Assembly (NCBI RefSeq): GCF_900107635.1
Contig: NZ_FNRD01000001.1
Span: 310,001-374,000 of the forward strand
Length of the DNA stretch: 64,000 bases
Origin: Flavobacterium gillisiae
Lineage (GTDB): Bacteria > Bacteroidota > Bacteroidia > Flavobacteriales > Flavobacteriaceae
Reading direction: 5' to 3'
The position numbers and the translations under genes are program-made. Below, piece after piece: positions 1 to 64,000 of this stretch. Within the stretch, counting starts at the first letter, position 1; every line of letters begins with the position of its first letter. Under the pieces are notes generated by a model. The model was not told where the DNA came from. It searched no databases and saw only the letters and a program-made list of their open reading frames with translations.

Positions 1-712
1 CTACCAGTTCTGGAGCAATTTTATTAGTATAATCTTCTTCGATTACTTTAAAACCAATACTTCTTAGTTTATTAAAATAATCACGGCCATAAATGCGAAC
101 ATGATCGTATTGTCCAAATATCTTAGCACGCTCTTTTTGGTCTGTAATAGTATCGTCAGAAAAAGTGGTTTCTCTAGATAAATCTTGTGGAATTTGTAAA
201 ATGGCCATTCCGCCAGGTTTCAATACACGATACAATTCTTGCATTGCTTTAGTGTCATCTGGGATGTGTTCTAAAACATGATTGCACAAAATAACGTCGT
301 ACTGATTGTCTTCAAATGGCAAATCGCAGATATCTGCTTTTACATCTGCCAAAGGCGAAAATAAATCCGTAGTGGTGTAATCGAGATTTTTCTGGTTTCT
401 GAATAATTTATAAAATGCCTGTTCAGGTGCAAAGTGAAGTACTTTCTTTTTTACATTAGAAGTGAAAAAATCAGATTCTTCATTTAGAAACAGCCAAAGT
501 AAACGGTGTCTTTCTAAGGAAAGTGTACTTGGTGATAGGACATTGTTTCTTTGTGTTCCGTAGCCATAAGGTAAGAACGATTTAAAACTTTTTCCGTCAA
601 TAGGATCGGTAAATTTGTCCCCTTTCAAAGCTAAAGCTAAAACAGGTCTAGCGACATAGCTTAAACGAATAAGTAATGGGCGGGGGATGGTATTGAGTAT
701 TAATTTAAACAC
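1..712 (-). CDS. Class I SAM-dependent methyltransferase (3' end outside window)
   Basis: An open frame of about 237 codons runs off the left edge, so the C-terminus is missing. The middle of the protein carries the sequence VLHFAPEQ and, further on, DVILCNHVLEHIPDD and LKPGGMAIL. These are the post-I and motif II/III region of Methyltransf_11-type enzymes. The classic GxGxG loop is replaced by HFAPEQ. The substrate cannot be told from sequence. No in-frame ATG fits the N-terminus; the start is most likely GTG at 712-710, giving an N-terminus beginning MFKLILNTIPRP. That GTG lies inside the inverted repeat that bounds the neighbouring GxxExxY cassette (see findings). No SD-like sequence is visible. 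The family is confident, the exact function unknown. Confidence 0.85.
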   Translation of the reverse strand, partial: MFKLILNTIPRPLLIRLSYVARPVLALALKGDKFTDPIDGKSFKSFLPYGYGTQRNNVLSPSTLSLERHRLLWLFLNEESDFFTSNVKKKVLHFAPEQAFYKLFRNQKNLDYTTTDLFSPLADVKADICDLPFEDNQYDVILCNHVLEHIPDDTKAMQELYRVLKPGGMAILQIPQDLSRETTFSDDTITDQKERAKIFGQYDHVRIYGRDYFNKLRSIGFKVIEEDYTNKIAPELV

Positions 713-740
713 AGATTTCACAGATTTTCACAGATTTAAT
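709..740. repeat. Left inverted repeat flanking the GxxExxY gene
   Basis: This stretch of about 32 bp is built from three CACAGATTT-like units and is the near-perfect reverse complement of 1116-1148. Together the two arms bracket the GxxExxY gene almost exactly, ending at its stop codon on this side. Confidence 0.8.
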
Positions 741-1114
741 TATAAAATAACTCTTTTGTATTTTAGGCTATCCTCACCAAAATTCACTAATAAACCAATT
801 TTGTTTTTAGAGGCTGCAAGATAATTTAATGTTTGTTTTATTTCACCACTTGACAGTTGTTCAATTGCTTTTAATTCTAAAATAATTTCATTGAAAACTG
901 TAAAATCAGAAAAATAATATCTTGGTAAAACTATTTCTTTGTATGCAATATTGTATTTTTTTTCTCTTTCATAGGGGATGTTATTAGTCTTAAATTCATA
1001 TTCAAGAGCGTCACCATATACATTTTCACTGTGTCCTTTTCCAAGAATTTTATGGACTTCCATACATAAACCTATAATTTTATAAGTTTCATCTTTTAAA
1101 TAGAATTCTTCCAT
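740..1114 (-). CDS. GxxExxY family small protein (PD-(D/E)XK-like fold)
   Basis: This 124-residue protein carries the family motif GHSENVY at residues 27-33. A later D70...E80-L-K82 pattern matches the catalytic core of PD-(D/E)XK-like proteins to which the GxxExxY family (TIGR04256, PF13366) is assigned. The length of about 125 residues is normal for the family, and the function is not established. There is no signal peptide or membrane segment. The gene sits alone between map and a methyltransferase gene, and inverted repeats hug its start and stop. This suggests a separately acquired cassette rather than an operon member. It is intact, so probably still functional. Confidence 0.85.
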   Translation of the reverse strand: MEEFYLKDETYKIIGLCMEVHKILGKGHSENVYGDALEYEFKTNNIPYEREKKYNIAYKEIVLPRYYFSDFTVFNEIILELKAIEQLSSGEIKQTLNYLAASKNKIGLLVNFGEDSLKYKRVIL

Positions 1115-1115
1115 A

Positions 1116-1148
1116 ATAAATCTGTGAAAATTAGTGAAATCTGTGTTC
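1116..1148. repeat. Right inverted repeat flanking the GxxExxY gene
   Basis: This is the partner of the repeat at 709-740, with the core AATCTGTGAAA followed by GTGAAATCTGTGTT. It starts two bases outside the ATG of the GxxExxY gene. The two arms differ only by a few substitutions and one length difference near the middle. Confidence 0.8.
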
Positions 1149-1178
1149 TTTTGATGATTTATTCCTAATGCATTAAAC

Positions 1179-1997
1179 CTAGATAACTAACGGCACTTTT
1201 CTAAACTCATCTTCTTCAGTACTTACAATTCCTAAGGCTTGATACACATAAGCAAATGTGGATAATATTTCTGGTTTACCGTCAATAAGCGCTACATCAT
1301 GCTCAAAATGAGCACTTGGTTTATTGTCGGCTGTGGTTATTGTCCAACCGTCTTTGTGCTGTTTGATGTTTTTAGTTCCCATATTGATCATTGGCTCAAT
1401 TGCAACTACCATTCCTTCAACAAAAAGTTTTCCACGACCACGTTTTCCGTAATTAGGCATTTCTGGATCTTCGTGCATTTTTTGCCCAAGTCCATGTCCA
1501 ACTAACTCGCGAACTACTCCGTATCCATGAGCTTCAGTATATTTTTGAATGGCATTACCAACATCTTCTACGCGATTTCCAGCTTTAAATTCACGGATAC
1601 CTACGTACAATGATTCTTTGGTGATTTGTAATAATTTTTTAGTTGCAGGATCTACTTCTCCTATTTCGAATGAGTAAGCATGATCTCCATGGTATCCATT
1701 TTTGTAAGCGCCACAGTCTACAGATATGACATCGCCACTCTTAAGAGGCGTATTGTTTGGGATTCCGTGTACCACTTGAGCATTCGGACTCATACATAAT
1801 GAGTTTGGGAAACCATATAAACCAAGGAAACTAGGGACAGCGCCATGGTCACGAATGAATTCTTCGGCTAATTTATCTAAATGTAATGTAGTAACTCCTT
1901 CTTTAATTTCAGAAGCAATCATTCCTAATGTTTTCGATACTATTAAAGCACTTTCGCGCATTAATTCTATTTCTTCGCGGGATTTAACTATAATCAT
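1179..1997 (-). CDS. map: Type I methionine aminopeptidase
   Basis: Cytosolic dinuclear-metal enzyme that removes the initiator methionine from nascent proteins. All five metal-ligand motifs are visible: Asp in SVDCGAY and in GDHAYSF (about residues 93-108), His in GHGLGQKMHEDP, Glu in AIEPM and Glu in AHFEHDVAL. The length of 272 residues is slightly above the usual 250-265 because of a short C-terminal tail. A TAnnTTTG box lies 20 bases upstream of the ATG, inside the gap to the TolC gene, so map probably has its own promoter. The call is secure. Confidence 0.97.
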   Translation of the reverse strand: MIIVKSREEIELMRESALIVSKTLGMIASEIKEGVTTLHLDKLAEEFIRDHGAVPSFLGLYGFPNSLCMSPNAQVVHGIPNNTPLKSGDVISVDCGAYKNGYHGDHAYSFEIGEVDPATKKLLQITKESLYVGIREFKAGNRVEDVGNAIQKYTEAHGYGVVRELVGHGLGQKMHEDPEMPNYGKRGRGKLFVEGMVVAIEPMINMGTKNIKQHKDGWTITTADNKPSAHFEHDVALIDGKPEILSTFAYVYQALGIVSTEEDEFRKVPLVI

Positions 1998-2016
1998 ATT
2001 TGCTATTTTCAGTTGG

Positions 2017-2024
2017 CAAAAGTA
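2017..2024 (-). promoter_or_regulatory. -7 promoter box of map
   Basis: TACTTTTG on the minus strand matches the Bacteroidota consensus TAnnTTTG and sits 19 bases upstream of the map start codon. Confidence 0.6.
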
Positions 2025-2039
2025 CGGTTTTAAAATTAT

Positions 2040-3449
2040 TTAATCAGGATTGGCCATAATTTTATATAATTCAGAGTTCGAGATAAAAAACTCATTGCGT
2101 AAGGCGATTGCCGTCAACTGGGCTGTTATTAAACTACTTTCGCGACTGTTAATTAGAAAAAGGGAACTTTCTCCAAAAGTAAACAACCGCTCTTCTGACT
2201 GTAACATCGTTTTGTAGTTGTTCACTAGGTCGCTTGCCATAAGTCGTTGCTTATCCAGAGAGGTGATTACTTCTTTCTGCGCTTTTATTTTATTCGAAAG
2301 TTGTAAACGCTCTAGATTTAAGCTATTTGTAGATTCTTGAATTTTGTACTGCGTTAATTTCAGACCACCTCTTTCTTTTCTTACAAATATAGGGTACGAA
2401 AAATTAATTCCTACTTTGTAGTTTTCAAATTTGTAACTGTCGATGTACTGTGGTTCTGATAAATAGGAGTAGGATAGATCAATTTTTGGCAATAAGGCAT
2501 TCGCCTTTAGTTTTCTATCGACCTCTAGCATATCAATTTTGGTTTCCAATGCGCTAATTTTGGGATGATTTTCTATTGAGAAATTATTGGCTAATAGATC
2601 ATTTGTTTTTAAGGTTTCTTGAATCGTATTTTCAATTAGCAGTTCCGGAAATAGCGCTTCAGAAAGTTCCATAGGAATTGAATTGTCTAACCATAAAAAA
2701 TTAGATAATTCTAGTTTTGCTTTTAGTAATTTTAGTTTAGAGTTTTCTAAGCTTAACTGACGACTTTTGAAACTTATTCCTGCTTCCACACTATCAATAG
2801 CTCTTTTGTCACCTTGTTTAATTAATGACTGAACTGCTTTGTAACGTGTCTCCGCATTAGTATTATACTGCGAATACATTTGAAACTCTTCATAATTTTT
2901 TTTCCAATTAAAATAAGCGACAGATGCATCGTACAAGACTGCAATTGCTAGCAGTTTTCGTTCGGCTTGACCTAATTGCATTTGCATCTTAGCCTTGCGC
3001 AAATCGGCCATTCGCTGATTGATAAATAAACCTTGTCCTAAAGGAACTGATATTCCTAACGATGTTAATCCAGCATTAGGTACCGTGTTTTCAGGGTTTA
3101 GATAGTATCCTTCGTTTTGATCAAAACCAGCTTTGATTTCGATGCCGTACCAAGTTGGGATTTTGAAACTGCTATTTAAAATTGAATAATACTCGGTGTC
3201 CTTGAATTGCTTTTTATCAAAATCAACTTCAATTTTCGGATCGAAAGCGCCTCTTGCAGCCATTAAAGTTGCCTGCGCTTTATTGATTTCTAAATTAGCT
3301 GTTTTAACCAGTGGATGAAATTTTTTGACATATCCCAAATACTCATTGAATGTAAACTGCATTTTTTGAGGTAATGTCGTTTCACTTACTGTATTTTGAG
3401 CTTGAAGATTCAAACTGAATAGCAGTAAAAATAAAATAGAATATCTCAT
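2040..3449 (-). CDS. TolC family outer-membrane efflux protein
   Basis: A 469-residue protein with a signal peptide (MRYSILFLLLFSLNLQAQ) followed by the two long coiled-coil helical repeats typical of OEP/TolC proteins. It would form the outer-membrane channel of a tripartite exporter. Its ATG overlaps the stop of the HlyD gene by one base (TAATG), implying translational coupling. It is the last gene of the operon LRR-TetR-ABC-HlyD-TolC. The exported substrate cannot be read from sequence. Confidence 0.92.
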   Translation of the reverse strand: MRYSILFLLLFSLNLQAQNTVSETTLPQKMQFTFNEYLGYVKKFHPLVKTANLEINKAQATLMAARGAFDPKIEVDFDKKQFKDTEYYSILNSSFKIPTWYGIEIKAGFDQNEGYYLNPENTVPNAGLTSLGISVPLGQGLFINQRMADLRKAKMQMQLGQAERKLLAIAVLYDASVAYFNWKKNYEEFQMYSQYNTNAETRYKAVQSLIKQGDKRAIDSVEAGISFKSRQLSLENSKLKLLKAKLELSNFLWLDNSIPMELSEALFPELLIENTIQETLKTNDLLANNFSIENHPKISALETKIDMLEVDRKLKANALLPKIDLSYSYLSEPQYIDSYKFENYKVGINFSYPIFVRKERGGLKLTQYKIQESTNSLNLERLQLSNKIKAQKEVITSLDKQRLMASDLVNNYKTMLQSEERLFTFGESSLFLINSRESSLITAQLTAIALRNEFFISNSELYKIMANPD

Positions 3450-4804
3450 TATTTTTTTTCTTTAGTTTTACCGCCTTTTTGATTCATTTCATAATAATCT
3501 GGTGGGAATCCGTTAAGGGTACGCCATATTTCAAACCAAACTGGAACGGTATTTAGTAAAGCAATTGTTTGTGCTCCAGATCCAATACTTAATTGTTTTG
3601 GCCAAGGATCTTCTTCAGGATCAGGGGCAATCAGCACTCTGAATTTTCCATTATCGCTGATGAATTTTTCAACTGCAACAATTCTACCACCAAATGTTCC
3701 GTAAGACATATCGGGCCAACCTGAAAATACAATGGTAGGCCAACCATCAAACCAGATTCTTATTTTGGCACCTTTGGAAATTAAAGGCAAATCTAATGGG
3801 TTTACATAAGTTTCTACGGCAATATCGTACTCTGATGGCATTACGGTAGCAATGGGTGTTCCTTCTTTAATAGTTTCGCCAATTCCCGCTTGCAAAGCAC
3901 GGTTAATGTATCCATTTTGCGCTGCTTTGATGTAATACATGCCATTACGAATGCTGTAATTAGCATATTGGTTTTTAAGTTTGTTTACTTGCGCTTCAGT
4001 GTCATATTGGTTGCTTAATGCGGTAAATTGGTCGCTTTCTGCCTTAGCTACCTTTTCATTGTATTCTGCCTCAATACGGTTAAGCTCCACCTTCGCATTT
4101 AGTAACTCATTTTGGGTGGTTAATAATTTGTTTTCTTGAGTGATTATTTTAGCTTCAACTTCTTGCTGTTTTAAACGTTTCTCTTCTACATCAGTCATTG
4201 CTTTTAAACCTTCACTGTTTAGTTGTACTACTCGGTTGAACTGAGTATTGGCTATTTTAAGTTGCGTTTTTACGGCGACTAAATCGATCGAATCACTTTT
4301 AATTTTAAAGTTAGCTTGCTTTAGTTTGTTTTTAGCTTGCTCTAATTTTAGATTTTTTTCGCTTTGAATCGATACAATTTGACTTGCTAGCGCTCCGTAC
4401 TTTGAACTGTACGAATTTAGGGCTTGATTTTTAGCATTCAATTGATTTTTAGTGTTTTCTACTAAGTTAGGGTCCATGTAGTCTTCTTTTATCTCAGAGA
4501 TAAAAAGTATGGTATCCCCTTTTTTTACAAAATCGCCTTCTTGGACATACCATTTTTCAATTCGACCTGAGATCACACTTTGGATAGATTGTGGTCTTTG
4601 ATTTGGTTTTAAAGTAGTTACAGCTCCTTTGCCCGATATATTTTGGGTCCAAGGTAGGAATAAGGTAATAAACGCTAATATCGCAACAAGCGTTATAAGT
4701 CGATTTAAAATTTTATAGTGTGGCCTTGTTTCAAGTCCTTTAACCGTTTTGAAACGGTCAAGGTGGGCGTCAACATGTTTATTGTGGTCTGATATATTTA
4801 ACAT
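3449..4804 (-). CDS. HlyD family periplasmic adaptor subunit
   Basis: Membrane fusion protein of 451 residues linking the inner-membrane ABC protein to the TolC channel. There is one N-terminal membrane segment (about residues 35-51, ITLVAILAFITLFLPW). A split lipoyl/biotinyl half-motif follows (RIEKWYVQEGDFVKKGDTI), then a long coiled coil (about 130-280), then a beta-barrel region containing the second half (AALNG-like stretch GYINRALQAGIGETIKEGTPI). It lies four bases downstream of the ABC gene and overlaps tolC by one base. The architecture is that of type I secretion adaptors. The C-terminus is rich in Lys. Confidence 0.92.
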   Translation of the reverse strand: MLNISDHNKHVDAHLDRFKTVKGLETRPHYKILNRLITLVAILAFITLFLPWTQNISGKGAVTTLKPNQRPQSIQSVISGRIEKWYVQEGDFVKKGDTILFISEIKEDYMDPNLVENTKNQLNAKNQALNSYSSKYGALASQIVSIQSEKNLKLEQAKNKLKQANFKIKSDSIDLVAVKTQLKIANTQFNRVVQLNSEGLKAMTDVEEKRLKQQEVEAKIITQENKLLTTQNELLNAKVELNRIEAEYNEKVAKAESDQFTALSNQYDTEAQVNKLKNQYANYSIRNGMYYIKAAQNGYINRALQAGIGETIKEGTPIATVMPSEYDIAVETYVNPLDLPLISKGAKIRIWFDGWPTIVFSGWPDMSYGTFGGRIVAVEKFISDNGKFRVLIAPDPEEDPWPKQLSIGSGAQTIALLNTVPVWFEIWRTLNGFPPDYYEMNQKGGKTKEKK

Positions 4805-4808
4805 ACAG

Positions 4809-6467
4809 TTATTTTTTTAAATCTAAGATAATTTGTCCGTTTTCCATGGTGATACTTCTGTTACATTTGGTTTTCCAGTACTGATTTTTTGATGATACAA
4901 TAATGGTCCATTGATGTTCTTTGGCAGTAATGAAATCGATTATTGCATTGGCAACTTTGTCGTCCATGTTGTCTGTAGGGTCTTCATAGAACAAAATCTT
5001 AGGTTTACTGATAATACTTCTAGCGAGTAATATTTTTTGAGCATTAGACGATGACAATTGTTTTCCCTCTGGAAAAAGAGGCGTGTCTAAACCTTGTGGT
5101 AACGATTTTATGAATTCTTTTAACTGCATTCCTTCTATAGCCCATTTTAGAGTTTCTTCTGATACTGCAGTGTTTTTAAAGGTTATATTTTCAATCACAG
5201 TCCCTTCAAATGGAGTTTCTCCGAAGGTGATACTTTCTATTTGAGATCGGAATTGGTTGAGATTAATTTTTTTGAAGCTATTATCGTTGATAGAGATTGC
5301 GCCATGGCTGGGTTGAATTAATCCGGACAGTATGCGTATCAAGGTTGTTTTTCCAGAACCGTTTGCTCCATCTACAAATATGCGTTCGCCCTGACTGATA
5401 TTTAAGTTGATGTTGTTTAAAATTTTATTTTTCGAATCTGGAAATTTAAAGCTTACATTCTCAACTTCTAAAGCGATAGAAGTATAGCAATTGTCATAAT
5501 CTACAGTGAATTCCTCTTCCAGTTTCATATCAGTTATTAATCCTATTTTTTCAACTGATGTCAAAACATCGTAAAGTGTTTCTAGACCTATTATGATTTT
5601 TTCGACTGATGTGATTACTAATAAAATTATGATTTCTGCAGCGACAAATTGACCAATATTCATTTGTTGTGACAACACTAAATACCCTCCAATAGATAAT
5701 AAACTGGCGGTTATTATTATTTTGAAAATGATCAATTGGCTAAATTGAGTTTTAATTACTGAGAAATGTTTCTCTCTATAATTTAGATAATCTGAAACTA
5801 ACATGTCATTTTTATTCAGTGCAAAATCATGATGTAAATTATTTCTAAAACTAGAATTATTTCGGGCAATTTCTTGCAGCCATCCAGCAACTTTATACTT
5901 GTATTTTGATTCTTTCATACTTGTTTCTAATCCAGTATTGTAAGAGAATTTAAAAATAAAGTATAGTAATAACAATAATAATATTCCAAAAATGATGAAA
6001 TAATTGTGGTACAAAGACAATAGTATGATTCCAAAAATAATCTGTAGTATCGCTGCTGAAAAATCGATTAACAATTTGGCTGTTCCTTTTTGAATCATTA
6101 AAGTGTCAAAAAAGCGATTGGCAAGTTCTGGTGGATAGCTATTGTAGTATTCTTCAAATTTTATTTTGGGTAATCGAACCGCAAATTCAAAGGAGGATCG
6201 AATAAATATTTTTTGTTGTAAATTTTCCATTATACGCAACTGCATCAACGAAAGAACCCCAACTAGTGCTACACCAAAAACAACCAAAACAATTAAGACA
6301 ATCCATGAAGCACTTGCTCTTCCAGATTGAATGAAATTAGTTATGGCTTGTATTCCTAGTGGTAACGATAGACTGATTACTCCAGAGAGGATTCCGTAGA
6401 AAAACAATTGGTAAACATCTTTCTTGTCTAATTCAAGTAAATTATAAAATCGCTTTAATGGTTTCAT
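4809..6467 (-). CDS. ABC exporter (fused permease-ATPase) with non-canonical ATPase motifs
   Basis: A 552-residue half-transporter. Six membrane helices fill residues 1-300, then a nucleotide-binding domain of about 220 residues. Walker A is intact (GANGSGKTT). The signature reads LSSSNAQ where LSGGQ is usual. Walker B reads ILFYEDPTD, so the usual Asp-Glu order is Glu-Asp. The switch His is absent (TIIVSSKN). There is no N-terminal C39 peptidase domain, unlike bacteriocin exporters. Neighbouring HlyD and TolC genes make it the motor of a tripartite type I-like exporter. From memory, related Bacteroidota proteins share these deviations, so they may be a family trait rather than decay. The reading frame is clean. 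Confidence 0.88.
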   Translation of the reverse strand: MKPLKRFYNLLELDKKDVYQLFFYGILSGVISLSLPLGIQAITNFIQSGRASASWIVLIVLVVFGVALVGVLSLMQLRIMENLQQKIFIRSSFEFAVRLPKIKFEEYYNSYPPELANRFFDTLMIQKGTAKLLIDFSAAILQIIFGIILLSLYHNYFIIFGILLLLLLYFIFKFSYNTGLETSMKESKYKYKVAGWLQEIARNNSSFRNNLHHDFALNKNDMLVSDYLNYREKHFSVIKTQFSQLIIFKIIITASLLSIGGYLVLSQQMNIGQFVAAEIIILLVITSVEKIIIGLETLYDVLTSVEKIGLITDMKLEEEFTVDYDNCYTSIALEVENVSFKFPDSKNKILNNINLNISQGERIFVDGANGSGKTTLIRILSGLIQPSHGAISINDNSFKKINLNQFRSQIESITFGETPFEGTVIENITFKNTAVSEETLKWAIEGMQLKEFIKSLPQGLDTPLFPEGKQLSSSNAQKILLARSIISKPKILFYEDPTDNMDDKVANAIIDFITAKEHQWTIIVSSKNQYWKTKCNRSITMENGQIILDLKK

Positions 6468-6546
6468 ATAGGCTGCTTGTTATTTTTTTTCTTTTGTATA
6501 ATATATATGGGCTACTATTGGATGCTGTTATGCGTTCCGTTTCAAT

Positions 6547-7224
6547 TTATTCTTTTATTAATATGGTGTTGATTAAATCCATAAAGAAGTTTGTAGGGGA
6601 AACTTGTTCGTTGCAATCGGTAATAGTCGATAGGTGTTCTTTTAAAAAATGTTGGTGCAAAGAACCTTTTACAATGGTTGAGATTAGACTTTTAGCAAAA
6701 GGATAATCCGGGTTGATCTCGTTTACAATAGCGACCATTCTATTGATTAGTCTTTTGTAAATTATGAAATAACCTACTTTGTTTTCTTCGTCAACCTCTT
6801 TAGTATACAACGTTTTAGTGAATTCTATAATGACAATTCTATTTAGAATTCTTTCGTTGACATGTTCTGTTCTTTCATCATCAACTATTTTTTCAGTGAC
6901 AATAACAATAGCTCGCTTTAAGCGCTCCATAGGATCGTCAATATTAGTCAATTTGAAAACCATTTTGTATTCAATCCAACTCCAATACCACGAACACAAA
7001 TAGACTAGCAGTTTGTGCTTGTTTTCAAAATACCTGTAAATCGAACTTTCATTGGAGCCAATTCGTTCGCCTAATTTTTTAAAAGTAAAGTTGTCAAACC
7101 CTATTTCATCTATTAAAATGATACTTTCTTTAATTATCTTTTTTCCAAGAGCTGATGTTTCAGGATCTTTTACAAAGATTTTATCTGAAATTTGAATTTT
7201 TATATTTGTGATTAAATTATGCAT
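6547..7224 (-). CDS. TetR/AcrR family transcriptional regulator
   Basis: A 225-residue protein with a TetR-type DNA-binding domain at about residues 25-75. The recognition helix region reads FTFKKLGERIGSNESSIYRYFENK, with the family's hallmark Ser-x-x-Tyr-x-Tyr/His-F pattern. The C-terminal ligand-binding half is all-helical and not recognisable further. It lies 15 bases after the LRR gene and 79 bases before the ABC exporter gene, so it is almost certainly co-transcribed with them. The perfect palindrome at 7887-7914, over the operon promoter, is the obvious candidate operator for autorepression (inference). It has no promoter box of its own. Confidence 0.9.
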   Translation of the reverse strand: MHNLITNIKIQISDKIFVKDPETSALGKKIIKESIILIDEIGFDNFTFKKLGERIGSNESSIYRYFENKHKLLVYLCSWYWSWIEYKMVFKLTNIDDPMERLKRAIVIVTEKIVDDERTEHVNERILNRIVIIEFTKTLYTKEVDEENKVGYFIIYKRLINRMVAIVNEINPDYPFAKSLISTIVKGSLHQHFLKEHLSTITDCNEQVSPTNFFMDLINTILIKE

Positions 7225-7239
7225 TTTAATTGTTTACGT

Positions 7240-7848
7240 TTAAAAATCGATTTCAAAACCAAAATTAATATTTTTAAGTTCTACGTTGTCAAGCGGTAAG
7301 CTATTTTCATTCAAATATAAATGCTTTAAGTGAGATAATGAATTAATGTTTTTCGGGAATTCTTTTAATTCATTTTGACGCAAACTCAAATACTCTAAAT
7401 TTTGAAGTTTTAACATTTCACTAGGCATATAATTGATTCGATCATTATCGAGATACAACGATTTTAGATTTGGTAACTTTGCTAAAATGTCTAATGATTG
7501 AGGTAAGTCTAAGTTTTTCTCATCATTTAAATACAATTTTTCAAGGGTTTTAAGTTTTGAAAAGTCTTTAGGCAACACCTTAAAATCGTTTCCACTTAAA
7601 TCTAATGTTTTTAATTTTTTCAGCAAGAATAATGCTTTAGGTAGTTCTTTTAAATGATCATCCTTTAAACTTAGATATTCTAAATTGACAAACTTAGAGA
7701 AGTCTACTTTTTCTAAATCAATTTTGTTATTACTTAAATCAAGACGAATAATCGTCTCAGGGTTTGCGAGTGAAGTAGTATTTTGAGCATTACTATTGAT
7801 ATTAAATAGTAGCGTAATAATCAAACATTGAAGGAGTAAATTTTTCAC
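7240..7848 (-). CDS. Secreted leucine-rich-repeat protein
   Basis: About 202 residues if translation begins at GTG 7848-7846, giving a good signal peptide (KNLLLQCLIITLLFNINSNAQ). A longer frame reaching to 7899 would start inside the promoter box at 7876-7883, so I reject that start. The mature part holds six or seven LRRs of about 23 residues with the pattern LxxLxxLxLxxNxLxxLP, typical of bacterial LRRs. There is no C-terminal sorting domain or membrane anchor. It is the first gene of the exporter operon. Whether it is a cargo, an accessory binding protein or a bystander cannot be decided from sequence. Confidence 0.8.
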   Translation of the reverse strand: MKNLLLQCLIITLLFNINSNAQNTTSLANPETIIRLDLSNNKIDLEKVDFSKFVNLEYLSLKDDHLKELPKALFLLKKLKTLDLSGNDFKVLPKDFSKLKTLEKLYLNDEKNLDLPQSLDILAKLPNLKSLYLDNDRINYMPSEMLKLQNLEYLSLRQNELKEFPKNINSLSHLKHLYLNENSLPLDNVELKNINFGFEIDF

Positions 7849-7875
7849 AGTACTTTTTTTTAAGATTAATAAGTG

Positions 7876-7883
7876 CAAATATA
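7876..7883 (-). promoter_or_regulatory. -7 box of the LRR-TetR-exporter operon
   Basis: TATATTTG on the minus strand, 27 bases before the GTG start of the LRR gene. It is the only good promoter candidate for the five-gene leftward operon. Confidence 0.65.
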
Positions 7884-7886
7884 ATA

Positions 7887-7914
7887 GTATTACTATCAAA
7901 AATAATAGTAATAC
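7887..7914. promoter_or_regulatory. Perfect palindromic operator candidate
   Basis: GTATTACTAT and ATAGTAATAC form perfect 10-base arms around an 8-base spacer. The palindrome begins three bases upstream of the -7 box and covers the region where the -33 element should lie. Size and position fit a TetR-family autorepressor site. Confidence 0.6.
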
Positions 7915-7929
7915 CTAGATTATTTCTAT

Positions 7930-7962
7930 AAAAAAGGCTATTCGATTCGAATAGCCTTTAAA
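7930..7962 (-). terminator. Terminator of gpmI
   Basis: A 13-base stem (AAAGGCTATTCGA with its complement) is followed on the minus strand by a T run. It ends the leftward gpmI transcript just before the exporter operon's promoter. Confidence 0.8.
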
Positions 7963-7984
7963 ATGAGGTTGTTATGTAGTTATT

Positions 7985-9502
7985 CTAAAGCAAAGAATGC
8001 TGCGTCATAACCGCGGGTTTTTCGATTCCCATTAATTCTAAAATAGTTGGAGCAATATCACCTAGAACCCCATTGTGAATTTCTTTCAATTCTTTGTCTA
8101 CTAAAATAATAGGGACAGGGTTAGTAGTATGCGCCGTATTTGGACTTCCATCAGGATTAATCATTGTTTCGCAATTTCCATGATCTGCAATTACAATCGT
8201 GGTATAATCATTAGCTAATGCCGCTGTAATTACTTTTTCGACACATTTGTCAACTGCCTCGCATGCCTTTATAGCGGCATCCATAATTCCGGTATGACCT
8301 ACCATATCGCCATTGGCAAAATTAAGGCATACAAAATCGACATCTCCTTTTTCTAGTTCTGGAACTAAGGCATCAGTTAATTCAAATGCGCTCATCTCCG
8401 GCTGTAAATCGTAAGTAGCCACTTTTGGAGAATTTTTCAATATTCTTTTTTCACCTCTAAATGGAATTTCTCTACCACCTGAAAAGAAAAAAGTAACATG
8501 AGGATATTTCTCTGTTTCGGCAATTCTAATTTGAGTCTTGTTTGCTTTTTCTAAAACTTCTCCTAAGGTTTCTGTAATGTTGTCCTTGTTGTAAACAACT
8601 TTTACATTGTTATATGATTCATCATAATTAGTTAGAGTTACATAATACAAATTTAATTTGTGCATGTTCTCTTCGTGGAAGTCTTGCTGAGAAAGCGCTT
8701 CTGTCAATTCTCTACCTCTGTCTGTTCTAAAGTTAAAGAAAATAACAACATCATCTTCTTCAATAGTAGCCAGTGGTTTGTCAGCTGCATCAGTCATTAC
8801 AATAGGATGGATGAACTCATCTGTTACGTTGTTAGCATAACTTTCTTCGATACTTGCTACAGAATTATGTGAATGTGTTCCTTGTCCGTTTACCAATAAA
8901 TCGTAGGCCAATTTCACTCTTTCCCAACGCTTATCACGATCCATGGCATAATATCTACCAATTATGGAAGCTATTTTTACAGAAGTGTTTGCTATATAAT
9001 TTTCAAGATCTTGAATGTATTTTTTTCCTGATTTTGGATCAACATCACGACCATCAGTGAAGGCGTGTACAAAAACTTCCTTCAATCCATAATCTTGGGT
9101 TGCATCAATCAGACCTCTTAAATGGGAGGTATGAGAATGAACTCCTCCATCTGAAACCAATCCTAAAAAATGTACTTTTTTATGATTGTCTTTAGCGTAT
9201 TGAAAGGCATCTTTAAGTACTTGCTCTTTGGCTAAAGTTTTATTGGCGACAGCGAGGTTTATTTTGGCTAAATCTTGATAAACTATTCGTCCTGCACCAA
9301 GGTTCATATGTCCTACTTCACTATTTCCCATTTGTCCTTCTGGCAAACCCACGTTTAAACCGTCGGTTCGAAGTTGGGCGCTTGGGTAATTTTTATAAAG
9401 ACTATTTATAAACGGAATATTTGCGTTGTCGATTGCAGATACTTTAGGGTCAGGAGATTTTCCCCAACCATCTAATATCATAAGTATTACTTTTTTGTTC
9501 AT
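7985..9502 (-). CDS. gpmI: 2,3-bisphosphoglycerate-independent phosphoglycerate mutase
   Basis: Glycolytic/gluconeogenic enzyme interconverting 3- and 2-phosphoglycerate in the cytosol with two Mn2+ ions. The length of 505 residues is normal. Key motifs are visible: the N-terminal metal Asp in ILDGWG, the nucleophile Ser in GNSEVGHMNLG (about residue 61), HSHTSHL, and the C-terminal metal cluster in VIADHGNCE and NTAHTTNPVP. It stands alone, with its own TAnnTTTG box upstream and a hairpin terminator downstream. Confidence 0.97.
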   Translation of the reverse strand: MNKKVILMILDGWGKSPDPKVSAIDNANIPFINSLYKNYPSAQLRTDGLNVGLPEGQMGNSEVGHMNLGAGRIVYQDLAKINLAVANKTLAKEQVLKDAFQYAKDNHKKVHFLGLVSDGGVHSHTSHLRGLIDATQDYGLKEVFVHAFTDGRDVDPKSGKKYIQDLENYIANTSVKIASIIGRYYAMDRDKRWERVKLAYDLLVNGQGTHSHNSVASIEESYANNVTDEFIHPIVMTDAADKPLATIEEDDVVIFFNFRTDRGRELTEALSQQDFHEENMHKLNLYYVTLTNYDESYNNVKVVYNKDNITETLGEVLEKANKTQIRIAETEKYPHVTFFFSGGREIPFRGEKRILKNSPKVATYDLQPEMSAFELTDALVPELEKGDVDFVCLNFANGDMVGHTGIMDAAIKACEAVDKCVEKVITAALANDYTTIVIADHGNCETMINPDGSPNTAHTTNPVPIILVDKELKEIHNGVLGDIAPTILELMGIEKPAVMTQHSLL

Positions 9503-9528
9503 TATAATTTATTTTAAACAAAGATAAA

Positions 9529-9536
9529 GTATTTCT
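9529..9536 (-). promoter_or_regulatory. -7 box of gpmI
   Basis: TATCTTTG on the minus strand, 26 bases upstream of the gpmI ATG. Confidence 0.6.
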
Positions 9537-9642
9537 AAAATCTTCGTAGCGAACAAAATCACTATTATGCATTCAGGAAAGAACGTACCCGAATAATGTT
9601 AATTTTGTTATGGAACGGCTCTTTTTTTAAAATTAACGCACC

Positions 9643-12060
9643 TTAGATTTTGCTTTTTATGCTATTATAATCAATGAAATATTTCACACTTATTGAAAAC
9701 GTGTGATTCAAGGCTTCATTGTTCAATAAATTTGTAACATTTTTTCCAAAGTCTTTATTGATTGTTCTGTCAAAATCTGCTGCATTATTTCTATACAAAA
9801 CAGAAACTTGGCTCCCCGGAGCAAACCACCAAGAATACGAAAGGTCGAAGTTCCAGGAGTAAAAACTAGAATCTTTATTGGTGTTGTAATTTTCATAATC
9901 AGTTAGTCGACCGTCTTGTTTTAGAGATAAGAAATTCTTATTCTCCGCATAGGACCAATATTGGCGTACAGCCACATTAAAATTCATTTTACTGCTTATG
10001 GAGTATTTTCCAGAAATACTATTTGCATAAGTAATGACATTCCTGTTGGCAAAAATAATAGTCTCTGGAGTTGATGTATTTAAATCTTCATCTACGCTGT
10101 CAACATAGCCTCTATTGTTGTTTCTTCTTGAGAAGTCAAAGCTATAGTTGAGGGAAAACTTATCGTTAAAACGATATCTGGGGCCTACTGTTAATTCATA
10201 AGTCCTCCTATTTGTTTCATTAAAAATAGAATAGCTTGGATTGAAATCAAATGCAAATTTATTATTGTAATTTGTAGAGATATACAGCCAGGCACCATAG
10301 TTTTCAGGCAGAATTACATATCTATTCTCTGCTCTTGCTTCGTAAAAATCATACGATTCAACGGGAGCTATATTAATACCAAAACCTACGTAGTGATTTT
10401 TTTTGGTGTCAAGATTTACATTTATATTAATATTATTCCCTTGAATTTTCCCTGTTTCTTTATGAAACTGGGTGTAGAGATTATAGTTTATTCTAAAGCT
10501 ATTAAAAAATTTTGTCGGATTTAAAATTCTATAATTTGCATTACCGTAAAGACTATAGTAGTTTGTTTCAAAGTTGATTCCTAGGTCGTTATTATCGAAA
10601 TCTTTTGTAACTAAATCACCTCCGACACTGTAACGGTACTGGCCGCTAGTTTCTCCAAAATTTAGAGAAGTGTACACTCCTTTTTTATCAGCAATGTCAT
10701 TTACATAACTGTATTTAAAGTTTCCGGAAAGGTTGTAAGTATTCTTAATGGTGTTTAAATCCCAAACTAAAGCAGATACATTTCCATCACGAAAACTTCC
10801 GTTTCTAGTAACATTTGTGTTGATAAATGAAACTGATGAATTTTTGCGAAAGCGCTGGTCTAAAACAAGTACATTATAATTTGCCAGAGGTTCAACTTCT
10901 TCTCTTCTTGTTTCTTTCGTGTCTTTATTTTCTATTGTTACAAATGTCCTCTTTGTCACCGCGTTTAGAATACCTATTCCTAGGCCACCTTTTGTTCTTC
11001 CAGATACTTTTAATGCATTGATTAGATCTACGCTGGAAGGATTTTCAATAACCGTCTCGTTTTCTGCAACTGTTGGGTTGCTATTGGGTCTGCCGCCAAT
11101 TCTTCGGGAGTATAGTAAGTTCCCTTTGCTGAACAGGTCGGTACCTTCAGTAAAAAACGATCTATTTTCATTAAATTGCTGTTCGAATGGCCCTAAATTT
11201 AGTATCTGGTCATCAAATTTTGTTTGTCCGAAATCAGGAATCAAAATAGCATCCAACGTAAATGCATCATTGATTCCGTATTTTATATCCATCCCGCCTT
11301 TAAGGGTTCCTATTGTTTTTTGATGGCCATTAGCATTTACATAAAAAGAGGAGTACGGTAAAAGGAATAATCTCGTAGGGGTTTTTATGTTTTCAATTCC
11401 TTCAAGAGTTCCTGTTTGTTGGGTGAAAGTTCCAATCTTTGAATCAATAAAATTCCAGGTATATTTTTGTCGGTCTCTTCTAATTTCTCTAAAAAAATTC
11501 AAGCCCCAAGTTTGCTTTTTTTCACTCGAAAAACGTAACGCTGCGTAGGGAATTCGCATCTCTACAATCCAACCGAAATCAGTAATGACGGCTTTGCTTT
11601 TCCAAACAGCATCCCAGGAATAATCTTCGCCATTAGAATCTGTTGTGATGCAATCACCTTGTCCATCAGCAGCATTGACAAAAAATTGAAAATCTTGTTG
11701 GCCATCATTAAATCCATTTATGAAAACGCCAAAAACGTCTGAGGCTCCAAAATCATCTCTTTGTGAAATTTCTTTTAGAATTTTACTAGGTTCATTATCA
11801 TACAACATAGCTGCGGCATAGACTGCGTCATTGTCATATAGAACTTTTACTTCAGTTCTTTTGTTTTCTGGAATTGGTTTGCCATTATCAGGTTGAAACA
11901 TAACAAAATCTGTCGCTATAGAAACGGATTCCCAAATGGGTTCATCTAATTTTCCGTCAATAGTTATAGTCTCTGACGTGAACTTAGTTTGTAAAACTTT
12001 TTTTTGGCTGTAGCCAAAAGTGTATGCTAAAAAGAACAAGATCAAAAAAAGGTTTTTCAT
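9643..12060 (-). CDS. DUF5916 outer-membrane protein with N-terminal CBM9-like domain (copy 1)
   Basis: An 805-residue secreted protein. It has a signal peptide (residues 1-18, ending YSQ) and then a domain of about 180 residues like carbohydrate-binding family 9 (TITIDGKLDEPIWE opens it). A long DUF5916 region rich in alternating aromatic/polar beta strands follows, compatible with an outer-membrane barrel. The C-terminus reads SVKYFIDYN. The function of DUF5916 is not established; its CBM9-like domain suggests glycan or ligand binding at the surface. It lies 140 bases downstream of a close paralogue in the same orientation, with about half of the residues shared by eye, so it arose by tandem duplication. 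Confidence 0.85.
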   Translation of the reverse strand: MKNLFLILFFLAYTFGYSQKKVLQTKFTSETITIDGKLDEPIWESVSIATDFVMFQPDNGKPIPENKRTEVKVLYDNDAVYAAAMLYDNEPSKILKEISQRDDFGASDVFGVFINGFNDGQQDFQFFVNAADGQGDCITTDSNGEDYSWDAVWKSKAVITDFGWIVEMRIPYAALRFSSEKKQTWGLNFFREIRRDRQKYTWNFIDSKIGTFTQQTGTLEGIENIKTPTRLFLLPYSSFYVNANGHQKTIGTLKGGMDIKYGINDAFTLDAILIPDFGQTKFDDQILNLGPFEQQFNENRSFFTEGTDLFSKGNLLYSRRIGGRPNSNPTVAENETVIENPSSVDLINALKVSGRTKGGLGIGILNAVTKRTFVTIENKDTKETRREEVEPLANYNVLVLDQRFRKNSSVSFINTNVTRNGSFRDGNVSALVWDLNTIKNTYNLSGNFKYSYVNDIADKKGVYTSLNFGETSGQYRYSVGGDLVTKDFDNNDLGINFETNYYSLYGNANYRILNPTKFFNSFRINYNLYTQFHKETGKIQGNNININVNLDTKKNHYVGFGINIAPVESYDFYEARAENRYVILPENYGAWLYISTNYNNKFAFDFNPSYSIFNETNRRTYELTVGPRYRFNDKFSLNYSFDFSRRNNNRGYVDSVDEDLNTSTPETIIFANRNVITYANSISGKYSISSKMNFNVAVRQYWSYAENKNFLSLKQDGRLTDYENYNTNKDSSFYSWNFDLSYSWWFAPGSQVSVLYRNNAADFDRTINKDFGKNVTNLLNNEALNHTFSISVKYFIDYNSIKSKI

Positions 12061-12200
12061 AAAAATTTCTGTAGATGAAACTAAAGCAATCGAAAGCCAT
12101 TTTTTATAGGTTTAGCATGTTATAAAATACAGAACTAAAAAAAGACTTTAGATAATAGACAAGTTTCAAAACAGATTGTTACACTTTAATTGTATAAATT

Positions 12201-14597
12201 TTAAAATTTATGCTTAATGACATTGTAGTCAATGAAATAACGAACGCTTACAGACAGTATATTAGTCATATTACTTTCAAACACATTTTTAAGATTTGTG
12301 TTTAATCTTTTTTCTACATTACTGCTGCCTTCTTGAGCATAGTTGCGGTATAAGATAGATAATTCGCTTCCGGGTGCAAACCACCATGAGTAAGAGAAGT
12401 CTAGATTCCAAGAGTTGAAATTTCTATTTCTATTTAATATATAAGTGCTGTTTTGGGATAATTCACCATTGTCTTGTAAAGTAAAAAAAGCTTTATTATC
12501 TGAATAAGACCAGTAATAACGAGCTGTAAGATTAAGAGTCATCTTATTGTTGATGGCATACTTACCGGTCAGGTCATTTTGCAATATTTCTCTGTTTCTT
12601 TTACCAATTATGATATTAGAATTTTCAAAACCTACCCAACCCAAATCATTTGTTTTGTGCAAATAATCAGCCACAAGATAGATTGAAAACTTGTCGTTAA
12701 CTCTGTACTTCGGGCCAATTGCAATTCCGTAATTAATTCGTCCTTCTTGGTCGTATTTTGTGATACTTTGAGTAAAGTCAAAGGTAAAAGCATTGTTGCG
12801 ATTGAATTCTACACCTAGATACTCGCCTATACTTCTTGGTAATTGTAAATAACGTCCATCAACTCTAGGCTCATAAAAATCATATGCTTCAAATGGTTTT
12901 ATGTCTAAACCAAACTCATAATAATGATTGCGCTTTGAAGTAGCTTTAATTGTAGGTTTATAATATCCCTCCTGAAGTTTGCCGGTAGTATTGTCGTATA
13001 GCACACTAAATTCATTTTGAAATTTAAAAGTGTTGAAATTTTTTGTAGGATTTACTATTCTGTAACTTAGGTTGCTATACAGATTATAGAAATTAGTATA
13101 AAAATTGATTCCTAAGTCATTGTTGTCATAGCTTTTTGAGGTATACCTTCCTGAAAAAGAATACCGATATTTTCCGCTTGTTTTGGCGAAATTTATAGAT
13201 GATTTAAATCCATCATAGTCTTCGGTGGTGTTGATAGCACTGTATTTGAAATCACCATATAGATTATAGGAATTTGCTTTGGTGCTTAAGTCAAACAATA
13301 AGGCAGAAACATTTGCGTCTCTAAAGCTTCCGTTTCTGGTTGTATTGGTATTAACAAATGACACAGACGAATTTTGATTGAAACGTTGGTCTAATACTAA
13401 AACATTATAGTTAGTTAGTGGTTCTATGACTTCTTTGCGTCTTTCTTCAGTAACGGTATTTTCTATTGTTGCATATGTTTTTTCAGTTATAGCATTAAGG
13501 AAACCAATACCTAAACCTTTCTCTGTTCTACCTGATACTTTTACGGCATTAATTAAATCTACAGAGCTAGCATAGTTAGTCACTTCTTCATCTGCTGCTA
13601 CATTAGGGTAGCTGCTTGGTGCTCCACCAATTCTTCGGGAATAAAAGATGTTACCAATGTTGAATAAATTAGTTCCCTCAGTGAAAAACGGTCTGTTTTC
13701 ATCCAGTCTTTGTTCGAATGGTTCGAGGTTTAATATGGCATTATCAAATTTAGTTTGCCCAAAATCAGGTATTAAAATAGCATCTAGCGTAAAAGAGTCG
13801 TTAATACCATATTTGATATCAAGTCCTCCTTTTAAAGTTCTGTCGGCTGTATAATCATCTTCTTGATAATAAGCGGATATATAAGGGATAAAGAAAAGTC
13901 GTACGGGAGGTTTAATGTTTTCTATGCCTTCGAGTTTCCCTGCTTGAGTAATCACAGCGCCAATTTTAGTGTTGACATGATTCCATGTATATTTTTGTAC
14001 GTCACGTTTTATTTCGCGCATAAAGTTCAATCCCCAAGTTTGTTTTGGTGCATTGGTAAATCGTAAGGCAGCATAAGGAATTTTCATTTCAACTGCCCAT
14101 CCGAAACTGGTTATAGTGGCTTTGCTTTCCCAGATTGCATCCCAGGAAAAATCTTCGCTCGCTTCTGTAGCTAAACAATCCATTTGAACATTAGCTGCAC
14201 TGACAAAAAATCTAAAATCTTGCTGACCATCGTTAAATCCGTTTATGGAAACAGAAAAGTGATCAGATACACCAAATACATCACGATTCGTTATTTCTTT
14301 TTGAATTTTGTCAGGTTCATTGTCATATAAAATGGCCGAAATGTAAATCGCTTCATTGTCGTATAAAACTTTTACTTCTGTCTTCTTGTTTTCATTGATA
14401 GGTTTACCGTTGTCAGGCTCAAACATGATGAAGTCATTGGCGATGTTAGCATTTGTAATCCATGCTTGTTCATTGGCTTTGCCGTCAATAATAATGGTTT
14501 CAGTAGTGGATTTTGCAAAAAGAGTCTTTTTCTGACAATAAGTATCTAGGCTAAATAAAACGGAAAAAAGTAAAATATAACAATAGAACTTTGGCAT
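12201..14597 (-). CDS. DUF5916 outer-membrane protein with N-terminal CBM9-like domain (copy 2)
   Basis: A 798-residue paralogue of the next gene downstream, with the same plan: signal peptide, CBM9-like domain opening TIIIDGKANEQAWI, then a beta-strand-rich DUF5916 region. Conserved blocks shared by both copies include FDAILIPDFGQTKFD-type, RPFFTEGT and YSRRIGG. A TACTTTTG box lies 21 bases upstream, back-to-back with the L,D-transpeptidase promoter. The gap of 140 bases to copy 1 has no clear terminator, so the pair may be co-transcribed. Function unknown. Confidence 0.85.
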   Translation of the reverse strand: MPKFYCYILLFSVLFSLDTYCQKKTLFAKSTTETIIIDGKANEQAWITNANIANDFIMFEPDNGKPINENKKTEVKVLYDNEAIYISAILYDNEPDKIQKEITNRDVFGVSDHFSVSINGFNDGQQDFRFFVSAANVQMDCLATEASEDFSWDAIWESKATITSFGWAVEMKIPYAALRFTNAPKQTWGLNFMREIKRDVQKYTWNHVNTKIGAVITQAGKLEGIENIKPPVRLFFIPYISAYYQEDDYTADRTLKGGLDIKYGINDSFTLDAILIPDFGQTKFDNAILNLEPFEQRLDENRPFFTEGTNLFNIGNIFYSRRIGGAPSSYPNVAADEEVTNYASSVDLINAVKVSGRTEKGLGIGFLNAITEKTYATIENTVTEERRKEVIEPLTNYNVLVLDQRFNQNSSVSFVNTNTTRNGSFRDANVSALLFDLSTKANSYNLYGDFKYSAINTTEDYDGFKSSINFAKTSGKYRYSFSGRYTSKSYDNNDLGINFYTNFYNLYSNLSYRIVNPTKNFNTFKFQNEFSVLYDNTTGKLQEGYYKPTIKATSKRNHYYEFGLDIKPFEAYDFYEPRVDGRYLQLPRSIGEYLGVEFNRNNAFTFDFTQSITKYDQEGRINYGIAIGPKYRVNDKFSIYLVADYLHKTNDLGWVGFENSNIIIGKRNREILQNDLTGKYAINNKMTLNLTARYYWSYSDNKAFFTLQDNGELSQNSTYILNRNRNFNSWNLDFSYSWWFAPGSELSILYRNYAQEGSSNVEKRLNTNLKNVFESNMTNILSVSVRYFIDYNVIKHKF

Positions 14598-14617
14598 GAA
14601 TTGTGATTTGGTTAAAA

Positions 14618-14625
14618 CAAAAGTA
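14618..14625 (-). promoter_or_regulatory. -7 box of the DUF5916 pair
   Basis: TACTTTTG on the minus strand, 20 bases from the ATG of the upstream DUF5916 gene. Confidence 0.55.
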
Positions 14626-14743
14626 GTAAAATTAACATAACTATCAAGTTCTGTGATATATTTTTAAGCATCATGTATTTGATTAATAATGGTTAAAGAT
14701 TCCTTAAAAATAGACTTTGGTTGTCTGTTTCAATTAATTTTAA

Positions 14744-14751
14744 TACTTTTG
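14744..14751 (+). promoter_or_regulatory. -7 box of the L,D-transpeptidase-like gene
   Basis: TACTTTTG with a TTG 20 bases upstream (14721-14723), the full Bacteroidota promoter arrangement. The start codon follows 36 bases later. Confidence 0.65.
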
Positions 14752-14787
14752 TAATCCTTAATCTATCATTTAACACAATTAAAATCA

Positions 14788-15507
14788 ATGATTTATAAAA
14801 TATTCCCAGCCCTGTTTTTAATGATTGTTTCTGTTTCTACAAGTAATTTGTTTTTTTCTGATACTAGCGAGAAAAAAATAGAAGTTGCTAAGGTGATAAA
14901 AACCACTTCTGAAAGTAATGAAGAAGTTGTTTATAATAGCCTTCATTCAAATCAATTTGCACTACCTAAATTAGAAAGTTTTACAGAAGCCTTAAAGGGT
15001 TTCTACTTATTAAAAGAAAAAGGATTAGTTAATAAAAATATACTGACCCTGATCGATTTTAGTATGTCATCTAACTCTAAAAGACTTTGGGTTATTGATC
15101 TTACTACGAATACAATTTTATATAATTCTTTAGTTGCTCACGGTAGAAATACTGGAGATGAATTTGCTACTAGTTTTTCAAATTCAGCTCAATCGTTCAA
15201 AAGTAGTTTAGGATTTTATGCCACTGGTGAAATATACAGTGGGAAACATGGAAAATCACTTAGATTAGATGGTTTAGAACAAGGTATTAACAGCAATGCT
15301 AGAGAAAGAGCAGTTGTTATTCATGGAGCAGATTATGTTTCTAATTCTTTTATACAAAACAATAAACGACTAGGAAGAAGCTTGGGTTGTCCCGCACTTC
15401 CAATGAATCTATCGAGTGAGATAATACAAACGATTAAAGATAAGTCTTGTTTGTTTATTTACTATCCTTCAAATAGCTATAAAATAGCTTCTAAGTTAGT
15501 TTCATAA
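14788..15507 (+). CDS. Murein L,D-transpeptidase catalytic domain family protein
   Basis: A 239-residue exported protein: hydrophobic N-terminal signal (about residues 3-20), a linker, then a YkuD_2-type domain (PF13645). The active-site region reads VVIHGADYV and, about 25 residues later, GRSLGCPAL. This supplies the catalytic His and Cys seen in L,D-transpeptidases, so the enzyme probably acts on cell-wall peptides in the periplasm. The length fits the family. It is monocistronic, with a full promoter upstream and a strong hairpin terminator downstream. Confidence 0.88.
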   Translation: MIYKIFPALFLMIVSVSTSNLFFSDTSEKKIEVAKVIKTTSESNEEVVYNSLHSNQFALPKLESFTEALKGFYLLKEKGLVNKNILTLIDFSMSSNSKRLWVIDLTTNTILYNSLVAHGRNTGDEFATSFSNSAQSFKSSLGFYATGEIYSGKHGKSLRLDGLEQGINSNARERAVVIHGADYVSNSFIQNNKRLGRSLGCPALPMNLSSEIIQTIKDKSCLFIYYPSNSYKIASKLVS

Positions 15508-15525
15508 TATTTAGTCAATAGACAT

Positions 15526-15570
15526 AAAAAAGACGGCGTTTGTAAAACTACAAACGCCGTCTTTTTTTTA
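15526..15570 (+). terminator. Strong intrinsic terminator
   Basis: A perfect 14-base stem (AGACGGCGTTTGTA) around AAAC, flanked by an A run and a run of T residues. It ends the L,D-transpeptidase transcript. Confidence 0.9.
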
Positions 15571-16010
15571 TGTGAGATTTGTTAGGCATAATAATTTTCT
15601 GTACTTTCCTTGGGCGTCTTTATCAACAGATCGATGTGTTTTCTATTTCGAAGGTTTTTTTCGAAAGTGGTTATTTCTGGTATTTAAGTTTGACTGTTTT
15701 CTTTAAACTGTGGGTTGGGTTTAGTATAGAGCAGAAGTAGGTGTCTTAGTATTTTCTTTAAAAATAAGTAAAAAGGGAAGTTTTTTTTAATCATCAGCAT
15801 CAAATGGATAATTAATAATGAGTTTACTGAGTAAGACGACAGCTTAATTTATGAAAAAGACCGCTGTGAATGTTGCTTTTTTGAAAAAACGAACGGTATT
15901 GAAAAAATAATAAAAGGTCTAACAATTTAATTTTAAAACGGTTATAATTAAACTGTATTTTTTTTGTGAAATTTTCATCAAAAAACTTGTTTCAAAGCCA
16001 ACTTATTATT
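15571..16010. other. Intergenic stretch without recognised gene
   Basis: About 440 AT-rich bases between the terminator and the first tRNA promoter. Only very short frames are present (for example 19 codons at 15851-15910). I see no RNA gene, repeat or binding site that I can support. Confidence 0.6.
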
Positions 16011-16018
16011 TATATTTG
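15987..16018 (+). promoter_or_regulatory. Promoter of tRNA-Gly copy 1
   Basis: TTG at 15987-15989 and TATATTTG at 16011-16018 with a 21-base spacer. The tRNA begins 13 bases after the box. Confidence 0.75.
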
Positions 16019-16030
16019 CACCACAGTAAT

Positions 16031-16103
<73 letters not shown>

Positions 16104-16108
16104 CTTCA

Positions 16109-16138
16109 AAGCCGAAACTTAATTGTTTCGGCTTTTTT
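16109..16138 (+). terminator. Terminator of tRNA-Gly copy 1
   Basis: Stem AAGCCGAAAC / GTTTCGGCTT around TTAATT, then a T run, directly after the tRNA. Confidence 0.9.
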
Positions 16139-16246
16139 ATTGGTACAAAAGAGTTGTTTTTATACATTTCGAAGAGGGTTGAAAATGGTACTTTGATCAT
16201 TCTTGATTTCGCAAAATAAAGGTTTTTAATTTTTTTTAAATAAAAC

Positions 16247-16277
16247 TTGCGTTGGTTCGAATTAGTTTGTATATTTG
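16247..16277 (+). promoter_or_regulatory. Promoter of tRNA-Gly copy 2
   Basis: TTG at 16247-16249 and TATATTTG at 16270-16277 with a 20-base spacer. The sequence between the two tRNAs otherwise differs from that upstream of copy 1. Confidence 0.75.
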
Positions 16278-16289
16278 CACCCTGTTAAT

Positions 16290-16362
<73 letters not shown>

Positions 16363-16367
16363 CTTTA

Positions 16368-16397
16368 AAGCCGAAACTTAATTGTTTCGGCTTTTTT
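16368..16397 (+). terminator. Terminator of tRNA-Gly copy 2
   Basis: Same stem and loop as the copy-1 terminator. Its T run overlaps the stop codon of the convergent pepE gene by two bases. Confidence 0.9.
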
Positions 16398-17103
16398 ATT
16401 TGACATAACTGATATCAGTTCCAGTTTGAAGTTCTTCAGGCATCTGATTTTGTATAAAAAGTCTTGCGGATAGCGCTCCTTTTACTATTATTTTATCACC
16501 ATCTACTTTTAGCCAACTTCCTTCTCGTAATCCTAGAACAGGAATGCTGTTATAGGCATGAAATTCTTTTATTCTGGTATCACGGGTTTCGCCCATATGC
16601 TTTGATTGTAAGTCTGGGTCTAAATAATGTGCATTAAGGTCGAAAGGAATTAGTCCTAAGGTTTTAAAACTTGGCGGATAAACAATAGGCATGTCATTAG
16701 TAGTTTGCATACTTAGCCCGCAAATAACGCTTCCTGCACTTGTCCCTAAATAAGGAGTTCCTTTTTTTACCGCTTCTGCAAGAGCAATCATAATGTTGGT
16801 TTTGTAAAGTTGTGATACTAATACAAAAGTATTTCCTCCGCCTGTAAAAATCCCTTCCGCGTTTTCAACGGCGAATACGGCATCATCAAATTCATGGATT
16901 CCTTTTACTGCTATATTTATTTTGGCGAAAGCCGAAGCGGCCTTTGCAGTGTATTCTTCATGCGAAATGCCACTAGGTCTTGCGTATGGAATAAAAAGTA
17001 CCGTTGTACAATGTTTAAAATGGATTTTTAACTCGGGTAATAGGTATTCTAAGTAGTCACTTCCGTGTAGGGTAGATGTGCTTGCAATAATAATATTTTT
17101 CAT
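16396..17103 (-). CDS. pepE: Peptidase E (alpha-aspartyl dipeptidase), S51 family
   Basis: A 235-residue cytosolic Ser peptidase that cleaves Asp-X dipeptides in E. coli. The class I glutamine-amidotransferase-like fold is marked by IFTGGGNTFVLV (about residues 83-94) and the nucleophile elbow YLGTSAGSVICG (about 117-128, catalytic Ser in TSAGS). The downstream Asp and His region DLNAHYLDPD also matches S51. The length equals that of the E. coli enzyme. The gene is convergent with the tRNA-Gly pair and ends inside its terminator. Confidence 0.92.
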   Translation of the reverse strand: MKNIIIASTSTLHGSDYLEYLLPELKIHFKHCTTVLFIPYARPSGISHEEYTAKAASAFAKINIAVKGIHEFDDAVFAVENAEGIFTGGGNTFVLVSQLYKTNIMIALAEAVKKGTPYLGTSAGSVICGLSMQTTNDMPIVYPPSFKTLGLIPFDLNAHYLDPDLQSKHMGETRDTRIKEFHAYNSIPVLGLREGSWLKVDGDKIIVKGALSARLFIQNQMPEELQTGTDISYVK

Positions 17104-17267
17104 TTTTTGGATTGTTTTATTCCGGCTAAAGGTATAAAATCGGGTTTCTTATTTTTGTCTTTTTCGTTTTTTATTAACTTTTTTTTATCAAGTCCTTAGT
17201 AATTAATTTGGAAGGGATTAGGATACATTTACGGCTTGACAATAATTTGGCGATATAAATAAGTGCG

Positions 17268-18032
17268 ATGGTTGGGTTTAGAATTTTTTTTATAATGCTT
17301 TTTACTACTGTAGCTTTGGCACAGGAATCTGTTTCTACTGAACTAAAAGGGAAAATAAATGCAGATGGCTTTAATGTCGATGGGATATATGTAATAAATT
17401 TAACCACTGAAAAAGCGGTGATTACAGATGACGAAGGTTACTTTGTAATAGATGGGGTAACTGGGGATACTTTGCTGTTTTCGGCAGTACAATATAAAAG
17501 TAGGCGAATTGTTTTGACATCGGGAGATTTTGGAAAAGGACTTTTTTTTGTAAAAATGGAACCAATCATGAACCAGTTGGATGAGATTGTAATTCGACGC
17601 TACGATAACATTAATGCAGTTTCTTTAGGAATTATTCCGGCGAACCAAAAAGCGTATACGCCTGCGGAAAGAAAATTAAAAACAGCAACTGGATTGAATG
17701 CTTCTGCTAGTGCAGGCGGAATGGCAGGCGGATCTATTTCTGCAGATCCTTTGATTAATTTCCTGACTGGTAGAACAGCCGTGCTTAAAAAAGAACTTAA
17801 AATAGAGAAGAAGGAATTTTACCTGAGGCAACTGGACGCCATGTTTGACAGGAGTCATTTTGTAGATAAGCTGAAAATCCCCGCAGACTATGTTAAAGGA
17901 TTTGAATATTATGCTGTTGATAATGAAAAGTTCACCGTAATTTTAGAATCACAAAACAAAGTCACAACTGAATTCTTATTAGGGGAATTGGCTATAAAAT
18001 ATAACGAAATCATTGCTTGTGAAAACGAATAG
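17268..18032 (+). CDS. Secreted carboxypeptidase-regulatory-like protein, paralogue 1 of 3
   Basis: A 254-residue protein with a signal peptide (ending VALAQ). Then comes a CarboxypepD_reg-like beta-sandwich (about residues 22-105: VDGIYVINLTTEKAV, DEGYFVIDG, GDTLLFSAVQYKSR). The C-terminal half is of unknown function, with LGIIPANQKAYTPAERK, TGRTAVLKKE and IPADYVKGFEYYAV. The next gene is a clear paralogue that shares these blocks and overlaps it by 14 bases. Unlike SusC-type proteins the domain is not followed by a TonB barrel, so it is a soluble or envelope-attached protein. Function unknown. Confidence 0.8.
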   Translation: MVGFRIFFIMLFTTVALAQESVSTELKGKINADGFNVDGIYVINLTTEKAVITDDEGYFVIDGVTGDTLLFSAVQYKSRRIVLTSGDFGKGLFFVKMEPIMNQLDEIVIRRYDNINAVSLGIIPANQKAYTPAERKLKTATGLNASASAGGMAGGSISADPLINFLTGRTAVLKKELKIEKKEFYLRQLDAMFDRSHFVDKLKIPADYVKGFEYYAVDNEKFTVILESQNKVTTEFLLGELAIKYNEIIACENE

Positions 18033-18747
18033 TATTTTTATCTTCTTTGTAATTTTACTTGTTCAAGTTGTTTCGGGGCAAGGTGTGGATTCTAAAAGAA
18101 TTCATGGAAAAATAAGTTTTGATTCAGTTTCTGTTGAAGGGGTGAATATTGTAAACTTAACGACAGAGCGGTCGACAGCTTCTGATAAAGATGGATTATT
18201 TTTTCTTTTTGCAAAAGAAGGGGATGTTTTAGTTTTTTCTGCGGTAAATCTCGTAACTTTACGTAAACGAGTTGATAAAAACGATTTGTCGGCTGATGTT
18301 GTTTCAATTCAAATGACTGCTGAAAGTATTGAATTAAAGGAGGTTGTTATTGATGAAAATACTCAGATAAGTGCAGAGAATTTAGGGATTATTCCTTTTG
18401 GTCAAAAGAAATACACAGCTGCCGAAAGGAAGTTTTATACTGCGACCTCCGGTGGAGGTATCGACGGACTTTTGAATTCGATTTCAGGACGAAAAGCCAT
18501 GCTTAAAAAAGAAATTGCAGTAGAGTATAAAGAACAAATGTTAATGAGGTTAGACTACCTTTTTTTACCTGAATATTATACGGAAACATTAAATATTCCT
18601 CATGAGTATGTTCGAGGATTTCAATATTATTGTGTTGAAGACAGCGATTTAGTTGCGTCTTTAAATTCAAGAAACAAAACATTGTCTCAGTTTCTGATTA
18701 TTACCTTAGCCAAGAAATACAATAAAACTATAGCAAATGAAAATTAA
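18019..18747 (+). CDS. Secreted carboxypeptidase-regulatory-like protein, paralogue 2 of 3
   Basis: I choose GTG 18019 (KTNSIFIFFVILLVQVVSGQ signal peptide, about 242 residues); a TTG at 18013 is two codons upstream. The beta-sandwich half (VEGVNIVNLTTERS, KDGLFFLFA) and the second half (LGIIPFGQKKYTAAERK, SGRKAMLKKE, IPHEYVRGFQYY) align with paralogue 1 throughout. It overlaps the previous gene by 14 bases and the next by 11, so the three are translationally coupled. Function unknown. Confidence 0.8.
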   Translation: MKTNSIFIFFVILLVQVVSGQGVDSKRIHGKISFDSVSVEGVNIVNLTTERSTASDKDGLFFLFAKEGDVLVFSAVNLVTLRKRVDKNDLSADVVSIQMTAESIELKEVVIDENTQISAENLGIIPFGQKKYTAAERKFYTATSGGGIDGLLNSISGRKAMLKKEIAVEYKEQMLMRLDYLFLPEYYTETLNIPHEYVRGFQYYCVEDSDLVASLNSRNKTLSQFLIITLAKKYNKTIANEN

Positions 18748-19480
18748 AATATTACTATTATCGTTGTTTTGTCAACTATGCTTTGGCCAAATAGAATCTA
18801 GACAAGCGTTTAAAGGTCAGGTTAGGAATGATTTGGCGCCAGTTGAAAATGTAATTGTTTTTGATGCTAATTCAAAAACGGGTGCAGTTGTCAATCAATA
18901 CGGTTTTTTTACTGTTATGGCTAAAGTGAATGATACTTTAGTTTTTTCTAGTTTGACATTTAAATCTAAAAAAATTGTGCTGTCTGAAAAAGATTTTATT
19001 ACCCCTCAATTTGTTGTAACACTTGAAGTGTTTACAAATGAATTGAAGGAAGTGTTAATCGCAGCCAAAAAAGAACTTAATCCAGTTGCTGGAGGCTCTC
19101 AAAAATATGTCGATTTGATGTATTTTGGCGATGAGAAGTCTGCGCTAAAAAACACAGCGATGCCACGAGATGGAAGTATTGAGTACGGGACGGACTTTGT
19201 TAGGATATACAAAGATGTTGTAAAAATACTGCGAAGAAACAATCCTGAAAAAATCGATTTTTATAAAGATACAAGCTTCTCAGAGCTTGTTTTGAAAAAA
19301 GTTAATTATTCTTTTTTTGCTAATACGTTGAGTTTAAAAGATGATGAGATTAAACTCTTTCTTGTTTTTTGTGAGAACGATCCAAAATCAAGAATGTTAA
19401 TGCAGCCTAGTGAGGAATTTCAACTTATGGATTTTCTTATCACAAAAAATAAAGAATACAAAAAAATCACCACCTTTTAG
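18737..19480 (+). CDS. Secreted carboxypeptidase-regulatory-like protein, paralogue 3 of 3
   Basis: A 247-residue protein with a signal peptide (KIKILLLSLFCQLCFGQ) and the same regulatory-like beta-sandwich (VENVIVFDANSKTGA, NDTLVFSSLTFKSKK). Its second half is much more divergent than those of copies 1 and 2; only the general plan remains recognisable and the GR-x-A-x-LKKE block is missing. Its ATG overlaps the previous gene by 11 bases. About 135 bases downstream lies a decayed copy of its last 30-40 codons. Function unknown. Confidence 0.78.
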   Translation: MKIKILLLSLFCQLCFGQIESRQAFKGQVRNDLAPVENVIVFDANSKTGAVVNQYGFFTVMAKVNDTLVFSSLTFKSKKIVLSEKDFITPQFVVTLEVFTNELKEVLIAAKKELNPVAGGSQKYVDLMYFGDEKSALKNTAMPRDGSIEYGTDFVRIYKDVVKILRRNNPEKIDFYKDTSFSELVLKKVNYSFFANTLSLKDDEIKLFLVFCENDPKSRMLMQPSEEFQLMDFLITKNKEYKKITTF

Positions 19481-19492
19481 ATAGATAGTAGA

Positions 19493-19604
19493 GGATGTCC
19501 TTTTTTGTGTATGCTTCCAAAGAAGATTTTACTTTTAGTAAGGGGATTTCATTTCAACTTCTTGATTTTCTTACTACGGTAAACTAAGAGTACAAAAGAA
19601 TTGC
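19493..19604 (+). pseudogene. Remnant of a duplicated C-terminal end of paralogue 3
   Basis: Read in one frame from 19495, this stretch gives FQLLDFLTTVN, a stop, then EYKRI. The end of paralogue 3 reads FQLMDFLITKNKEYKKI. At DNA level 19552-19574 matches 19418-19440 at about 20 of 23 positions, a spacing of 134 bases. So this is a decayed partial tandem copy with an in-frame stop. The promoter of the next gene has formed at its end. Confidence 0.65.
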
Positions 19605-19612
19605 TATTTTTG
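19605..19612 (+). promoter_or_regulatory. -7 box of the DUF6702 gene, four bases from the ATG
   Basis: TATTTTTG ends only four bases before the ATG at 19617, so the transcript probably begins at or next to the start codon (leaderless). Confidence 0.6.
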
Positions 19613-19616
19613 CAAT

Positions 19617-20120
19617 ATGAAAAAAACAATATTATATCTCTTTTTCGGAGTTTTCTTCCTGAGCTTAACTTCTTTTGGATTTCATAAATTTTATGTAGCG
19701 GTGTATCAAATTAATTATGCGCCTGAAAAGGAAATGCTACAAATTACCTCAAGAATTTTTGTAGATGACTTGAATAAAGCTTTAGAAAAAAAATACAATA
19801 AGAAACTTTATTTAGGTACTGATAAAGAATCTCCTGAAGATGTGGTTTTACTTAAAAAATATTTATCAGAGCACTTTACAATAAAAGTCAACGGACAATC
19901 TAGGCCTAGTAATTTTTTGAGTAAAGAGTTAGAAGGGGATGTTCTTATTTGTTATTCAAGTATAAAAGATGTTTCTAAATTAAAAACCTTAGAAGTTTAT
20001 AATTCTGTTTTGGTAGATTGGGATTCAGAGCAGCAAAACATTGCTCACTTCACTATTTTGGGGACGAAACAGAGTTTTCTTTTTACTGTTTCTTCGACTA
20101 AACGAATGTTAAAATTCTGA
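19617..20120 (+). CDS. DUF6702 family protein
   Basis: A 167-residue exported protein with a signal peptide (KKTILYLFFGVFFLSLTSFGFHKF). Members of DUF6702 have this size and the HKFYVAVYQINYAPEKEMLQITSRIF opening, here about residues 22-47, written as HKFYVAVYQ ... LQITSRIF. The mature domain is predicted all-beta with a mid-helix. Function unknown. It lies 64 bases upstream of an M1 metallopeptidase gene on the same strand, and the two may be co-transcribed. Confidence 0.8.
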   Translation: MKKTILYLFFGVFFLSLTSFGFHKFYVAVYQINYAPEKEMLQITSRIFVDDLNKALEKKYNKKLYLGTDKESPEDVVLLKKYLSEHFTIKVNGQSRPSNFLSKELEGDVLICYSSIKDVSKLKTLEVYNSVLVDWDSEQQNIAHFTILGTKQSFLFTVSSTKRMLKF

Positions 20121-20184
20121 TAAAATAACTGTTATTTGCTAAAAAACAGTATTTTCACGCACTTAAATAATTCGAATTCTATCC

Positions 20185-22425
20185 ATGAAAAAAATCACAT
20201 TATTTTTTATTCTTCCAGCAATGTTATTTGCTCAAGAAAAAGCAACAACGGTAACTCCAAAGCAATCAGGTAAGTACGATACGAACAAGTTCAGCCAGAT
20301 GTACGATTTATTGGCAACGCCTAATATGTTTCGTAACGCTGCAGGTGCTCCCGGTCCAGCTTATTATCAACAACAAGCAGATTATAAAATCGACATCGAG
20401 TTAGATGATAAAAACGCTAAATTAAGTGGTTCTGAAACGGTTACTTACTATAACAATTCACCAGATAATCTAGATTATTTATGGGTACAATTGGATCAAA
20501 ATCAAGCGGCTAAAGATTCTGAATCTCCTCTAGCTGAAAGCGAGAGAATTACACAAACTTTCCCGGCTTCTGGTTTTGCTGATAAATTTTTAAAGAAAGA
20601 TTTAGACCGTGGGTTTAATATTGAGTATGTTAAAGATGTCAAAGGCGCTCCAATGACTTATACTATCAATCATACGATGATGAGAATTGATTTGGCTTCT
20701 CCATTGAAACCGGGTACTTCAATTTCATTTTCAGTTAAATGGTGGTATAACATCAATAACTACCAAAAAGAAGGTGGTCGTTCTGGATATGAATTATTCG
20801 AAAAAGAAGGAAACAAGATTTATGTAATTGCTCAATTCTATCCAAGAATGGCAGTTTATAATGATGTTGAAGGTTGGCAAAACATGCAATTTTGGGGAAG
20901 TGGCGAATTCGCTGTTCCTTTTGGAAATTTTGATGTTAACATAACTGTTCCTGCAGATCACGTTATGGAGGCAACAGGAGAATTGATGAACAGAAGTGAA
21001 GTGTTTACACCTGCTCAAGTAAAAAGATATGAGTTAGCTCAAAAAACATTCGATAAACCTGTTTTAATTGTTACTCAGGCAGAAGCAGAAGCAGCTGAAA
21101 AAGGGTTTTCTGACAAGAAAAAAACATGGAAGTTCAGCGCTAAAAACGTTAGGGATTTTGGTATAGCGACTTCTAGAAAATTCATTCTTGACGCAATGGC
21201 TGTTCAATTAAGTACTAAAACTACGATGGCTGTTTCAATTTATCCTAAAGAAGCAAATCCGCTTTGGGGAGAAACATCAACAGTAACAGTAGCGCACACA
21301 TTAAGAAGTTATTCTTCGCATACCTTTGATTATCCTTATCCAAAAGCAGTTTCAGTTTCTGCCGAAGACCAAGGAATGGAATACCCTATGATTTGTTGGA
21401 ATTTTGGTCGTCCTGATGAAAATGGAGTGACGAGCGAGCAAATTAAAAATGGGATGATGGGTGTTGTGATTCATGAAGTAGGACATAACTTTTTCCCAAT
21501 GATTGTGAATTCTGATGAGCGTCAATGGACATGGATGGATGAAGGCTTAAACTCTTTTATGGAATTCATGGCAGAAGATGAGTTGGGGACTAATTTTCCT
21601 TCAAGACGTGGTCCTGCAAAAAATATTGTACCGTATATGAGTGGGGACCAAAATTTCTTGGAACCTATCATGTCAAATTCAGAGACTATCATACAGTTTG
21701 GTAATAATGCATACGGAAAACCTGCTACAGGATTAAATATTCTTAGAGAAACGATAATGGGGAGAGAATTGTTTGATTATGCTTTTAAAGTATATGCAAA
21801 CCGTTGGAAATTTAAACATCCTACTCCAGAAGACTTCTTTAGAACAATGGAAGACGCGTCTGCTGTTGATCTGGACTGGTTCTTTAGAGGCTGGTTTTAC
21901 TCCACTGACTTTGTAGATATTGGTATTAAAGAAGTGAAACAATATTATGTTTCTGAAACGGCTACAAAAGAATTAAAAGACGCCAAGGTAAGAAAAGGTC
22001 GTTTTGGTTTAGATAAAGGGCCATTCGTTTATTTAGTGGCAGAGAACAATGCAGAGTTAAAATCAAATCAAAAGAAAGCACTGAAAATAGAGGATGTAAA
22101 ATTGCTTTCAGATTATGTAGGTACACTTACAGCTGAAGAAAAAGGAAGTCTTAAATCTCCAAAATACTTCTATGAAGTAGAGTTCAATAAACCAGGCGGA
22201 ATGATTATGCCTATACTAGTTGAAATCACATATGAGGATGGTACAATTGAGAATTTCAAATATCCAGCTCAAATTTGGAGAAAAAATAACGAGAGTGCTA
22301 AAAAGGTATACGCTACTGAGAAAGCAATCAAAAAAATTCAAATTGACCCTAAATTAGAAACAGCAGATATTGATGTGACTAATAATACTTGGCCAAAAGC
22401 AGAAGTGAAAAGTAAATTTGACTAA
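20185..22425 (+). CDS. M1 family zinc metallopeptidase (aminopeptidase-like)
   Basis: A 746-residue exported enzyme with a signal peptide ending LFAQ. The zinc site is HEVGHNFFP (about residues 430-438), with the third ligand Glu in WMDEGLNSF about 18 residues later. The substrate-binding GAMEN motif of classical M1 enzymes is replaced by QGMEYP, as in other bacterial members that lack strict aminopeptidase consensus. The N-terminal beta domain (about 45-260) and a C-terminal beta region are present. Probably a periplasmic or outer-membrane peptidase. A strong terminator follows. Confidence 0.92.
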   Translation: MKKITLFFILPAMLFAQEKATTVTPKQSGKYDTNKFSQMYDLLATPNMFRNAAGAPGPAYYQQQADYKIDIELDDKNAKLSGSETVTYYNNSPDNLDYLWVQLDQNQAAKDSESPLAESERITQTFPASGFADKFLKKDLDRGFNIEYVKDVKGAPMTYTINHTMMRIDLASPLKPGTSISFSVKWWYNINNYQKEGGRSGYELFEKEGNKIYVIAQFYPRMAVYNDVEGWQNMQFWGSGEFAVPFGNFDVNITVPADHVMEATGELMNRSEVFTPAQVKRYELAQKTFDKPVLIVTQAEAEAAEKGFSDKKKTWKFSAKNVRDFGIATSRKFILDAMAVQLSTKTTMAVSIYPKEANPLWGETSTVTVAHTLRSYSSHTFDYPYPKAVSVSAEDQGMEYPMICWNFGRPDENGVTSEQIKNGMMGVVIHEVGHNFFPMIVNSDERQWTWMDEGLNSFMEFMAEDELGTNFPSRRGPAKNIVPYMSGDQNFLEPIMSNSETIIQFGNNAYGKPATGLNILRETIMGRELFDYAFKVYANRWKFKHPTPEDFFRTMEDASAVDLDWFFRGWFYSTDFVDIGIKEVKQYYVSETATKELKDAKVRKGRFGLDKGPFVYLVAENNAELKSNQKKALKIEDVKLLSDYVGTLTAEEKGSLKSPKYFYEVEFNKPGGMIMPILVEITYEDGTIENFKYPAQIWRKNNESAKKVYATEKAIKKIQIDPKLETADIDVTNNTWPKAEVKSKFD

Positions 22426-22438
22426 GTAATAAGCTTAA

Positions 22439-22470
22439 AAAAAAAGACTCAATTTTGAGTCTTTTTTTTT
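22439..22470 (+). terminator. Terminator after the M1 peptidase gene
   Basis: Stem AAAAGACTCA / TGAGTCTTTT around a 4-base loop, with a long T run. Confidence 0.88.
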
Positions 22471-22505
22471 ATGAAAAATTTAAAAGACACCGATTCTAAA
22501 TTTGG

Positions 22506-22513
22506 TATCTTTG
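22506..22513 (+). promoter_or_regulatory. -7 box of the tat-PAP2 operon
   Basis: TATCTTTG, 21 bases before the ATG at 22535. It excludes an upstream start at 22502, which lies before the box. Confidence 0.6.
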
Positions 22514-22534
22514 CAGCAATTAAAATTAATAATT

Positions 22535-22861
22535 ATGTTTGGTATAGGAGGAGGAGAGTTAGTTTTTATATTGTTTATAGTACTAATGCTTTTTGGTTCG
22601 GATAAGGTACCAGAAATGGCTCGAACTATGGGTAAAGCGATGGCGCAATTAAAACATGCGACTAACGACATAAAAAGTGAAATTCAAAAAGGGGTTGAGG
22701 CTAATGGTCTTGATGCAAAATCCTTGTCAGATATGACGGGTAACTTTAATACCCAGATTGATAAAGTTAAGAATGACCTTATGGGTGATTCCATTACTCA
22801 GGCTACTAAAGTTAAGGAAGATATAGAAGAGATTACTGGACCTGTAAAACGCAGTAAATAA
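22535..22861 (+). CDS. Twin-arginine translocase subunit TatA/TatB-like
   Basis: A 108-residue protein with the TatA/B plan: one N-terminal membrane helix (about residues 8-21, ELVFILFIVLMLF), a FGSDKVPEMAR hinge (FG-x-x-K-x-P-E-x-A-R) and an amphipathic helix (GKAMAQLKHATNDI), then a polar tail. Whether it acts as TatA or TatB cannot be decided; no tatC is nearby. Its stop overlaps the next ATG by one base (TAATG). Confidence 0.88.
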   Translation: MFGIGGGELVFILFIVLMLFGSDKVPEMARTMGKAMAQLKHATNDIKSEIQKGVEANGLDAKSLSDMTGNFNTQIDKVKNDLMGDSITQATKVKEDIEEITGPVKRSK

Positions 22862-23424
22862 TGCTCGATAAAATTCTGACTCTGGATACTGAATTACTCA
22901 TCTACTTGAATAGTTTAGGTTCAGAAAGGTATGATGGTCTTTGGCTAATAATTACCCAACAGCTCTACTGGACTCCCTTTTTTCTCGTGCTTTTATACTT
23001 TATTTATAAAAAATTGGGAACCAAGCAAACCCTGTATTTTATCTTGGCTCTAGCCGTTTTAATTACATTCACGGACCAGGTAACTAACTTGTTTAAAAAT
23101 GGATTTCAAAGACTGCGTCCCTGCAGTAACCCTGAAATTAATACCATAATACGAGTAGTACAAATTCGTACTTCTTTTAGCTTTTTCTCAGGTCACGCTG
23201 CAAATAGTATGGCAGTTGCCACATTTATTTATAGTGTTATATACCGTCATTACAAATACGGCTACTTACTATTTTTATGGCCACTAGTCTTCGCTTATAG
23301 TAGGATTTATTTGGGCTTGCATTATCCAATAGATATTTTTTGTGGGTATTTATTCGGGATATTTTCAGGGTATTCAGTCTTTAAAATATATCAAGCAGTC
23401 CAAAAAAGATATTTTCCGCTTTAA
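22861..23424 (+). CDS. PAP2-family membrane phosphatase
   Basis: A 187-residue integral membrane protein with the three phosphatase motifs: KNGFQRLRP (motif 1, K-x6-RP), FSGHA (motif 2) and SRIYLGLHYPID (motif 3, SR-x5-H-x3-D). Five or six membrane helices surround them. Members dephosphorylate lipid phosphates such as undecaprenyl pyrophosphate or phosphatidic acid; which is not visible here. It is translationally coupled to the TatA/B gene, though the functional reason is unclear. Confidence 0.92.
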   Translation: MLDKILTLDTELLIYLNSLGSERYDGLWLIITQQLYWTPFFLVLLYFIYKKLGTKQTLYFILALAVLITFTDQVTNLFKNGFQRLRPCSNPEINTIIRVVQIRTSFSFFSGHAANSMAVATFIYSVIYRHYKYGYLLFLWPLVFAYSRIYLGLHYPIDIFCGYLFGIFSGYSVFKIYQAVQKRYFPL

Positions 23425-23491
23425 TTTTCAGGAGCAATTCCAGCTGTTCATTTCAATCTTATGACTGAAAAATGGTTTTTTCAATAACAAT

Positions 23492-23521
23492 AAAGGAGCT
23501 TCCGTTGGTCGCTCTTTTTTG
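23492..23521. terminator. Weak terminator hairpin between convergent genes
   Basis: AAAGGAGC pairs with GCTCTTTT (one G-T pair) around an 11-base loop, followed by a T run on the plus strand. It probably ends the tat-PAP2 transcript. Confidence 0.5.
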
Positions 23522-23584
23522 TTTAGAAAAAATTCATTTTCATCCATAAGGATTTTTATTTCCATCTGGGCTAAAAATTAAAAG

Positions 23585-24226
23585 CTACAATACTCTACTT
23601 ACCGTTAAGCCATCTCTAATAGGCAGCAAAACAGTTTCTACCCTAAGGTCATTTTTTAATAATGCGTTGTATTCTACCAGTATTTTAGTGCTTATATCAT
23701 TTGGATGAATTGGTTCTAAAACTTTTCCGCTCCACAAAACATTGTCCGAAAGGATAATTCCTCCTTTGTTCATTTTTGGCAAAATGATGTTGAAATAATT
23801 AATGTAGTTTTCCTTATCGGCGTCAATAAAAACCAAATCGAATTTGACTTCCAATTTAGGGATAATATCCACTGCTTCTCCTAGATGCTGAACAATTTGT
23901 TTTCCCCAAGGAGACTTGTCAAAATGCTTTCTCTGGAAATCAATTAACTCTTCTTTAATATCAATGGTATGAAGTGTGCCGTTTTCCTGCATTCCTTCAC
24001 ATAAACACAAAGCAGAATAGCCAGTATACGTTCCGATTTCGAGAATATTCAACGGACGAATCAATTTGGCCAGCATACTCAAAACGCGTCCTTGAAAATG
24101 CCCGCTTAACATGCGAGGCAGTAAAATTTTCTGATAGGTTTCCTTGTTTAGCGCTGCTAATAATTCAGGCTCTTTTTCAGAGTGTTGCTCAATATAATCT
24201 TCTAATTCTTGGGAAATGAAGTGCAT
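23585..24226 (-). CDS. O-methyltransferase (catechol-OMT-like)
   Basis: A 213-residue cytosolic SAM-dependent enzyme of the Methyltransf_3 family (PF01596). Motif I is LEIGTYTGYSALCL (about residues 61-74), the acidic ribose-binding region is HTIDIKEE, and the metal-binding Asp stretch is FDLVFIDADKENY (about 130-142). The substrate is unknown. Its ATG overlaps the stop of the toxin gene by one base (TAATG), so it is the third gene of an antitoxin-toxin-methyltransferase operon. Confidence 0.92.
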   Translation of the reverse strand: MHFISQELEDYIEQHSEKEPELLAALNKETYQKILLPRMLSGHFQGRVLSMLAKLIRPLNILEIGTYTGYSALCLCEGMQENGTLHTIDIKEELIDFQRKHFDKSPWGKQIVQHLGEAVDIIPKLEVKFDLVFIDADKENYINYFNIILPKMNKGGIILSDNVLWSGKVLEPIHPNDISTKILVEYNALLKNDLRVETVLLPIRDGLTVSRVL

Positions 24227-24510
24227 TATTTAAAATTAAAATTATTTAAATCTTGGTAATTATTCCAAAATCGCAATAGGTATATGGTTTCGTTTTTGAC
24301 GGAATAATAAATCGTAATTTGTTTTGTAATTACCATTTTATAAACATTCCTGTAATCGCAAGTAGGAAAAGTTACATTCCTTTTTATTAGCAACGCTAGC
24401 GAGTAATCGACTTCATTGATAAAATTTAAAACTTCTTTTTCTGACCAACGATTTTCTAAATATTCAATATTTTTTCCAATAATCGTCTTTGGATACAAAA
24501 GTCCATTCAA
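24226..24510 (-). CDS. RelE/ParE-superfamily toxin
   Basis: A 94-residue protein whose C-terminal half (VYKMVITKQITIYYSV, IYLLRFWNNYQD) matches the family of small RelE/ParE-fold toxins, which act as mRNA interferases or gyrase poisons. The start is TTG at 24510-24508, overlapping the antitoxin stop by four bases (TTGA). An ATG four bases downstream is out of frame. The order antitoxin then toxin is the usual one. Target and activity cannot be told from sequence. Confidence 0.82.
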   Translation of the reverse strand: MNGLLYPKTIIGKNIEYLENRWSEKEVLNFINEVDYSLALLIKRNVTFPTCDYRNVYKMVITKQITIYYSVKNETIYLLRFWNNYQDLNNFNFK

Positions 24511-24761
24511 TTTTCATCTTTAAAGTATTTTGAATACCTCTTCTTTGTTTCTTCCATCACAAAATCGTGAGACGTAGTTTGTTTATTTTCCACTTGATTA
24601 AGTGCTTCGTCTATCGCTTTTCTCTCTTGTGGCGTCATTAAATTTTCAGACGGGTCTTCATTTAAATAATTATCAAAAACAGATGATACAATACGAAGTA
24701 CTCGTTCGTCTGCTAAATCTAATTGAAGTTTTATTTTTTCTTTTAATTCTAGAAGTCCCAT
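24507..24761 (-). CDS. Antitoxin of the RelE/ParE-type module
   Basis: I choose ATG 24761-24759 (84 residues, MGLLELKEKI). A longer frame to 24800 would begin with TTG upstream of the promoter box at 24780-24787. The protein is highly charged and helical, with a C-terminal stretch (AIDEALNQVENKQTTSHDF) typical of small antitoxins that wrap the toxin. No DNA-binding domain is obvious, but a small inverted repeat upstream suggests autoregulation. It overlaps the toxin gene by four bases. Confidence 0.78.
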   Translation of the reverse strand: MGLLELKEKIKLQLDLADERVLRIVSSVFDNYLNEDPSENLMTPQERKAIDEALNQVENKQTTSHDFVMEETKKRYSKYFKDEN

Positions 24762-24779
24762 GTTTATTGCATTTGTACA

Positions 24780-24816
24780 CAAATTTACAAAAAAATACAA
24801 TAGCTTGCTGTATTGT
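24780..24816 (-). promoter_or_regulatory. Toxin-antitoxin promoter and candidate operator
   Basis: The -7 box TAAATTTG is at 24787-24780. Upstream of it, ACAATA (24797-24802) and TATTGT (24811-24816) form an inverted repeat with an 8-base spacer, where an autorepressor could bind. Confidence 0.45.
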
Positions 24817-24949
24817 GTCTAGTCCTCTGTTTCTTTTTTTTATAATTTTAATGCTTCAATTCTTGGAAAATGAAGTGTGTTTTTTGAGTTTTTTTCGAAG
24901 ATGAACGAAGTTATTAAATTATCAAAACAACAAATCAAGAAATAGTCAT

Positions 24950-24957
24950 TAAATTTG
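24950..24957 (+). promoter_or_regulatory. -7 box of rlmN, four bases from the ATG
   Basis: TAAATTTG ends four bases before the rlmN ATG, the same geometry as for the DUF6702 gene. A leaderless transcript is implied. Confidence 0.6.
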
Positions 24958-24961
24958 CAGC

Positions 24962-26005
24962 ATGCAAATTGAGAAAAAAGACATACGAGCCGTATCGAAA
25001 GAATTATTACGTGAATTTTTTGTTACCCATGGGGACAAAGCTTTTCGCGGGAATCAAGTATACGAATGGTTGTGGAGCAAGGGCGCTCACAGTTTTGAGG
25101 ATATGACTAATATTTCTAAGGAAACACGAGCCATGTTAGAAAGTAACTTCGTCATCAATCACATTAAAGTTGATACAATTCAACGTTCTGACGATGGAAC
25201 CATTAAAAATGCAGTTCGTTTGCATGATGGGTTAGTGGTAGAATCGGTTTTGATTCCTACTAATACAAGAACAACTGCCTGTGTTTCTAGCCAGGTGGGT
25301 TGTAGTTTAGATTGTAATTTTTGTGCTACAGCACGATTAAAAAGAATGAGAAATTTAGAGCCAGGTGAGATCTACGATCAGGTATTGGCTATAGATAAAG
25401 AGAGTCGTTTGTATTTCAATCACCCTTTGTCAAATATTGTTTTTATGGGAATGGGAGAACCGCTCATGAATTACAATAATATGATGAAAGCAATCGAGAT
25501 GATTACTTCATCAGAAGGTTTAGGAATGTCTCCAAAGCGAATTATGGTTTCGACATCAGGAGTGCCAAAAATGATAAAAAAATTAGCTGATGATGATGTG
25601 AAAGTCAAGTTAGCGGTATCGCTTCATTCTGCGATTGATGAGATTCGTTCTAAAATTATGCCTTTCAGCAAAAATTTCCCTTTAGCAGACTTACGCGAAT
25701 CATTGGAATATTGGTACAGAAAAACCAAAAGCAAAATTTCCTATGAATATGTTGTTTGGAAAGATATCAATGACAACAAAGAGTCTATTGATGCCTTAGT
25801 GAAATTTTGCAAATATGTCCCTTGCAAAGTAAACCTGATAGAATATAATCCTATTGATGACGGCGAATTCCAGCAAGCCTCGGAGGAAGCGACAAATGCT
25901 TATATAAAAGCATTAGAAGCAAGCGGAATTGTGGTAAAAGTGCGTAGAAGTAGAGGAAAAGATATTGACGCTGCCTGCGGACAATTAGCAAATAAGCAAG
26001 CTTAG
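24962..26005 (+). CDS. rlmN: Dual-specificity 23S rRNA/tRNA adenine-C2 methyltransferase
   Basis: Radical-SAM enzyme that methylates C2 of A2503 in 23S rRNA and A37 of some tRNAs. The iron-sulfur cluster motif C-x3-C-x2-C is GCSLDCNFC (about residues 117-125). The SAM-binding GMGEPLMNY follows. The C-terminal resolving Cys lies in AACGQLANK near residue 341; the other catalytic Cys is the one before the cluster in TTACVSSQ. The length of 347 residues is normal. The start is chosen by family alignment. Confidence 0.97.
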   Translation: MQIEKKDIRAVSKELLREFFVTHGDKAFRGNQVYEWLWSKGAHSFEDMTNISKETRAMLESNFVINHIKVDTIQRSDDGTIKNAVRLHDGLVVESVLIPTNTRTTACVSSQVGCSLDCNFCATARLKRMRNLEPGEIYDQVLAIDKESRLYFNHPLSNIVFMGMGEPLMNYNNMMKAIEMITSSEGLGMSPKRIMVSTSGVPKMIKKLADDDVKVKLAVSLHSAIDEIRSKIMPFSKNFPLADLRESLEYWYRKTKSKISYEYVVWKDINDNKESIDALVKFCKYVPCKVNLIEYNPIDDGEFQQASEEATNAYIKALEASGIVVKVRRSRGKDIDAACGQLANKQA

Positions 26006-26035
26006 TTTTATCAAATATAGTATGGGAATCGGAAT

Positions 26036-26073
26036 AAAAAAGGGTTTGACTGATCAGTCAAACCCTTTTTTTT
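26036..26073. terminator. Bidirectional terminator
   Basis: Stem AAAAAGGGTTTGACTGA / TCAGTCAAACCCTTTTT with T runs on both strands, between convergent rlmN and the phosphatase gene. Confidence 0.9.
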
Positions 26074-26086
26074 CATAAGTGTTTTT

Positions 26087-27169
26087 TTATTGCACTACTC
26101 CTATAATCTCTTTTGCGATTGGGTGTTCCGCTTCAAAGGTATGTCCAAGAATTTTAGCAATGGTTTGTGCAAATTGATTTTGGTACAATTGAGATTCTGT
26201 TTTTATTTCTCCTTTAGCTTCAATTTTTGGTCCCATAGCTGCAAACCATATTTCAGAAGATCCTTCAAACTTATTTCCATGACTCGTCCATTCTGCTTTT
26301 ACTTTATCACCACGACCATGATCAGTAGTGAAAACTAAAGCCGTTTTGTCTTTGTATTGTGGGTCATTTTGAACAAAATTCCAAATTTCTCTTATCCACG
26401 CATCTACTTGATGAGCGGCGTCTAAATAAGAACGGTAAAAACCAGCATGCGCCCATTCATCTGTTTCCCCATAGGAAATATATAAAACCCGTGGCTTATT
26501 TGTTTTTAATTCTTCAAGAGCTCCATAATGCGTAAATACGTCGAGACATTCTTCTTCATGAAAAGGTTTGAAAGAATCGGCTAGCATAGCATTAATTAAT
26601 TTTTGTTTCTCTGTGGGATTTTTACCACCTACTTTGTTAAATGCTGAGATTACAGGAAAACCAGCTCTTTTTTCGTTTAAAATATTGTCAAAAGCATCCC
26701 AAGCGCCAAAAGCGGCTACTCTTCCCTTTATTTTAGGCTGCTTGTTTAAATATTCTAAAATAGTAACATTAGGATTAGCGGGATAATGATTAGAATTGAT
26801 CAATGTATCTGCGTAACCAGTCATGATCTCATTGTAACCGGGATAGCTAAACCAGTATGGATTGGCATTATTAACCTTGTTTCCAAGGGTTCTATTACCA
26901 TAAATTTGTCCTTTTTTTGCTAATACAGACCACATAAAAGGCATTAGTTTTTCCCTGCGTTCATTAATGTTTTCAGCCCAGTATTTTTTGTAGATATAGC
27001 TGCTGTCATTTTGATTAAACTTTTTATCTCTAGCCAATGTTTCATCCATTCCCTTGAAGGCCTCTTGCCATCTAAAACCATCGGTTGTAATGATAATTAT
27101 GTTTTCAGCTTGTTGTGCTTTTGTAACAATAGCACTAAAAAGAATCAGAATTAAAAATATTTTTTTCAT
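26087..27169 (-). CDS. Alkaline-phosphatase-superfamily phosphodiesterase/phosphatase
   Basis: A 360-residue exported enzyme with a signal peptide (KKIFLILILFSAIVTKAQ). Metal-ligand motifs of the type I phosphodiesterase/nucleotide pyrophosphatase group are visible: Asp in IITTDGFRWQ (about residue 31), a Ser in WFSYPGYNEIMTG (about 107-119) at the place of the nucleophile, ETDEWAH, and TTDHGRGD. The preferred ester is unknown. It is the third gene of the SusC-SusD operon (17-base gap), so it probably processes the substrate imported by that pair. Confidence 0.88.
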   Translation of the reverse strand: MKKIFLILILFSAIVTKAQQAENIIIITTDGFRWQEAFKGMDETLARDKKFNQNDSSYIYKKYWAENINERREKLMPFMWSVLAKKGQIYGNRTLGNKVNNANPYWFSYPGYNEIMTGYADTLINSNHYPANPNVTILEYLNKQPKIKGRVAAFGAWDAFDNILNEKRAGFPVISAFNKVGGKNPTEKQKLINAMLADSFKPFHEEECLDVFTHYGALEELKTNKPRVLYISYGETDEWAHAGFYRSYLDAAHQVDAWIREIWNFVQNDPQYKDKTALVFTTDHGRGDKVKAEWTSHGNKFEGSSEIWFAAMGPKIEAKGEIKTESQLYQNQFAQTIAKILGHTFEAEHPIAKEIIGVVQ

Positions 27170-27186
27170 GTTTGTTGTTTTTAAAA

Positions 27187-28593
27187 TTAAAAATTATCCC
27201 ACCATACTTTTGCGTTAATATCATCGCCACCCATTTTTTGTAAAGCATCATTATTGTTTTCTGCATTTACAGACTGTTCTACGCTTGGATACATAATGCG
27301 TCTTGGCACTTTACCATTATTTTTTGCTCCAGAACCCGCTTTAATAAAACTAGGTTTTCCAGTTCTCTTCCAGTCAAACCATGATTCTACTCCGGTGTGA
27401 TATAAAGCTAACCATTTTTGAGTATATAAAACTTCAGTAGTAGCGTTATATGGAGCAGTAGTAGTCAAGTAATCTGTAGGAATAAGCACATTCCATTGTT
27501 TAAAAGAAGCTTCTACCGCAGTATTGTAATACGCTTGAGCAGATCCAGTTGTAATAAGATTGCGCTGGCTTGCTTCTGCTAACAAGAAATTCAGTTCGCT
27601 ATACGTCATGAATATTGCCGTTATTTTTGTTTTGGTATAGAAATAATCTTCTGCTCTTCTTGAATATTTTTTTGGCTCTCCTATTTGGTCTAAAGTAAGT
27701 CCGGGCTGAAGTCCCAATTGATTTGTAGTTCCTACAATTGGATCAATCCATTCATCTAGTCTTGGGTCGTTATTTGCGATCAATGTGTTTACCAAATTCG
27801 TAGTAGGAATAACAATATTGTAACCATATAATCGGTTGATTCCATCACTCATCGGAGAAATATTAGGATAACTTCCAGAGTAAAAATAAGTAGCATTATC
27901 AGCATTAGATGCAAATAAAGGATATTGAGCAGGCTTCGAAATGATTTCGTTTAGTTTAGTACTCACATTTACTTTATTAGAAATACGCATCAAAAGTCTT
28001 AGATGAAGTGAATTGGCAAATTTTTTCCATTTCAACATATCTCCACCAAATAATAAGTCGCCTTCTACCTTTGTTTTAGTGTCAATGATTGCATTGGCAT
28101 TATCTAAATTTAATAATAATTGTGTGTAAATAGCTTCTTGTGAATCGTATTTTGGCTTCAAAATTCCTTCTTCTCCTTTGGAGGCTTCAAGGTAAGGTGC
28201 AGCACCGTAAGAATCAGTGATAACACTCATCGTGTACGTTTCAAGAACAAGACTGATTGCTTCGTAGTTTTTGTCGTTTAATGCGATTGCTTGCTTTTTA
28301 ATATCATAAATATCATTAAGCCATTTGTACATTCCCCAAAAACGATCATCGGCTCCCCAATTGTAAACATCCAATTCGTTGTACTCATAGTTACCGCCGT
28401 ATTGGGCTACAATATCTCCAAAGTTGAACGAATTATTGACATTACTATTGGCTAAGTTAAAAATAATATTGGGTAGCAATTGCTTGGGTTGCGACGCTGT
28501 TGGTTGGTTTTTATTGGTATTGATTTCTTCAAATCCGTCGGTGCAGGAAATACTCAGACCACATAAGAGTAATAGAATTATTAGTTTTTTCAT
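27187..28593 (-). CDS. SusD/RagB-family outer-membrane lipoprotein
   Basis: A 468-residue surface lipoprotein. The lipobox is LCGLSISC (Cys about 17), followed by TDGFEEINTNKNQP, characteristic of SusD-like_2 proteins. TPR-like helices and a C-terminal W-x-W-R-T-G stretch (ESWFDWKRTGKP) are also typical. It captures the ligand and hands it to the SusC porin encoded 10 bases upstream. Nothing in the sequence names the ligand. Confidence 0.95.
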   Translation of the reverse strand: MKKLIILLLLCGLSISCTDGFEEINTNKNQPTASQPKQLLPNIIFNLANSNVNNSFNFGDIVAQYGGNYEYNELDVYNWGADDRFWGMYKWLNDIYDIKKQAIALNDKNYEAISLVLETYTMSVITDSYGAAPYLEASKGEEGILKPKYDSQEAIYTQLLLNLDNANAIIDTKTKVEGDLLFGGDMLKWKKFANSLHLRLLMRISNKVNVSTKLNEIISKPAQYPLFASNADNATYFYSGSYPNISPMSDGINRLYGYNIVIPTTNLVNTLIANNDPRLDEWIDPIVGTTNQLGLQPGLTLDQIGEPKKYSRRAEDYFYTKTKITAIFMTYSELNFLLAEASQRNLITTGSAQAYYNTAVEASFKQWNVLIPTDYLTTTAPYNATTEVLYTQKWLALYHTGVESWFDWKRTGKPSFIKAGSGAKNNGKVPRRIMYPSVEQSVNAENNNDALQKMGGDDINAKVWWDNF

Positions 28594-28603
28594 GATGTTT
28601 TTT

Positions 28604-31600
28604 TTAGAATGAAGCGTTTAATTTGATTCCGTAGTTTCTAGAAGAAGGCAGTTGCAAGACTTCAAACCCTGGTAAAAGAGTTCCTCCACTTATGGCTTGA
28701 GTCTCTGGATCAATGTTTGGGACTTTCGTCCAAAGTGCCAGATTATTCCCCACTAGACCAATGCTTACATTTTGCATTTTTACCGCTTTAGTCCATTTAG
28801 TAGATAATCTATAATTCAAACTTACCTCTCTTAGTTTTACATAAGAAGCATCAAATGAATTGGCTTCGATGTTGTCTCTTCGAAACGCATTAGAGTAATA
28901 CCAGTTTTCAGCGCTTATAGAAGTAGTGTTTGGGCTGTAAGATCCGTCAGTGTTTTTTACAACACCTTCGCCTATTATTCCTGTTTCTCTTCCTGGTAAT
29001 GAAACCGCAAGTATTCCGCTTTCCATTCCGATGGCATTTGTCATAGAATAGATTTTTCCGCCATGTCTAACATCAAATAAGGCATTAAGATTAAGGTTTT
29101 TATAGCGTAGATTAGTTGAAAGTCCTAACATCCAGTCTGGATTGTAGTTTCCTATTTTCTTAATTTTAGTATCTAATATTGGTGATCCTGTATTGTCATA
29201 CACAATTTGGTTGTCGGGACTCCTTAAGTAACCGCGACCGTACATGTCACCCATTCTTTCTCCTACACGTGCTTCAATTGTTCCCCCGTTCGGACCTTGA
29301 GCAATGATATAATTATTAATCCCTGGAGTTAGTTCTTTTACAGTACCACGATTCTGAGTAAAATTTGCGTTAAGCGACCATTCAAAATCTTTAGATCTAA
29401 TAGGAGTCAATCCTAAACCTATTTCGATTCCTTTGTTTTGAATTTTACCTGCATTGATTACATTCGAATTAAAACCTGTAGCTTGAGAAATATCCAAACC
29501 TACAATCTGGTTTTTAGAGTTGGTAATATAATAACTCATATCTAGAGTAATTCTTTTCTTGAAAAACTGCACCTCAATTCCTGCTTCGTATGATGTTGCA
29601 ATTTCAGGTTTTAGATTACTGTTTAAAATGGAACTAGGATTGGTCAAAGTTCCTGCCAGAGCACCGTTGGAGTATGTTTTAACTAATCGATAAGGATCGG
29701 TGTCGTTTCCTACTGAAGCCGCGTTTACTCTTAGTTTTAAGAAATCTATGTTTTTATTCATTTCAAAAACCGAAGTTGGAATAAAACTCAAAGAAGCCGA
29801 TGGATAGAAATACGAATTGTTGTTTGTAGGCAATGTGGATGACCAGTCGTTTCTAGCCGTAACATCTAAATATAAATAATCTTTGTATCCTATATTGGCT
29901 AGACTATACATACTATTGATGCGCTTTTTGTAAATGTTTCGAGATTGTATAGGCATCACATTGATATTTTGTAAATTGTAGATGCCGGGAATACTAATTC
30001 CTTGTCCTTCAATTTTACTTTCAGACGTGTATTGATTCATGCTATTTGCTCCGTAAGAAATTTTAAAGGAGAAATCGCCAAAAGTATGATCATAAGAAAG
30101 CAACATGTCAGCATTGTATTCTGTAAATGCAATGGTTTGTTCGCGGTACATTCCTTGTGTGTATCGTGACGATCCAATAGGTCTGCGTGACCATCTAAAA
30201 TCATTTGAATTATCCATACCTATTCTCGCCATGAATGAAAAGTCATTGCTGATTTGATAAGTGGACGATATATTTCCAAAAATGCGCCCTTTTTTAAAGG
30301 CATTGATGTTCTCATAAGCAATCTTGAATGGATTATCTCCCCAGCCAAACATGCTATTTTGTTTAACATCTTTCACAATCCAATAATCTTTCAGCCAGTC
30401 TAAGTCAACATTGGTATGGTTCCAAAGTAAATTATACATGACACCTTGGCTTCCGTAGCCAGTAACCGGAGTATTGTCACTGGAACTTTTAGTATATGTA
30501 GCTACAGTAGCCAGTTTCCACTTATCTGAAATGTTATAATTAAGATTCAAACTGATGTTTTCTCTTTTTAAATTAGAGTTAGGAACAATGTCTTCGCTGG
30601 TTGTTTTTCCGTAACTCAATCTGAAATTCGTTTTTTCATCAGAACCAGAAACAGAAACTGAATTTGAAATAGAACTTCCTTTTCTAAAAAAATCATTTAG
30701 GTTGTATCTAAATTCAAAGGGTAATACTTGCCCTTGTCCTACAGAATATCCTGAACTTCCGTTTTGTAATAATGAAATGCCAGAGTCAAAACGAGGGCCT
30801 AAATTTGTATCTGCACCTGCGTCGTAAATTTGTTTAGAACCAGCGCCATACACACCTTGAATTTCAGGTAATCTTAATGCTTCGCTTGTCATAAAAGAAG
30901 AGGAAATTGAAACCCCTAAACCTTTGCTTCTCTTGCCTGATTTAGTTGTAATTACAATAACACCGTTAGCCGCGCGAGAACCATATAAAGCAGATGCTGC
31001 TGCCCCTTTTAGTACATTTACACTTTCAATATTTTCTTGATTAATTTCTGACGCACCATTTCCATAATCTGTAGGTAAATCAGTTTGACTTGTTGAAGAG
31101 CCTCCCACGCCATAGACGTTATTGTTAATAGGAATTCCATCTACAATAAATAAGGGACCATTGTTATTAATGTTTAATGATTTGTCCCCGCGAATTGTAA
31201 TTCTTGACGAACTCGCGATTCCATTACCAGAGCCAGAAATTTGCACCCCTGATATTTTACCTGTTAGATTTGAAACAAAATTAGCTGAGTTCACTTTATT
31301 AATATCATCTGATTTTAACTCTTGTGACGCATATCCTAACGCACGTTTATCTCTTTTAATTCCAAGAGCAGTTACAACAACTTCTCCTAGAGATACTGAA
31401 TTGTCATCAAGTACTATATTTTGGTTTTCTTCATTGTTAATTAAAACTTCTTTAGAAGTAAAGCCCATAAATGAGAATACTAATGTTTTTCCTTTTTCAG
31501 TTTTAATGTTGTAATTACCATTTCTGTCTGCAATGGTTGCAGTTTTCGTGCCTTTGACTAAAATAGTTGTACCGGTAAGTGGGAAACCTGACGAATCTGT

Positions 31601-31693
31601 TACTTTTCCTGATATTGATTTTGTTTGTGCATTCACTAAATGCACACAGAATAAAAGTAAAAGAAAGAGTAAATTTTTTCTTGAAATCTTCAT
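28604..31693 (-). CDS. SusC/RagA-family TonB-dependent outer-membrane transporter
   Basis: A 1029-residue transporter. A signal peptide ending VNAQ is followed by a carboxypeptidase-regulatory-like domain (about 25-105: GKVTDSSGFPLTGTTILVKG). Then come the plug domain (about 115-235, with the SusC signature NGVIVITTKSGK) and a 22-strand-type barrel ending NYGIKLNASF. No N-terminal signalling (STN) domain is present, so it should not act through an anti-sigma factor. First gene of the operon, with its own TAnnTTTG box. Confidence 0.96.
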   Translation of the reverse strand: MKISRKNLLFLLLLFCVHLVNAQTKSISGKVTDSSGFPLTGTTILVKGTKTATIADRNGNYNIKTEKGKTLVFSFMGFTSKEVLINNEENQNIVLDDNSVSLGEVVVTALGIKRDKRALGYASQELKSDDINKVNSANFVSNLTGKISGVQISGSGNGIASSSRITIRGDKSLNINNNGPLFIVDGIPINNNVYGVGGSSTSQTDLPTDYGNGASEINQENIESVNVLKGAAASALYGSRAANGVIVITTKSGKRSKGLGVSISSSFMTSEALRLPEIQGVYGAGSKQIYDAGADTNLGPRFDSGISLLQNGSSGYSVGQGQVLPFEFRYNLNDFFRKGSSISNSVSVSGSDEKTNFRLSYGKTTSEDIVPNSNLKRENISLNLNYNISDKWKLATVATYTKSSSDNTPVTGYGSQGVMYNLLWNHTNVDLDWLKDYWIVKDVKQNSMFGWGDNPFKIAYENINAFKKGRIFGNISSTYQISNDFSFMARIGMDNSNDFRWSRRPIGSSRYTQGMYREQTIAFTEYNADMLLSYDHTFGDFSFKISYGANSMNQYTSESKIEGQGISIPGIYNLQNINVMPIQSRNIYKKRINSMYSLANIGYKDYLYLDVTARNDWSSTLPTNNNSYFYPSASLSFIPTSVFEMNKNIDFLKLRVNAASVGNDTDPYRLVKTYSNGALAGTLTNPSSILNSNLKPEIATSYEAGIEVQFFKKRITLDMSYYITNSKNQIVGLDISQATGFNSNVINAGKIQNKGIEIGLGLTPIRSKDFEWSLNANFTQNRGTVKELTPGINNYIIAQGPNGGTIEARVGERMGDMYGRGYLRSPDNQIVYDNTGSPILDTKIKKIGNYNPDWMLGLSTNLRYKNLNLNALFDVRHGGKIYSMTNAIGMESGILAVSLPGRETGIIGEGVVKNTDGSYSPNTTSISAENWYYSNAFRRDNIEANSFDASYVKLREVSLNYRLSTKWTKAVKMQNVSIGLVGNNLALWTKVPNIDPETQAISGGTLLPGFEVLQLPSSRNYGIKLNASF

Positions 31694-31718
31694 TTTTTTG
31701 TTGTTTTGTTTTGTTGGG

Positions 31719-31726
31719 CAAACTTA
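31719..31726 (-). promoter_or_regulatory. -7 box of the SusCD-phosphatase operon
   Basis: TAAGTTTG on the minus strand, 25 bases upstream of the SusC ATG. Confidence 0.6.
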
Positions 31727-31878
31727 AAATTCCGATTGTCGGGTTAGATTAAGTTAAGTTTAACAAAGTATTCAGTACAATTAAGAATAGGTTAGCTGTG
31801 TAAATTCTCTGATTTTGACTCTTTATAAGGTGTGAATTATTTAACACAGGTTGGATTAAAATTAATAGTAAGGCTATG

Positions 31879-31904
31879 TATATTTGTTAAAAGGTGTAAC
31901 TTTG
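31879..31904 (+). promoter_or_regulatory. Two candidate -7 boxes before the polyprenyl synthase gene
   Basis: TATATTTG (31879-31886) and TAACTTTG (31897-31904). The second lies eight bases before the ATG and would give an almost leaderless transcript; the first gives a leader of about 22 bases. Confidence 0.45.
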
Positions 31905-31912
31905 AATTCTAA

Positions 31913-32890
31913 ATGAATGTCACTTCTCAAATAAAACAGCCCATCTTTAAAGAAATGGAACTTTTTGAAAAAAAGTTCTACGAATCGATGACCTCTCAAG
32001 TGGCTTTGTTGAACAGAATCACGTATTATATAGTGAATCGAAAAGGGAAACAAATGCGTCCCATGTTCGTTTTTCTAACCGCTAAGATGGTTTCTGCGGG
32101 AACTGTGAACGAAAGAACCTATCGCGGAGCCTGTGTTATAGAGCTAATTCATACCGCAACTTTGGTTCATGATGACGTAGTGGATGATAGTAATCGTCGC
32201 CGTGGTTTTTTCTCTATCAATGCACTTTGGAAAAATAAAATCGCAGTACTTGTTGGGGATTACTTACTTTCAAAAGGATTGTTGCTTTCTATCGACAACG
32301 GTGATTTTGATTTATTGAAAATAATTTCAATCGCTGTTCGAGAAATGAGCGAAGGTGAATTACTGCAAATAGAAAAAGCGAGAAGGCTTGATATCACAGA
32401 AGACATTTATTACGAAATCATACGAAAAAAAACAGCAACACTTATTGCAGCCTGTTGTGCTCTTGGTGCAAAATCAGTTATTGAGGATGAGATTCAAGTA
32501 GAGAATATGCGCAAATTTGGGGAACTAATCGGAATGGCGTTCCAAATTAAAGATGATTTGTTTGATTATACTGATGATGCTATTGGGAAACCAACTGGTA
32601 TTGATATCAAGGAGCAAAAAATGACTTTACCATTAATTCATGTTCTAAATACCTGTACTTCTAAGGAAAAGTCATGGTTGATCAATTCGATTAAAAACCA
32701 CAACAAAGACAAAAAGCGTGTTAAAGAAGTTATTGCTTTTGTAAAAAATAATGACGGTTTACTTTATGCCGAAAATAAAATGCTCGAATTTCAACAAGAA
32801 GCACTTTTATTACTAGAAAATTATCCTACTTCAGATTTTAAAGATGCCTTAATCTTGATGGTGAATTACGTTATTGAAAGAAAGAAATAG
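31913..32890 (+). CDS. Long-chain polyprenyl diphosphate synthase (IspB-like)
   Basis: A 325-residue trans-prenyltransferase that builds the isoprenoid tail of menaquinone or a similar lipid by adding IPP units. FARM is LVHDDVVDDSNRRRG (about residues 82-96), the second Asp-rich motif is QIKDDLFDYTDD (about 211-222), and GKQMRP with the downstream GKPTGIDIKEQKMTLP also fit. Chain length cannot be read with confidence; size and the absence of bulky residues just before FARM (HTATLV) favour a long product. Confidence 0.92.
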   Translation: MNVTSQIKQPIFKEMELFEKKFYESMTSQVALLNRITYYIVNRKGKQMRPMFVFLTAKMVSAGTVNERTYRGACVIELIHTATLVHDDVVDDSNRRRGFFSINALWKNKIAVLVGDYLLSKGLLLSIDNGDFDLLKIISIAVREMSEGELLQIEKARRLDITEDIYYEIIRKKTATLIAACCALGAKSVIEDEIQVENMRKFGELIGMAFQIKDDLFDYTDDAIGKPTGIDIKEQKMTLPLIHVLNTCTSKEKSWLINSIKNHNKDKKRVKEVIAFVKNNDGLLYAENKMLEFQQEALLLLENYPTSDFKDALILMVNYVIERKK

Positions 32891-32946
32891 TTTTTAAAAT
32901 TTTTAAATTCCAATATTAATTCATTTTTTTTAAAGCGCTATAGTTT

Positions 32947-33879
32947 ATGAGTTTCTTAATTTCATCAAAAAATCCATTGTTAATATTTGCAAGTGTCGAT
33001 GGTAAAAAACCACATTGGTTGGTAGCATTATTGCTCACTTTAACTTTTTTGATTCTTGGTCAACTATTGGGTTATTTTGCTAGAATGCCATTTGAAACCT
33101 CTATTAATTCTATCGTAAATCCTGCATGGAAATGTGCTATCCCAATATTTGAACAGCTTATTTCAGGAAATCTTCCTATCGTAGTTTGTGTTTTTTTATG
33201 GATGTATTTTTATGAAAAAAGACCATTTTCTCATCTTGGTTTTCAAAAAAAGAAATCCGTTAGCCTATATTTTAAAGGATTTCTTGGCGGTATTCTAATG
33301 TTTGGTAGTGTGGTAGGAATTATGGCAGTACTTCATTTTGTAAATTGGGAAAACGGAAACCCACTATTGCAAGGCAAAGAGATGCTTTTTCCAACATTTC
33401 TGTTATTGATTGGGTTTGTAATTCAAGGCGCTACAGAAGAAATCCTGTGTAGAGGTTGGTTGATGCCTATTTTGTCGGCGAGATACAATCTTTGGGTTGG
33501 GATATTCTTGTCCTCATCACTTTTTGGCATTTTGCACGGATTCAATCAAAATGTTACTATGCTTGCTGTTTTCAACACTGTTTTAGTCGGTGTGTTTTTC
33601 TCCCTTTTTGCATTACGCCAAGGTAGTTTGTGGGGTGCGTGCGCATTGCATAGTATTTGGAATTGGTTGCAAGGAAACTTTTTTGGTTTTGAGGTCAGCG
33701 GTCAAGAAGCAGGCCCAACATTGTTTAACCTAAAAGAAATTGGTCCTGATTGGATGACTGGAGGAATATTTGGACCTGAAGGTGGTTTTATTTGTACTTT
33801 TATAATTAGTGCTGCAATAGCCATTATCTTGTTTTTGAATACTAATGATAAAATTAAAATTCAAACCCAAGATTTATAG
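32947..33879 (+). CDS. CPBP-family intramembrane metalloprotease
   Basis: A 310-residue membrane protein with about eight helices. CPBP (Abi/CaaX-like) motifs are visible: TEEILCRGWLMP (motif 1, EExxxR, about residues 165-176), FGILHGFNQN (motif 2, FxxxH) and HSIWNWLQGNFFG (motif 3, HxxxN/D). Substrates of bacterial CPBP proteins are rarely known. It lies 56 bases downstream of the polyprenyl synthase gene; a functional tie, such as prenyl-linked processing, is only speculation. Confidence 0.9.
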   Translation: MSFLISSKNPLLIFASVDGKKPHWLVALLLTLTFLILGQLLGYFARMPFETSINSIVNPAWKCAIPIFEQLISGNLPIVVCVFLWMYFYEKRPFSHLGFQKKKSVSLYFKGFLGGILMFGSVVGIMAVLHFVNWENGNPLLQGKEMLFPTFLLLIGFVIQGATEEILCRGWLMPILSARYNLWVGIFLSSSLFGILHGFNQNVTMLAVFNTVLVGVFFSLFALRQGSLWGACALHSIWNWLQGNFFGFEVSGQEAGPTLFNLKEIGPDWMTGGIFGPEGGFICTFIISAAIAIILFLNTNDKIKIQTQDL

Positions 33880-33931
33880 AAATTCTCAATCTTTCTAAAA
33901 ATAAATAGTTCTATTCCAATAGTTTCAAAAG

Positions 33932-33984
33932 AAACCAAAAAAAGCTTCTCCTAATACCTTATTTCATAAGGTGTTTTGGTTTTA
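33932..33984 (+). terminator. Composite hairpin terminator
   Basis: An inner stem ACCTTAT / ATAAGGT (33956-33972) sits inside an outer AAACCAAAA / TTTTGGTTT pairing. It follows the CPBP gene and precedes the sigma-factor gene. Confidence 0.6.
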
Positions 33985-34061
33985 TATTGAAATTTTTATT
34001 ATTCATGCAACCTTTTTACATTTACATTCGTCTATAGTTATAGAAACCCTTTACAACAACT

Positions 34062-34622
34062 TTGAAAGTAATCAACTTACATCAAGAGGAAAAAGAAATG
34101 ATTCAGCTAGCTGTCGATAACAATCGGCAAGCACAGCAACAAATCTATTCTCGGTTTTCTCCAAAAATGTTAGGAGTTTGTAGGCGGTACATCAAAGACT
34201 TACAACAAGCCGAAGATGTTATGATTGCTGCGTTTATGAAAGTTTTTACAAATTTGAAAACGTTTCAGCATAACGGAAGCTTTGAAGGATGGATTAGACG
34301 AATAATGGTCAATGAATGTATTTCTTTTATTAGAGTTCAGAAAAAAGTTAAGTTTATCGAAGATGAAATTTATGTTGAAGAAGGTTTTGATGCTGCTGAT
34401 AGTCAATTTTCAATAGCTGATATTCAACTATTAATTGATAGGCTGCCGGATGGTTATAAAATGGTTTTTAATTTATATGCTATCGAAGGTTTTAAGCATA
34501 AGGAAATTGCCACAATGTTGGGGATTAATGAAGGTACGTCAAAATCGCAGTTATCACATGCCAGAAAGATTTTGCAACAGCAGATTAATACAATAAAAAA
34601 ATTCGAGTATGGAACCAAATAA
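34062..34622 (+). CDS. ECF-type RNA polymerase sigma factor
   Basis: A 186-residue sigma-70 family protein. Region 2 (about residues 25-95) contains YIKDLQQAEDVMIAAFMKVFTN and FEGWIRRIMVNECI. Region 4 (about 125-178) contains LPDGYKMVFNLYAIEGFKHKEIA and the helix-turn-helix LGINEGTSKSQLSHARKIL. No in-frame ATG fits, and TTG at 34062 gives the N-terminus MKVINLHQEEKE. The next gene, a one-TM protein, overlaps by 14 bases, the usual arrangement for a sigma/anti-sigma pair. Confidence 0.92.
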   Translation: MKVINLHQEEKEMIQLAVDNNRQAQQQIYSRFSPKMLGVCRRYIKDLQQAEDVMIAAFMKVFTNLKTFQHNGSFEGWIRRIMVNECISFIRVQKKVKFIEDEIYVEEGFDAADSQFSIADIQLLIDRLPDGYKMVFNLYAIEGFKHKEIATMLGINEGTSKSQLSHARKILQQQINTIKKFEYGTK

Positions 34623-35304
34623 TTTTGAAAGCCAAATAAAACAGAAGTTAGAGAATAGTACTATTCAGCCTTCAAGCGAAGCTTGGGATAAATTAGAAGG
34701 GATGTTAGATAAAGCCCAAAATACAAAAAGAAATAGAAACTTCTCTTGGATTTATATAGCCGCCAGTATAGTTGGGTTTTTACTAATCGGGACAGTTTTT
34801 AGTCATCTAATAGTGATAAAAAGTATCGAGCAGGGAGATGAAGTGGTTATTCAGCATAAAGAGAATACAAAATTTGGACTTGAAGACAAGGTGATAGAAG
34901 AGGAAGTATTGATGAATACTGCTTCAAACCCTGATGAAAAAATAGCGGTTGTTTCAGAAAAACAAGTTGCTAAAATAATAAAAAAAGAAGGAGTAATAGC
35001 TAATATTAATAAAACGGAGCGTTCAATCATCAATCAAGCAACTGCATCGCATTTGCAAAACAATCAAAACAAGTCTTCTTTAATAGCAGAGAAATCAGCG
35101 AGTACAGTTGTAGAGACAGTTCAACAAACCATAGCAACTAATGAAGCCGTGGTAAAATGCAATAAGGTAACTGTAGATGCTTCTTATTTATTGTCACAAG
35201 TAGATAGTGAATTAGAACTTTCTTTTAGGGAAAAGGTAATTCATAAAGTGAGTAAAAATTTCCAAACTATAAAAGTGGCTTTTGCCAATCGCAATCTAGA
35301 ATAA
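34609..35304 (+). CDS. Probable anti-sigma factor, single-pass membrane protein
   Basis: A 231-residue protein: a cytoplasmic N-terminus of about 45 residues with SSEAWDKLEGMLD (about 22-34), one membrane helix (about 46-66, WIYIAASIVGFLLIGTVF), and a polar, low-complexity periplasmic part. It starts inside the sigma gene (14-base overlap), which is strong context for an anti-sigma role, although there is no zinc-binding HxxxCxxC motif. The short N-terminal segment presumably binds the sigma factor. See the microprotein at 38933 for a look-alike of this N-terminus. Confidence 0.7.
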   Translation: MEPNNFESQIKQKLENSTIQPSSEAWDKLEGMLDKAQNTKRNRNFSWIYIAASIVGFLLIGTVFSHLIVIKSIEQGDEVVIQHKENTKFGLEDKVIEEEVLMNTASNPDEKIAVVSEKQVAKIIKKEGVIANINKTERSIINQATASHLQNNQNKSSLIAEKSASTVVETVQQTIATNEAVVKCNKVTVDASYLLSQVDSELELSFREKVIHKVSKNFQTIKVAFANRNLE

Positions 35305-35334
35305 ATCATCAATCAAATTTAAAATTAAATCATC

Positions 35335-36438
35335 ATGAGAAATTTCACTATTTACTTAGCAATTCTTTTATGCCTTATGGCGAGTAAAATGCTAGGGCAA
35401 GAAACCTTTGAAAAGCAAGCGAAAAGAATTGCTTTGAAAATTGAAAATATTACTAAGGAGCAAAAAGAAGCATTAAAAGTTGAGGTAGAAGAAGTCAACA
35501 TCCAATTAGAAAAAGGAAGTATTTCACAAGAACAGGCCGATTTAAAAAAACAACAATTGGCGCAAGCAAGAGCAACAATAATTGAAAACAAAGTCGCTGT
35601 TGCCCAGGAGGAGTTAAAAGACTTAGTGCAAGCACAAGTGGAAGGTAAAATTAGCAATACGGCATCAGATGGAGACCAGTCTGGCGGGACTATGATTATT
35701 ATAGGAGGTAGTACTGATTCCATTGGAAAAAATAAAACGGAGATTAATGTGACTTCAATGAAAGTCTATAAAGGGCAAAGTGAAAAAGAAGATCGTCAAT
35801 CAAAAAGAACGACAACTCAAGTGGTTCTTGCAACGGGTTTAAACAATGTTGTTATAGAGGGTACTGCAGCTAAATCAGATTTTAGATATTGGGGTTCTCA
35901 CTTCTATGAGTGGGGTTTGACATACAATACAAGAATTTTTAAAAACAACAATTTATTGCATGCAAAATATGGTTTGTCTGTGATGTACAATAATCTTAGG
36001 GCGACAGATAATAGGTATTTTGTAGTGGATGGTAACCAAACGAATCTCGAGGTAGATCCAGTTCATCAGGAAGATTCCCGTTTTAAGAATGTAAATTTGG
36101 TTTTTCCATTGCACTTAGAATTTGACTTCACAAAGCCGTCAGTAAGAGATGGGAAGACCTATTTTAAAACACACGATAGTTTTAGACTTGGTTTAGGTGG
36201 GTATGTTGGGACAAATCTAAAGTCTAAACAGTATATCAAGTATGATATAGATGAGTACAAGTCGAGAGAAATAACTAAAGGAGGTTTTAATGTGGATAGT
36301 TTTATATATGGATTAAGCGGTTATGTAGGTTATGGAGCGACCAGTTTGTATCTGAAATATGATCTAAACCCAATGTTTAAGTCGAATACTATTAAACAAA
36401 ACAATGTTTCTTTAGGCGTTCGTTTTGATTTTAATTAG
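35335..36438 (+). CDS. Exported coiled-coil protein with outer-membrane barrel-like C-terminus
   Basis: A 367-residue protein with a signal peptide (IYLAILLCLMASKMLGQ). Residues 25-110 are a charged coiled coil (KQAKRIALKIENITKEQKE and on). A Gly-rich strand (GGTMIIIGGSTDS) follows, then beta-strand repeats with the C-terminus VSLGVRFDFN, the form of an outer-membrane barrel ending in Phe/Asn. It directly follows the sigma and anti-sigma genes (30-base gap) and is probably a regulon member or the sensed envelope component. Family not recognised. Confidence 0.72.
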   Translation: MRNFTIYLAILLCLMASKMLGQETFEKQAKRIALKIENITKEQKEALKVEVEEVNIQLEKGSISQEQADLKKQQLAQARATIIENKVAVAQEELKDLVQAQVEGKISNTASDGDQSGGTMIIIGGSTDSIGKNKTEINVTSMKVYKGQSEKEDRQSKRTTTQVVLATGLNNVVIEGTAAKSDFRYWGSHFYEWGLTYNTRIFKNNNLLHAKYGLSVMYNNLRATDNRYFVVDGNQTNLEVDPVHQEDSRFKNVNLVFPLHLEFDFTKPSVRDGKTYFKTHDSFRLGLGGYVGTNLKSKQYIKYDIDEYKSREITKGGFNVDSFIYGLSGYVGYGATSLYLKYDLNPMFKSNTIKQNNVSLGVRFDFN

Positions 36439-36459
36439 GTTTATTTTGAATTAGTTAAT

Positions 36460-36494
36460 AACCCCTTTCGGATATTGAATCATGAAAGGGGTTT
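36460..36494 (+). terminator. Terminator between convergent genes
   Basis: AACCCCTTTC pairs with GAAAGGGGTT around a 14-base loop and is followed by T-rich sequence. Its last two bases reach the stop codon of the convergent kinase gene at 36493. Confidence 0.8.
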
Positions 36495-37569
36495 ATTTCT
36501 TATGGATAGGAAGTAAAATAGAAATTTTAGCACCTTCATTTTCTTTTGATACAATACTTATAATTCCATTAGATTTTTTTATGATAGATTTAGTGATAAA
36601 AAGTCCTAATCCTAATCCTTGTTGCTCTCTTTCATCATGGTTAAACTGCACTGTAGCGTCAATTAATTTCAGCTCTTCCTCTTTAAATCCAACTCCGTAA
36701 TCAAATATATTAATTTCATAGTAATCATCGCTAAATATGCTTCCTTCAATAACTACTTTTTTGTTTTCTGGAGAGAACTTTAATGCATTGTCTAGTAGCT
36801 CAAATAAAATAAAACTCAGATTGTTGCTGCTAATCGCTAATTCGGCCCCTGTAAGTTCAGATACAACTCTGTTTTTTTGTTTTTTATAATGGAACGAAAT
36901 TTTATTTAAAATATTCTTGAAAACATTCTTGATTTCTGCGCAATCATTTTCGGATATTTTAAATTGATTATTTTTGATGTTCTCAAAATGAATTATATTT
37001 TGCATCGTTCTATTCAGACGTTCTCCATATGTTTTAATTTCCTCGTGAAAAATAATAATTTCCTCTTGTTTTAAATAGGCGGTATCGTCCATCAGCAAAT
37101 CAATTGAACCTAAAATACCATTTAGCGGTGTATTGATTTCGTGGGAGAAGTTTTTGGATTCTCCGATATATAAATTAGTAGTATTTTTAATTTTTTTAAA
37201 TCTTTCTATTTTCGACTGTACGGTTTTTAACAACTCTTTTACTTCAAATGGTTTCGTTAAAAAGTCATCTGCTCCGACGTGAAAACAGTTTCGCATTAAA
37301 TTATTTTCAACTTTAGCAGTTAAAAAAACAAAAGGAATAGTGCTTAATAGTTTGTCACTATATACGATTTTTTGAAAAGCCAGTCCATCCATAACGGGCA
37401 TCATAATATCGCAAATGATTAAGTCAGGAGTCCAGTCATCTAAAATATCAAGAGCTACTTGTCCGTTTTTAGCTGTTTTTGTTTGGTAATTGTTAAGGCT
37501 AAGCACTTCAGTTATTACTTCTCTAATATTTAACTCATCATCAATAATGAGTATTCGACTTTTATTCAT
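36493..37569 (-). CDS. Cytoplasmic hybrid: receiver domain fused to histidine kinase
   Basis: A 358-residue protein. It opens with a receiver domain (about 1-125; acidic pocket IIDDE, phospho-Asp in LIICDIMMP, Lys in FLTKPF). A HisKA region follows (phospho-His in NFSHEINTPLNGI, about residue 146), then a HATPase_c domain (N box ELLDNALKFSPE, G1 FDYGVGF, G2 GLGLGLFITKS). There are no membrane helices and no sensor domain, so input presumably arrives by phosphorelay to its receiver. It is divergent from a REC-AraC regulator gene at 38043, a likely partner. Confidence 0.9.
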   Translation of the reverse strand: MNKSRILIIDDELNIREVITEVLSLNNYQTKTAKNGQVALDILDDWTPDLIICDIMMPVMDGLAFQKIVYSDKLLSTIPFVFLTAKVENNLMRNCFHVGADDFLTKPFEVKELLKTVQSKIERFKKIKNTTNLYIGESKNFSHEINTPLNGILGSIDLLMDDTAYLKQEEIIIFHEEIKTYGERLNRTMQNIIHFENIKNNQFKISENDCAEIKNVFKNILNKISFHYKKQKNRVVSELTGAELAISSNNLSFILFELLDNALKFSPENKKVVIEGSIFSDDYYEINIFDYGVGFKEEELKLIDATVQFNHDEREQQGLGLGLFITKSIIKKSNGIISIVSKENEGAKISILLPIHKK

Positions 37570-38042
37570 ATGGAAAGTATAAGGTAAATATGGTTTTAAT
37601 ATTTTGTTTGCTTTCTAAGTTGGTAGATGCTTTAATCTGTCTGTTACGTTGTTTTACGATATTCTTACATCGTTGATAGTCAATTATATGATTTGTGTTA
37701 GGTGTTCAATAGCATGAATTTTGTACTAGTCTTTTTACTTTTTAGGAATTTCAATAGCAAAACTGTTTTCTTATGTTTTAGTTTAGGATCTAAGTAGATT
37801 AATAGGAAATTTGCTTCTTGAAAGGTTTTAGGATATTTGAAAGGATAACTAATCAGTTTGTAAATACCAGACGAAGTTTACTCTATTCTAAATTTGCCTT
37901 TTAGAAAGTATTTGACACCATTTTATGAAATTTTGTTAATAGATTGCGAATATATTTTAATTACAGATTTTAACAAAGATTAGTATCAATAAGTTTATAA
38001 AATTTACTGTTGACTTAATAATTTTATAACTATTTTAGACGG
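37570..38042. other. Divergent control region between the two-component genes
   Basis: About 470 AT-rich bases with no supportable gene. TAnnTTTG-like boxes occur on the plus strand (for example TAAATTTG near 37889), but I cannot link any to a start site with confidence. Confidence 0.5.
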
Positions 38043-38804
38043 GTGAAAAATGAAAAAAAAAATGTAGTATTAATTGAAGATAATCTTGCTTTAGGCGAGT
38101 CTATTTTTGATCTACTAACTCTAAGTGATTTTAATGTGAAATGGCTTAAAAACGGTTATGAAGCATTGATGTATTTAAACTGTAATTTACCAGACATTAT
38201 TATTAGCGACTTAGTGATGCCTGTCATGGGAGGGGATGAATTGTTTTTGAAAATCAGAAAAAGTAATAAATTCAATAGTGTTCCTTTCATAATCATCACA
38301 GCTAATATTGATGATGAAACTAAATTTAAGCAATTGGAGAATGGTGTTAACGATTACATTATGAAACCATTCAAAACTAGAGAGCTAATATTGAAAATTA
38401 AAAACATTTTAAATTTAAAAGATCAAATAAGTAAAAAAAACAGCCCTGATCCTTTTTCAAAAGTTACTATAAAGTTATCTGAAAAGGATTTTCTCGTATC
38501 TATCAATACTATTTTGTCCAAAAACATAAAAAAAACCATAGATATTGACGAGTTGTCAAGTCAACTATATGTTAGTAAATCAACATTAGATAAAAAAATC
38601 AGGAAGCGGACTAATAAAAATATAAGTCAGTATATGAGAGAATTTAAATTGGATTATGCCCTGAAACTAATTTATTTAGGAGAACGGAATATACAATTTT
38701 TAGTAGACGAGACCGGTTTTAATTCTTTATCCTATTTTTCTACTAGTTTTAAGAAATATGTAGGGCTGACTCCAAGAGATTATATTAAGTCTACTCAAAA
38801 TTAA
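38043..38804 (+). CDS. Response regulator with AraC-type DNA-binding domain
   Basis: A 253-residue protein: receiver domain (about 5-125; IEDN, phospho-Asp in IIISDLVMP, Lys in YIMKPF), then an AraC-type helix-turn-helix domain (about 150-250) with KSTLDKKIRKRTNKN and FNSLSYFSTSFKKYVGLTPRDY. The start is GTG 38043, because nearby ATGs are out of frame. Divergently placed relative to the REC-kinase at 36493-37569, so the pair probably forms one pathway. Targets unknown. Confidence 0.88.
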   Translation: MKNEKKNVVLIEDNLALGESIFDLLTLSDFNVKWLKNGYEALMYLNCNLPDIIISDLVMPVMGGDELFLKIRKSNKFNSVPFIIITANIDDETKFKQLENGVNDYIMKPFKTRELILKIKNILNLKDQISKKNSPDPFSKVTIKLSEKDFLVSINTILSKNIKKTIDIDELSSQLYVSKSTLDKKIRKRTNKNISQYMREFKLDYALKLIYLGERNIQFLVDETGFNSLSYFSTSFKKYVGLTPRDYIKSTQN

Positions 38805-38932
38805 AACTAATTATTTTTTAAATCATCAGCATTTAATTTTAACTTATAGAGGTTATTAATACTGATTGGCAGTGTAATTAGTAATATAGTGATTGAATGT
38901 TATTTGGTTAGTTAATTACAATCGTTATTTTA
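38805..38932. other. Spacer before the microprotein gene
   Basis: AT-rich, no gene and no clear terminator or TAnnTTTG box. Confidence 0.5.
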
Positions 38933-39079
38933 ATGAAAATTAGGCCTTCAGTTGAAGTTTGGAATAGTTTAGAGACTTCTATAAATTCACACAAGATTAA
39001 AAGAATTACCGTTCTTTTATATTTTTGTCTTATCGTTAGCGTATTTACTTTAATAGCCGCAATTATCCTTTTTGTTTAA
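38933..39079 (+). CDS. Small membrane protein resembling the anti-sigma N-terminus
   Basis: A 48-residue frame from ATG to TAA. Residues 4-15 (RPSVEVWNSLET) are followed by a short basic linker (HKIKR) and a single hydrophobic helix (about 24-47). The same order occurs in the probable anti-sigma factor at 34609, where PSSEAWDKLEGML precedes a KR-rich linker and its membrane helix. So this is either a genuine microprotein with a related cytoplasmic docking segment or the leftover 5' end of a lost anti-sigma gene. No sigma gene is adjacent. Existence as a gene is uncertain. Confidence 0.45.
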   Translation: MKIRPSVEVWNSLETSINSHKIKRITVLLYFCLIVSVFTLIAAIILFV

Positions 39080-39646
39080 ATTTAGTTTTAGATAATTATG
39101 TTTATTGTGGTTTTAATAATTTGCGTTTTTAAATTAACAGTAATTTGTTTCCAGTTATCACTATAAACGAACTAACTTGTACTTGTGCTTATTAAGTTTG
39201 CTTGTAGGTTTATTTCTTATCATACAGCTTACCTAATGTTTTATTCGGGGGGATATGACAACAATTACAATTTGTTAATGTAAGCTGTTATGGTAGGTTT
39301 TAATACTTTCTAAAAATATAAAAGCATCTATTCTAAGAACCGCCACATACTAGATCTACAACCGTATTAATTCAAAAAAAGATATTATTTCTTTTAAATA
39401 AGGAGGTCGCGATATTTAACTGTCCAAAGTTAAAAAGAATCCGTCTTTATAAATCTCAAAATTCAGTTTTAAGATATATAGTTAAAACTGGTCTATTAGA
39501 AAAAGCAATTTCTTGATGCTCTTTAAGAGCTGTACAAGTTTTTAAAAAACATCATGTTTACGTCTAAACTTAATAGGATTAACATTTTAGAAACAGTTGT
39601 TGTCAGTGTTGCTTTATCATCTGTATATTCAGGCAGAAAATATATT
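39080..39646. other. Intergenic stretch with an inverted repeat, no recognised gene
   Basis: About 570 bases. Contains the inverted repeat CAGCTTAC / GTAAGCTG (39225-39232 and 39280-39287) and an open frame of about 60 codons without a start codon (around 39336-39515) that resembles no family I know. I see no RNA gene I can name. Confidence 0.5.
39221..39292. repeat. Inverted repeat with 47-base loop
   Basis: CATACAGCTTAC at 39221-39232 and GTAAGCTGTTATG at 39280-39292 are near-complementary. It could be a hairpin in an RNA or a paired protein site. Confidence 0.4.
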
Positions 39647-42600
39647 TTATGCTTTTGGTAGTTGTATGGTTACTTTAGTTCCTTTTCTAAGTTGACTTTC
39701 TAATTTTATCTTTCCTGAATTTTTTTCTAAAAATGTTTTAACAATATAAAGTCCTAAACCTGTTCCTTCAATTCCATCAGTATTACTTGCTCGATAAAAA
39801 GTGTTAAATAGTTTTGGTTGATCATTTTCGGGTATTCCAATGCCAAAATCTATAATTTCAAGTTGAATTTCTGATTTATTAGAAATCAATCTTAGTTGTA
39901 CACTTTCGCAATTTTCAGAATATTTAAAAGCGTTGTGTATTAAGTTAAATATAGCGTACTCTATCAAATTTTTGTCTGCATAAATTAAAAACTGATCTCC
40001 TTCAAAATAAAGATCTACTTTTTGACCTCCTTTATTGTTACTAAAACTAGTGTCTATTACATTGCAACAGAGTTCTTTTAAATCGAATTTAATCGGGTGG
40101 AATTTAGTTTTTCCAGAATCATCTTTAGATATAGTCAAAACAGCATTCATTAATTCAATTATGCGGTCAATTTCACCTGTGATTCTGTTCGTTTGTTTTC
40201 TTAGGTTATGTTCGTTGTCAAAATTCTGACCTTCAAGATACATTTCAATTAATTCTGCACTGGTTCTAATGGTCGTCATTGGAGTTCTAAACTCATGAGA
40301 AATAGTAGAAACTAAATTATTACGTAATTCGTTTAATTCACGTTCTTGTTTTAGTGCTTTATCTATGATAAATTCGGCTTCTTTTCTTTCCGAAATATCC
40401 CTTGTGCTGGTTTGAATTCTTATAGGAATTGCATTTTCAAAAACAACTTTAGCGTATGTTTCTAGCCAGATGTATACTCCTGTTGAAGTTATATAACGGT
40501 ACTCAAATCGAGTTGCGGCATGGTTTGACGTGAGATTATAGATATCAGTTTTCATCCCTAATAAATCTTCAGGATGAGTGAAATCCATAGGGGTTTTTCC
40601 AATCAGATTTTCCGGGGTATAACCAGCTAATGCTTTTATAGAAGGAGAGACATACTGAAAAGTCATGTTTAAATCATGTAAACAGACTAAGTGCATTGTA
40701 TTATCTGCTAAAAGGCGATATAAGCTTTCAGCTTTATTAAGTAGGTTGCTTTTGTTCTTGTTATTTTCTTCTAATAAAAGTTTGTTTTGTTCTTCAAATT
40801 TTTTTATTTCGGTGACATCAGTCTGTGCTCCAATCATTCGTATTGCTTTGCCTGATTCGTCGCGAATAATGTAGGCCTTATCTTTTAGATAAACATAAGT
40901 ACCGTCAGATTTTAGATAACGGAATTCGTCATATAAAGTAGTTGATTTGCTTTCAAGTGTTGTTTTGAGGTTTTCATGAACTCTTTCTATGTCGTCAGGA
41001 TGAATAAGATTGTCAAATCTTTTAACTTTTAAAAAGTTGTTTTTGTTCTTTAATTTATAACCAAATAGTTTTGTATAATTTTCTGACATTATAAAATTTT
41101 CAGAACCTATTTCCCAATCCCAAATGACATCAGAAGTAGCCATGTTGACATATGTAAAACGTTCATTGCTAATTTTCAGTTCTTTTTCTGTTTTTTTCTG
41201 TGCTGTGATGTCGTTGAAAGAACATATTACGTAAAGAAATTGATTTGCGTCTCCGAAAACTGGAATTGCATCAACTAATAGCCAAACTAAATCATTTTTG
41301 GTGGGACGACGCACTCCCATTACTATATTGTTAATTGATTTTAATTTCTTTATAGCTTGAGGAACAGGGTGTTCTTCAGCTGTAAAGGTGGAGCCATCTT
41401 CATGGATTACCTCCCAATGTTCGTCAAAGGAGGTTTTTCCTAAAAGTTGATCTTGGGTGAGTCCCAACATTTCGCAAGCAGCTTTATTGTTTTCTATGAT
41501 TTCTGATTGGGGGTCTTGAACTAAAATACCAACAGCAACGTTTTCAATAACACTAGTTACAAGTTGCCGGCTGTTGAGAATTTCATTTTGTCTTTTTTTG
41601 GTTTCAGTTATGTCTACACTGAAACCAATCATAATTTCAAGTGTTCCGTTTTTATTAAATACTGGAGTAAATTTTCTATTGTGAAAACTTTGCTCTCCTA
41701 CTGCATTGTATAGTTCTTCTTCCCATGATAGCGTCTCTTTGGTTTGAACTGCTATATTAAATTTAGCCCGTCTTTCAATTGCGAAAGTATCTGCTCTATT
41801 GGTATGTTTAGTATATTCAAAATCGTCTTTCCCAATAATATATTCCCTGAGTTCTTTGTTTTTAATAGCAATAGGATTTACATATATGTACTTGTAATTA
41901 GAGTTAAATACGGCAACATCTGTGGGTAAGCGGTCTAATATAGTTTCGTAGAATTCTTTTTGTAGTTTTAGTTCTTGTTGACTTTCTACAAATTCTGTGA
42001 TGTCCCTACAGTTCCCAATATAAAACTGTTTGTTATTTTTTTCGATCAGATTGATCTTTGATGAATGCCAAATATATCGCCCGCTTTTATGTAATACTCT
42101 ATAGGATAGTTCTTTATTGTTATTTTCGTTTAGCTTGATGTTTTGTAGAAAATCAGAATACTTTTCTATGTCTTGTGGATGAATAAGTGTTGCGTTACTT
42201 TTTCCAATAACTTCATAAGCTTCATATCCAACAGATAAGGCGAAGTTTTTGGAAACAGAAGAGATTGTACCTTCTAATGTGAGTTCATATATAATTTCGT
42301 TTGAATTTTCGATAAAGGATTGAAACTTCATCTTTGTTTCGCTTAGCTGTGTTTTTAAATCATAATTTTTTAAGCTTAAATTCAATATCGATTCTATTTG
42401 GGAAACGCATTGTTTTAAAATTTTTAATTCGTTTGTACTAATTCTATTAGTCTTTTTATTTATAATGCAAAGGCTAGCTGAGATTGAGTTATTTGATGTG
42501 TTTATTGGAAAACCTGCAAAAAAAGCGAAAGTTTCCTTGTTACCATTTAATTGGTTGTTATCATTTTGATTTGTCCCAGGAAGAATTACAATATTATTAT

Positions 42601-42835
42601 GGCTAGTTGTAAGCTCGGTAAAATGTGCAATTTCATTTGGGGTACTGAAGTTTTCTAATCCCTTTTTAGATACTATAATGTCTTTTTGTTCTACTTTTAT
42701 TGAAATAAAGGCATCCGAAATTTTACAAATATCTGTTACAAAATCTAAAATAGTATCAAATTCTTTCTTAAGTACATGATCTGTTATGTTTAATTCCAGG
42801 AGGTTTGAACTAGGTATAGCTTTTGATGTATGCAT
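39647..42835 (-). CDS. Multi-PAS sensory histidine kinase (GAF, five PAS, HisKA, HATPase)
   Basis: A 1062-residue soluble sensor kinase. A GAF-like domain fills about residues 15-160, then come five PAS/PAC units (starts near 170, 292, 420, 553 and 700), each ending in a DIT/DVT/DIS signature. The HisKA box with phospho-His is STISHEFRTPMTTIR (about 843-857). HATPase_c follows with N box HNAFKYS, G1 IDFGIGIPE and G2 GTGLGLYIVKTF. No membrane segment or receiver domain. The many PAS units imply redox, light or small-ligand input; none can be assigned. No response regulator gene is directly adjacent. Confidence 0.92.
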   Translation of the reverse strand: MHTSKAIPSSNLLELNITDHVLKKEFDTILDFVTDICKISDAFISIKVEQKDIIVSKKGLENFSTPNEIAHFTELTTSHNNIVILPGTNQNDNNQLNGNKETFAFFAGFPINTSNNSISASLCIINKKTNRISTNELKILKQCVSQIESILNLSLKNYDLKTQLSETKMKFQSFIENSNEIIYELTLEGTISSVSKNFALSVGYEAYEVIGKSNATLIHPQDIEKYSDFLQNIKLNENNNKELSYRVLHKSGRYIWHSSKINLIEKNNKQFYIGNCRDITEFVESQQELKLQKEFYETILDRLPTDVAVFNSNYKYIYVNPIAIKNKELREYIIGKDDFEYTKHTNRADTFAIERRAKFNIAVQTKETLSWEEELYNAVGEQSFHNRKFTPVFNKNGTLEIMIGFSVDITETKKRQNEILNSRQLVTSVIENVAVGILVQDPQSEIIENNKAACEMLGLTQDQLLGKTSFDEHWEVIHEDGSTFTAEEHPVPQAIKKLKSINNIVMGVRRPTKNDLVWLLVDAIPVFGDANQFLYVICSFNDITAQKKTEKELKISNERFTYVNMATSDVIWDWEIGSENFIMSENYTKLFGYKLKNKNNFLKVKRFDNLIHPDDIERVHENLKTTLESKSTTLYDEFRYLKSDGTYVYLKDKAYIIRDESGKAIRMIGAQTDVTEIKKFEEQNKLLLEENNKNKSNLLNKAESLYRLLADNTMHLVCLHDLNMTFQYVSPSIKALAGYTPENLIGKTPMDFTHPEDLLGMKTDIYNLTSNHAATRFEYRYITSTGVYIWLETYAKVVFENAIPIRIQTSTRDISERKEAEFIIDKALKQERELNELRNNLVSTISHEFRTPMTTIRTSAELIEMYLEGQNFDNEHNLRKQTNRITGEIDRIIELMNAVLTISKDDSGKTKFHPIKFDLKELCCNVIDTSFSNNKGGQKVDLYFEGDQFLIYADKNLIEYAIFNLIHNAFKYSENCESVQLRLISNKSEIQLEIIDFGIGIPENDQPKLFNTFYRASNTDGIEGTGLGLYIVKTFLEKNSGKIKLESQLRKGTKVTIQLPKA

Positions 42836-43236
42836 TTAAGTTTTTCAATTATGGTTTAGGCGTGCGGACTTAGGTTGATGGCGCAAAGTAGCGTAAATTT
42901 TACTATTAGTAGACGTAAAAGAATGGATTAAAGTATTAAAATTTAGTTTAATAGCTGTTTTATTGGAAGGAAAAATAATTTTTTATGGTTCTAACTTTTT
43001 TTTTAAACTGGTTAGCTACAAATTGTACAGTTTGTTTTTTTTAATGTAGTACTAAAAAACTGATCTTTAGAGATAAATCATCATAAGACAAATTAAATAA
43101 ATGGAGTTGTTTTTAATATGCAAGTTGATTTATTGCTATTAAATTTTTCGTGTAATTTATTAGTATTCCTGAGAATTAGGGTCTTTTTGATTAAAATTTA
43201 GATTCTTTAAAACTGATTTTCAAATATCAAACTTTG
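42836..43236. other. Intergenic stretch between the PAS kinase and dnaG
   Basis: About 400 AT-rich bases with divergent transcription on either side. Apart from the dnaG promoter at the right end I see nothing supportable. Confidence 0.5.
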
Positions 43237-43244
43237 TATATTTG
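43237..43244 (+). promoter_or_regulatory. -7 box of dnaG
   Basis: TATATTTG, 21 bases before the ATG at 43266. An upstream TTG start at 43242 would lie within the box and is excluded. Confidence 0.65.
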
Positions 43245-43265
43245 CCCTTTTACTGCAAAACAACA

Positions 43266-45233
43266 ATGATTACAAAAGCGACTATAGATACTGTTTTTGA
43301 AACTGCTCGTGTAGAGGAGGTTATTGGCGATTTCGTCCAATTAAAGAGAGCTGGAAGTAATTTTAAAGGACTGAGTCCATTCTCTGATGAGCGTTCGCCA
43401 TCCTTTATGGTTTCACCAGCTAAAGGGATTTGGAAAGATTTTAGTTCTGGAAAAGGTGGGAATTCGATTGCTTTTGTAATGGAACACGAACATTTTACCT
43501 ATCCCGAAGCCATCCGCTATTTAGCCAGGAAATACAATATAGAAATAGAGGAAACAGAGCAAACAAACGAAGAAAAAGCAAATACAGATATTCGAGAGAG
43601 CATGTACTTGGTTTCTGAATTTGCAAAAGATTATTTTCATAGAACACTTTTAAAATCAGAAGAAGGTAAAGCTATAGGTCTTTCTTATTTTAAAGAAAGG
43701 GGATTTACTAATGAAACCATAGAGAAATTTAGCCTTGGATATTCTCCAGAAGCTTGGGATGCTTTTACAAAAGAAGCGCTTGGAAAAGGCTATAAATTAG
43801 AATTTCTTGAAAGTACTGGTTTAACAATCGCTAGAGAAGATAGACCTTTTGACCGGTTCAAAAGCCGCGTAATGTTTCCGATACAAAGTATGTCAGGAAG
43901 GGTACTTGGTTTTGGAGGTAGAATATTGACTAATGATAAAAAGGCCGCGAAATATTTAAACTCACCAGAAAGCGAGATTTACCATAAGAGCAAGGTATTG
44001 TACGGAATATATCAAGCGAAACAGTCTATTGCGAAACTCAATAATTGTTTTTTAGTCGAAGGATATACGGATGTTATTCAGTTTAATCAATCCGGAATTG
44101 AGAATGTGGTTGCGTCTTCTGGGACAGCATTAACGCCAGATCAAATCCGTTTAATTAATAGACTTACAAAAAATATTACTGTTCTTTTTGATGGTGATGC
44201 AGCCGGATTGCGTGCTTCGGTTCGAGGAATCGATTTGATTTTGGAGGAAGGAATGAATGTAAAGGTTTGTACTTTTCCTGATGGAGAAGATCCAGACAGT
44301 TTTGCTAAGAAAACATCTCATGATGATTTAGTCGCTTATCTCGAAAACAATGCAAAAGATTTTATTCAGTTTAAAGCATCGCTTTTGATGAATGAAGCAA
44401 AGAATGACCCTATAAAAAAAGCCGATTTGATTCGGGATATGGTGGTAAGTATTTCTAAAATACCAGATAGAATCCAACGCGAAATATACATTCAGGAATG
44501 TTCTAGAATTATGGATATTTCTGAGCAAGTATTGGTTAGTACTTTGGCGCAATTAGTTCAGAAAGACACTTTAGAGGTTGGTAAAAAACAAAAGCAAGAT
44601 TATAAACCTTTAGAAGTTGTGCAAAGTGAAAATCCTGCCGATGCCGAAAAAGTAGATATTCTCTATCGTTTAGAACGAAAAATAATAGAGATGTTGCTTC
44701 TCTATGGTGATCAAACGGAAGAATTTGAAGATGTACTTTTAAAGTCAAACGGAGAAGGGGAGATTGAACATGTTGTTGAAAAAAAGGAATACAAAGTATT
44801 TCACAGAATCTATTTGAGCTTACAAGAAGATGAGGTTGAATTAGCAAATCCACTGTTTCGTGATATATTTAATGATCTGATTAATTATTTTCTACAAAAT
44901 GATGGTTTCAGTTTAGAGCAATATTTGATGCATTTACAGCCGGAATTTGCCCAAGAGGTTACTGATATTTTAATGGAAGATGAGCGACTTGTAATGCACA
45001 ATTGGGAAGGACAAAATATTTTTCCAAAGTATAAAAAGGACACTATTGGTCAAAATGTTTCAGAGACTATTTTAACGCTGCGCTGGTATTTAGTAGGTAA
45101 AATTATTGAAGAAATAAAAAGCTCCATAACATCTGAATCAGATAATACGGAGCCTATGACAATGATTAGAGACTACCTTGGTCTAACTTTTGCTTTTTCG
45201 AAAAAATTAGGACGGGTAATGTCTCGTTTTTAA
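43266..45233 (+). CDS. dnaG: DNA primase lacking the zinc-ligand residues
   Basis: A 655-residue primase (start set by the promoter box) that makes RNA primers at the replication fork. The TOPRIM catalytic domain is intact: FLVEGYTDVI (Glu, about residue 264) and VLFDGDAAGLR with EDPDSF. The N-terminal CHC2 zinc domain is present in fold (GLSPFSDERSPSFMV, KDFSSGKGGNSIAF), but all four metal ligands are replaced: Ser37, Ser40, Asp58 and Ser61 stand where Cys/His/Cys/Cys occur in E. coli. I recall the same change in other Flavobacterium primases. The helicase-binding C-terminal domain (about 440-655) is present. Confidence 0.95.
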   Translation: MITKATIDTVFETARVEEVIGDFVQLKRAGSNFKGLSPFSDERSPSFMVSPAKGIWKDFSSGKGGNSIAFVMEHEHFTYPEAIRYLARKYNIEIEETEQTNEEKANTDIRESMYLVSEFAKDYFHRTLLKSEEGKAIGLSYFKERGFTNETIEKFSLGYSPEAWDAFTKEALGKGYKLEFLESTGLTIAREDRPFDRFKSRVMFPIQSMSGRVLGFGGRILTNDKKAAKYLNSPESEIYHKSKVLYGIYQAKQSIAKLNNCFLVEGYTDVIQFNQSGIENVVASSGTALTPDQIRLINRLTKNITVLFDGDAAGLRASVRGIDLILEEGMNVKVCTFPDGEDPDSFAKKTSHDDLVAYLENNAKDFIQFKASLLMNEAKNDPIKKADLIRDMVVSISKIPDRIQREIYIQECSRIMDISEQVLVSTLAQLVQKDTLEVGKKQKQDYKPLEVVQSENPADAEKVDILYRLERKIIEMLLLYGDQTEEFEDVLLKSNGEGEIEHVVEKKEYKVFHRIYLSLQEDEVELANPLFRDIFNDLINYFLQNDGFSLEQYLMHLQPEFAQEVTDILMEDERLVMHNWEGQNIFPKYKKDTIGQNVSETILTLRWYLVGKIIEEIKSSITSESDNTEPMTMIRDYLGLTFAFSKKLGRVMSRF

Positions 45234-45863
45234 TTAAACTATTTCTAATTTTTGTGCTTTGTTTACTAAATCAACTAGGTTGGTAACATTCAGTTTCGTT
45301 AATAAACGCAATTTGTAGGTGCTTATCGTTTTCTCGTTAAGGCCTAGAATTTCAGCAATTTCGTGATTTTTTTTACCTCCGCTTAAATAACGCAACACTT
45401 CAACCTCACGATTGGAAAGCTTACGATACAAACGTTCGCTTTTGCTTTGTTTTGCAATTAAGGCGAGGTTTTTCTTCACGGTTTCGTTCATAATTATCTT
45501 ACCTTGACTCACTTTTATGATTGATAAACCCAAGGTTTCCAGTTTTTCTTTCTTGTGAACAAATCCTGAAACACCTGCTTTAATAGCATTTGGCGCATAA
45601 ATCTGTTCAGAAAGACCACTGAATATAATAATTTTTGTCTTTGGAAAGTTTTTTAGAATTGATTTGACTTCAAAAATACTAGAAAGACCTTCTAATTCTA
45701 AGTCTAAAATTAAAACATCAATTTCTTTAGTAAGAAGAATATCACGAATCATTAAAAAATTACCAACATTGGCTACTAGTGATATTTCGGCATGATCTTT
45801 AAAATAAGATTTCACTCCAAAATGCACTACAGGGAAGTTATCAGCTAAACAAACTTTTATCAT
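45234..45863 (-). CDS. LuxR/NarL-type response regulator
   Basis: A 209-residue protein: receiver domain (about 1-120; acidic CLADN, phospho-Asp in LILDLELEG, Lys in FVHKKEK) and a LuxR-type HTH (about 145-205; SNREVEVLRYLSGGKKNHEIAEILGLNEKTISTYKLRL in family pattern). It is convergent with dnaG and their coding ends are directly adjacent with no terminator between. No partner kinase is next to it. Possibly controlled by an orphan kinase elsewhere. Confidence 0.92.
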   Translation of the reverse strand: MIKVCLADNFPVVHFGVKSYFKDHAEISLVANVGNFLMIRDILLTKEIDVLILDLELEGLSSIFEVKSILKNFPKTKIIIFSGLSEQIYAPNAIKAGVSGFVHKKEKLETLGLSIIKVSQGKIIMNETVKKNLALIAKQSKSERLYRKLSNREVEVLRYLSGGKKNHEIAEILGLNEKTISTYKLRLLTKLNVTNLVDLVNKAQKLEIV

Positions 45864-45953
45864 GATTTTTGGTTTTTAGAGTTTTTTGTCACTATTCATT
45901 ATTAAATATAAGAAAAATTATGTTTATTTTCTAATTATTCGGATAAAAGACCA

Positions 45954-46754
45954 TTAATCCCGATTAACTAAACAAACAGGTATTTCTTTCATTTTGTGTT
46001 GGTTAATTTTATTTAAGCGTTTGTATATATCAAATACCGTTTTTTCTCTTCCGGAGAAATCAGTACTAGATTTTCCTGCCTGGTCCTGATTCATGGCCCA
46101 CTCTAATTCGTCATAGGTGGCGCCTAATTGTGCTTCATCTGTTTTTTCATCACCAAATAGTCCGTCAGATGGAGCCGCATTTAAAATAGATTCTGGAACT
46201 TTTAAATAAGCAGCTAACATAAATACTTCTGACTTCATTAAATCAGCAATTGGGCTAAGGTCTACACCGCCATCTCCATATTTTGTAAAAAAGCCAACGC
46301 CAAAATCTTCCACCTTGTTTCCTGTCCCTGCGACTAATAGTCCCTGCACGCCAGCAAAATAATATAAAGTGGTCATTCGTAAACGAGCACGTGTATTTGC
46401 AAGAGTCAGATTGAGTTTGTTTTCTTCGAAGTCAGTAGGAACCTCGGTTTTGAAAGTTTCAAAAACAGAAGTCAAATCTGCTAGGGTTTCTGAAACATTA
46501 GGGTATCTGCTTTTTAATTGATTAATATGCTCACGTCCACGGCTAACATGGCTTTCATGCTGATGAATGGGCATTTCAACACATAAAACCTTTAGTCCTG
46601 TTTGCGCGCACAATGTTGAAGTTACTGCTGAGTCTACTCCGCCGGAAATTCCAACCACGAAGCCATTTACTTTTGCGTTTTCGGCATAGGTTTTTAACCA
46701 ATTAACAATCTGAGTATTCACTTTCTCAACTTGAAGCGTATTTTTTTTAATCAT
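45954..46754 (-). CDS. nadE: Ammonia-dependent NAD(+) synthetase
   Basis: A 266-residue cytosolic enzyme for the last step of NAD synthesis (deamido-NAD to NAD). The ATP-pyrophosphatase P-loop is VVGISGGVDSAVTS (about residues 31-44), and GTGNKVEDFGVGFFTKYGDGGVDLSPIADL marks the deamido-NAD site (about 145-175). No glutaminase domain is present, so ammonia comes from outside. Divergent from gldB. Confidence 0.94.
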   Translation of the reverse strand: MIKKNTLQVEKVNTQIVNWLKTYAENAKVNGFVVGISGGVDSAVTSTLCAQTGLKVLCVEMPIHQHESHVSRGREHINQLKSRYPNVSETLADLTSVFETFKTEVPTDFEENKLNLTLANTRARLRMTTLYYFAGVQGLLVAGTGNKVEDFGVGFFTKYGDGGVDLSPIADLMKSEVFMLAAYLKVPESILNAAPSDGLFGDEKTDEAQLGATYDELEWAMNQDQAGKSSTDFSGREKTVFDIYKRLNKINQHKMKEIPVCLVNRD

Positions 46755-46783
46755 AATAGTCTACGTTTTAACGAGCAGGAATG

Positions 46784-46791
46784 TATATTTG
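46784..46791 (+). promoter_or_regulatory. -7 box of gldBC
   Basis: TATATTTG on the plus strand; leader of about 60 bases to the gldB ATG. Confidence 0.6.
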
Positions 46792-46854
46792 CAAAATCAT
46801 TCAAGAGTATGCTTGTTTTTCTGATTCTATATCGGCAAATTTAATTAAAAAATA

Positions 46855-47811
46855 ATGAAATTATATCACATTCCGCTTCTCATATGTCTCTTTTTTCTAT
46901 CATGTGGTAAGAAAAGCAAAGTAGAAAAAGCTGTAGAAGAAATTCCTGTGGAAATAAAGGTGGAGCGTTTCGACAAAATCTTTTTTGAGACTGATCCAGA
47001 AGATCTTGGCAAAATAAAAAAAGAGTTCCCTTTTTTCTTTCCTCCTGGTAATGACGATGCGGTTTGGTTAGATAAAATGCAGAATCCGCTCTGGAGGGAA
47101 TTGTATACTGAGGTACAGAAAAAGTACGCAAACTTTGACGCTGTTAAGGTGAAGCTAGAGGAGCTTTTTAAACATCTGAAGTATTATTTTCCTGAAACGA
47201 AGTCGCCAAAAGTGATCACTGTGATTTCCGAAATGGATTACAATAATAAAGTGATTTATGCGGATAGTTTGGTGATTATTTCTCTCGAAATGTATTTGGG
47301 AAAGGAACATAAGTTTTATCAATTTCCTAATTATATCAAGCAGAATTTCGAGGAAAACCAAATTATGCCTGACGTTGTTTCGAGCTTTTACAAGCGAAAA
47401 GTAGCGCCAGATCCTGCGAAAAATTTATTGTCTAAAATGATAAATTCAGGAAAGGAATTGTATTTAAAAGATCTCTTGCTTCCTGATTATAGCGATGCTG
47501 ATAAGATGGGGTATACAAATGAGCAGATTGAATGGTGTAATGAGAATGAGAGTTATATGTGGCGTTATTTTATCGAAAAAGAAATGCTTTATAGTGATGA
47601 TCAGAAGTTAATTTCGCGTTTTATAAGTCCTGCTCCTTTTTCTAAATTTTATTTGGAGATTGATAATGAAACACCTGGTCAAGTTGGTGGTTGGGTAGGA
47701 TGGCAAATTGTTCGCTCGTATATGAAAAACAATGAAGTATCTTTGCAGCAGTTATTAGAAACAGATGCTAAACAAATATTTGAAAAATCAAAATACAAAC
47801 CTAAGAAGTAA
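46855..47811 (+). CDS. gldB: Gliding motility lipoprotein GldB
   Basis: A 318-residue lipoprotein with lipobox LFFLSC (Cys 17) and body motifs of the GldB family (IKVERFDKIFFETDPEDL, PPGNDDAVWLDKMQNPLW). In Flavobacterium johnsoniae GldB is required for gliding and for type IX secretion-linked processes (established knowledge). It is followed directly by gldC with a one-base overlap (TAATG), the conserved operon order. Placement next to nadE is also familiar in the family. Confidence 0.94.
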   Translation: MKLYHIPLLICLFFLSCGKKSKVEKAVEEIPVEIKVERFDKIFFETDPEDLGKIKKEFPFFFPPGNDDAVWLDKMQNPLWRELYTEVQKKYANFDAVKVKLEELFKHLKYYFPETKSPKVITVISEMDYNNKVIYADSLVIISLEMYLGKEHKFYQFPNYIKQNFEENQIMPDVVSSFYKRKVAPDPAKNLLSKMINSGKELYLKDLLLPDYSDADKMGYTNEQIEWCNENESYMWRYFIEKEMLYSDDQKLISRFISPAPFSKFYLEIDNETPGQVGGWVGWQIVRSYMKNNEVSLQQLLETDAKQIFEKSKYKPKK

Positions 47812-48146
47812 TGTCAGATAAAAACAGATCGGAAATTAAATTCCTTGTAGAGTTAGATGAAAACCGCGTTCCAGAAAAATTATTGTGGACCGCAAAAGAC
47901 GGTGGTGTAGAATTAGAAGAAGCAAAGGCAATTATGTTGTCTGTGTGGGATAGTAAAGCCAAAGAAAGTATGCGTATTGATTTATGGATAAAAGAGATGC
48001 CTGTAGATGAAATGAAAATATTCTTTCATCAAACATTAGTAGCGATGTCAGATACTTTTCATCGTGCCACAGGTGATGAGAAGATGGCAGAGACCATGAA
48101 AGATTTTTGCGAATATTTTGCAGAGAAATTAGAATTGAAGAAGTAA
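47811..48146 (+). CDS. gldC: Gliding motility protein GldC
   Basis: A 111-residue soluble protein characteristic of the gldB-gldC pair (SEIKFLVELDENRVPEKLLW, MSVWDSKAKESMRIDLWIKEM). In F. johnsoniae it is not absolutely essential but enhances gliding. It is translationally coupled to gldB, and a strong convergent-gene terminator follows. Confidence 0.93.
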   Translation: MSDKNRSEIKFLVELDENRVPEKLLWTAKDGGVELEEAKAIMLSVWDSKAKESMRIDLWIKEMPVDEMKIFFHQTLVAMSDTFHRATGDEKMAETMKDFCEYFAEKLELKK

Positions 48147-48168
48147 GATTAATTTCTTCCCTAATACA

Positions 48169-48210
48169 AAACATCCCAAAGCTTAATTTTAAGCTTTGGG
48201 ATGTTTTTTT
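48169..48210. terminator. Strong terminator between gldC and engB
   Basis: AAACATCCCAAAGCTTA pairs with its complement around ATTTT, with T runs on both sides, so it may serve both strands. Confidence 0.9.
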
Positions 48211-48236
48211 ATGTAGTAAAGGAATGTAGTCTATTT

Positions 48237-48857
48237 TTAAAACTGACCACCGCCTTTAAAAATTTCTTGATTTACTTCGTCGATATAGCTTAGAACATTC
48301 TCTTTTCCTAAAGATTCTGTTGCAGAGGTTACGAAATATTGAGGCATTTCGGCCCAATTGTTAGCAAACATACTTTTCTTGTATGCTGCAATATGAGAAT
48401 CAATTTTTACTTTACTGATCTTGTCTGCTTTGGTAAAAATAATACAAAAAGGAATTTCGCTTTCTCCCATGTAAGACATGAACTCAATGTCTATAGTTTG
48501 AGCTTCGTGACGAATATCGATTAAAACAAAAGCACAAACTAGTTGTTCTCTCGTCTCGAAATAATCGGTTATAAACTGTTGGAAAACTGATTTTGTTTTC
48601 TTGGATACTTTAGCATAACCATATCCAGGTAAATCAACTAAGAACCAATTGTTATTTATTAGGAAATGATTAATTAGCTGCGTTTTTCCAGGTCTTCCAG
48701 ATGTTTTAGCTAATTTTTTTTGGTTGGTCAACATATTGATTAATGAGGACTTTCCAACATTAGACCTGCCTATAAAAGCATATTCTGGCAAACGGTCTTT
48801 TGGACATTTGCTTACATCGGAGTTGCTAATTACAAATTCGGCGGTATTGATTTTCAT
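48237..48857 (-). CDS. engB: Ribosome biogenesis GTPase EngB (YsxC/YihA)
   Basis: A 206-residue GTPase needed for 50S ribosome assembly. G1 GRSNVGKSS (about residues 31-39), G2 Thr in RPGKTQLINHF, G3 DLPGYGYAK, G4 TKADK and G5 SATE are all present. It lies 39 bases downstream of the alpha/beta hydrolase gene on the same strand, so they are probably co-transcribed. Confidence 0.95.
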   Translation of the reverse strand: MKINTAEFVISNSDVSKCPKDRLPEYAFIGRSNVGKSSLINMLTNQKKLAKTSGRPGKTQLINHFLINNNWFLVDLPGYGYAKVSKKTKSVFQQFITDYFETREQLVCAFVLIDIRHEAQTIDIEFMSYMGESEIPFCIIFTKADKISKVKIDSHIAAYKKSMFANNWAEMPQYFVTSATESLGKENVLSYIDEVNQEIFKGGGQF

Positions 48858-48896
48858 ATTTTTTTGTGTAAAACCTCTCCTTAGGAAGTGAGGTGC

Positions 48897-49661
48897 TTAT
48901 AAATTGGATTTAGTTAGCCATTCTTCAAGCAAGCGATTGAACTCTTCTGGATGTTCCATCATTGCCGCGTGACCACATTTATCAATCCAATATAAGGTTG
49001 AGTTGGGTAATAATTTATTAAATTCTTCAGCAACATCCGGAGGAGTTACTTTGTCGTTTTTACCCCAAATAATACAAGTTCGCACATGCATCTTCGGAAG
49101 GTCTTTCGCCATATTATGACGAATGGCACTTTTGGCAATTGTTAATGTTTTGATCAGTTTTATTCTGTCGTTAACTGTTGCGTAAACTTCGTCAATCAAT
49201 TCTGGTGTAGCAATTGCAGGGTCGTAAAATACGTCTTCGGCTTTTTTCTTGATATACTCATAATCGCCTCTTTTTGGATAACTATCACCCATGGCACTTT
49301 CGTACAATCCTGAACTTCCTGTTATTACAAGTCCTGCCACTTTTTCAGGGTACATTTTTGTGTGGTATAGAGCAATATGACCTCCTAGTGAATTCCCTAG
49401 AAGAATAACTCTATCAAATCCTTTAAAAGTGATAAAGTCCTTAACGTATTTAGCAAAACTTTTTACGTTTGTTTTTAAAATATTTTGGGTGTAGATAGGT
49501 AAATCCGGGATTACAATTTTGTATCCTTTCTCAGAAAAATGACTGGCTACGGCATCAAAATTACTTAAACCTCCCATCAGCCCATGTAAGATTACAATTG
49601 GCGTTCCTTCTCCAGCCTCATAATAGCTGTATTTACCTTCCTTCTTATAGTTTTTTTCCAT
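48897..49661 (-). CDS. Alpha/beta-fold hydrolase
   Basis: A 254-residue cytosolic protein with the nucleophile elbow LLGNSLGGHIALY (Ser about 98), the oxyanion HGLMGGLSNFD near residue 26, and Asp/His in WGKNDKVTPP and GHAAMMEHP. The substrate is unknown. It has a promoter box (49690-49697) and heads a short operon with engB. Confidence 0.9.
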   Translation of the reverse strand: MEKNYKKEGKYSYYEAGEGTPIVILHGLMGGLSNFDAVASHFSEKGYKIVIPDLPIYTQNILKTNVKSFAKYVKDFITFKGFDRVILLGNSLGGHIALYHTKMYPEKVAGLVITGSSGLYESAMGDSYPKRGDYEYIKKKAEDVFYDPAIATPELIDEVYATVNDRIKLIKTLTIAKSAIRHNMAKDLPKMHVRTCIIWGKNDKVTPPDVAEEFNKLLPNSTLYWIDKCGHAAMMEHPEEFNRLLEEWLTKSNL

Positions 49662-49689
49662 GTTCTTGAATACGGATTTTCAATTTTCA

Positions 49690-49697
49690 CAAATATA
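49690..49697 (-). promoter_or_regulatory. -7 box of the hydrolase-engB operon
   Basis: TATATTTG on the minus strand, 28 bases upstream of the hydrolase ATG. Confidence 0.6.
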
Positions 49698-49919
49698 GGA
49701 TTTAAAAAATTAAAAAGAATTTTTGAAAACGATTTTTGGGCATATTAATGCATTTTGCGCATATTTATTTTTCAGGAGCTAAATAATGTATAAAAGCAGT
49801 CCTTTTAAAGCAATTTTCTATTGTAAGTAAAAAGGTATTTTAGTTAAAATATTGAAAATAAATCGCTGGGAATTTCGATAGTTTAAGCTTTCTTTTGAAT
49901 AACTGATAAAACGGCTAAT
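49698..49919. other. Intergenic stretch upstream of the dcw control region
   Basis: AT-rich sequence with no gene or structure I can support. Confidence 0.5.
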
Positions 49920-49943
49920 AGTCTGACAGTCTGTTAGTCTTGT
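49920..49943. repeat. Three 8-base direct repeats (AGTCTGxx)
   Basis: AGTCTGAC, AGTCTGTT and AGTCTTGT follow each other directly, 44 bases upstream of the first MraZ-like box. Function unknown. Confidence 0.5.
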
Positions 49944-49984
49944 CTCTGAGTCGTTTTGCTTCGTTGTGGTTAAACTTATTAACA

Positions 49985-50012
49985 AAGTGGTAGATAGTGG
50001 TAAATAGTGGTG
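49985..50012 (+). promoter_or_regulatory. MraZ-box array (three GTGG repeats, 10-base spacing)
   Basis: GTGG occurs at 49987, 49997 and 50007, each within an A/T-rich decamer of the form AxAGTGGTxA. Known MraZ operators are three GTGG/TGGG-type repeats with one helical turn between them. The array overlaps the -33 region of the mraZ promoter. Confidence 0.8.
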
Positions 50013-50022
50013 ATATTTTTCA

Positions 50023-50030
50023 TATTTTTG
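50023..50030 (+). promoter_or_regulatory. -7 box of the dcw operon
   Basis: TATTTTTG just downstream of the MraZ boxes and 26 bases before the mraZ start. It fixes the mraZ start downstream of 50036 or so. Confidence 0.65.
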
Positions 50031-50056
50031 CTCTATATCATTTTAAAACTATTCTT

Positions 50057-50530
50057 TTGAATACAATTGTTGGGACATATGAATGTAAGGTCGATGCTAA
50101 AGGAAGAGTGCTGTTGCCAGCGCCTTTGAAGAAGCAATTGACGCTTTCTCTTCAAAGCGGTTTCGTTTTGAAGCGTTCGGTTTTTCAGCCTTGTTTGGAG
50201 TTGTATCCTATGGAAGAATGGAATGTGATGATGGCAAAAATCAATAAGTTGAATCGGTTTGTAAAGAAGAATAATGATTTTATCCGAAGATTCACCGCCG
50301 GTGTAAAAGTGGTAGAAATAGATTCTCTAGGGAGGTTGTTGATTCCTAAAGACTTAGTGTCTTTTGGGAGTATTGCGAAGGAGGTTGTCTTTTCTTCCGC
50401 TGTTAACATAGTGGAGATTTGGGATAAAGATTTATACGAGACATCGATAAATGGGGAAGACGTAGATTTTGCAGATTTAGCAGAAGAAGTAATGGGAAAT
50501 ATAAATGACGACGACAATGGAATATCATAA
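50057..50530 (+). CDS. mraZ: Transcriptional regulator MraZ
   Basis: A 157-residue protein with two AbrB/SpoVT-like MraZ domains, opening NTIVGTYECKVDAKGRVLLPAPLKKQL and repeating VVEIDSLGRLLIPKDLV (about residue 83). It represses the division and cell-wall cluster. The start is TTG 50057; a longer frame from 49997 would start upstream of the promoter box and inside the MraZ-box array. First gene of the operon; its end overlaps rsmH. Confidence 0.93.
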   Translation: MNTIVGTYECKVDAKGRVLLPAPLKKQLTLSLQSGFVLKRSVFQPCLELYPMEEWNVMMAKINKLNRFVKKNNDFIRRFTAGVKVVEIDSLGRLLIPKDLVSFGSIAKEVVFSSAVNIVEIWDKDLYETSINGEDVDFADLAEEVMGNINDDDNGIS

Positions 50531-51413
50531 TCCGGTTTTGCTTCAAGCATCAGTAGATGGTTTAAATATTAAGCCTGATGGCGTTTATGTAGATGTAACC
50601 TTCGGTGGAGGTGGGCATTCGAAAGAAATACTAAGCAGGTTAGGGCCAAGCGGGAGACTGTTTGCTTTTGATCAGGACGAGGATGCTTTGGCTAATGCTT
50701 TGCCAGATGAGCGATTTACGCTTATTAACGAGAATTTTAGATTCATCAAACGTTTCTTGCGTTTTTACGGTTTGAAAAGTGTGGATGGAATTTTGGCTGA
50801 TTTGGGAGTTTCCTCTCATCAATTTGATGTGGCTGAACGTGGTTTTTCTACTCGTTTTGATGCTGGATTGGATATGAGAATGAGTCAGAAAAATGACTTA
50901 AATGCATACAGAGTAGTAAATGAGTACGATGAGGCTGATTTAAAACGTGTTTTTTTAGATTACGGAGAATTGAAAAACGCTGCTGTTTTGGCAAGAACCA
51001 TTGTAGAGGCTAGAGAAGTACAACCTATTAAGACTACTGATGAATTGAAGGAGGTTTTGGCAAAATATTTACCAGAGAGAGTAAGGAATAAAATACTAGC
51101 TCAAATCTATCAAGCCATTCGAATTGAAGTAAATCAAGAAATGGATGTTCTAAAAGAATTCTTGGAGCAGTCATTAGAAGTGCTAAAATCGGGAGGGCGA
51201 TTAAGTGTGATTTCATATCATTCATTAGAAGATAGATTGGTAAAACGATTTGTGAAAAACGGTATGTTTGAAGGGGAGCCTGAGCGTGACTTTTTTGGTA
51301 ATTTTTCCGTTCCGTTTAAGATTATCGGAAAATTAATAGTGCCGGACAAAGAAGAGATAAAATTAAATAATAGAGCTCGAAGTGCTAAATTAAGAATAGC
51401 AGAAAAGATATAA
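50505..51413 (+). CDS. rsmH: 16S rRNA (cytosine-1402-N4)-methyltransferase
   Basis: A 302-residue SAM-dependent enzyme methylating N4 of C1402 in 16S rRNA. Motif I is DVTFGGGGHSKEIL and others include LADLGVSSHQFD, AERGFSTRFDAGLDMRM, ISYHSLEDRLVKRF and NNRARSAKLRIAEK. Overlap with mraZ is 26 bases from ATG 50505, or 14 bases from ATG 50517 (MEYHNPVLLQ), a plausible alternative start. Confidence 0.95.
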   Translation: MTTTMEYHNPVLLQASVDGLNIKPDGVYVDVTFGGGGHSKEILSRLGPSGRLFAFDQDEDALANALPDERFTLINENFRFIKRFLRFYGLKSVDGILADLGVSSHQFDVAERGFSTRFDAGLDMRMSQKNDLNAYRVVNEYDEADLKRVFLDYGELKNAAVLARTIVEAREVQPIKTTDELKEVLAKYLPERVRNKILAQIYQAIRIEVNQEMDVLKEFLEQSLEVLKSGGRLSVISYHSLEDRLVKRFVKNGMFEGEPERDFFGNFSVPFKIIGKLIVPDKEEIKLNNRARSAKLRIAEKI

Positions 51414-51419
51414 TTCAGA

Positions 51420-51767
51420 ATGAAAAACGGTGTTTATAACATATTAAAAGCGAGATTTCTTATCGACGATGACGCGATGAAAAATTGGCGTTTTATCGTT
51501 TTTCTTATTCTTTTAGCTATTGTTATGATTGCTAATACACAACGTTTTGAGCAGAAAGTTTTTCAAATTGCCAAATTAACGACTGAGGTAAAAGAATTGC
51601 GCTCAGAATTTGTTGACCGACGTTCTCAGTTGATGAAATTGAAAATGGAGTCTACTGTTTCAGATAAAATGGTAGAAAAACAAATTTTTCCATCGACTGT
51701 TCCTCCAATTAAAATAAAAGTAAAAAAAGAAGAAGAGAAAACTTTTCTTAAAAAATTATGGCAGTAG
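51420..51767 (+). CDS. ftsL: FtsL-like cell division protein
   Basis: A 115-residue single-pass protein: a cytoplasmic N-terminus, a membrane helix (about 23-42, WRFIVFLILLAIVMIANTQ), then a coiled coil (about 50-85). The position between rsmH and the penicillin-binding protein is the standard place of ftsL, whose sequence is poorly conserved, so the name rests on context and topology. Overlaps ftsI by ten bases. Confidence 0.78.
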   Translation: MKNGVYNILKARFLIDDDAMKNWRFIVFLILLAIVMIANTQRFEQKVFQIAKLTTEVKELRSEFVDRRSQLMKLKMESTVSDKMVEKQIFPSTVPPIKIKVKKEEEKTFLKKLWQ

Positions 51768-53761
51768 AAGATAAACACATATCATACAGGATCTATCTCG
51801 TTGCATTTGCTATCTTTTTGGTAGCGATCGCTATTGCTATTAAATTAACTAATATTCAGTGGGTTGAAGGCGATTATTATAGAAAATTAGCCAAAGAAAG
51901 AACAGTTAAGAATTTTGTTATTCCTTCCAATAAAGGAAATATCTACTCTTCTGATGGGAGTTTACTGGCTACTTCAATCCCTAATTATGAAATACGCTTC
52001 GATGCTTTAGCACCAAAAATGGAAATATTCGAGAAGAATGTTCAATCACTATCTGATTCGTTGGCATTTGTTTTGGGTAAGCCAAGTAGTTTTTATCAAA
52101 ATGAACTTAGAAGGGCTAGAGCTAATAATAACAGATATTACCTAATAGCCCGTGATTTAAGCTACACAGATTATATAAAAATCAAAGGATTTCCTTTGTT
52201 TAAGTTAGGTGCTTATAAAGGAGGGATTATTATCGAACAAAAAACGGTTAGAGAACATCCAATCGGTAAGATAGCCGAACGTACTATTGGTTATGAACGA
52301 AAAACACCTTCTGGTACTTATGATGGTAAAGGTATCGAATGGGCGTATAGAAAATATTTGAATGGCAAAGATGGTAAAATTCTTAAGCAAAAAATTGCAA
52401 AAGGACAGTGGAAGCCTATTCGTGATGTTAATGAAGTGGACCCACAAGATGGTTACGATGTAATATCAACTATCGATGTCTACATACAAGATATTGCACA
52501 TCATGCTTTATTAAAACAATTAGAAGAGTTTGAGGCTGATCATGGTTGTGTGGTAGTAATGGAAACCGAAACAGGAAAAGTACGGGCTATTTCTAATTTA
52601 GGCAGAGCCAATGACGGAACTTATTATGAAACAACTAATTATGCCGTTGCAGAATCTCATGAGCCAGGATCGACTTTTAAATTAGTTGATTTAATGGCGA
52701 TTCTAGAAGATAAAGTGGCTGATACAAGTACGGTTTATGATACTAACGGAGGAGAGATTAGATATTCGGGAAAAGCGGTAAGAGATTCTCATAAAGGAGG
52801 ATATGGAAAAATATCGCTAGCAAGAGGGTTTGAGTTATCGTCAAATACAGTTATGGTTCGTGCGGTTTATGAGAATTATAAAGACAATCCTTCAAAATTT
52901 GTCAACCATGTAAACTCTTATGGATTTAATAAGAAGTTGAATATGGATTTCCAAGGGGAAGGAAGGCCTTTTGTTCCACAGCCAAGCGATAAAAGCTGGT
53001 CTAATATTTCGCTGCCTTGGATGGCATTTGGATATGGAGTTTCGGTAACACCAATGCAGACTTTGACATTCTATAATGCCGTTGCCAATAATGGCGTGAT
53101 GGTAAAACCACAGTTTGTATCAGAAATTAAAGAGTGGAATAAAACCATTGTAAAAATGGAAAAGGAAGTTATCAATCCGAAGATATGTTCTACCGAGACA
53201 CTTTTAAAGTTGAAAGCAGTTTTAAAAAATGTAGTAAAAAAAGGTACTGCTTCAAAACTCTACTCAAAAGATTTTTCAATGGCAGGAAAAACTGGTACGG
53301 CTGCAGTGAATTATGCTAAAGACGGTGGAGCAGGTAAATATTATGCTTCGTCATTTGTGGGTTATTTTCCGGCCGATCATCCTAAATATTCTTGTATTGT
53401 CGTAGTGCATAAACCAAGTACGGTGAATAATAATTATTATGGTGCGGATGTAGCGGGACCTGTTTTTAAAAGAATTGCACAAAAGATTTTTACAGATGTT
53501 CCTTCGACAAATGAGATAAAAAATATAAACAGAAAAGTCCCTAAACAGGAGGTAAACTATAACAACTACTTTGCTAAGTTGCAAAAACAGCAACGCTCAA
53601 TTCCAAATGTTAAAGGTATGCCGGGAATGGATGCTATTGCTTTATTGGAAAACTTAGGAGTAAAGGTGAAAGCAGTCGGAATGGGGAAAGTTAAGACACA
53701 GTCGCTTCAGGCGGGTCAGGATATAATAAAAAACACAACTATAACATTAGAATTATTGTGA
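51758..53761 (+). CDS. ftsI: Peptidoglycan transpeptidase FtsI (class B PBP with PASTA domain)
   Basis: A 667-residue division-specific penicillin-binding protein. One membrane anchor (about 12-30), a dimerisation domain, then the transpeptidase with active-site Ser in GSTFK (about residue 304), SSN (about 360) and KTGTA (about 510). A single PASTA domain (about 612-667, IPNVKGMPGMDAIALLENLGVKV pattern) ends the protein, as in other Bacteroidota. Overlaps murE by four bases. Confidence 0.94.
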   Translation: MAVEDKHISYRIYLVAFAIFLVAIAIAIKLTNIQWVEGDYYRKLAKERTVKNFVIPSNKGNIYSSDGSLLATSIPNYEIRFDALAPKMEIFEKNVQSLSDSLAFVLGKPSSFYQNELRRARANNNRYYLIARDLSYTDYIKIKGFPLFKLGAYKGGIIIEQKTVREHPIGKIAERTIGYERKTPSGTYDGKGIEWAYRKYLNGKDGKILKQKIAKGQWKPIRDVNEVDPQDGYDVISTIDVYIQDIAHHALLKQLEEFEADHGCVVVMETETGKVRAISNLGRANDGTYYETTNYAVAESHEPGSTFKLVDLMAILEDKVADTSTVYDTNGGEIRYSGKAVRDSHKGGYGKISLARGFELSSNTVMVRAVYENYKDNPSKFVNHVNSYGFNKKLNMDFQGEGRPFVPQPSDKSWSNISLPWMAFGYGVSVTPMQTLTFYNAVANNGVMVKPQFVSEIKEWNKTIVKMEKEVINPKICSTETLLKLKAVLKNVVKKGTASKLYSKDFSMAGKTGTAAVNYAKDGGAGKYYASSFVGYFPADHPKYSCIVVVHKPSTVNNNYYGADVAGPVFKRIAQKIFTDVPSTNEIKNINRKVPKQEVNYNNYFAKLQKQQRSIPNVKGMPGMDAIALLENLGVKVKAVGMGKVKTQSLQAGQDIIKNTTITLELL

Positions 53762-55221
53762 TTATACTAAAAGACATATTATATAAAGTTGCAATCGAAG
53801 CCGTACATGGTTCGACGGAAGTTGCTGTAGGTGAAATCGAATTTGATTCAAGAAAAATTGAAAAAAACGATATTTTTGTGGCTATTCGTGGTTCTGTTTC
53901 AGACGGGCATGAATATATTCAAAAAGCAATTGAATTAGGAGCTGTAGCTATTGTTTGCGATACGTTCCCTGTAAATTTCGAAAAAGAAATCACTTACATT
54001 CAGGTGAAAGACACGAATAAAGCATTGGCTTTCATGGCCGCTAATTATTTTGGAAATCCATCTGAAAAATTAAAGTTGGTTGGTATCACCGGAACAAACG
54101 GGAAGACTACCATCGCTTCTTTATTGTATCAATTATTTAAAAAAGCAGGTTTTAAAGTAGGATTGATTTCTACGGTAAAAATTTTAGTTGACGATATCGA
54201 ATACAAAGCAACACATACAACACCAGATTCAATTACCATCAATCACTACTTAGCTGAAATGAGAGATTCAGGGGTTGAATATTGTTTTATGGAAGTGAGT
54301 TCTCATGGTATTCATCAAAAACGAACAGAAGCATTACATTTCGTAGGTGGGGTTTTTACCAACTTGTCTCATGATCATTTGGATTACCATCCCACTTTTG
54401 CAGAGTATAGAGATGTTAAGAAATCTTTTTTTGACAACCTTCCCAAAAATGCTTTTGTACTGACTAATGTTGATGATAAAAATGGTGCTGTAATGTTACA
54501 AAATACAGTAGCGAATAAACGCACCTATGCTTTAAAATCATATGCTGATTATAAAGCACAAATTCTCGAGAATCAATTGTCGGGATTATTGTTAAAGATT
54601 GAAGGAAATGAAGTTTGGGTAAAGCTAATAGGAACATTCAATGCCTATAATGTTTTGGCAATATATGGTACTGCAGTTGAATTAGGAATGGATAGCTTAG
54701 AAACACTTCGCTTGTTATCTGAACTGGAAAGTGTTTCGGGAAGATTCCAGTACATTGTTTCTACTACAAATATCACGGCTATTGTTGATTATGCTCATAC
54801 TCCTGACGCATTGGAAAATGTTTTAAAAACAACCAATGACATTCGTACTAAAAACGAACAGTTGATTACTGTTGTAGGCTGCGGTGGAAACAGAGATAAA
54901 ACGAAACGACCAATTATGGCGAGTATCGCCTCTGAATTGAGCGATAAAGTAGTTCTAACTTCTGATAATCCAAGAAATGAGGACCCTGATACTATTATCC
55001 AGGAGATGGAAGTAGGTGTTGCAGCAGAGAATTATAAAAAAGTATTGGCTATAACAGATAGAAAGCAAGCTATAAAAACAGCTTGTCAATTGGCTCAGCC
55101 AAACGATATTATTTTGATTGCAGGAAAAGGACATGAAACCTATCAGGAAATCAACGGTGTTCGTCATGATTTTGATGACATGAAAATAGTGAAAGAGATA
55201 TTAGAACAACTTCATAAATAG
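53758..55221 (+). CDS. murE: UDP-MurNAc-L-Ala-D-Glu:meso-diaminopimelate ligase
   Basis: A 487-residue Mur ligase adding the third amino acid of the wall peptide in the cytosol. P-loop [10 protein letters not shown] (about 108-117), the carbamylated-Lys region [18 protein letters not shown], and the substrate motif DNPRNEDP (about 402-409), whose DNPR indicates meso-diaminopimelate. Start is GTG 53758 overlapping the ftsI stop by four bases (GTGA). Confidence 0.96.
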
Positions 55222-55228
55222 TAAATAT

Positions 55229-56458
55229 ATGCTGTATTATTTATTCGAATACTTAAACAAGACATTAAACATTTCGGGAACGGGAGTGTTTCAATACATC
55301 ACATTTAGATCGGCATTAGCCTTTATTCTTTCTTTGTTGTTGTCTACAATTTACGGGAAAAGAATTATTCGTTTTTTGCAAAATCAGCAAGTTGGGGAGA
55401 CGGTTCGTGAACTTGGGTTAGCAGGTCAAAATGAAAAAGCGGGAACGCCAACTATGGGAGGGCTAATCATCATATTTGCAACTTTGGTGCCTGTTTTGTT
55501 GTTTGCAAAATTGCAAAATATTTACATTTTGTTGTTGATTGTAACGACGTTGTGGATGGGGACAATTGGGTTTGTGGATGATTATATCAAAATATTTAAA
55601 AAAGATAAGCAGGGATTAAAAGGGATTTTTAAAGTTTTTGGACAAGTAGGATTAGGTCTTATTGTTGGGACGGTTCTTTATATTAGTCCAGCAGTAACCG
55701 TGAGAACGGATACTGGAAAAGGAGATGTTTTTAGTGTTACAACAGAGAACGTTATCACTCAAAGCCCAGTGGAAGAAAAATCTACAGCAACTACAATTCC
55801 TTTTTTTAAAAATAATGAATTTGACTATGCTGAACTATTGGCATGGACGGGTGAAGGATATGAAAAGTGGGCTTGGGTAATTTTTATTCCAGTTGTTATT
55901 TTTATCATCACAGCTGTTTCAAACGGAGCGAACTTAACAGATGGAATCGATGGACTCGCAGCAGGTACGTCGGCTGTATCAGTATTAGCATTGGGGATTT
56001 TTACTTTTGTTTCTGGAAATATTATTTTCTCTAATTATTTAAATATCATGTATATCCCTAATTCGGGGGAAATGACGGTGTTTATAGCTGCATTTGTGGG
56101 ATCATTAATTGGGTTTCTTTGGTACAACTCTTACCCTGCATCTGTTTTTATGGGTGATACTGGAAGTTTGACTATAGGTGGGATCATCGCGGTTCTGGCG
56201 ATTGCTGTTCGTAAAGAATTATTAATACCGCTATTGTGTGGTGTATTTTTAGTCGAAAATTTATCTGTGGTATTACAGGTTAGTTATTTTAAATATACCA
56301 AAAAACGCTTTGGCGAAGGCCGAAGAATTTTCCTGATGGCGCCGTTGCATCATCATTATCAAAAGAAGGGATATCATGAAAGTAAGATTGTAACCCGATT
56401 CTGGATTGTAGCGATATTGTTAGCGATACTTTCGATTATAACTCTAAAATTAAGATAG
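55229..56458 (+). CDS. mraY: Phospho-MurNAc-pentapeptide transferase
   Basis: A 409-residue membrane enzyme transferring phospho-MurNAc-pentapeptide to undecaprenyl phosphate (lipid I). Catalytic Asp residues appear in GFVDDYIK and [12 protein letters not shown], and the HHH motif in [14 protein letters not shown] segment of about 50 residues (about 155-210, [10 protein letters not shown] and others) is inserted relative to E. coli, which I regard as typical of the phylum. Confidence 0.95.
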
Positions 56459-56459
56459 T

Positions 56460-57791
56460 ATGAGACTAGTAGTTTTAGGCGGAGGAGAAAGTGGAGTAGG
56501 TACTGCCATTTTGGGCAAGAAAAAAGGATATGACGTTTTTGTATCTGATTTTGGAAAAATAAAAAACAATTACAAGGAGGTTCTTATCAGTAACGGTATT
56601 GACTGGGAAGAGGAAAGGCATACACAGGGTTTGATTTTAAATGCTGATGTAGTCATGAAAAGTCCAGGGATTCCAGAAAAAGTTCCCATTGTAAAGAAAC
56701 TGATTGAAAAAGGAGTACCGGTGATTTCTGAAATAGAGTTTGCAGCACCTTTCACAAAAGCAGTTACAATAGGAATAACGGGAAGCAACGGAAAGACAAC
56801 AACAACTATGTTAACCTATCACTTGCTTAAATCAGCAGGATTGAATGTAGGGCTGGGAGGAAACATAGGGAAAAGTTTTGCAGAGCAGGTTGCAGATGAC
56901 ACATACGATTCTTACGTACTTGAATTAAGTAGTTTCCAGTTGGACGGAATTGTAGATTATAAACCGCACATCGCTATCATAACGAATATAAGTCCGGATC
57001 ATTTAGATCGATACGAATATAATTATCAAAATTATATTAATTCTAAAATGAGAATTACAATGAATCAAACCGAGGATGATTACCTCATTTATGATGCAGA
57101 TGACGAGGCCATTACAGCATGGTTAGAAAATAATAAAACGAAAGCTAAATTAATCCCTTTTTCCTTGACAAAAACATTCAACGAAGGAGCCTTTATACAA
57201 AACAACAAAATGGAAGTAAAAATCAATCAAGATGAATTTTTAATGGAAACAGAATCTATTGCATTAGAAGGAAAACATAATATGAAAAATGCAATGGCAG
57301 CAACCTCTGTGGCAAAATTGATGCAAATAAGAAAAGCAACAATCCGTGAAAGTTTATCTAATTTTCAAGGAGTGGAGCACCGTCTTGAGAAAGTATTGAA
57401 GATTCAGAATGTACAATATATCAATGATTCCAAAGCGACTAATGTAAATGCTACTTTTTTCGCATTGGATAGTATGAATATGCCAACAGTATGGATTGTT
57501 GGGGGTGTTGATAAAGGAAATGATTATAATGAATTGATGTCATTGGTACGTGAAAAAGTGAAAGCTATTATTTGCCTTGGAGTTGATAATAAAAAAATAA
57601 TTGATGCTTTTGGTAACGTAGTAGATATGATGGTAGAAGTTACCAATATGAATGATGCCGTTAGAATGGCACAACGTTTAACAGAAAAAGGGGATGCCGT
57701 TTTATTGTCACCTGCATGTGCGAGTTTTGATTTGTTTGAAAACTATGAGGATAGAGGGAATCAATTTAAACAAGCGGTTCACAATCTTTAG
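56460..57791 (+). CDS. murD: UDP-MurNAc-L-alanine:D-glutamate ligase
   Basis: A 443-residue Mur ligase for the second peptide residue. N-terminal Rossmann-like loop LGGGESGVGTA, P-loop GITGSNGKTTTTM (about 103-115), ISPDHLDRY, and C-terminal IVGGVDKGNDY and LLSPACASFDLF. Starts one base after the mraY stop. Confidence 0.96.
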   Translation: MRLVVLGGGESGVGTAILGKKKGYDVFVSDFGKIKNNYKEVLISNGIDWEEERHTQGLILNADVVMKSPGIPEKVPIVKKLIEKGVPVISEIEFAAPFTKAVTIGITGSNGKTTTTMLTYHLLKSAGLNVGLGGNIGKSFAEQVADDTYDSYVLELSSFQLDGIVDYKPHIAIITNISPDHLDRYEYNYQNYINSKMRITMNQTEDDYLIYDADDEAITAWLENNKTKAKLIPFSLTKTFNEGAFIQNNKMEVKINQDEFLMETESIALEGKHNMKNAMAATSVAKLMQIRKATIRESLSNFQGVEHRLEKVLKIQNVQYINDSKATNVNATFFALDSMNMPTVWIVGGVDKGNDYNELMSLVREKVKAIICLGVDNKKIIDAFGNVVDMMVEVTNMNDAVRMAQRLTEKGDAVLLSPACASFDLFENYEDRGNQFKQAVHNL

Positions 57792-57828
57792 GCGGAAGTC
57801 AATATTTTTAAATAATTAAATAATACAA

Positions 57829-59118
57829 ATGAAGCAACTAATAAGCAAATTAAAAGGAGATAAAGTAATATGGTCATTCGTGGCTTTGTTAGCTTTGTTT
57901 TCGTTTATGCCTGTTTTTAGTGCCAGTAGTAATTTGGCTTATTTGGGTCATGGAACTGGAAATACTTTGGGTTATTTGGTTAAGCATTTGGCGCATATCT
58001 GTATTGGGTTTTTAATTATTTACGGTGTGCATAGAGTGCCGTATCACTATTTTAGAGCAATATCTAAAGTGGCATTACCGGTAGTTTGGATATTGTTGCT
58101 ATATACATTAGTTAAAGGAACTGTAATTGCAGGAGCAAATGCCAGTAGATGGATTCAGGTTCCTTTTATTGGGATATCGTTTCAGACGTCGACATTGGCT
58201 TCGGTTGTGTTATTCATATTTGTTGCGCGTTATTTATCTAAAACTAGAGAAGAACCACTTACTTTTAAGTCTTCACTATGGGAGCTTTGGCTTCCTGTAT
58301 TTGTTACTCTGATTCTTATTTTACCTGCCAATTTTTCTACTACAGCATTAATTTTCGCAATGATACTGATGTTAGTGTTTATTGGGAAATACCCGTTAAA
58401 ATACATCGGAGCTATTGTAGGTTCTGGAATTCTATTTCTTGCTTTTTTTGTACTTGTTGCCAAAGCTTTTCCTGATTCCAGATTTTTTAGTAGGGTAACA
58501 ACTTGGGAAAGTAGAATCGAAAATTTCAGTACGGACAAACCGGATGAAGATGATTACCAAATTGAGAAGGCTAAAATTGCTATTGCATCTGGAAAGATAT
58601 ATGGATTAGGACCTGGAAAAAGTGTTCAGAAGAATTTTTTACCACAATCCTCTTCTGATTTTATTTATGCAATTATAGTTGAAGAATACGGTCTTATAGG
58701 TGGTTTTGGGGTTCTAATTCTATATTTATTGTTGCTGTTTCGATTCGTGATAGCTTCACATAAGGCCAATACCCTCTTTGGAAAGTTAGTCGTCGTTGGG
58801 CTCGGTTTTCCAATGATATTTCAAGCGATGGTCAATATGGCTGTAGCAGTAGAATTATTACCGGTAACGGGTCAGACATTACCATTGATCAGTAGTGGAG
58901 GTAGTTCGATTTGGATGACTTGTTTTGCACTTGGAATTATTATCAGTGTGACTAAAAAGGACGAAGAAATTGAAGAAGAGCTTAAGACTGCTGCTAAACG
59001 AGAGGAGGCACTTCAAAAACTAATCGACGCTGAACTAGATTCTGAAAAAGAGGTTGATGAGGATTATTCGATTACAGACAAAGCGACAAACCCAATGAAC
59101 GCGGTTTTTGATAAATAA
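57829..59118 (+). CDS. ftsW: Lipid II polymerase FtsW (SEDS family)
   Basis: A 429-residue polytopic glycosyltransferase that polymerises septal peptidoglycan with FtsI. SEDS motifs include [17 protein letters not shown] and the C-terminal [12 protein letters not shown]. About ten membrane helices, with the catalytic Asp region [20 protein letters not shown] in the large extracellular loop. A charged cytoplasmic tail of about 40 residues ends the protein. Confidence 0.94.
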
Positions 59119-59165
59119 TATTTTTAAGGGTTAAATTAATTTTTAAACTAAAAAATTTCTATATA

Positions 59166-60260
59166 ATGAGGCAATACAAATTCATATTAAGTGGTGGAGG
59201 GACAGGTGGACATATCTATCCTGCGATTGCTATTGCAAATGAATTAAAATTACGCTTTCCTGATGCCGAATTTCTTTTTGTAGGTGCCAAAGATAAAATG
59301 GAAATGCAAAAAGTACCTCAAGCTGGTTTCCAAATTAAAGGACTGTGGATTGCGGGTTTACAAAGGAAAATAACTTTGCAGAATTTGATGTTTCCATTAA
59401 AATTAGCCGATAGTTTATGGAAAGCAAAACAAATCATAAAAGAGTTTAAACCGGATGTCGTGATTGGAACGGGAGGTTTTGCTAGTGGACCATTATTGAA
59501 AATGGCCAGCATGATGGAAATCCCTACGGTAATTCAAGAACAGAATTCATTTCCGGGAATTACGAATAAGTTATTGAGCAAAAAAGCAGATGCAATCTGT
59601 GTGGCATATGAAAATTTAGAACGATTTTTTCCAAAAGATAAAATGGTTTTAACGGGGAATCCGGTTCGTCAGGATTTAATTGATATCGATAGTAAAAGAG
59701 CAGCTGCAATTGAATACTTTAATTTAGATGCTACTAAAAAAACACTATTAGTTCTTGGCGGAAGCCTTGGGGCAAGGAGAGTAAATCAGTTGATCGAAAA
59801 AGAATTAGGAAATATTCAAGACCAAAATGTGCAGGTAATTTGGCAATGCGGGAAATTATATTTTGAGGATTATAAAAAATACAATTCGAATGCTGTTCAA
59901 GTTGTTTCTTTTATCGAAAGAATGGACTTTGTGTATGCAGCGGCAGATATTATTATTTCTAGAGCGGGAGCGTCATCAGTGTCAGAGTTATGTATTGTGG
60001 GAAAGCCGGTAATTTTTATTCCTTCTCCTAATGTAGCTGAAGATCATCAAACTAAAAACGCAAAAGCGATTGTTGATAAAAAAGGTGCGCTTTTATTGAA
60101 AGAATCGGAACTTGAATCAGAGTTTAGCTTGGTTTTTGAAGCGTTATTAAAAGATAAAGGAAAGCAAAATCAATTAAGTGAAAATATCAAACAATTAGCA
60201 ATGCCTTTGGCGACAAAACAAATTGCTGACGAAATTGTGAAACTAATTAAAACTAAATAA
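59166..60260 (+). CDS. murG: Lipid II synthase MurG (GlcNAc transferase)
   Basis: A 364-residue peripheral membrane GT28 enzyme converting lipid I to lipid II. Motifs [12 protein letters not shown] (about residues 8-19), [20 protein letters not shown], and the UDP-GlcNAc site [15 protein letters not shown] and DHQTKNA are present. Confidence 0.96.
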
Positions 60261-60278
60261 AAACATACTTAAATCAAT

Positions 60279-61628
60279 ATGAACTTAAACCAAATACATA
60301 ACGTCTACTTCATCGGTATCGGTGGCATCGGAATGAGTGCTTTGGCTCGCTATTTTAAAAATATAGGGAAACAGGTTTCTGGTTATGATAAAACTCCTAC
60401 GGCTTTGACAAAAGAGTTGATAGAGAGCGGTATTGCAATTCATTTTGAAGATAGTATTGATTTGATTCCTAAAGATTATTTCATCGAAAACACCTTAGTT
60501 ATTATTACACCTGCAGTTCCTAAGACGCATTCTGAATGGAACTATTTTGTGGAACGTGAATATCATATTAAGAAAAGGGCTGAAGTTTTAGGAATAATAA
60601 CAAAAGACACCTTTTGTTTTGCGGTAGCTGGAACGCACGGAAAAACGACAACTTCCAGTATTTTAGGCCATATTTTGTATGAAAGCGGGGCTGATGTTAC
60701 GGCTTTTATAGGAGGAATAGTAGAAAATTATAATTCGAATTTAGTAGGTAACGGAAAAACAGTTACCGTAGTAGAGGCTGATGAATTTGATCGTTCTTTT
60801 TTGCATTTACATCCTAATATTGCTTGTATTACATCGATGGATGCTGATCATTTAGATATTTACGGGACCAGTGATGCGATTGAAGAGTCATTTGTGGAAT
60901 TTGCGAATAAAGTAGAAGATAAAAGCAGATTGTTTATAACTAAGGAGCTGCCTTTAGAAGGTGTGACCGTAGCGGTGAATGAAGATGCTGTATATAGTGC
61001 GATAAATGTTAGAATAGATAACGGGAGTTACATTTTTGATGTAAAAACTCCAAATGGAATTTTAAAAGATTTTCATTTTGGATTACCTGGAAAGCATAAT
61101 TTGATGAATGCTTTGATGGCTATCGCAATGGCAATAAATTTCGGCACCCCAACCGATGCCATTGCAATAGCCTTAGCTTCATTCAAAGGAATAAGAAGAC
61201 GATTTTCTTATCAGATAAAAACGGATGATTTAGTGTATATTGATGACTATGCACATCATCCTACGGAGATTAATGCAGTCTATCAGGCGGTGAGGGAATT
61301 ATATCCTAGTAAAAAAGTTCTTGCGGTGTTTCAACCTCATTTGTTCAGTAGAACAAAAGACTTTGCTGATGATTTTGCTAAAAGTTTATCTCAATTTGAC
61401 GAGCTATTGTTGATGGATATTTATCCAGCTCGTGAATTACCAATGGAAGGAGTGACATCGGAATGGTTGTTGAATAAAGTGGATAATCAAAATAAGAAAT
61501 TAGTCTCAAAAGAGAATGTGATAGGAAGTATTCTTGAAAGTGATGCTCAAATAATAGTGACGATCGGAGCAGGAGATATTGGGGAATTAGTAGGGTCAAT
61601 TAAAAAATCGCTAAATGAAAATATTTAA
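60279..61628 (+). CDS. murC: UDP-MurNAc:L-alanine ligase
   Basis: A 449-residue Mur ligase adding L-Ala, the first peptide residue. UDP-binding loop FIGIGGIGMSALA near the N-terminus, P-loop AGTHGKTTTSS (about 117-127), and the C-terminal DDYAHHPTEI and FQPHLFSRT. Overlaps ftsQ by 14 bases. Confidence 0.96.
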   Translation: MNLNQIHNVYFIGIGGIGMSALARYFKNIGKQVSGYDKTPTALTKELIESGIAIHFEDSIDLIPKDYFIENTLVIITPAVPKTHSEWNYFVEREYHIKKRAEVLGIITKDTFCFAVAGTHGKTTTSSILGHILYESGADVTAFIGGIVENYNSNLVGNGKTVTVVEADEFDRSFLHLHPNIACITSMDADHLDIYGTSDAIEESFVEFANKVEDKSRLFITKELPLEGVTVAVNEDAVYSAINVRIDNGSYIFDVKTPNGILKDFHFGLPGKHNLMNALMAIAMAINFGTPTDAIAIALASFKGIRRRFSYQIKTDDLVYIDDYAHHPTEINAVYQAVRELYPSKKVLAVFQPHLFSRTKDFADDFAKSLSQFDELLLMDIYPARELPMEGVTSEWLLNKVDNQNKKLVSKENVIGSILESDAQIIVTIGAGDIGELVGSIKKSLNENI

Positions 61629-62337
61629 TTGGACAAATACGAGATTAGTGCTCATGATTGGGGTTGTGATTTTCCTTTTTTCATTTACTTCGAATCGAAA
61701 TGAAAACAGAAAACTCACTAAATCGGTGGTCGTTTTTGTTGGAGATAATGCTCTTTTTGTGAAAAGAGAAACGGTTAATAAATTGTTAATAGAAAATAAA
61801 GAGAATGCTTCAAGCATTGGAAAAGATAAATTAGATTTGAATAAGCTAGAGAGAAGACTGGATTCAAATGAGATGATTGAGAAATCAGATGTATTTGTGA
61901 GTATAGATGGTGTTCTAAAAGCAGTAGTAAAACAAAAGACTCCGGTGGCACGGGTTTTAGATGGGAATGGCTCTTTTTATATTGATTACGAGGGAGGTAT
62001 AATGCCATTGTCAACTAATTTTACGGCCAGAGTTCCGCTTGTTTCGGGGATGATTAATAGAAAAAATAGCGAAAAATATGCCCAAGTATTTCGGGTGATT
62101 TATGACGATGATTTTTTGAAAAAAAACATCATTGCTGTTCAGATTATGCCCAACGGAAGGTTGAAAATGCTGAATAGGAATTATAATTATGAAATTGATT
62201 TTGGAAATGTCACAGATATGGAACAAAAATTCAAAGATTATAAGGCCTTTTTTCAAAAAGCAGTTTTAGATAGTTCGTTGTATAAGTATAAAAAAATAGA
62301 CCTCAGATTTACAAAACAAGTAGTTTGCACTAAATAA
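61615..62337 (+). CDS. ftsQ: Cell division protein FtsQ
   Basis: A 240-residue single-pass protein: membrane helix at about 8-25, then a POTRA-like domain (about 35-110) and the FtsQ/DivIB domain. Short and divergent, as FtsQ usually is in Bacteroidota; the call rests on topology and its place between murC and ftsA. Starts inside murC. Confidence 0.85.
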   Translation: MKIFNWTNTRLVLMIGVVIFLFSFTSNRNENRKLTKSVVVFVGDNALFVKRETVNKLLIENKENASSIGKDKLDLNKLERRLDSNEMIEKSDVFVSIDGVLKAVVKQKTPVARVLDGNGSFYIDYEGGIMPLSTNFTARVPLVSGMINRKNSEKYAQVFRVIYDDDFLKKNIIAVQIMPNGRLKMLNRNYNYEIDFGNVTDMEQKFKDYKAFFQKAVLDSSLYKYKKIDLRFTKQVVCTK

Positions 62338-62344
62338 ATAGATA

Positions 62345-63724
62345 ATGGAAAAAGAGAATGTTGCAGTGGGTCTAGATATTGGGACTACAAAAATTGTTGC
62401 CATGATAGGCAAGAAGAATGAATATGGTAAGTTGGAAATTCTAGGAGTTGGTAAATCTAAAAGTTTAGGTGTTGCCAGAGGGGTGGTAAATAATATTACA
62501 CAAACCATTCAATCAATTCAACAAGCAATTCAAGAAGCTGAGAATAACTCAGGTTATAAAATCAAGGATGTTGTTGTAGGAATTGCGGGTCAGCACATAC
62601 GCAGTATTCAACATACGGATTATATCAGTAGAAATAATCCCGAAGAAGTAATAGGAGGTGATGACATTCAACTTCTGATTGATCAAGTGAACAAGTTGGC
62701 CATGTTGCCAGGGGAAGAAATAATTCATGTTTTACCTCAAGAATTTAAAATTGATGGTCAATCTGAAATCAAAGAGCCTATAGGAATGTATGGCGGAAGA
62801 TTAGAGTCTAGTTTTCACGTTGTAGTAGGACAAGCATCGTCAATTAGAAATGTGGGGCGTTGTATTCAAAGTTCAGGAATTGAATTATCAGGATTGACAT
62901 TAGAACCATTAGCATCATCTGACGCTGTATTGAGTCAGGAAGAGAAAGAAGCTGGAGTTGCCTTGATTGATATAGGTGGAGGAACAACAGATTTAGCTAT
63001 TTTTAAAGATGGAATTATACGCCACACTGCCGTAATTCCTTTTGGAGGAAATGTGATTTCTGATGATATAAAAGAAGGATGTTCAATCATTGAAAAACAA
63101 GCGGAATTACTGAAAGTAAAATTTGGTTCAGCTTGGCCAGGTGAAAATAGAGATAACGAAATTGTTTCTATTCCTGGATTAAGAGGAAGAGAACCAAAAG
63201 AAATTTCTTTGAAAAACTTGTCAAAAATAATTCACGCACGTGTTGTGGAAATTGTAGAGCAAGTTTTTACGGAAATCAAAGCGTATGGACATGAAGACCC
63301 GCGCAAGAAATTAATTGCAGGAATCGTTCTTACAGGTGGAGGTGCACAATTGAAACATATTAAGCAGCTAGTAGAGTACATCACGGGAATGGATACCAGA
63401 ATAGGATATCCAAACGAGCATTTAGCTGGTGACTCTGATGAAGAATTCTCTAGTCCATTATATGCTACAGCAGTAGGATTAGTAATGAACAGCATTGAGA
63501 ATAAAACACAAAGTGCGGTGAGAATGGATGAAATAGCTCCGCCAAAAGCAGCGGTATATCGCGCTCCTGTTGTTGAAAGTTATGATAGAAGAGAGGAAGA
63601 AGAGGAAGAGGTTGAGACAAGGACTAAAGCGAATAAGGAAGAATCTACTGGAGACAAGATAAAAAGATCATTTTTTGATCGTTATGTTGACAAGATTAAA
63701 GATTTTTTAGATAACGCAGAATAA
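62345..63724 (+). CDS. ftsA: Cell division protein FtsA
   Basis: A 459-residue actin-like ATPase that anchors FtsZ to the membrane. Phosphate-1 VGLDIGTTKIVAMIG, phosphate-2 ALIDIGGGTTDLAIF and adenosine motif IVLTGGGAQLKHI are present. The C-terminal amphipathic membrane-targeting helix is visible in FFDRYVDKIKDFL. A charged linker of about 40 residues precedes it. Confidence 0.96.
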   Translation: MEKENVAVGLDIGTTKIVAMIGKKNEYGKLEILGVGKSKSLGVARGVVNNITQTIQSIQQAIQEAENNSGYKIKDVVVGIAGQHIRSIQHTDYISRNNPEEVIGGDDIQLLIDQVNKLAMLPGEEIIHVLPQEFKIDGQSEIKEPIGMYGGRLESSFHVVVGQASSIRNVGRCIQSSGIELSGLTLEPLASSDAVLSQEEKEAGVALIDIGGGTTDLAIFKDGIIRHTAVIPFGGNVISDDIKEGCSIIEKQAELLKVKFGSAWPGENRDNEIVSIPGLRGREPKEISLKNLSKIIHARVVEIVEQVFTEIKAYGHEDPRKKLIAGIVLTGGGAQLKHIKQLVEYITGMDTRIGYPNEHLAGDSDEEFSSPLYATAVGLVMNSIENKTQSAVRMDEIAPPKAAVYRAPVVESYDRREEEEEEVETRTKANKEESTGDKIKRSFFDRYVDKIKDFLDNAE

Positions 63725-63783
63725 GGGCATCGTCCCAAATTAAAAATACAACAATTAATAATTAATATCAAAAACCAAATAAA

Positions 63784-64000
63784 ATGATGAGCAACTCAGA
63801 ATTTGGAAGTATTTCATTTGATTTACCAAAAAACCAATCAAATGTAATCAAAGTAATTGGTGTAGGTGGAGGCGGAAGCAACGCTATAAACCACATGTTT
63901 AAACAAGGAATTAAAGGAGTAGACTTTATTGTTTGTAATACTGATTCTCAGGCATTGCAAAGCAGTTCAGTTCCTAATAAAATTCAACTTGGTGTGAACT
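63784..64000 (+). CDS. ftsZ: Cell division protein FtsZ (N-terminal part, cut by the window)
   Basis: 72 codons are visible. The N-terminal GTP-binding strand-loop [15 protein letters not shown] and the downstream [11 protein letters not shown] are those of FtsZ. The tubulin signature loop lies beyond the window edge. A second ATG follows immediately (MMSN), so either Met could be the start. Confidence 0.96.

Follow-up and report, generated by a model that had tools for sequence, protein, structure and literature searches.

The REPtron is the closest described precedent for the element reported here. In the portions of two accounts that were available, it is a gene for a RAYT endonuclease with flanking REP palindromes that have gene-less copies and co-evolve with the enzyme (PMC8266576, PMC3733652). 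Our element, a GxxExxY gene framed by inverted repeats (arms), resembles the REPtron of those portions in having one small endonuclease gene, flanking palindromic repeats, many dispersed gene-less copies, and a match between repeat and enzyme. However, its enzyme is of the PD-(D/E)XK type whereas that of the REPtron is an HUH Y1 enzyme (TnpA_REP), and its arms are triplets of an 8-bp unit with directional spacing rather than a GTAG-tagged hairpin; neither GTAG nor CGTC, nor their complements, was seen on reading the arms. By analogy the two may work alike, yet the element is no REPtron.

Other comparisons lie within the same phylum. Two Flavobacterium species are among the genomes with REPs in RepRanger (PMC12306157), and CGTC REPs include those of Bacteroidetes (PMC3733652), according to the available portions of both papers. 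Like the repeats studied here, these are short dispersed palindromes, some of them without a dedicated transposase; unlike them, they are tied to no nuclease gene in the same portions, and the words "nuclease," "transposase," and "RAYT" do not occur in the portion of PMC12306157 available. Since RepRanger lists Flavobacterium, some of the armed palindromes may already have been counted there without an enzyme. Insertion sequences and MITEs also have a gene within terminal inverted repeats and gene-less derivatives, but the GxxExxY cassette has no recognized transposase: a single ORF lies between the arms, with profile matches to PF13366 and TIGR04256 alone. The IS982-derived MITE described in the available part of PMC9769881 is different from GxxExxY cassettes. 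The open-licence literature, beyond which print may differ, yielded no account that links GxxExxY genes to repeats.

Architecture of the element and its predicted nuclease

The window, i.e., the whole stretch of DNA analyzed, comprises 64,000 nucleotides of Flavobacterium gillisiae (contig NZ_FNRD01000001.1, positions 310,001 to 374,000). The GxxExxY gene (740-1114, minus strand) lies between a left arm on its 3' side (708-738) and a right arm on its 5' side (1117-1147), both strandless features delimited from the inverted pair that they form and from reading of the sequence. The arms are 31 nt long, 94% complementary, and 378 nt apart; one base separates the left arm from the stop codon, and two bases separate the ATG from the right arm. 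The original prediction of inverted repeats that frame the gene and hug its stop and start codons was thus accurate to about one base in its coordinates, and the repeated units that it mentioned are more regular than described. Each arm consists of three 8-bp units, spaced 9 bp from outer to middle and 10 bp from middle to inner: CACAGATT at 710-717, 719-726, and 729-736 in the left arm and, from outside to inside, AATCTGTG, AATTAGTG, and AATCTGTG at 1138-1145, 1129-1136, and 1119-1126 in the right arm. The inverted-repeat score of 26 was reached by none of 2,000 dinucleotide-preserving shuffles (maximum, 14.5) and by 2 of 1,500 random stretches of the same geometry in the window, and those two may overlap the element itself.

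The element adjoins map (methionine aminopeptidase; 1179-1997, minus strand), which anchors the orthologous site in other genomes, and a SAM-methyltransferase gene (1-712, minus strand) that continues beyond the window edge; no cas genes adjoin the element in this DNA. Translation of the methyltransferase gene probably begins at a GTG (710-712) that is part of the outermost left-arm unit. In relatives with an empty site, this gene starts at ATGAAAAAACT, adjoining the map stop.

The 124-aa window protein matched PF13366 (E = 3e-33; 115 bits versus a cut-off of 22) and TIGR04256, the GxxExxY profile (E = 3e-38; 131 bits versus a cut-off of 35), and its score above the curated cut-off, GxxExxY motif, and D...ExK residues place it in the GxxExxY family. 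In an alignment of proteins picked for intact length, the active-site residues E30, D70, E80, and K82 were present in every one (79 of 79), and Q94 and Y98, presumably the motif named QxxxY that is common to Cas4/RecB-family nucleases, were kept in at least 90%. The median dN/dS was 0.078 (over the 161 of 200 pairs in which dS was unsaturated). The best structural match of the AF2 model (pLDDT 95.5) was SSO0001 (4ic1; Foldseek E value, 2.5e-4; Z, 9.9 over 98 residues), which we take to be a Cas4 protein, and the LHK and lambda exonucleases came next in the Foldseek list. The invariant active site, low dN/dS, and Cas4-like model point to an intact nuclease that is kept by selection.

The predicted fold and catalytic residues are shared with the Cas4/RecB-family nucleases SSO0001, LHK-Exo, and lambda exonuclease. 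Cas4 has four conserved cysteines for an iron-sulfur cluster, whereas residue 17 is the only cysteine of the 124-residue window protein. Sequence searches yielded no convincing solved relative of GxxExxY proteins. PMC8934634 mentions a gene to which two tools gave different names, cas4 and GxxExxY. Two other identities were considered and set aside: that of a known defense protein, for which there was no PADLOC match, and a phage or plasmid origin, for which the search returned no phage record, 8 plasmid records (all below 60% identity), and one viral_contigs locus.

Arms, repeat units, and protein clades at other GxxExxY genes

PF13366 occurs at five places in the genome of the window, that of the window included. 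Two of the others (L007 and L008) have clear inverted arms made of other units, with scores of 17 and 21.5; a third (L006) has weak arms with a score of 13, below the threshold; and the last (L010) is a truncated PF13366 gene with unit-like repeats on one side only. Within the genus, PF13366 was present in 50 of 61 genomes. The matches listed contained 158 distinct GxxExxY ORFs (two loci contribute two pieces each), 156 of them with enough flanking sequence, and inverted arms exceeded the threshold at 115 of the 156, leaving 41 below it. The threshold was the 99.9th percentile of shuffles, and it and the controls were derived from the first 98 of these ORFs, in which 68 of 98 had inverted arms versus 16 of 98 with direct repeats. 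The corresponding controls gave 1 of 96 for stretches 350 to 600 bp out and 4.7% for mismatched pairs of flanks. Inverted arms were found at none of 29 map genes, which served as a housekeeping control.

A scan of named genomes across phyla gave a similar picture in the best 80 of 532 loci, a choice that favors relatives of the query. Inverted arms were present at 46 of the 78 usable loci and direct repeats at 11, with 32 of 78 below the threshold for inverted arms; stretches 700 to 950 bp out gave 0 of 72, and mismatched pairs gave 2.6%. Among these best 80 of 532 loci, 27 of 47 from Bacteroidota had arms, and at least one armed GxxExxY locus was found in 13 of 16 named phyla, the phyla represented by a single locus being weak cases since many of the records are metagenome bins. 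Because orthologous elements were counted separately, the armed loci in these counts are not independent events. Most of the other GxxExxY genes analyzed are framed as in the window, as had been anticipated, although the arms themselves are not the same: units differ from one protein clade to the next, and it is the plan alone that they have in common. At two loci (L104 and L109), complete short palindromes in direct orientation lie on both sides of a GxxExxY gene, in the manner of a composite element.

The spacing of the units is also regular. In 68 distinct CRCNRATT triples from the loci collected, the intervals were 9 then 10 bp in 63, 10 and 10 in 3, 9 and 9 in 2, and 10 then 9 in none. 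The base-match autocorrelation of 115 upstream arms peaked at lag 10 (z = 10), with lags 8, 9, and 11 raised too. Triples of C[AG]C[AT]A[AG]G (n = 63) were spaced more loosely, 9 and 12 being the commonest intervals (17), followed by 8 and 8 in 9 triples and the reverse, 12 and 9, in 6. A directional spacing that recurs across loci would be the expected trace of a fixed protein footprint.

The unit sequence varies with the protein. Protein identity was correlated with arm similarity in the genus (Spearman coefficient, 0.453; 68 elements) and across phyla (0.442; 44 elements from the best 80 of 532 loci), and in neither case did any of 1,000 permutations reach as high a value. The units found in different protein clusters were ATTAAG; CATATAAG or CACATAG; CGCAGATT; CGCAAAG; ACGGATT; and CACGAATT/CACAGATT. 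This match shows that the gene travels with its arms. On its own it is no proof that one acts on the other, since joint inheritance would be enough to produce it. The two arms of an element resembled each other more closely than did the same-side arms of two related elements (similarity, 0.88 versus 0.76), in 229 of 243 pairs at 60 to 70% protein identity, 127 of 152 at 70 to 80%, and 33 of 75 at 80 to 97%. This hints at concerted evolution, a hint that is given no weight because the sample was picked for well-matched arms. A subfamily with CGCGGATT-like units (L079, L192, L229, L234, and L237) has a small TCGCTATCGCGA-type hairpin between the units, which is retained in both arms and in several copies.

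Turnover at the map site and gene-less copies

The gap between map and the methyltransferase gene was read in the 30 of 61 genomes with the closest Map, and classes were assigned by hand. There were 15 gaps with a GxxExxY gene (one truncated), 12 empty gaps, and 3 with other content; one nominally empty gap (L066) retains a single unit. The clean empty sites that had been proposed as a check are therefore present among close relatives. The filled gaps belong to two GxxExxY clades, each with different arms. On the map tree, the gene of the window is sister to the cleanly empty site of its sister species (support, 100/97). The tree required at least 5 changes between filled and empty on 27 rows and 13 changes for four states on 30 rows, with 11 of 27 inner branches too weak to draw. 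At this site the arms are gained and lost along with the gene, and in this respect the tiny cassette of the original prediction behaves as a unit; its movement by the nuclease is the part that we infer.

Two of the gaps hold other sequences. That of G057 (L070/L385) has a remnant arm followed by a gene for an AAA_21 (AbiEii-like) ATPase, together with a small gene that has no Pfam match, and contains no GxxExxY gene. That of G042 (L065) holds a different palindrome, of the CCTGCAAGG...CCTTGCAGG type.

Occupation of one intergenic site by elements of different clades, together with the Cas4/RecB-like fold, would suit a role in defense or homing, in which the nuclease cuts DNA that either lacks or contains the unit, the arms mark self or landing sites, and the element spreads by break repair. 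We consider such a role very unlikely. The occupied sites differ, with no common target sequence noticed in an unsystematic look, the cassette contains a single ORF, and PADLOC did not recognize the protein.

Several palindromes of similar units without a gene were found in the genome of the window (L004, L005, L013, and L027). In order to count such repeats, two strict patterns of tandem units were used, P1 (CRCNRATTN{1,2}CRCNRATT) and P2 (CGCAAAGN{1,5}CGCAAAG). P1 had 35 hits in the genome of the window, where the reversed control had 1, and as many as 362 in a relative; P2 had up to 155 hits per genome. Hits are not equivalent to elements, since an intact pair of three-unit arms yields up to four and the arms of GxxExxY genes are included; with nine GxxExxY genes per genome at most, these genes are nonetheless far too few to explain the highest tandem-unit counts. 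The places orthologous to two gene-less copies vary between species, and the junctions at these places, compared with one genome per species, are too diverged to read target-site duplications.

The tandem units are concentrated in genomes with GxxExxY genes. Median P1 hits per Mb were 6.3 in the 50 genomes with PF13366 versus 0.5 in the 11 without it (p = 3e-5), and the corresponding values for P2 were 2.3 versus 0 (p = 7e-5). The difference held for P1 and P2 alike when only genomes up to 3.8 Mb were compared (p = 7e-4), and the reversed-pattern control, tested for P1, was not raised. One genome without GxxExxY (G044) had 21 P1 hits nonetheless, and another of the 11 (G034) is 60% complete. 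Genome size was a strong predictor of both patterns; beside it and the counts of Y1 genes and of 23S_rRNA_IVP (IVP) genes, the number of GxxExxY genes predicted the hits (t = 3.5 for P1 and 3.7 for P2), and the Y1 count in the same model had t values of 3.1 for P1 and -0.6 for P2. When clades were entered separately, with clade presence based on the 158 ORFs among the matches listed, the best predictor of P1 was the CACRATT clade (t = 3.2) and that of P2 was the CGCAAAG clade (t = 2.5); noncognate terms were smaller but nonzero (c3, t = 2.5 for P1; c5, t = 1.9 for P2).

One observation had been named in advance as evidence against a cassette, namely arms at many places that lack a GxxExxY gene, and such arms are indeed widespread. 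Because they are concentrated in genomes with GxxExxY genes, we read them as non-autonomous copies of the element rather than as its refutation. They also bear on whether the arms serve regulation, as operators or an RNA panhandle for autoregulation, with the gene-less copies being leftover or recruited sites and mobility being minor. The arms adjoin the start and stop codons, the unit triplets are spaced as regularly as binding sites, and in the window an arm furnishes the codon at which the next gene probably starts, all of which would fit; gene-less inverted pairs at many places, clean empty sites, and the different elements at one site would not, and we regard an essentially regulatory function as quite improbable.

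Unrelated genes in similar arms and the possible source of mobility

The site orthologous to L005, one of the gene-less palindromes, carries in three relatives (L278, L282, and L286) a 23S_rRNA_IVP gene (PF05635) between inverted tandem-unit arms. Of 30 IVP loci (L301 to L330), 28 were usable, and inverted arms were detected at 19 of them versus direct repeats at 4, with 6.3% for mismatched pairs. The arm units were of several types, e.g., CTAAGATT, CTTAGACTT, and TTGTATA; a trial spacing count with one IVP unit had 3 triples only. PF05635 was present in 60 of 61 genus genomes. The IVP genes resemble the GxxExxY genes in encoding about 120 aa, in having inverted tandem-unit arms, and in occurring in the same genomes, but their product is an unrelated four-helix-bundle protein and their units are different. 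PF05635 resembles Avd of diversity-generating retroelements, according to the available part of PMC10053308. Either GxxExxY and IVP genes have convergently adopted a way of life with palindromes, or a common mobilizer carries both as helpers or cargo. That an unrelated protein has similar arms is the strongest reason for caution in regarding the nuclease as the mover.

Y1/RAYT genes (PF01797), searched in the 61 genus genomes, are the obvious candidates for such a mobilizer. At the 28 usable of 30 loci, flanking repeats above the threshold were inverted in 8 and direct in 9, and by reading were mostly of the hairpin type; P1 or P2 units were present in none of the 28 flanks examined. A Y1 match was absent from 20 of the 61 genomes, 13 of which carry GxxExxY, and some Y1-less genomes with GxxExxY had many tandem-unit hits (82 + 129, 53 + 52, and 23 + 53 for P1 + P2). 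A RAYT as the sole mobilizer of the arms was therefore set aside. Four Y1/RAYT genes (L398, L394, L401, and L397) have their own hairpin repeats, with GTAG after some of them, and coexist with armed cassettes.

It is also conceivable that some other activity, such as host repair, template switching during replication, or a transposase located elsewhere, moves the arms and that the GxxExxY and IVP genes are cargo selected for other reasons. This possibility gains from the two unrelated families, PF13366 and PF05635, in similar armed palindromes; from a map site that may be empty or hold a GxxExxY gene, another repeat, or a remnant arm with an AAA_21 gene next to it; from another site that may hold an IVP gene, gene-less palindromes of different units, or nothing; and from the correlation of the Y1 count with one of the two repeat patterns. 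However, it leaves aside that the unit varies with the GxxExxY clade and that the catalytic site of the protein is invariant, and Y1/RAYT, its most obvious agent, lacked P1 and P2 units in 28 of 28 flanks and is missing from 13 genomes (of 20 without Y1) that keep GxxExxY. On balance we consider it unlikely.

We favor, with a probability of roughly 0.55, the interpretation that the window feature is a REPtron-like mobile cassette moved by its own Cas4-like nuclease. Our confidence that armed cassettes and their gene-less copies are a real and widespread class with turnover is much higher. The cassette consists of a pair of inverted arms, with three to four short units per arm about 9 to 12 bp apart, which frame a single gene for a stand-alone Cas4/RecB-like nuclease or, when closed on themselves without the gene, form the short palindromes scattered in the genome. 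The nuclease may bind the unit triplets of both arms, whose directional spacing resembles a multi-contact binding site, and may cut or trim the DNA at or adjoining them. In this way copies with and without the gene would be cut out, duplicated, or placed in new intergenic locations, and host repair would complete the process. Binding and cleavage of the arms, and their movement by the GxxExxY protein rather than by another, are putative steps.

The feature in the original prediction is real and its nature was well guessed, yet its extent goes far beyond a local cassette. More tentatively, and at slightly less than even odds, it may represent an undescribed class of mobile element, in which iteron-armed palindromic cassettes that a stand-alone Cas4-like nuclease mobilizes, found in 13 phyla among the best 80 of 532 loci, are the source of large palindrome families, with the IVP (Avd-like) cassettes as a sister class. 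If so, GxxExxY and 23S_rRNA_IVP, two families long labeled as of "unknown function," would become repeat-processing proteins, and the common annotation "GxxExxY protein" would gain a testable function. Through the 9-then-10 spacing and units that differ between clades, the specificity of the protein can be tested directly. Part of the short interspersed palindromes in Bacteroidota and other phyla would be explained, and bacteria would have transposable elements that use none of the known transposase chemistries, an independent parallel to RAYT and REP.
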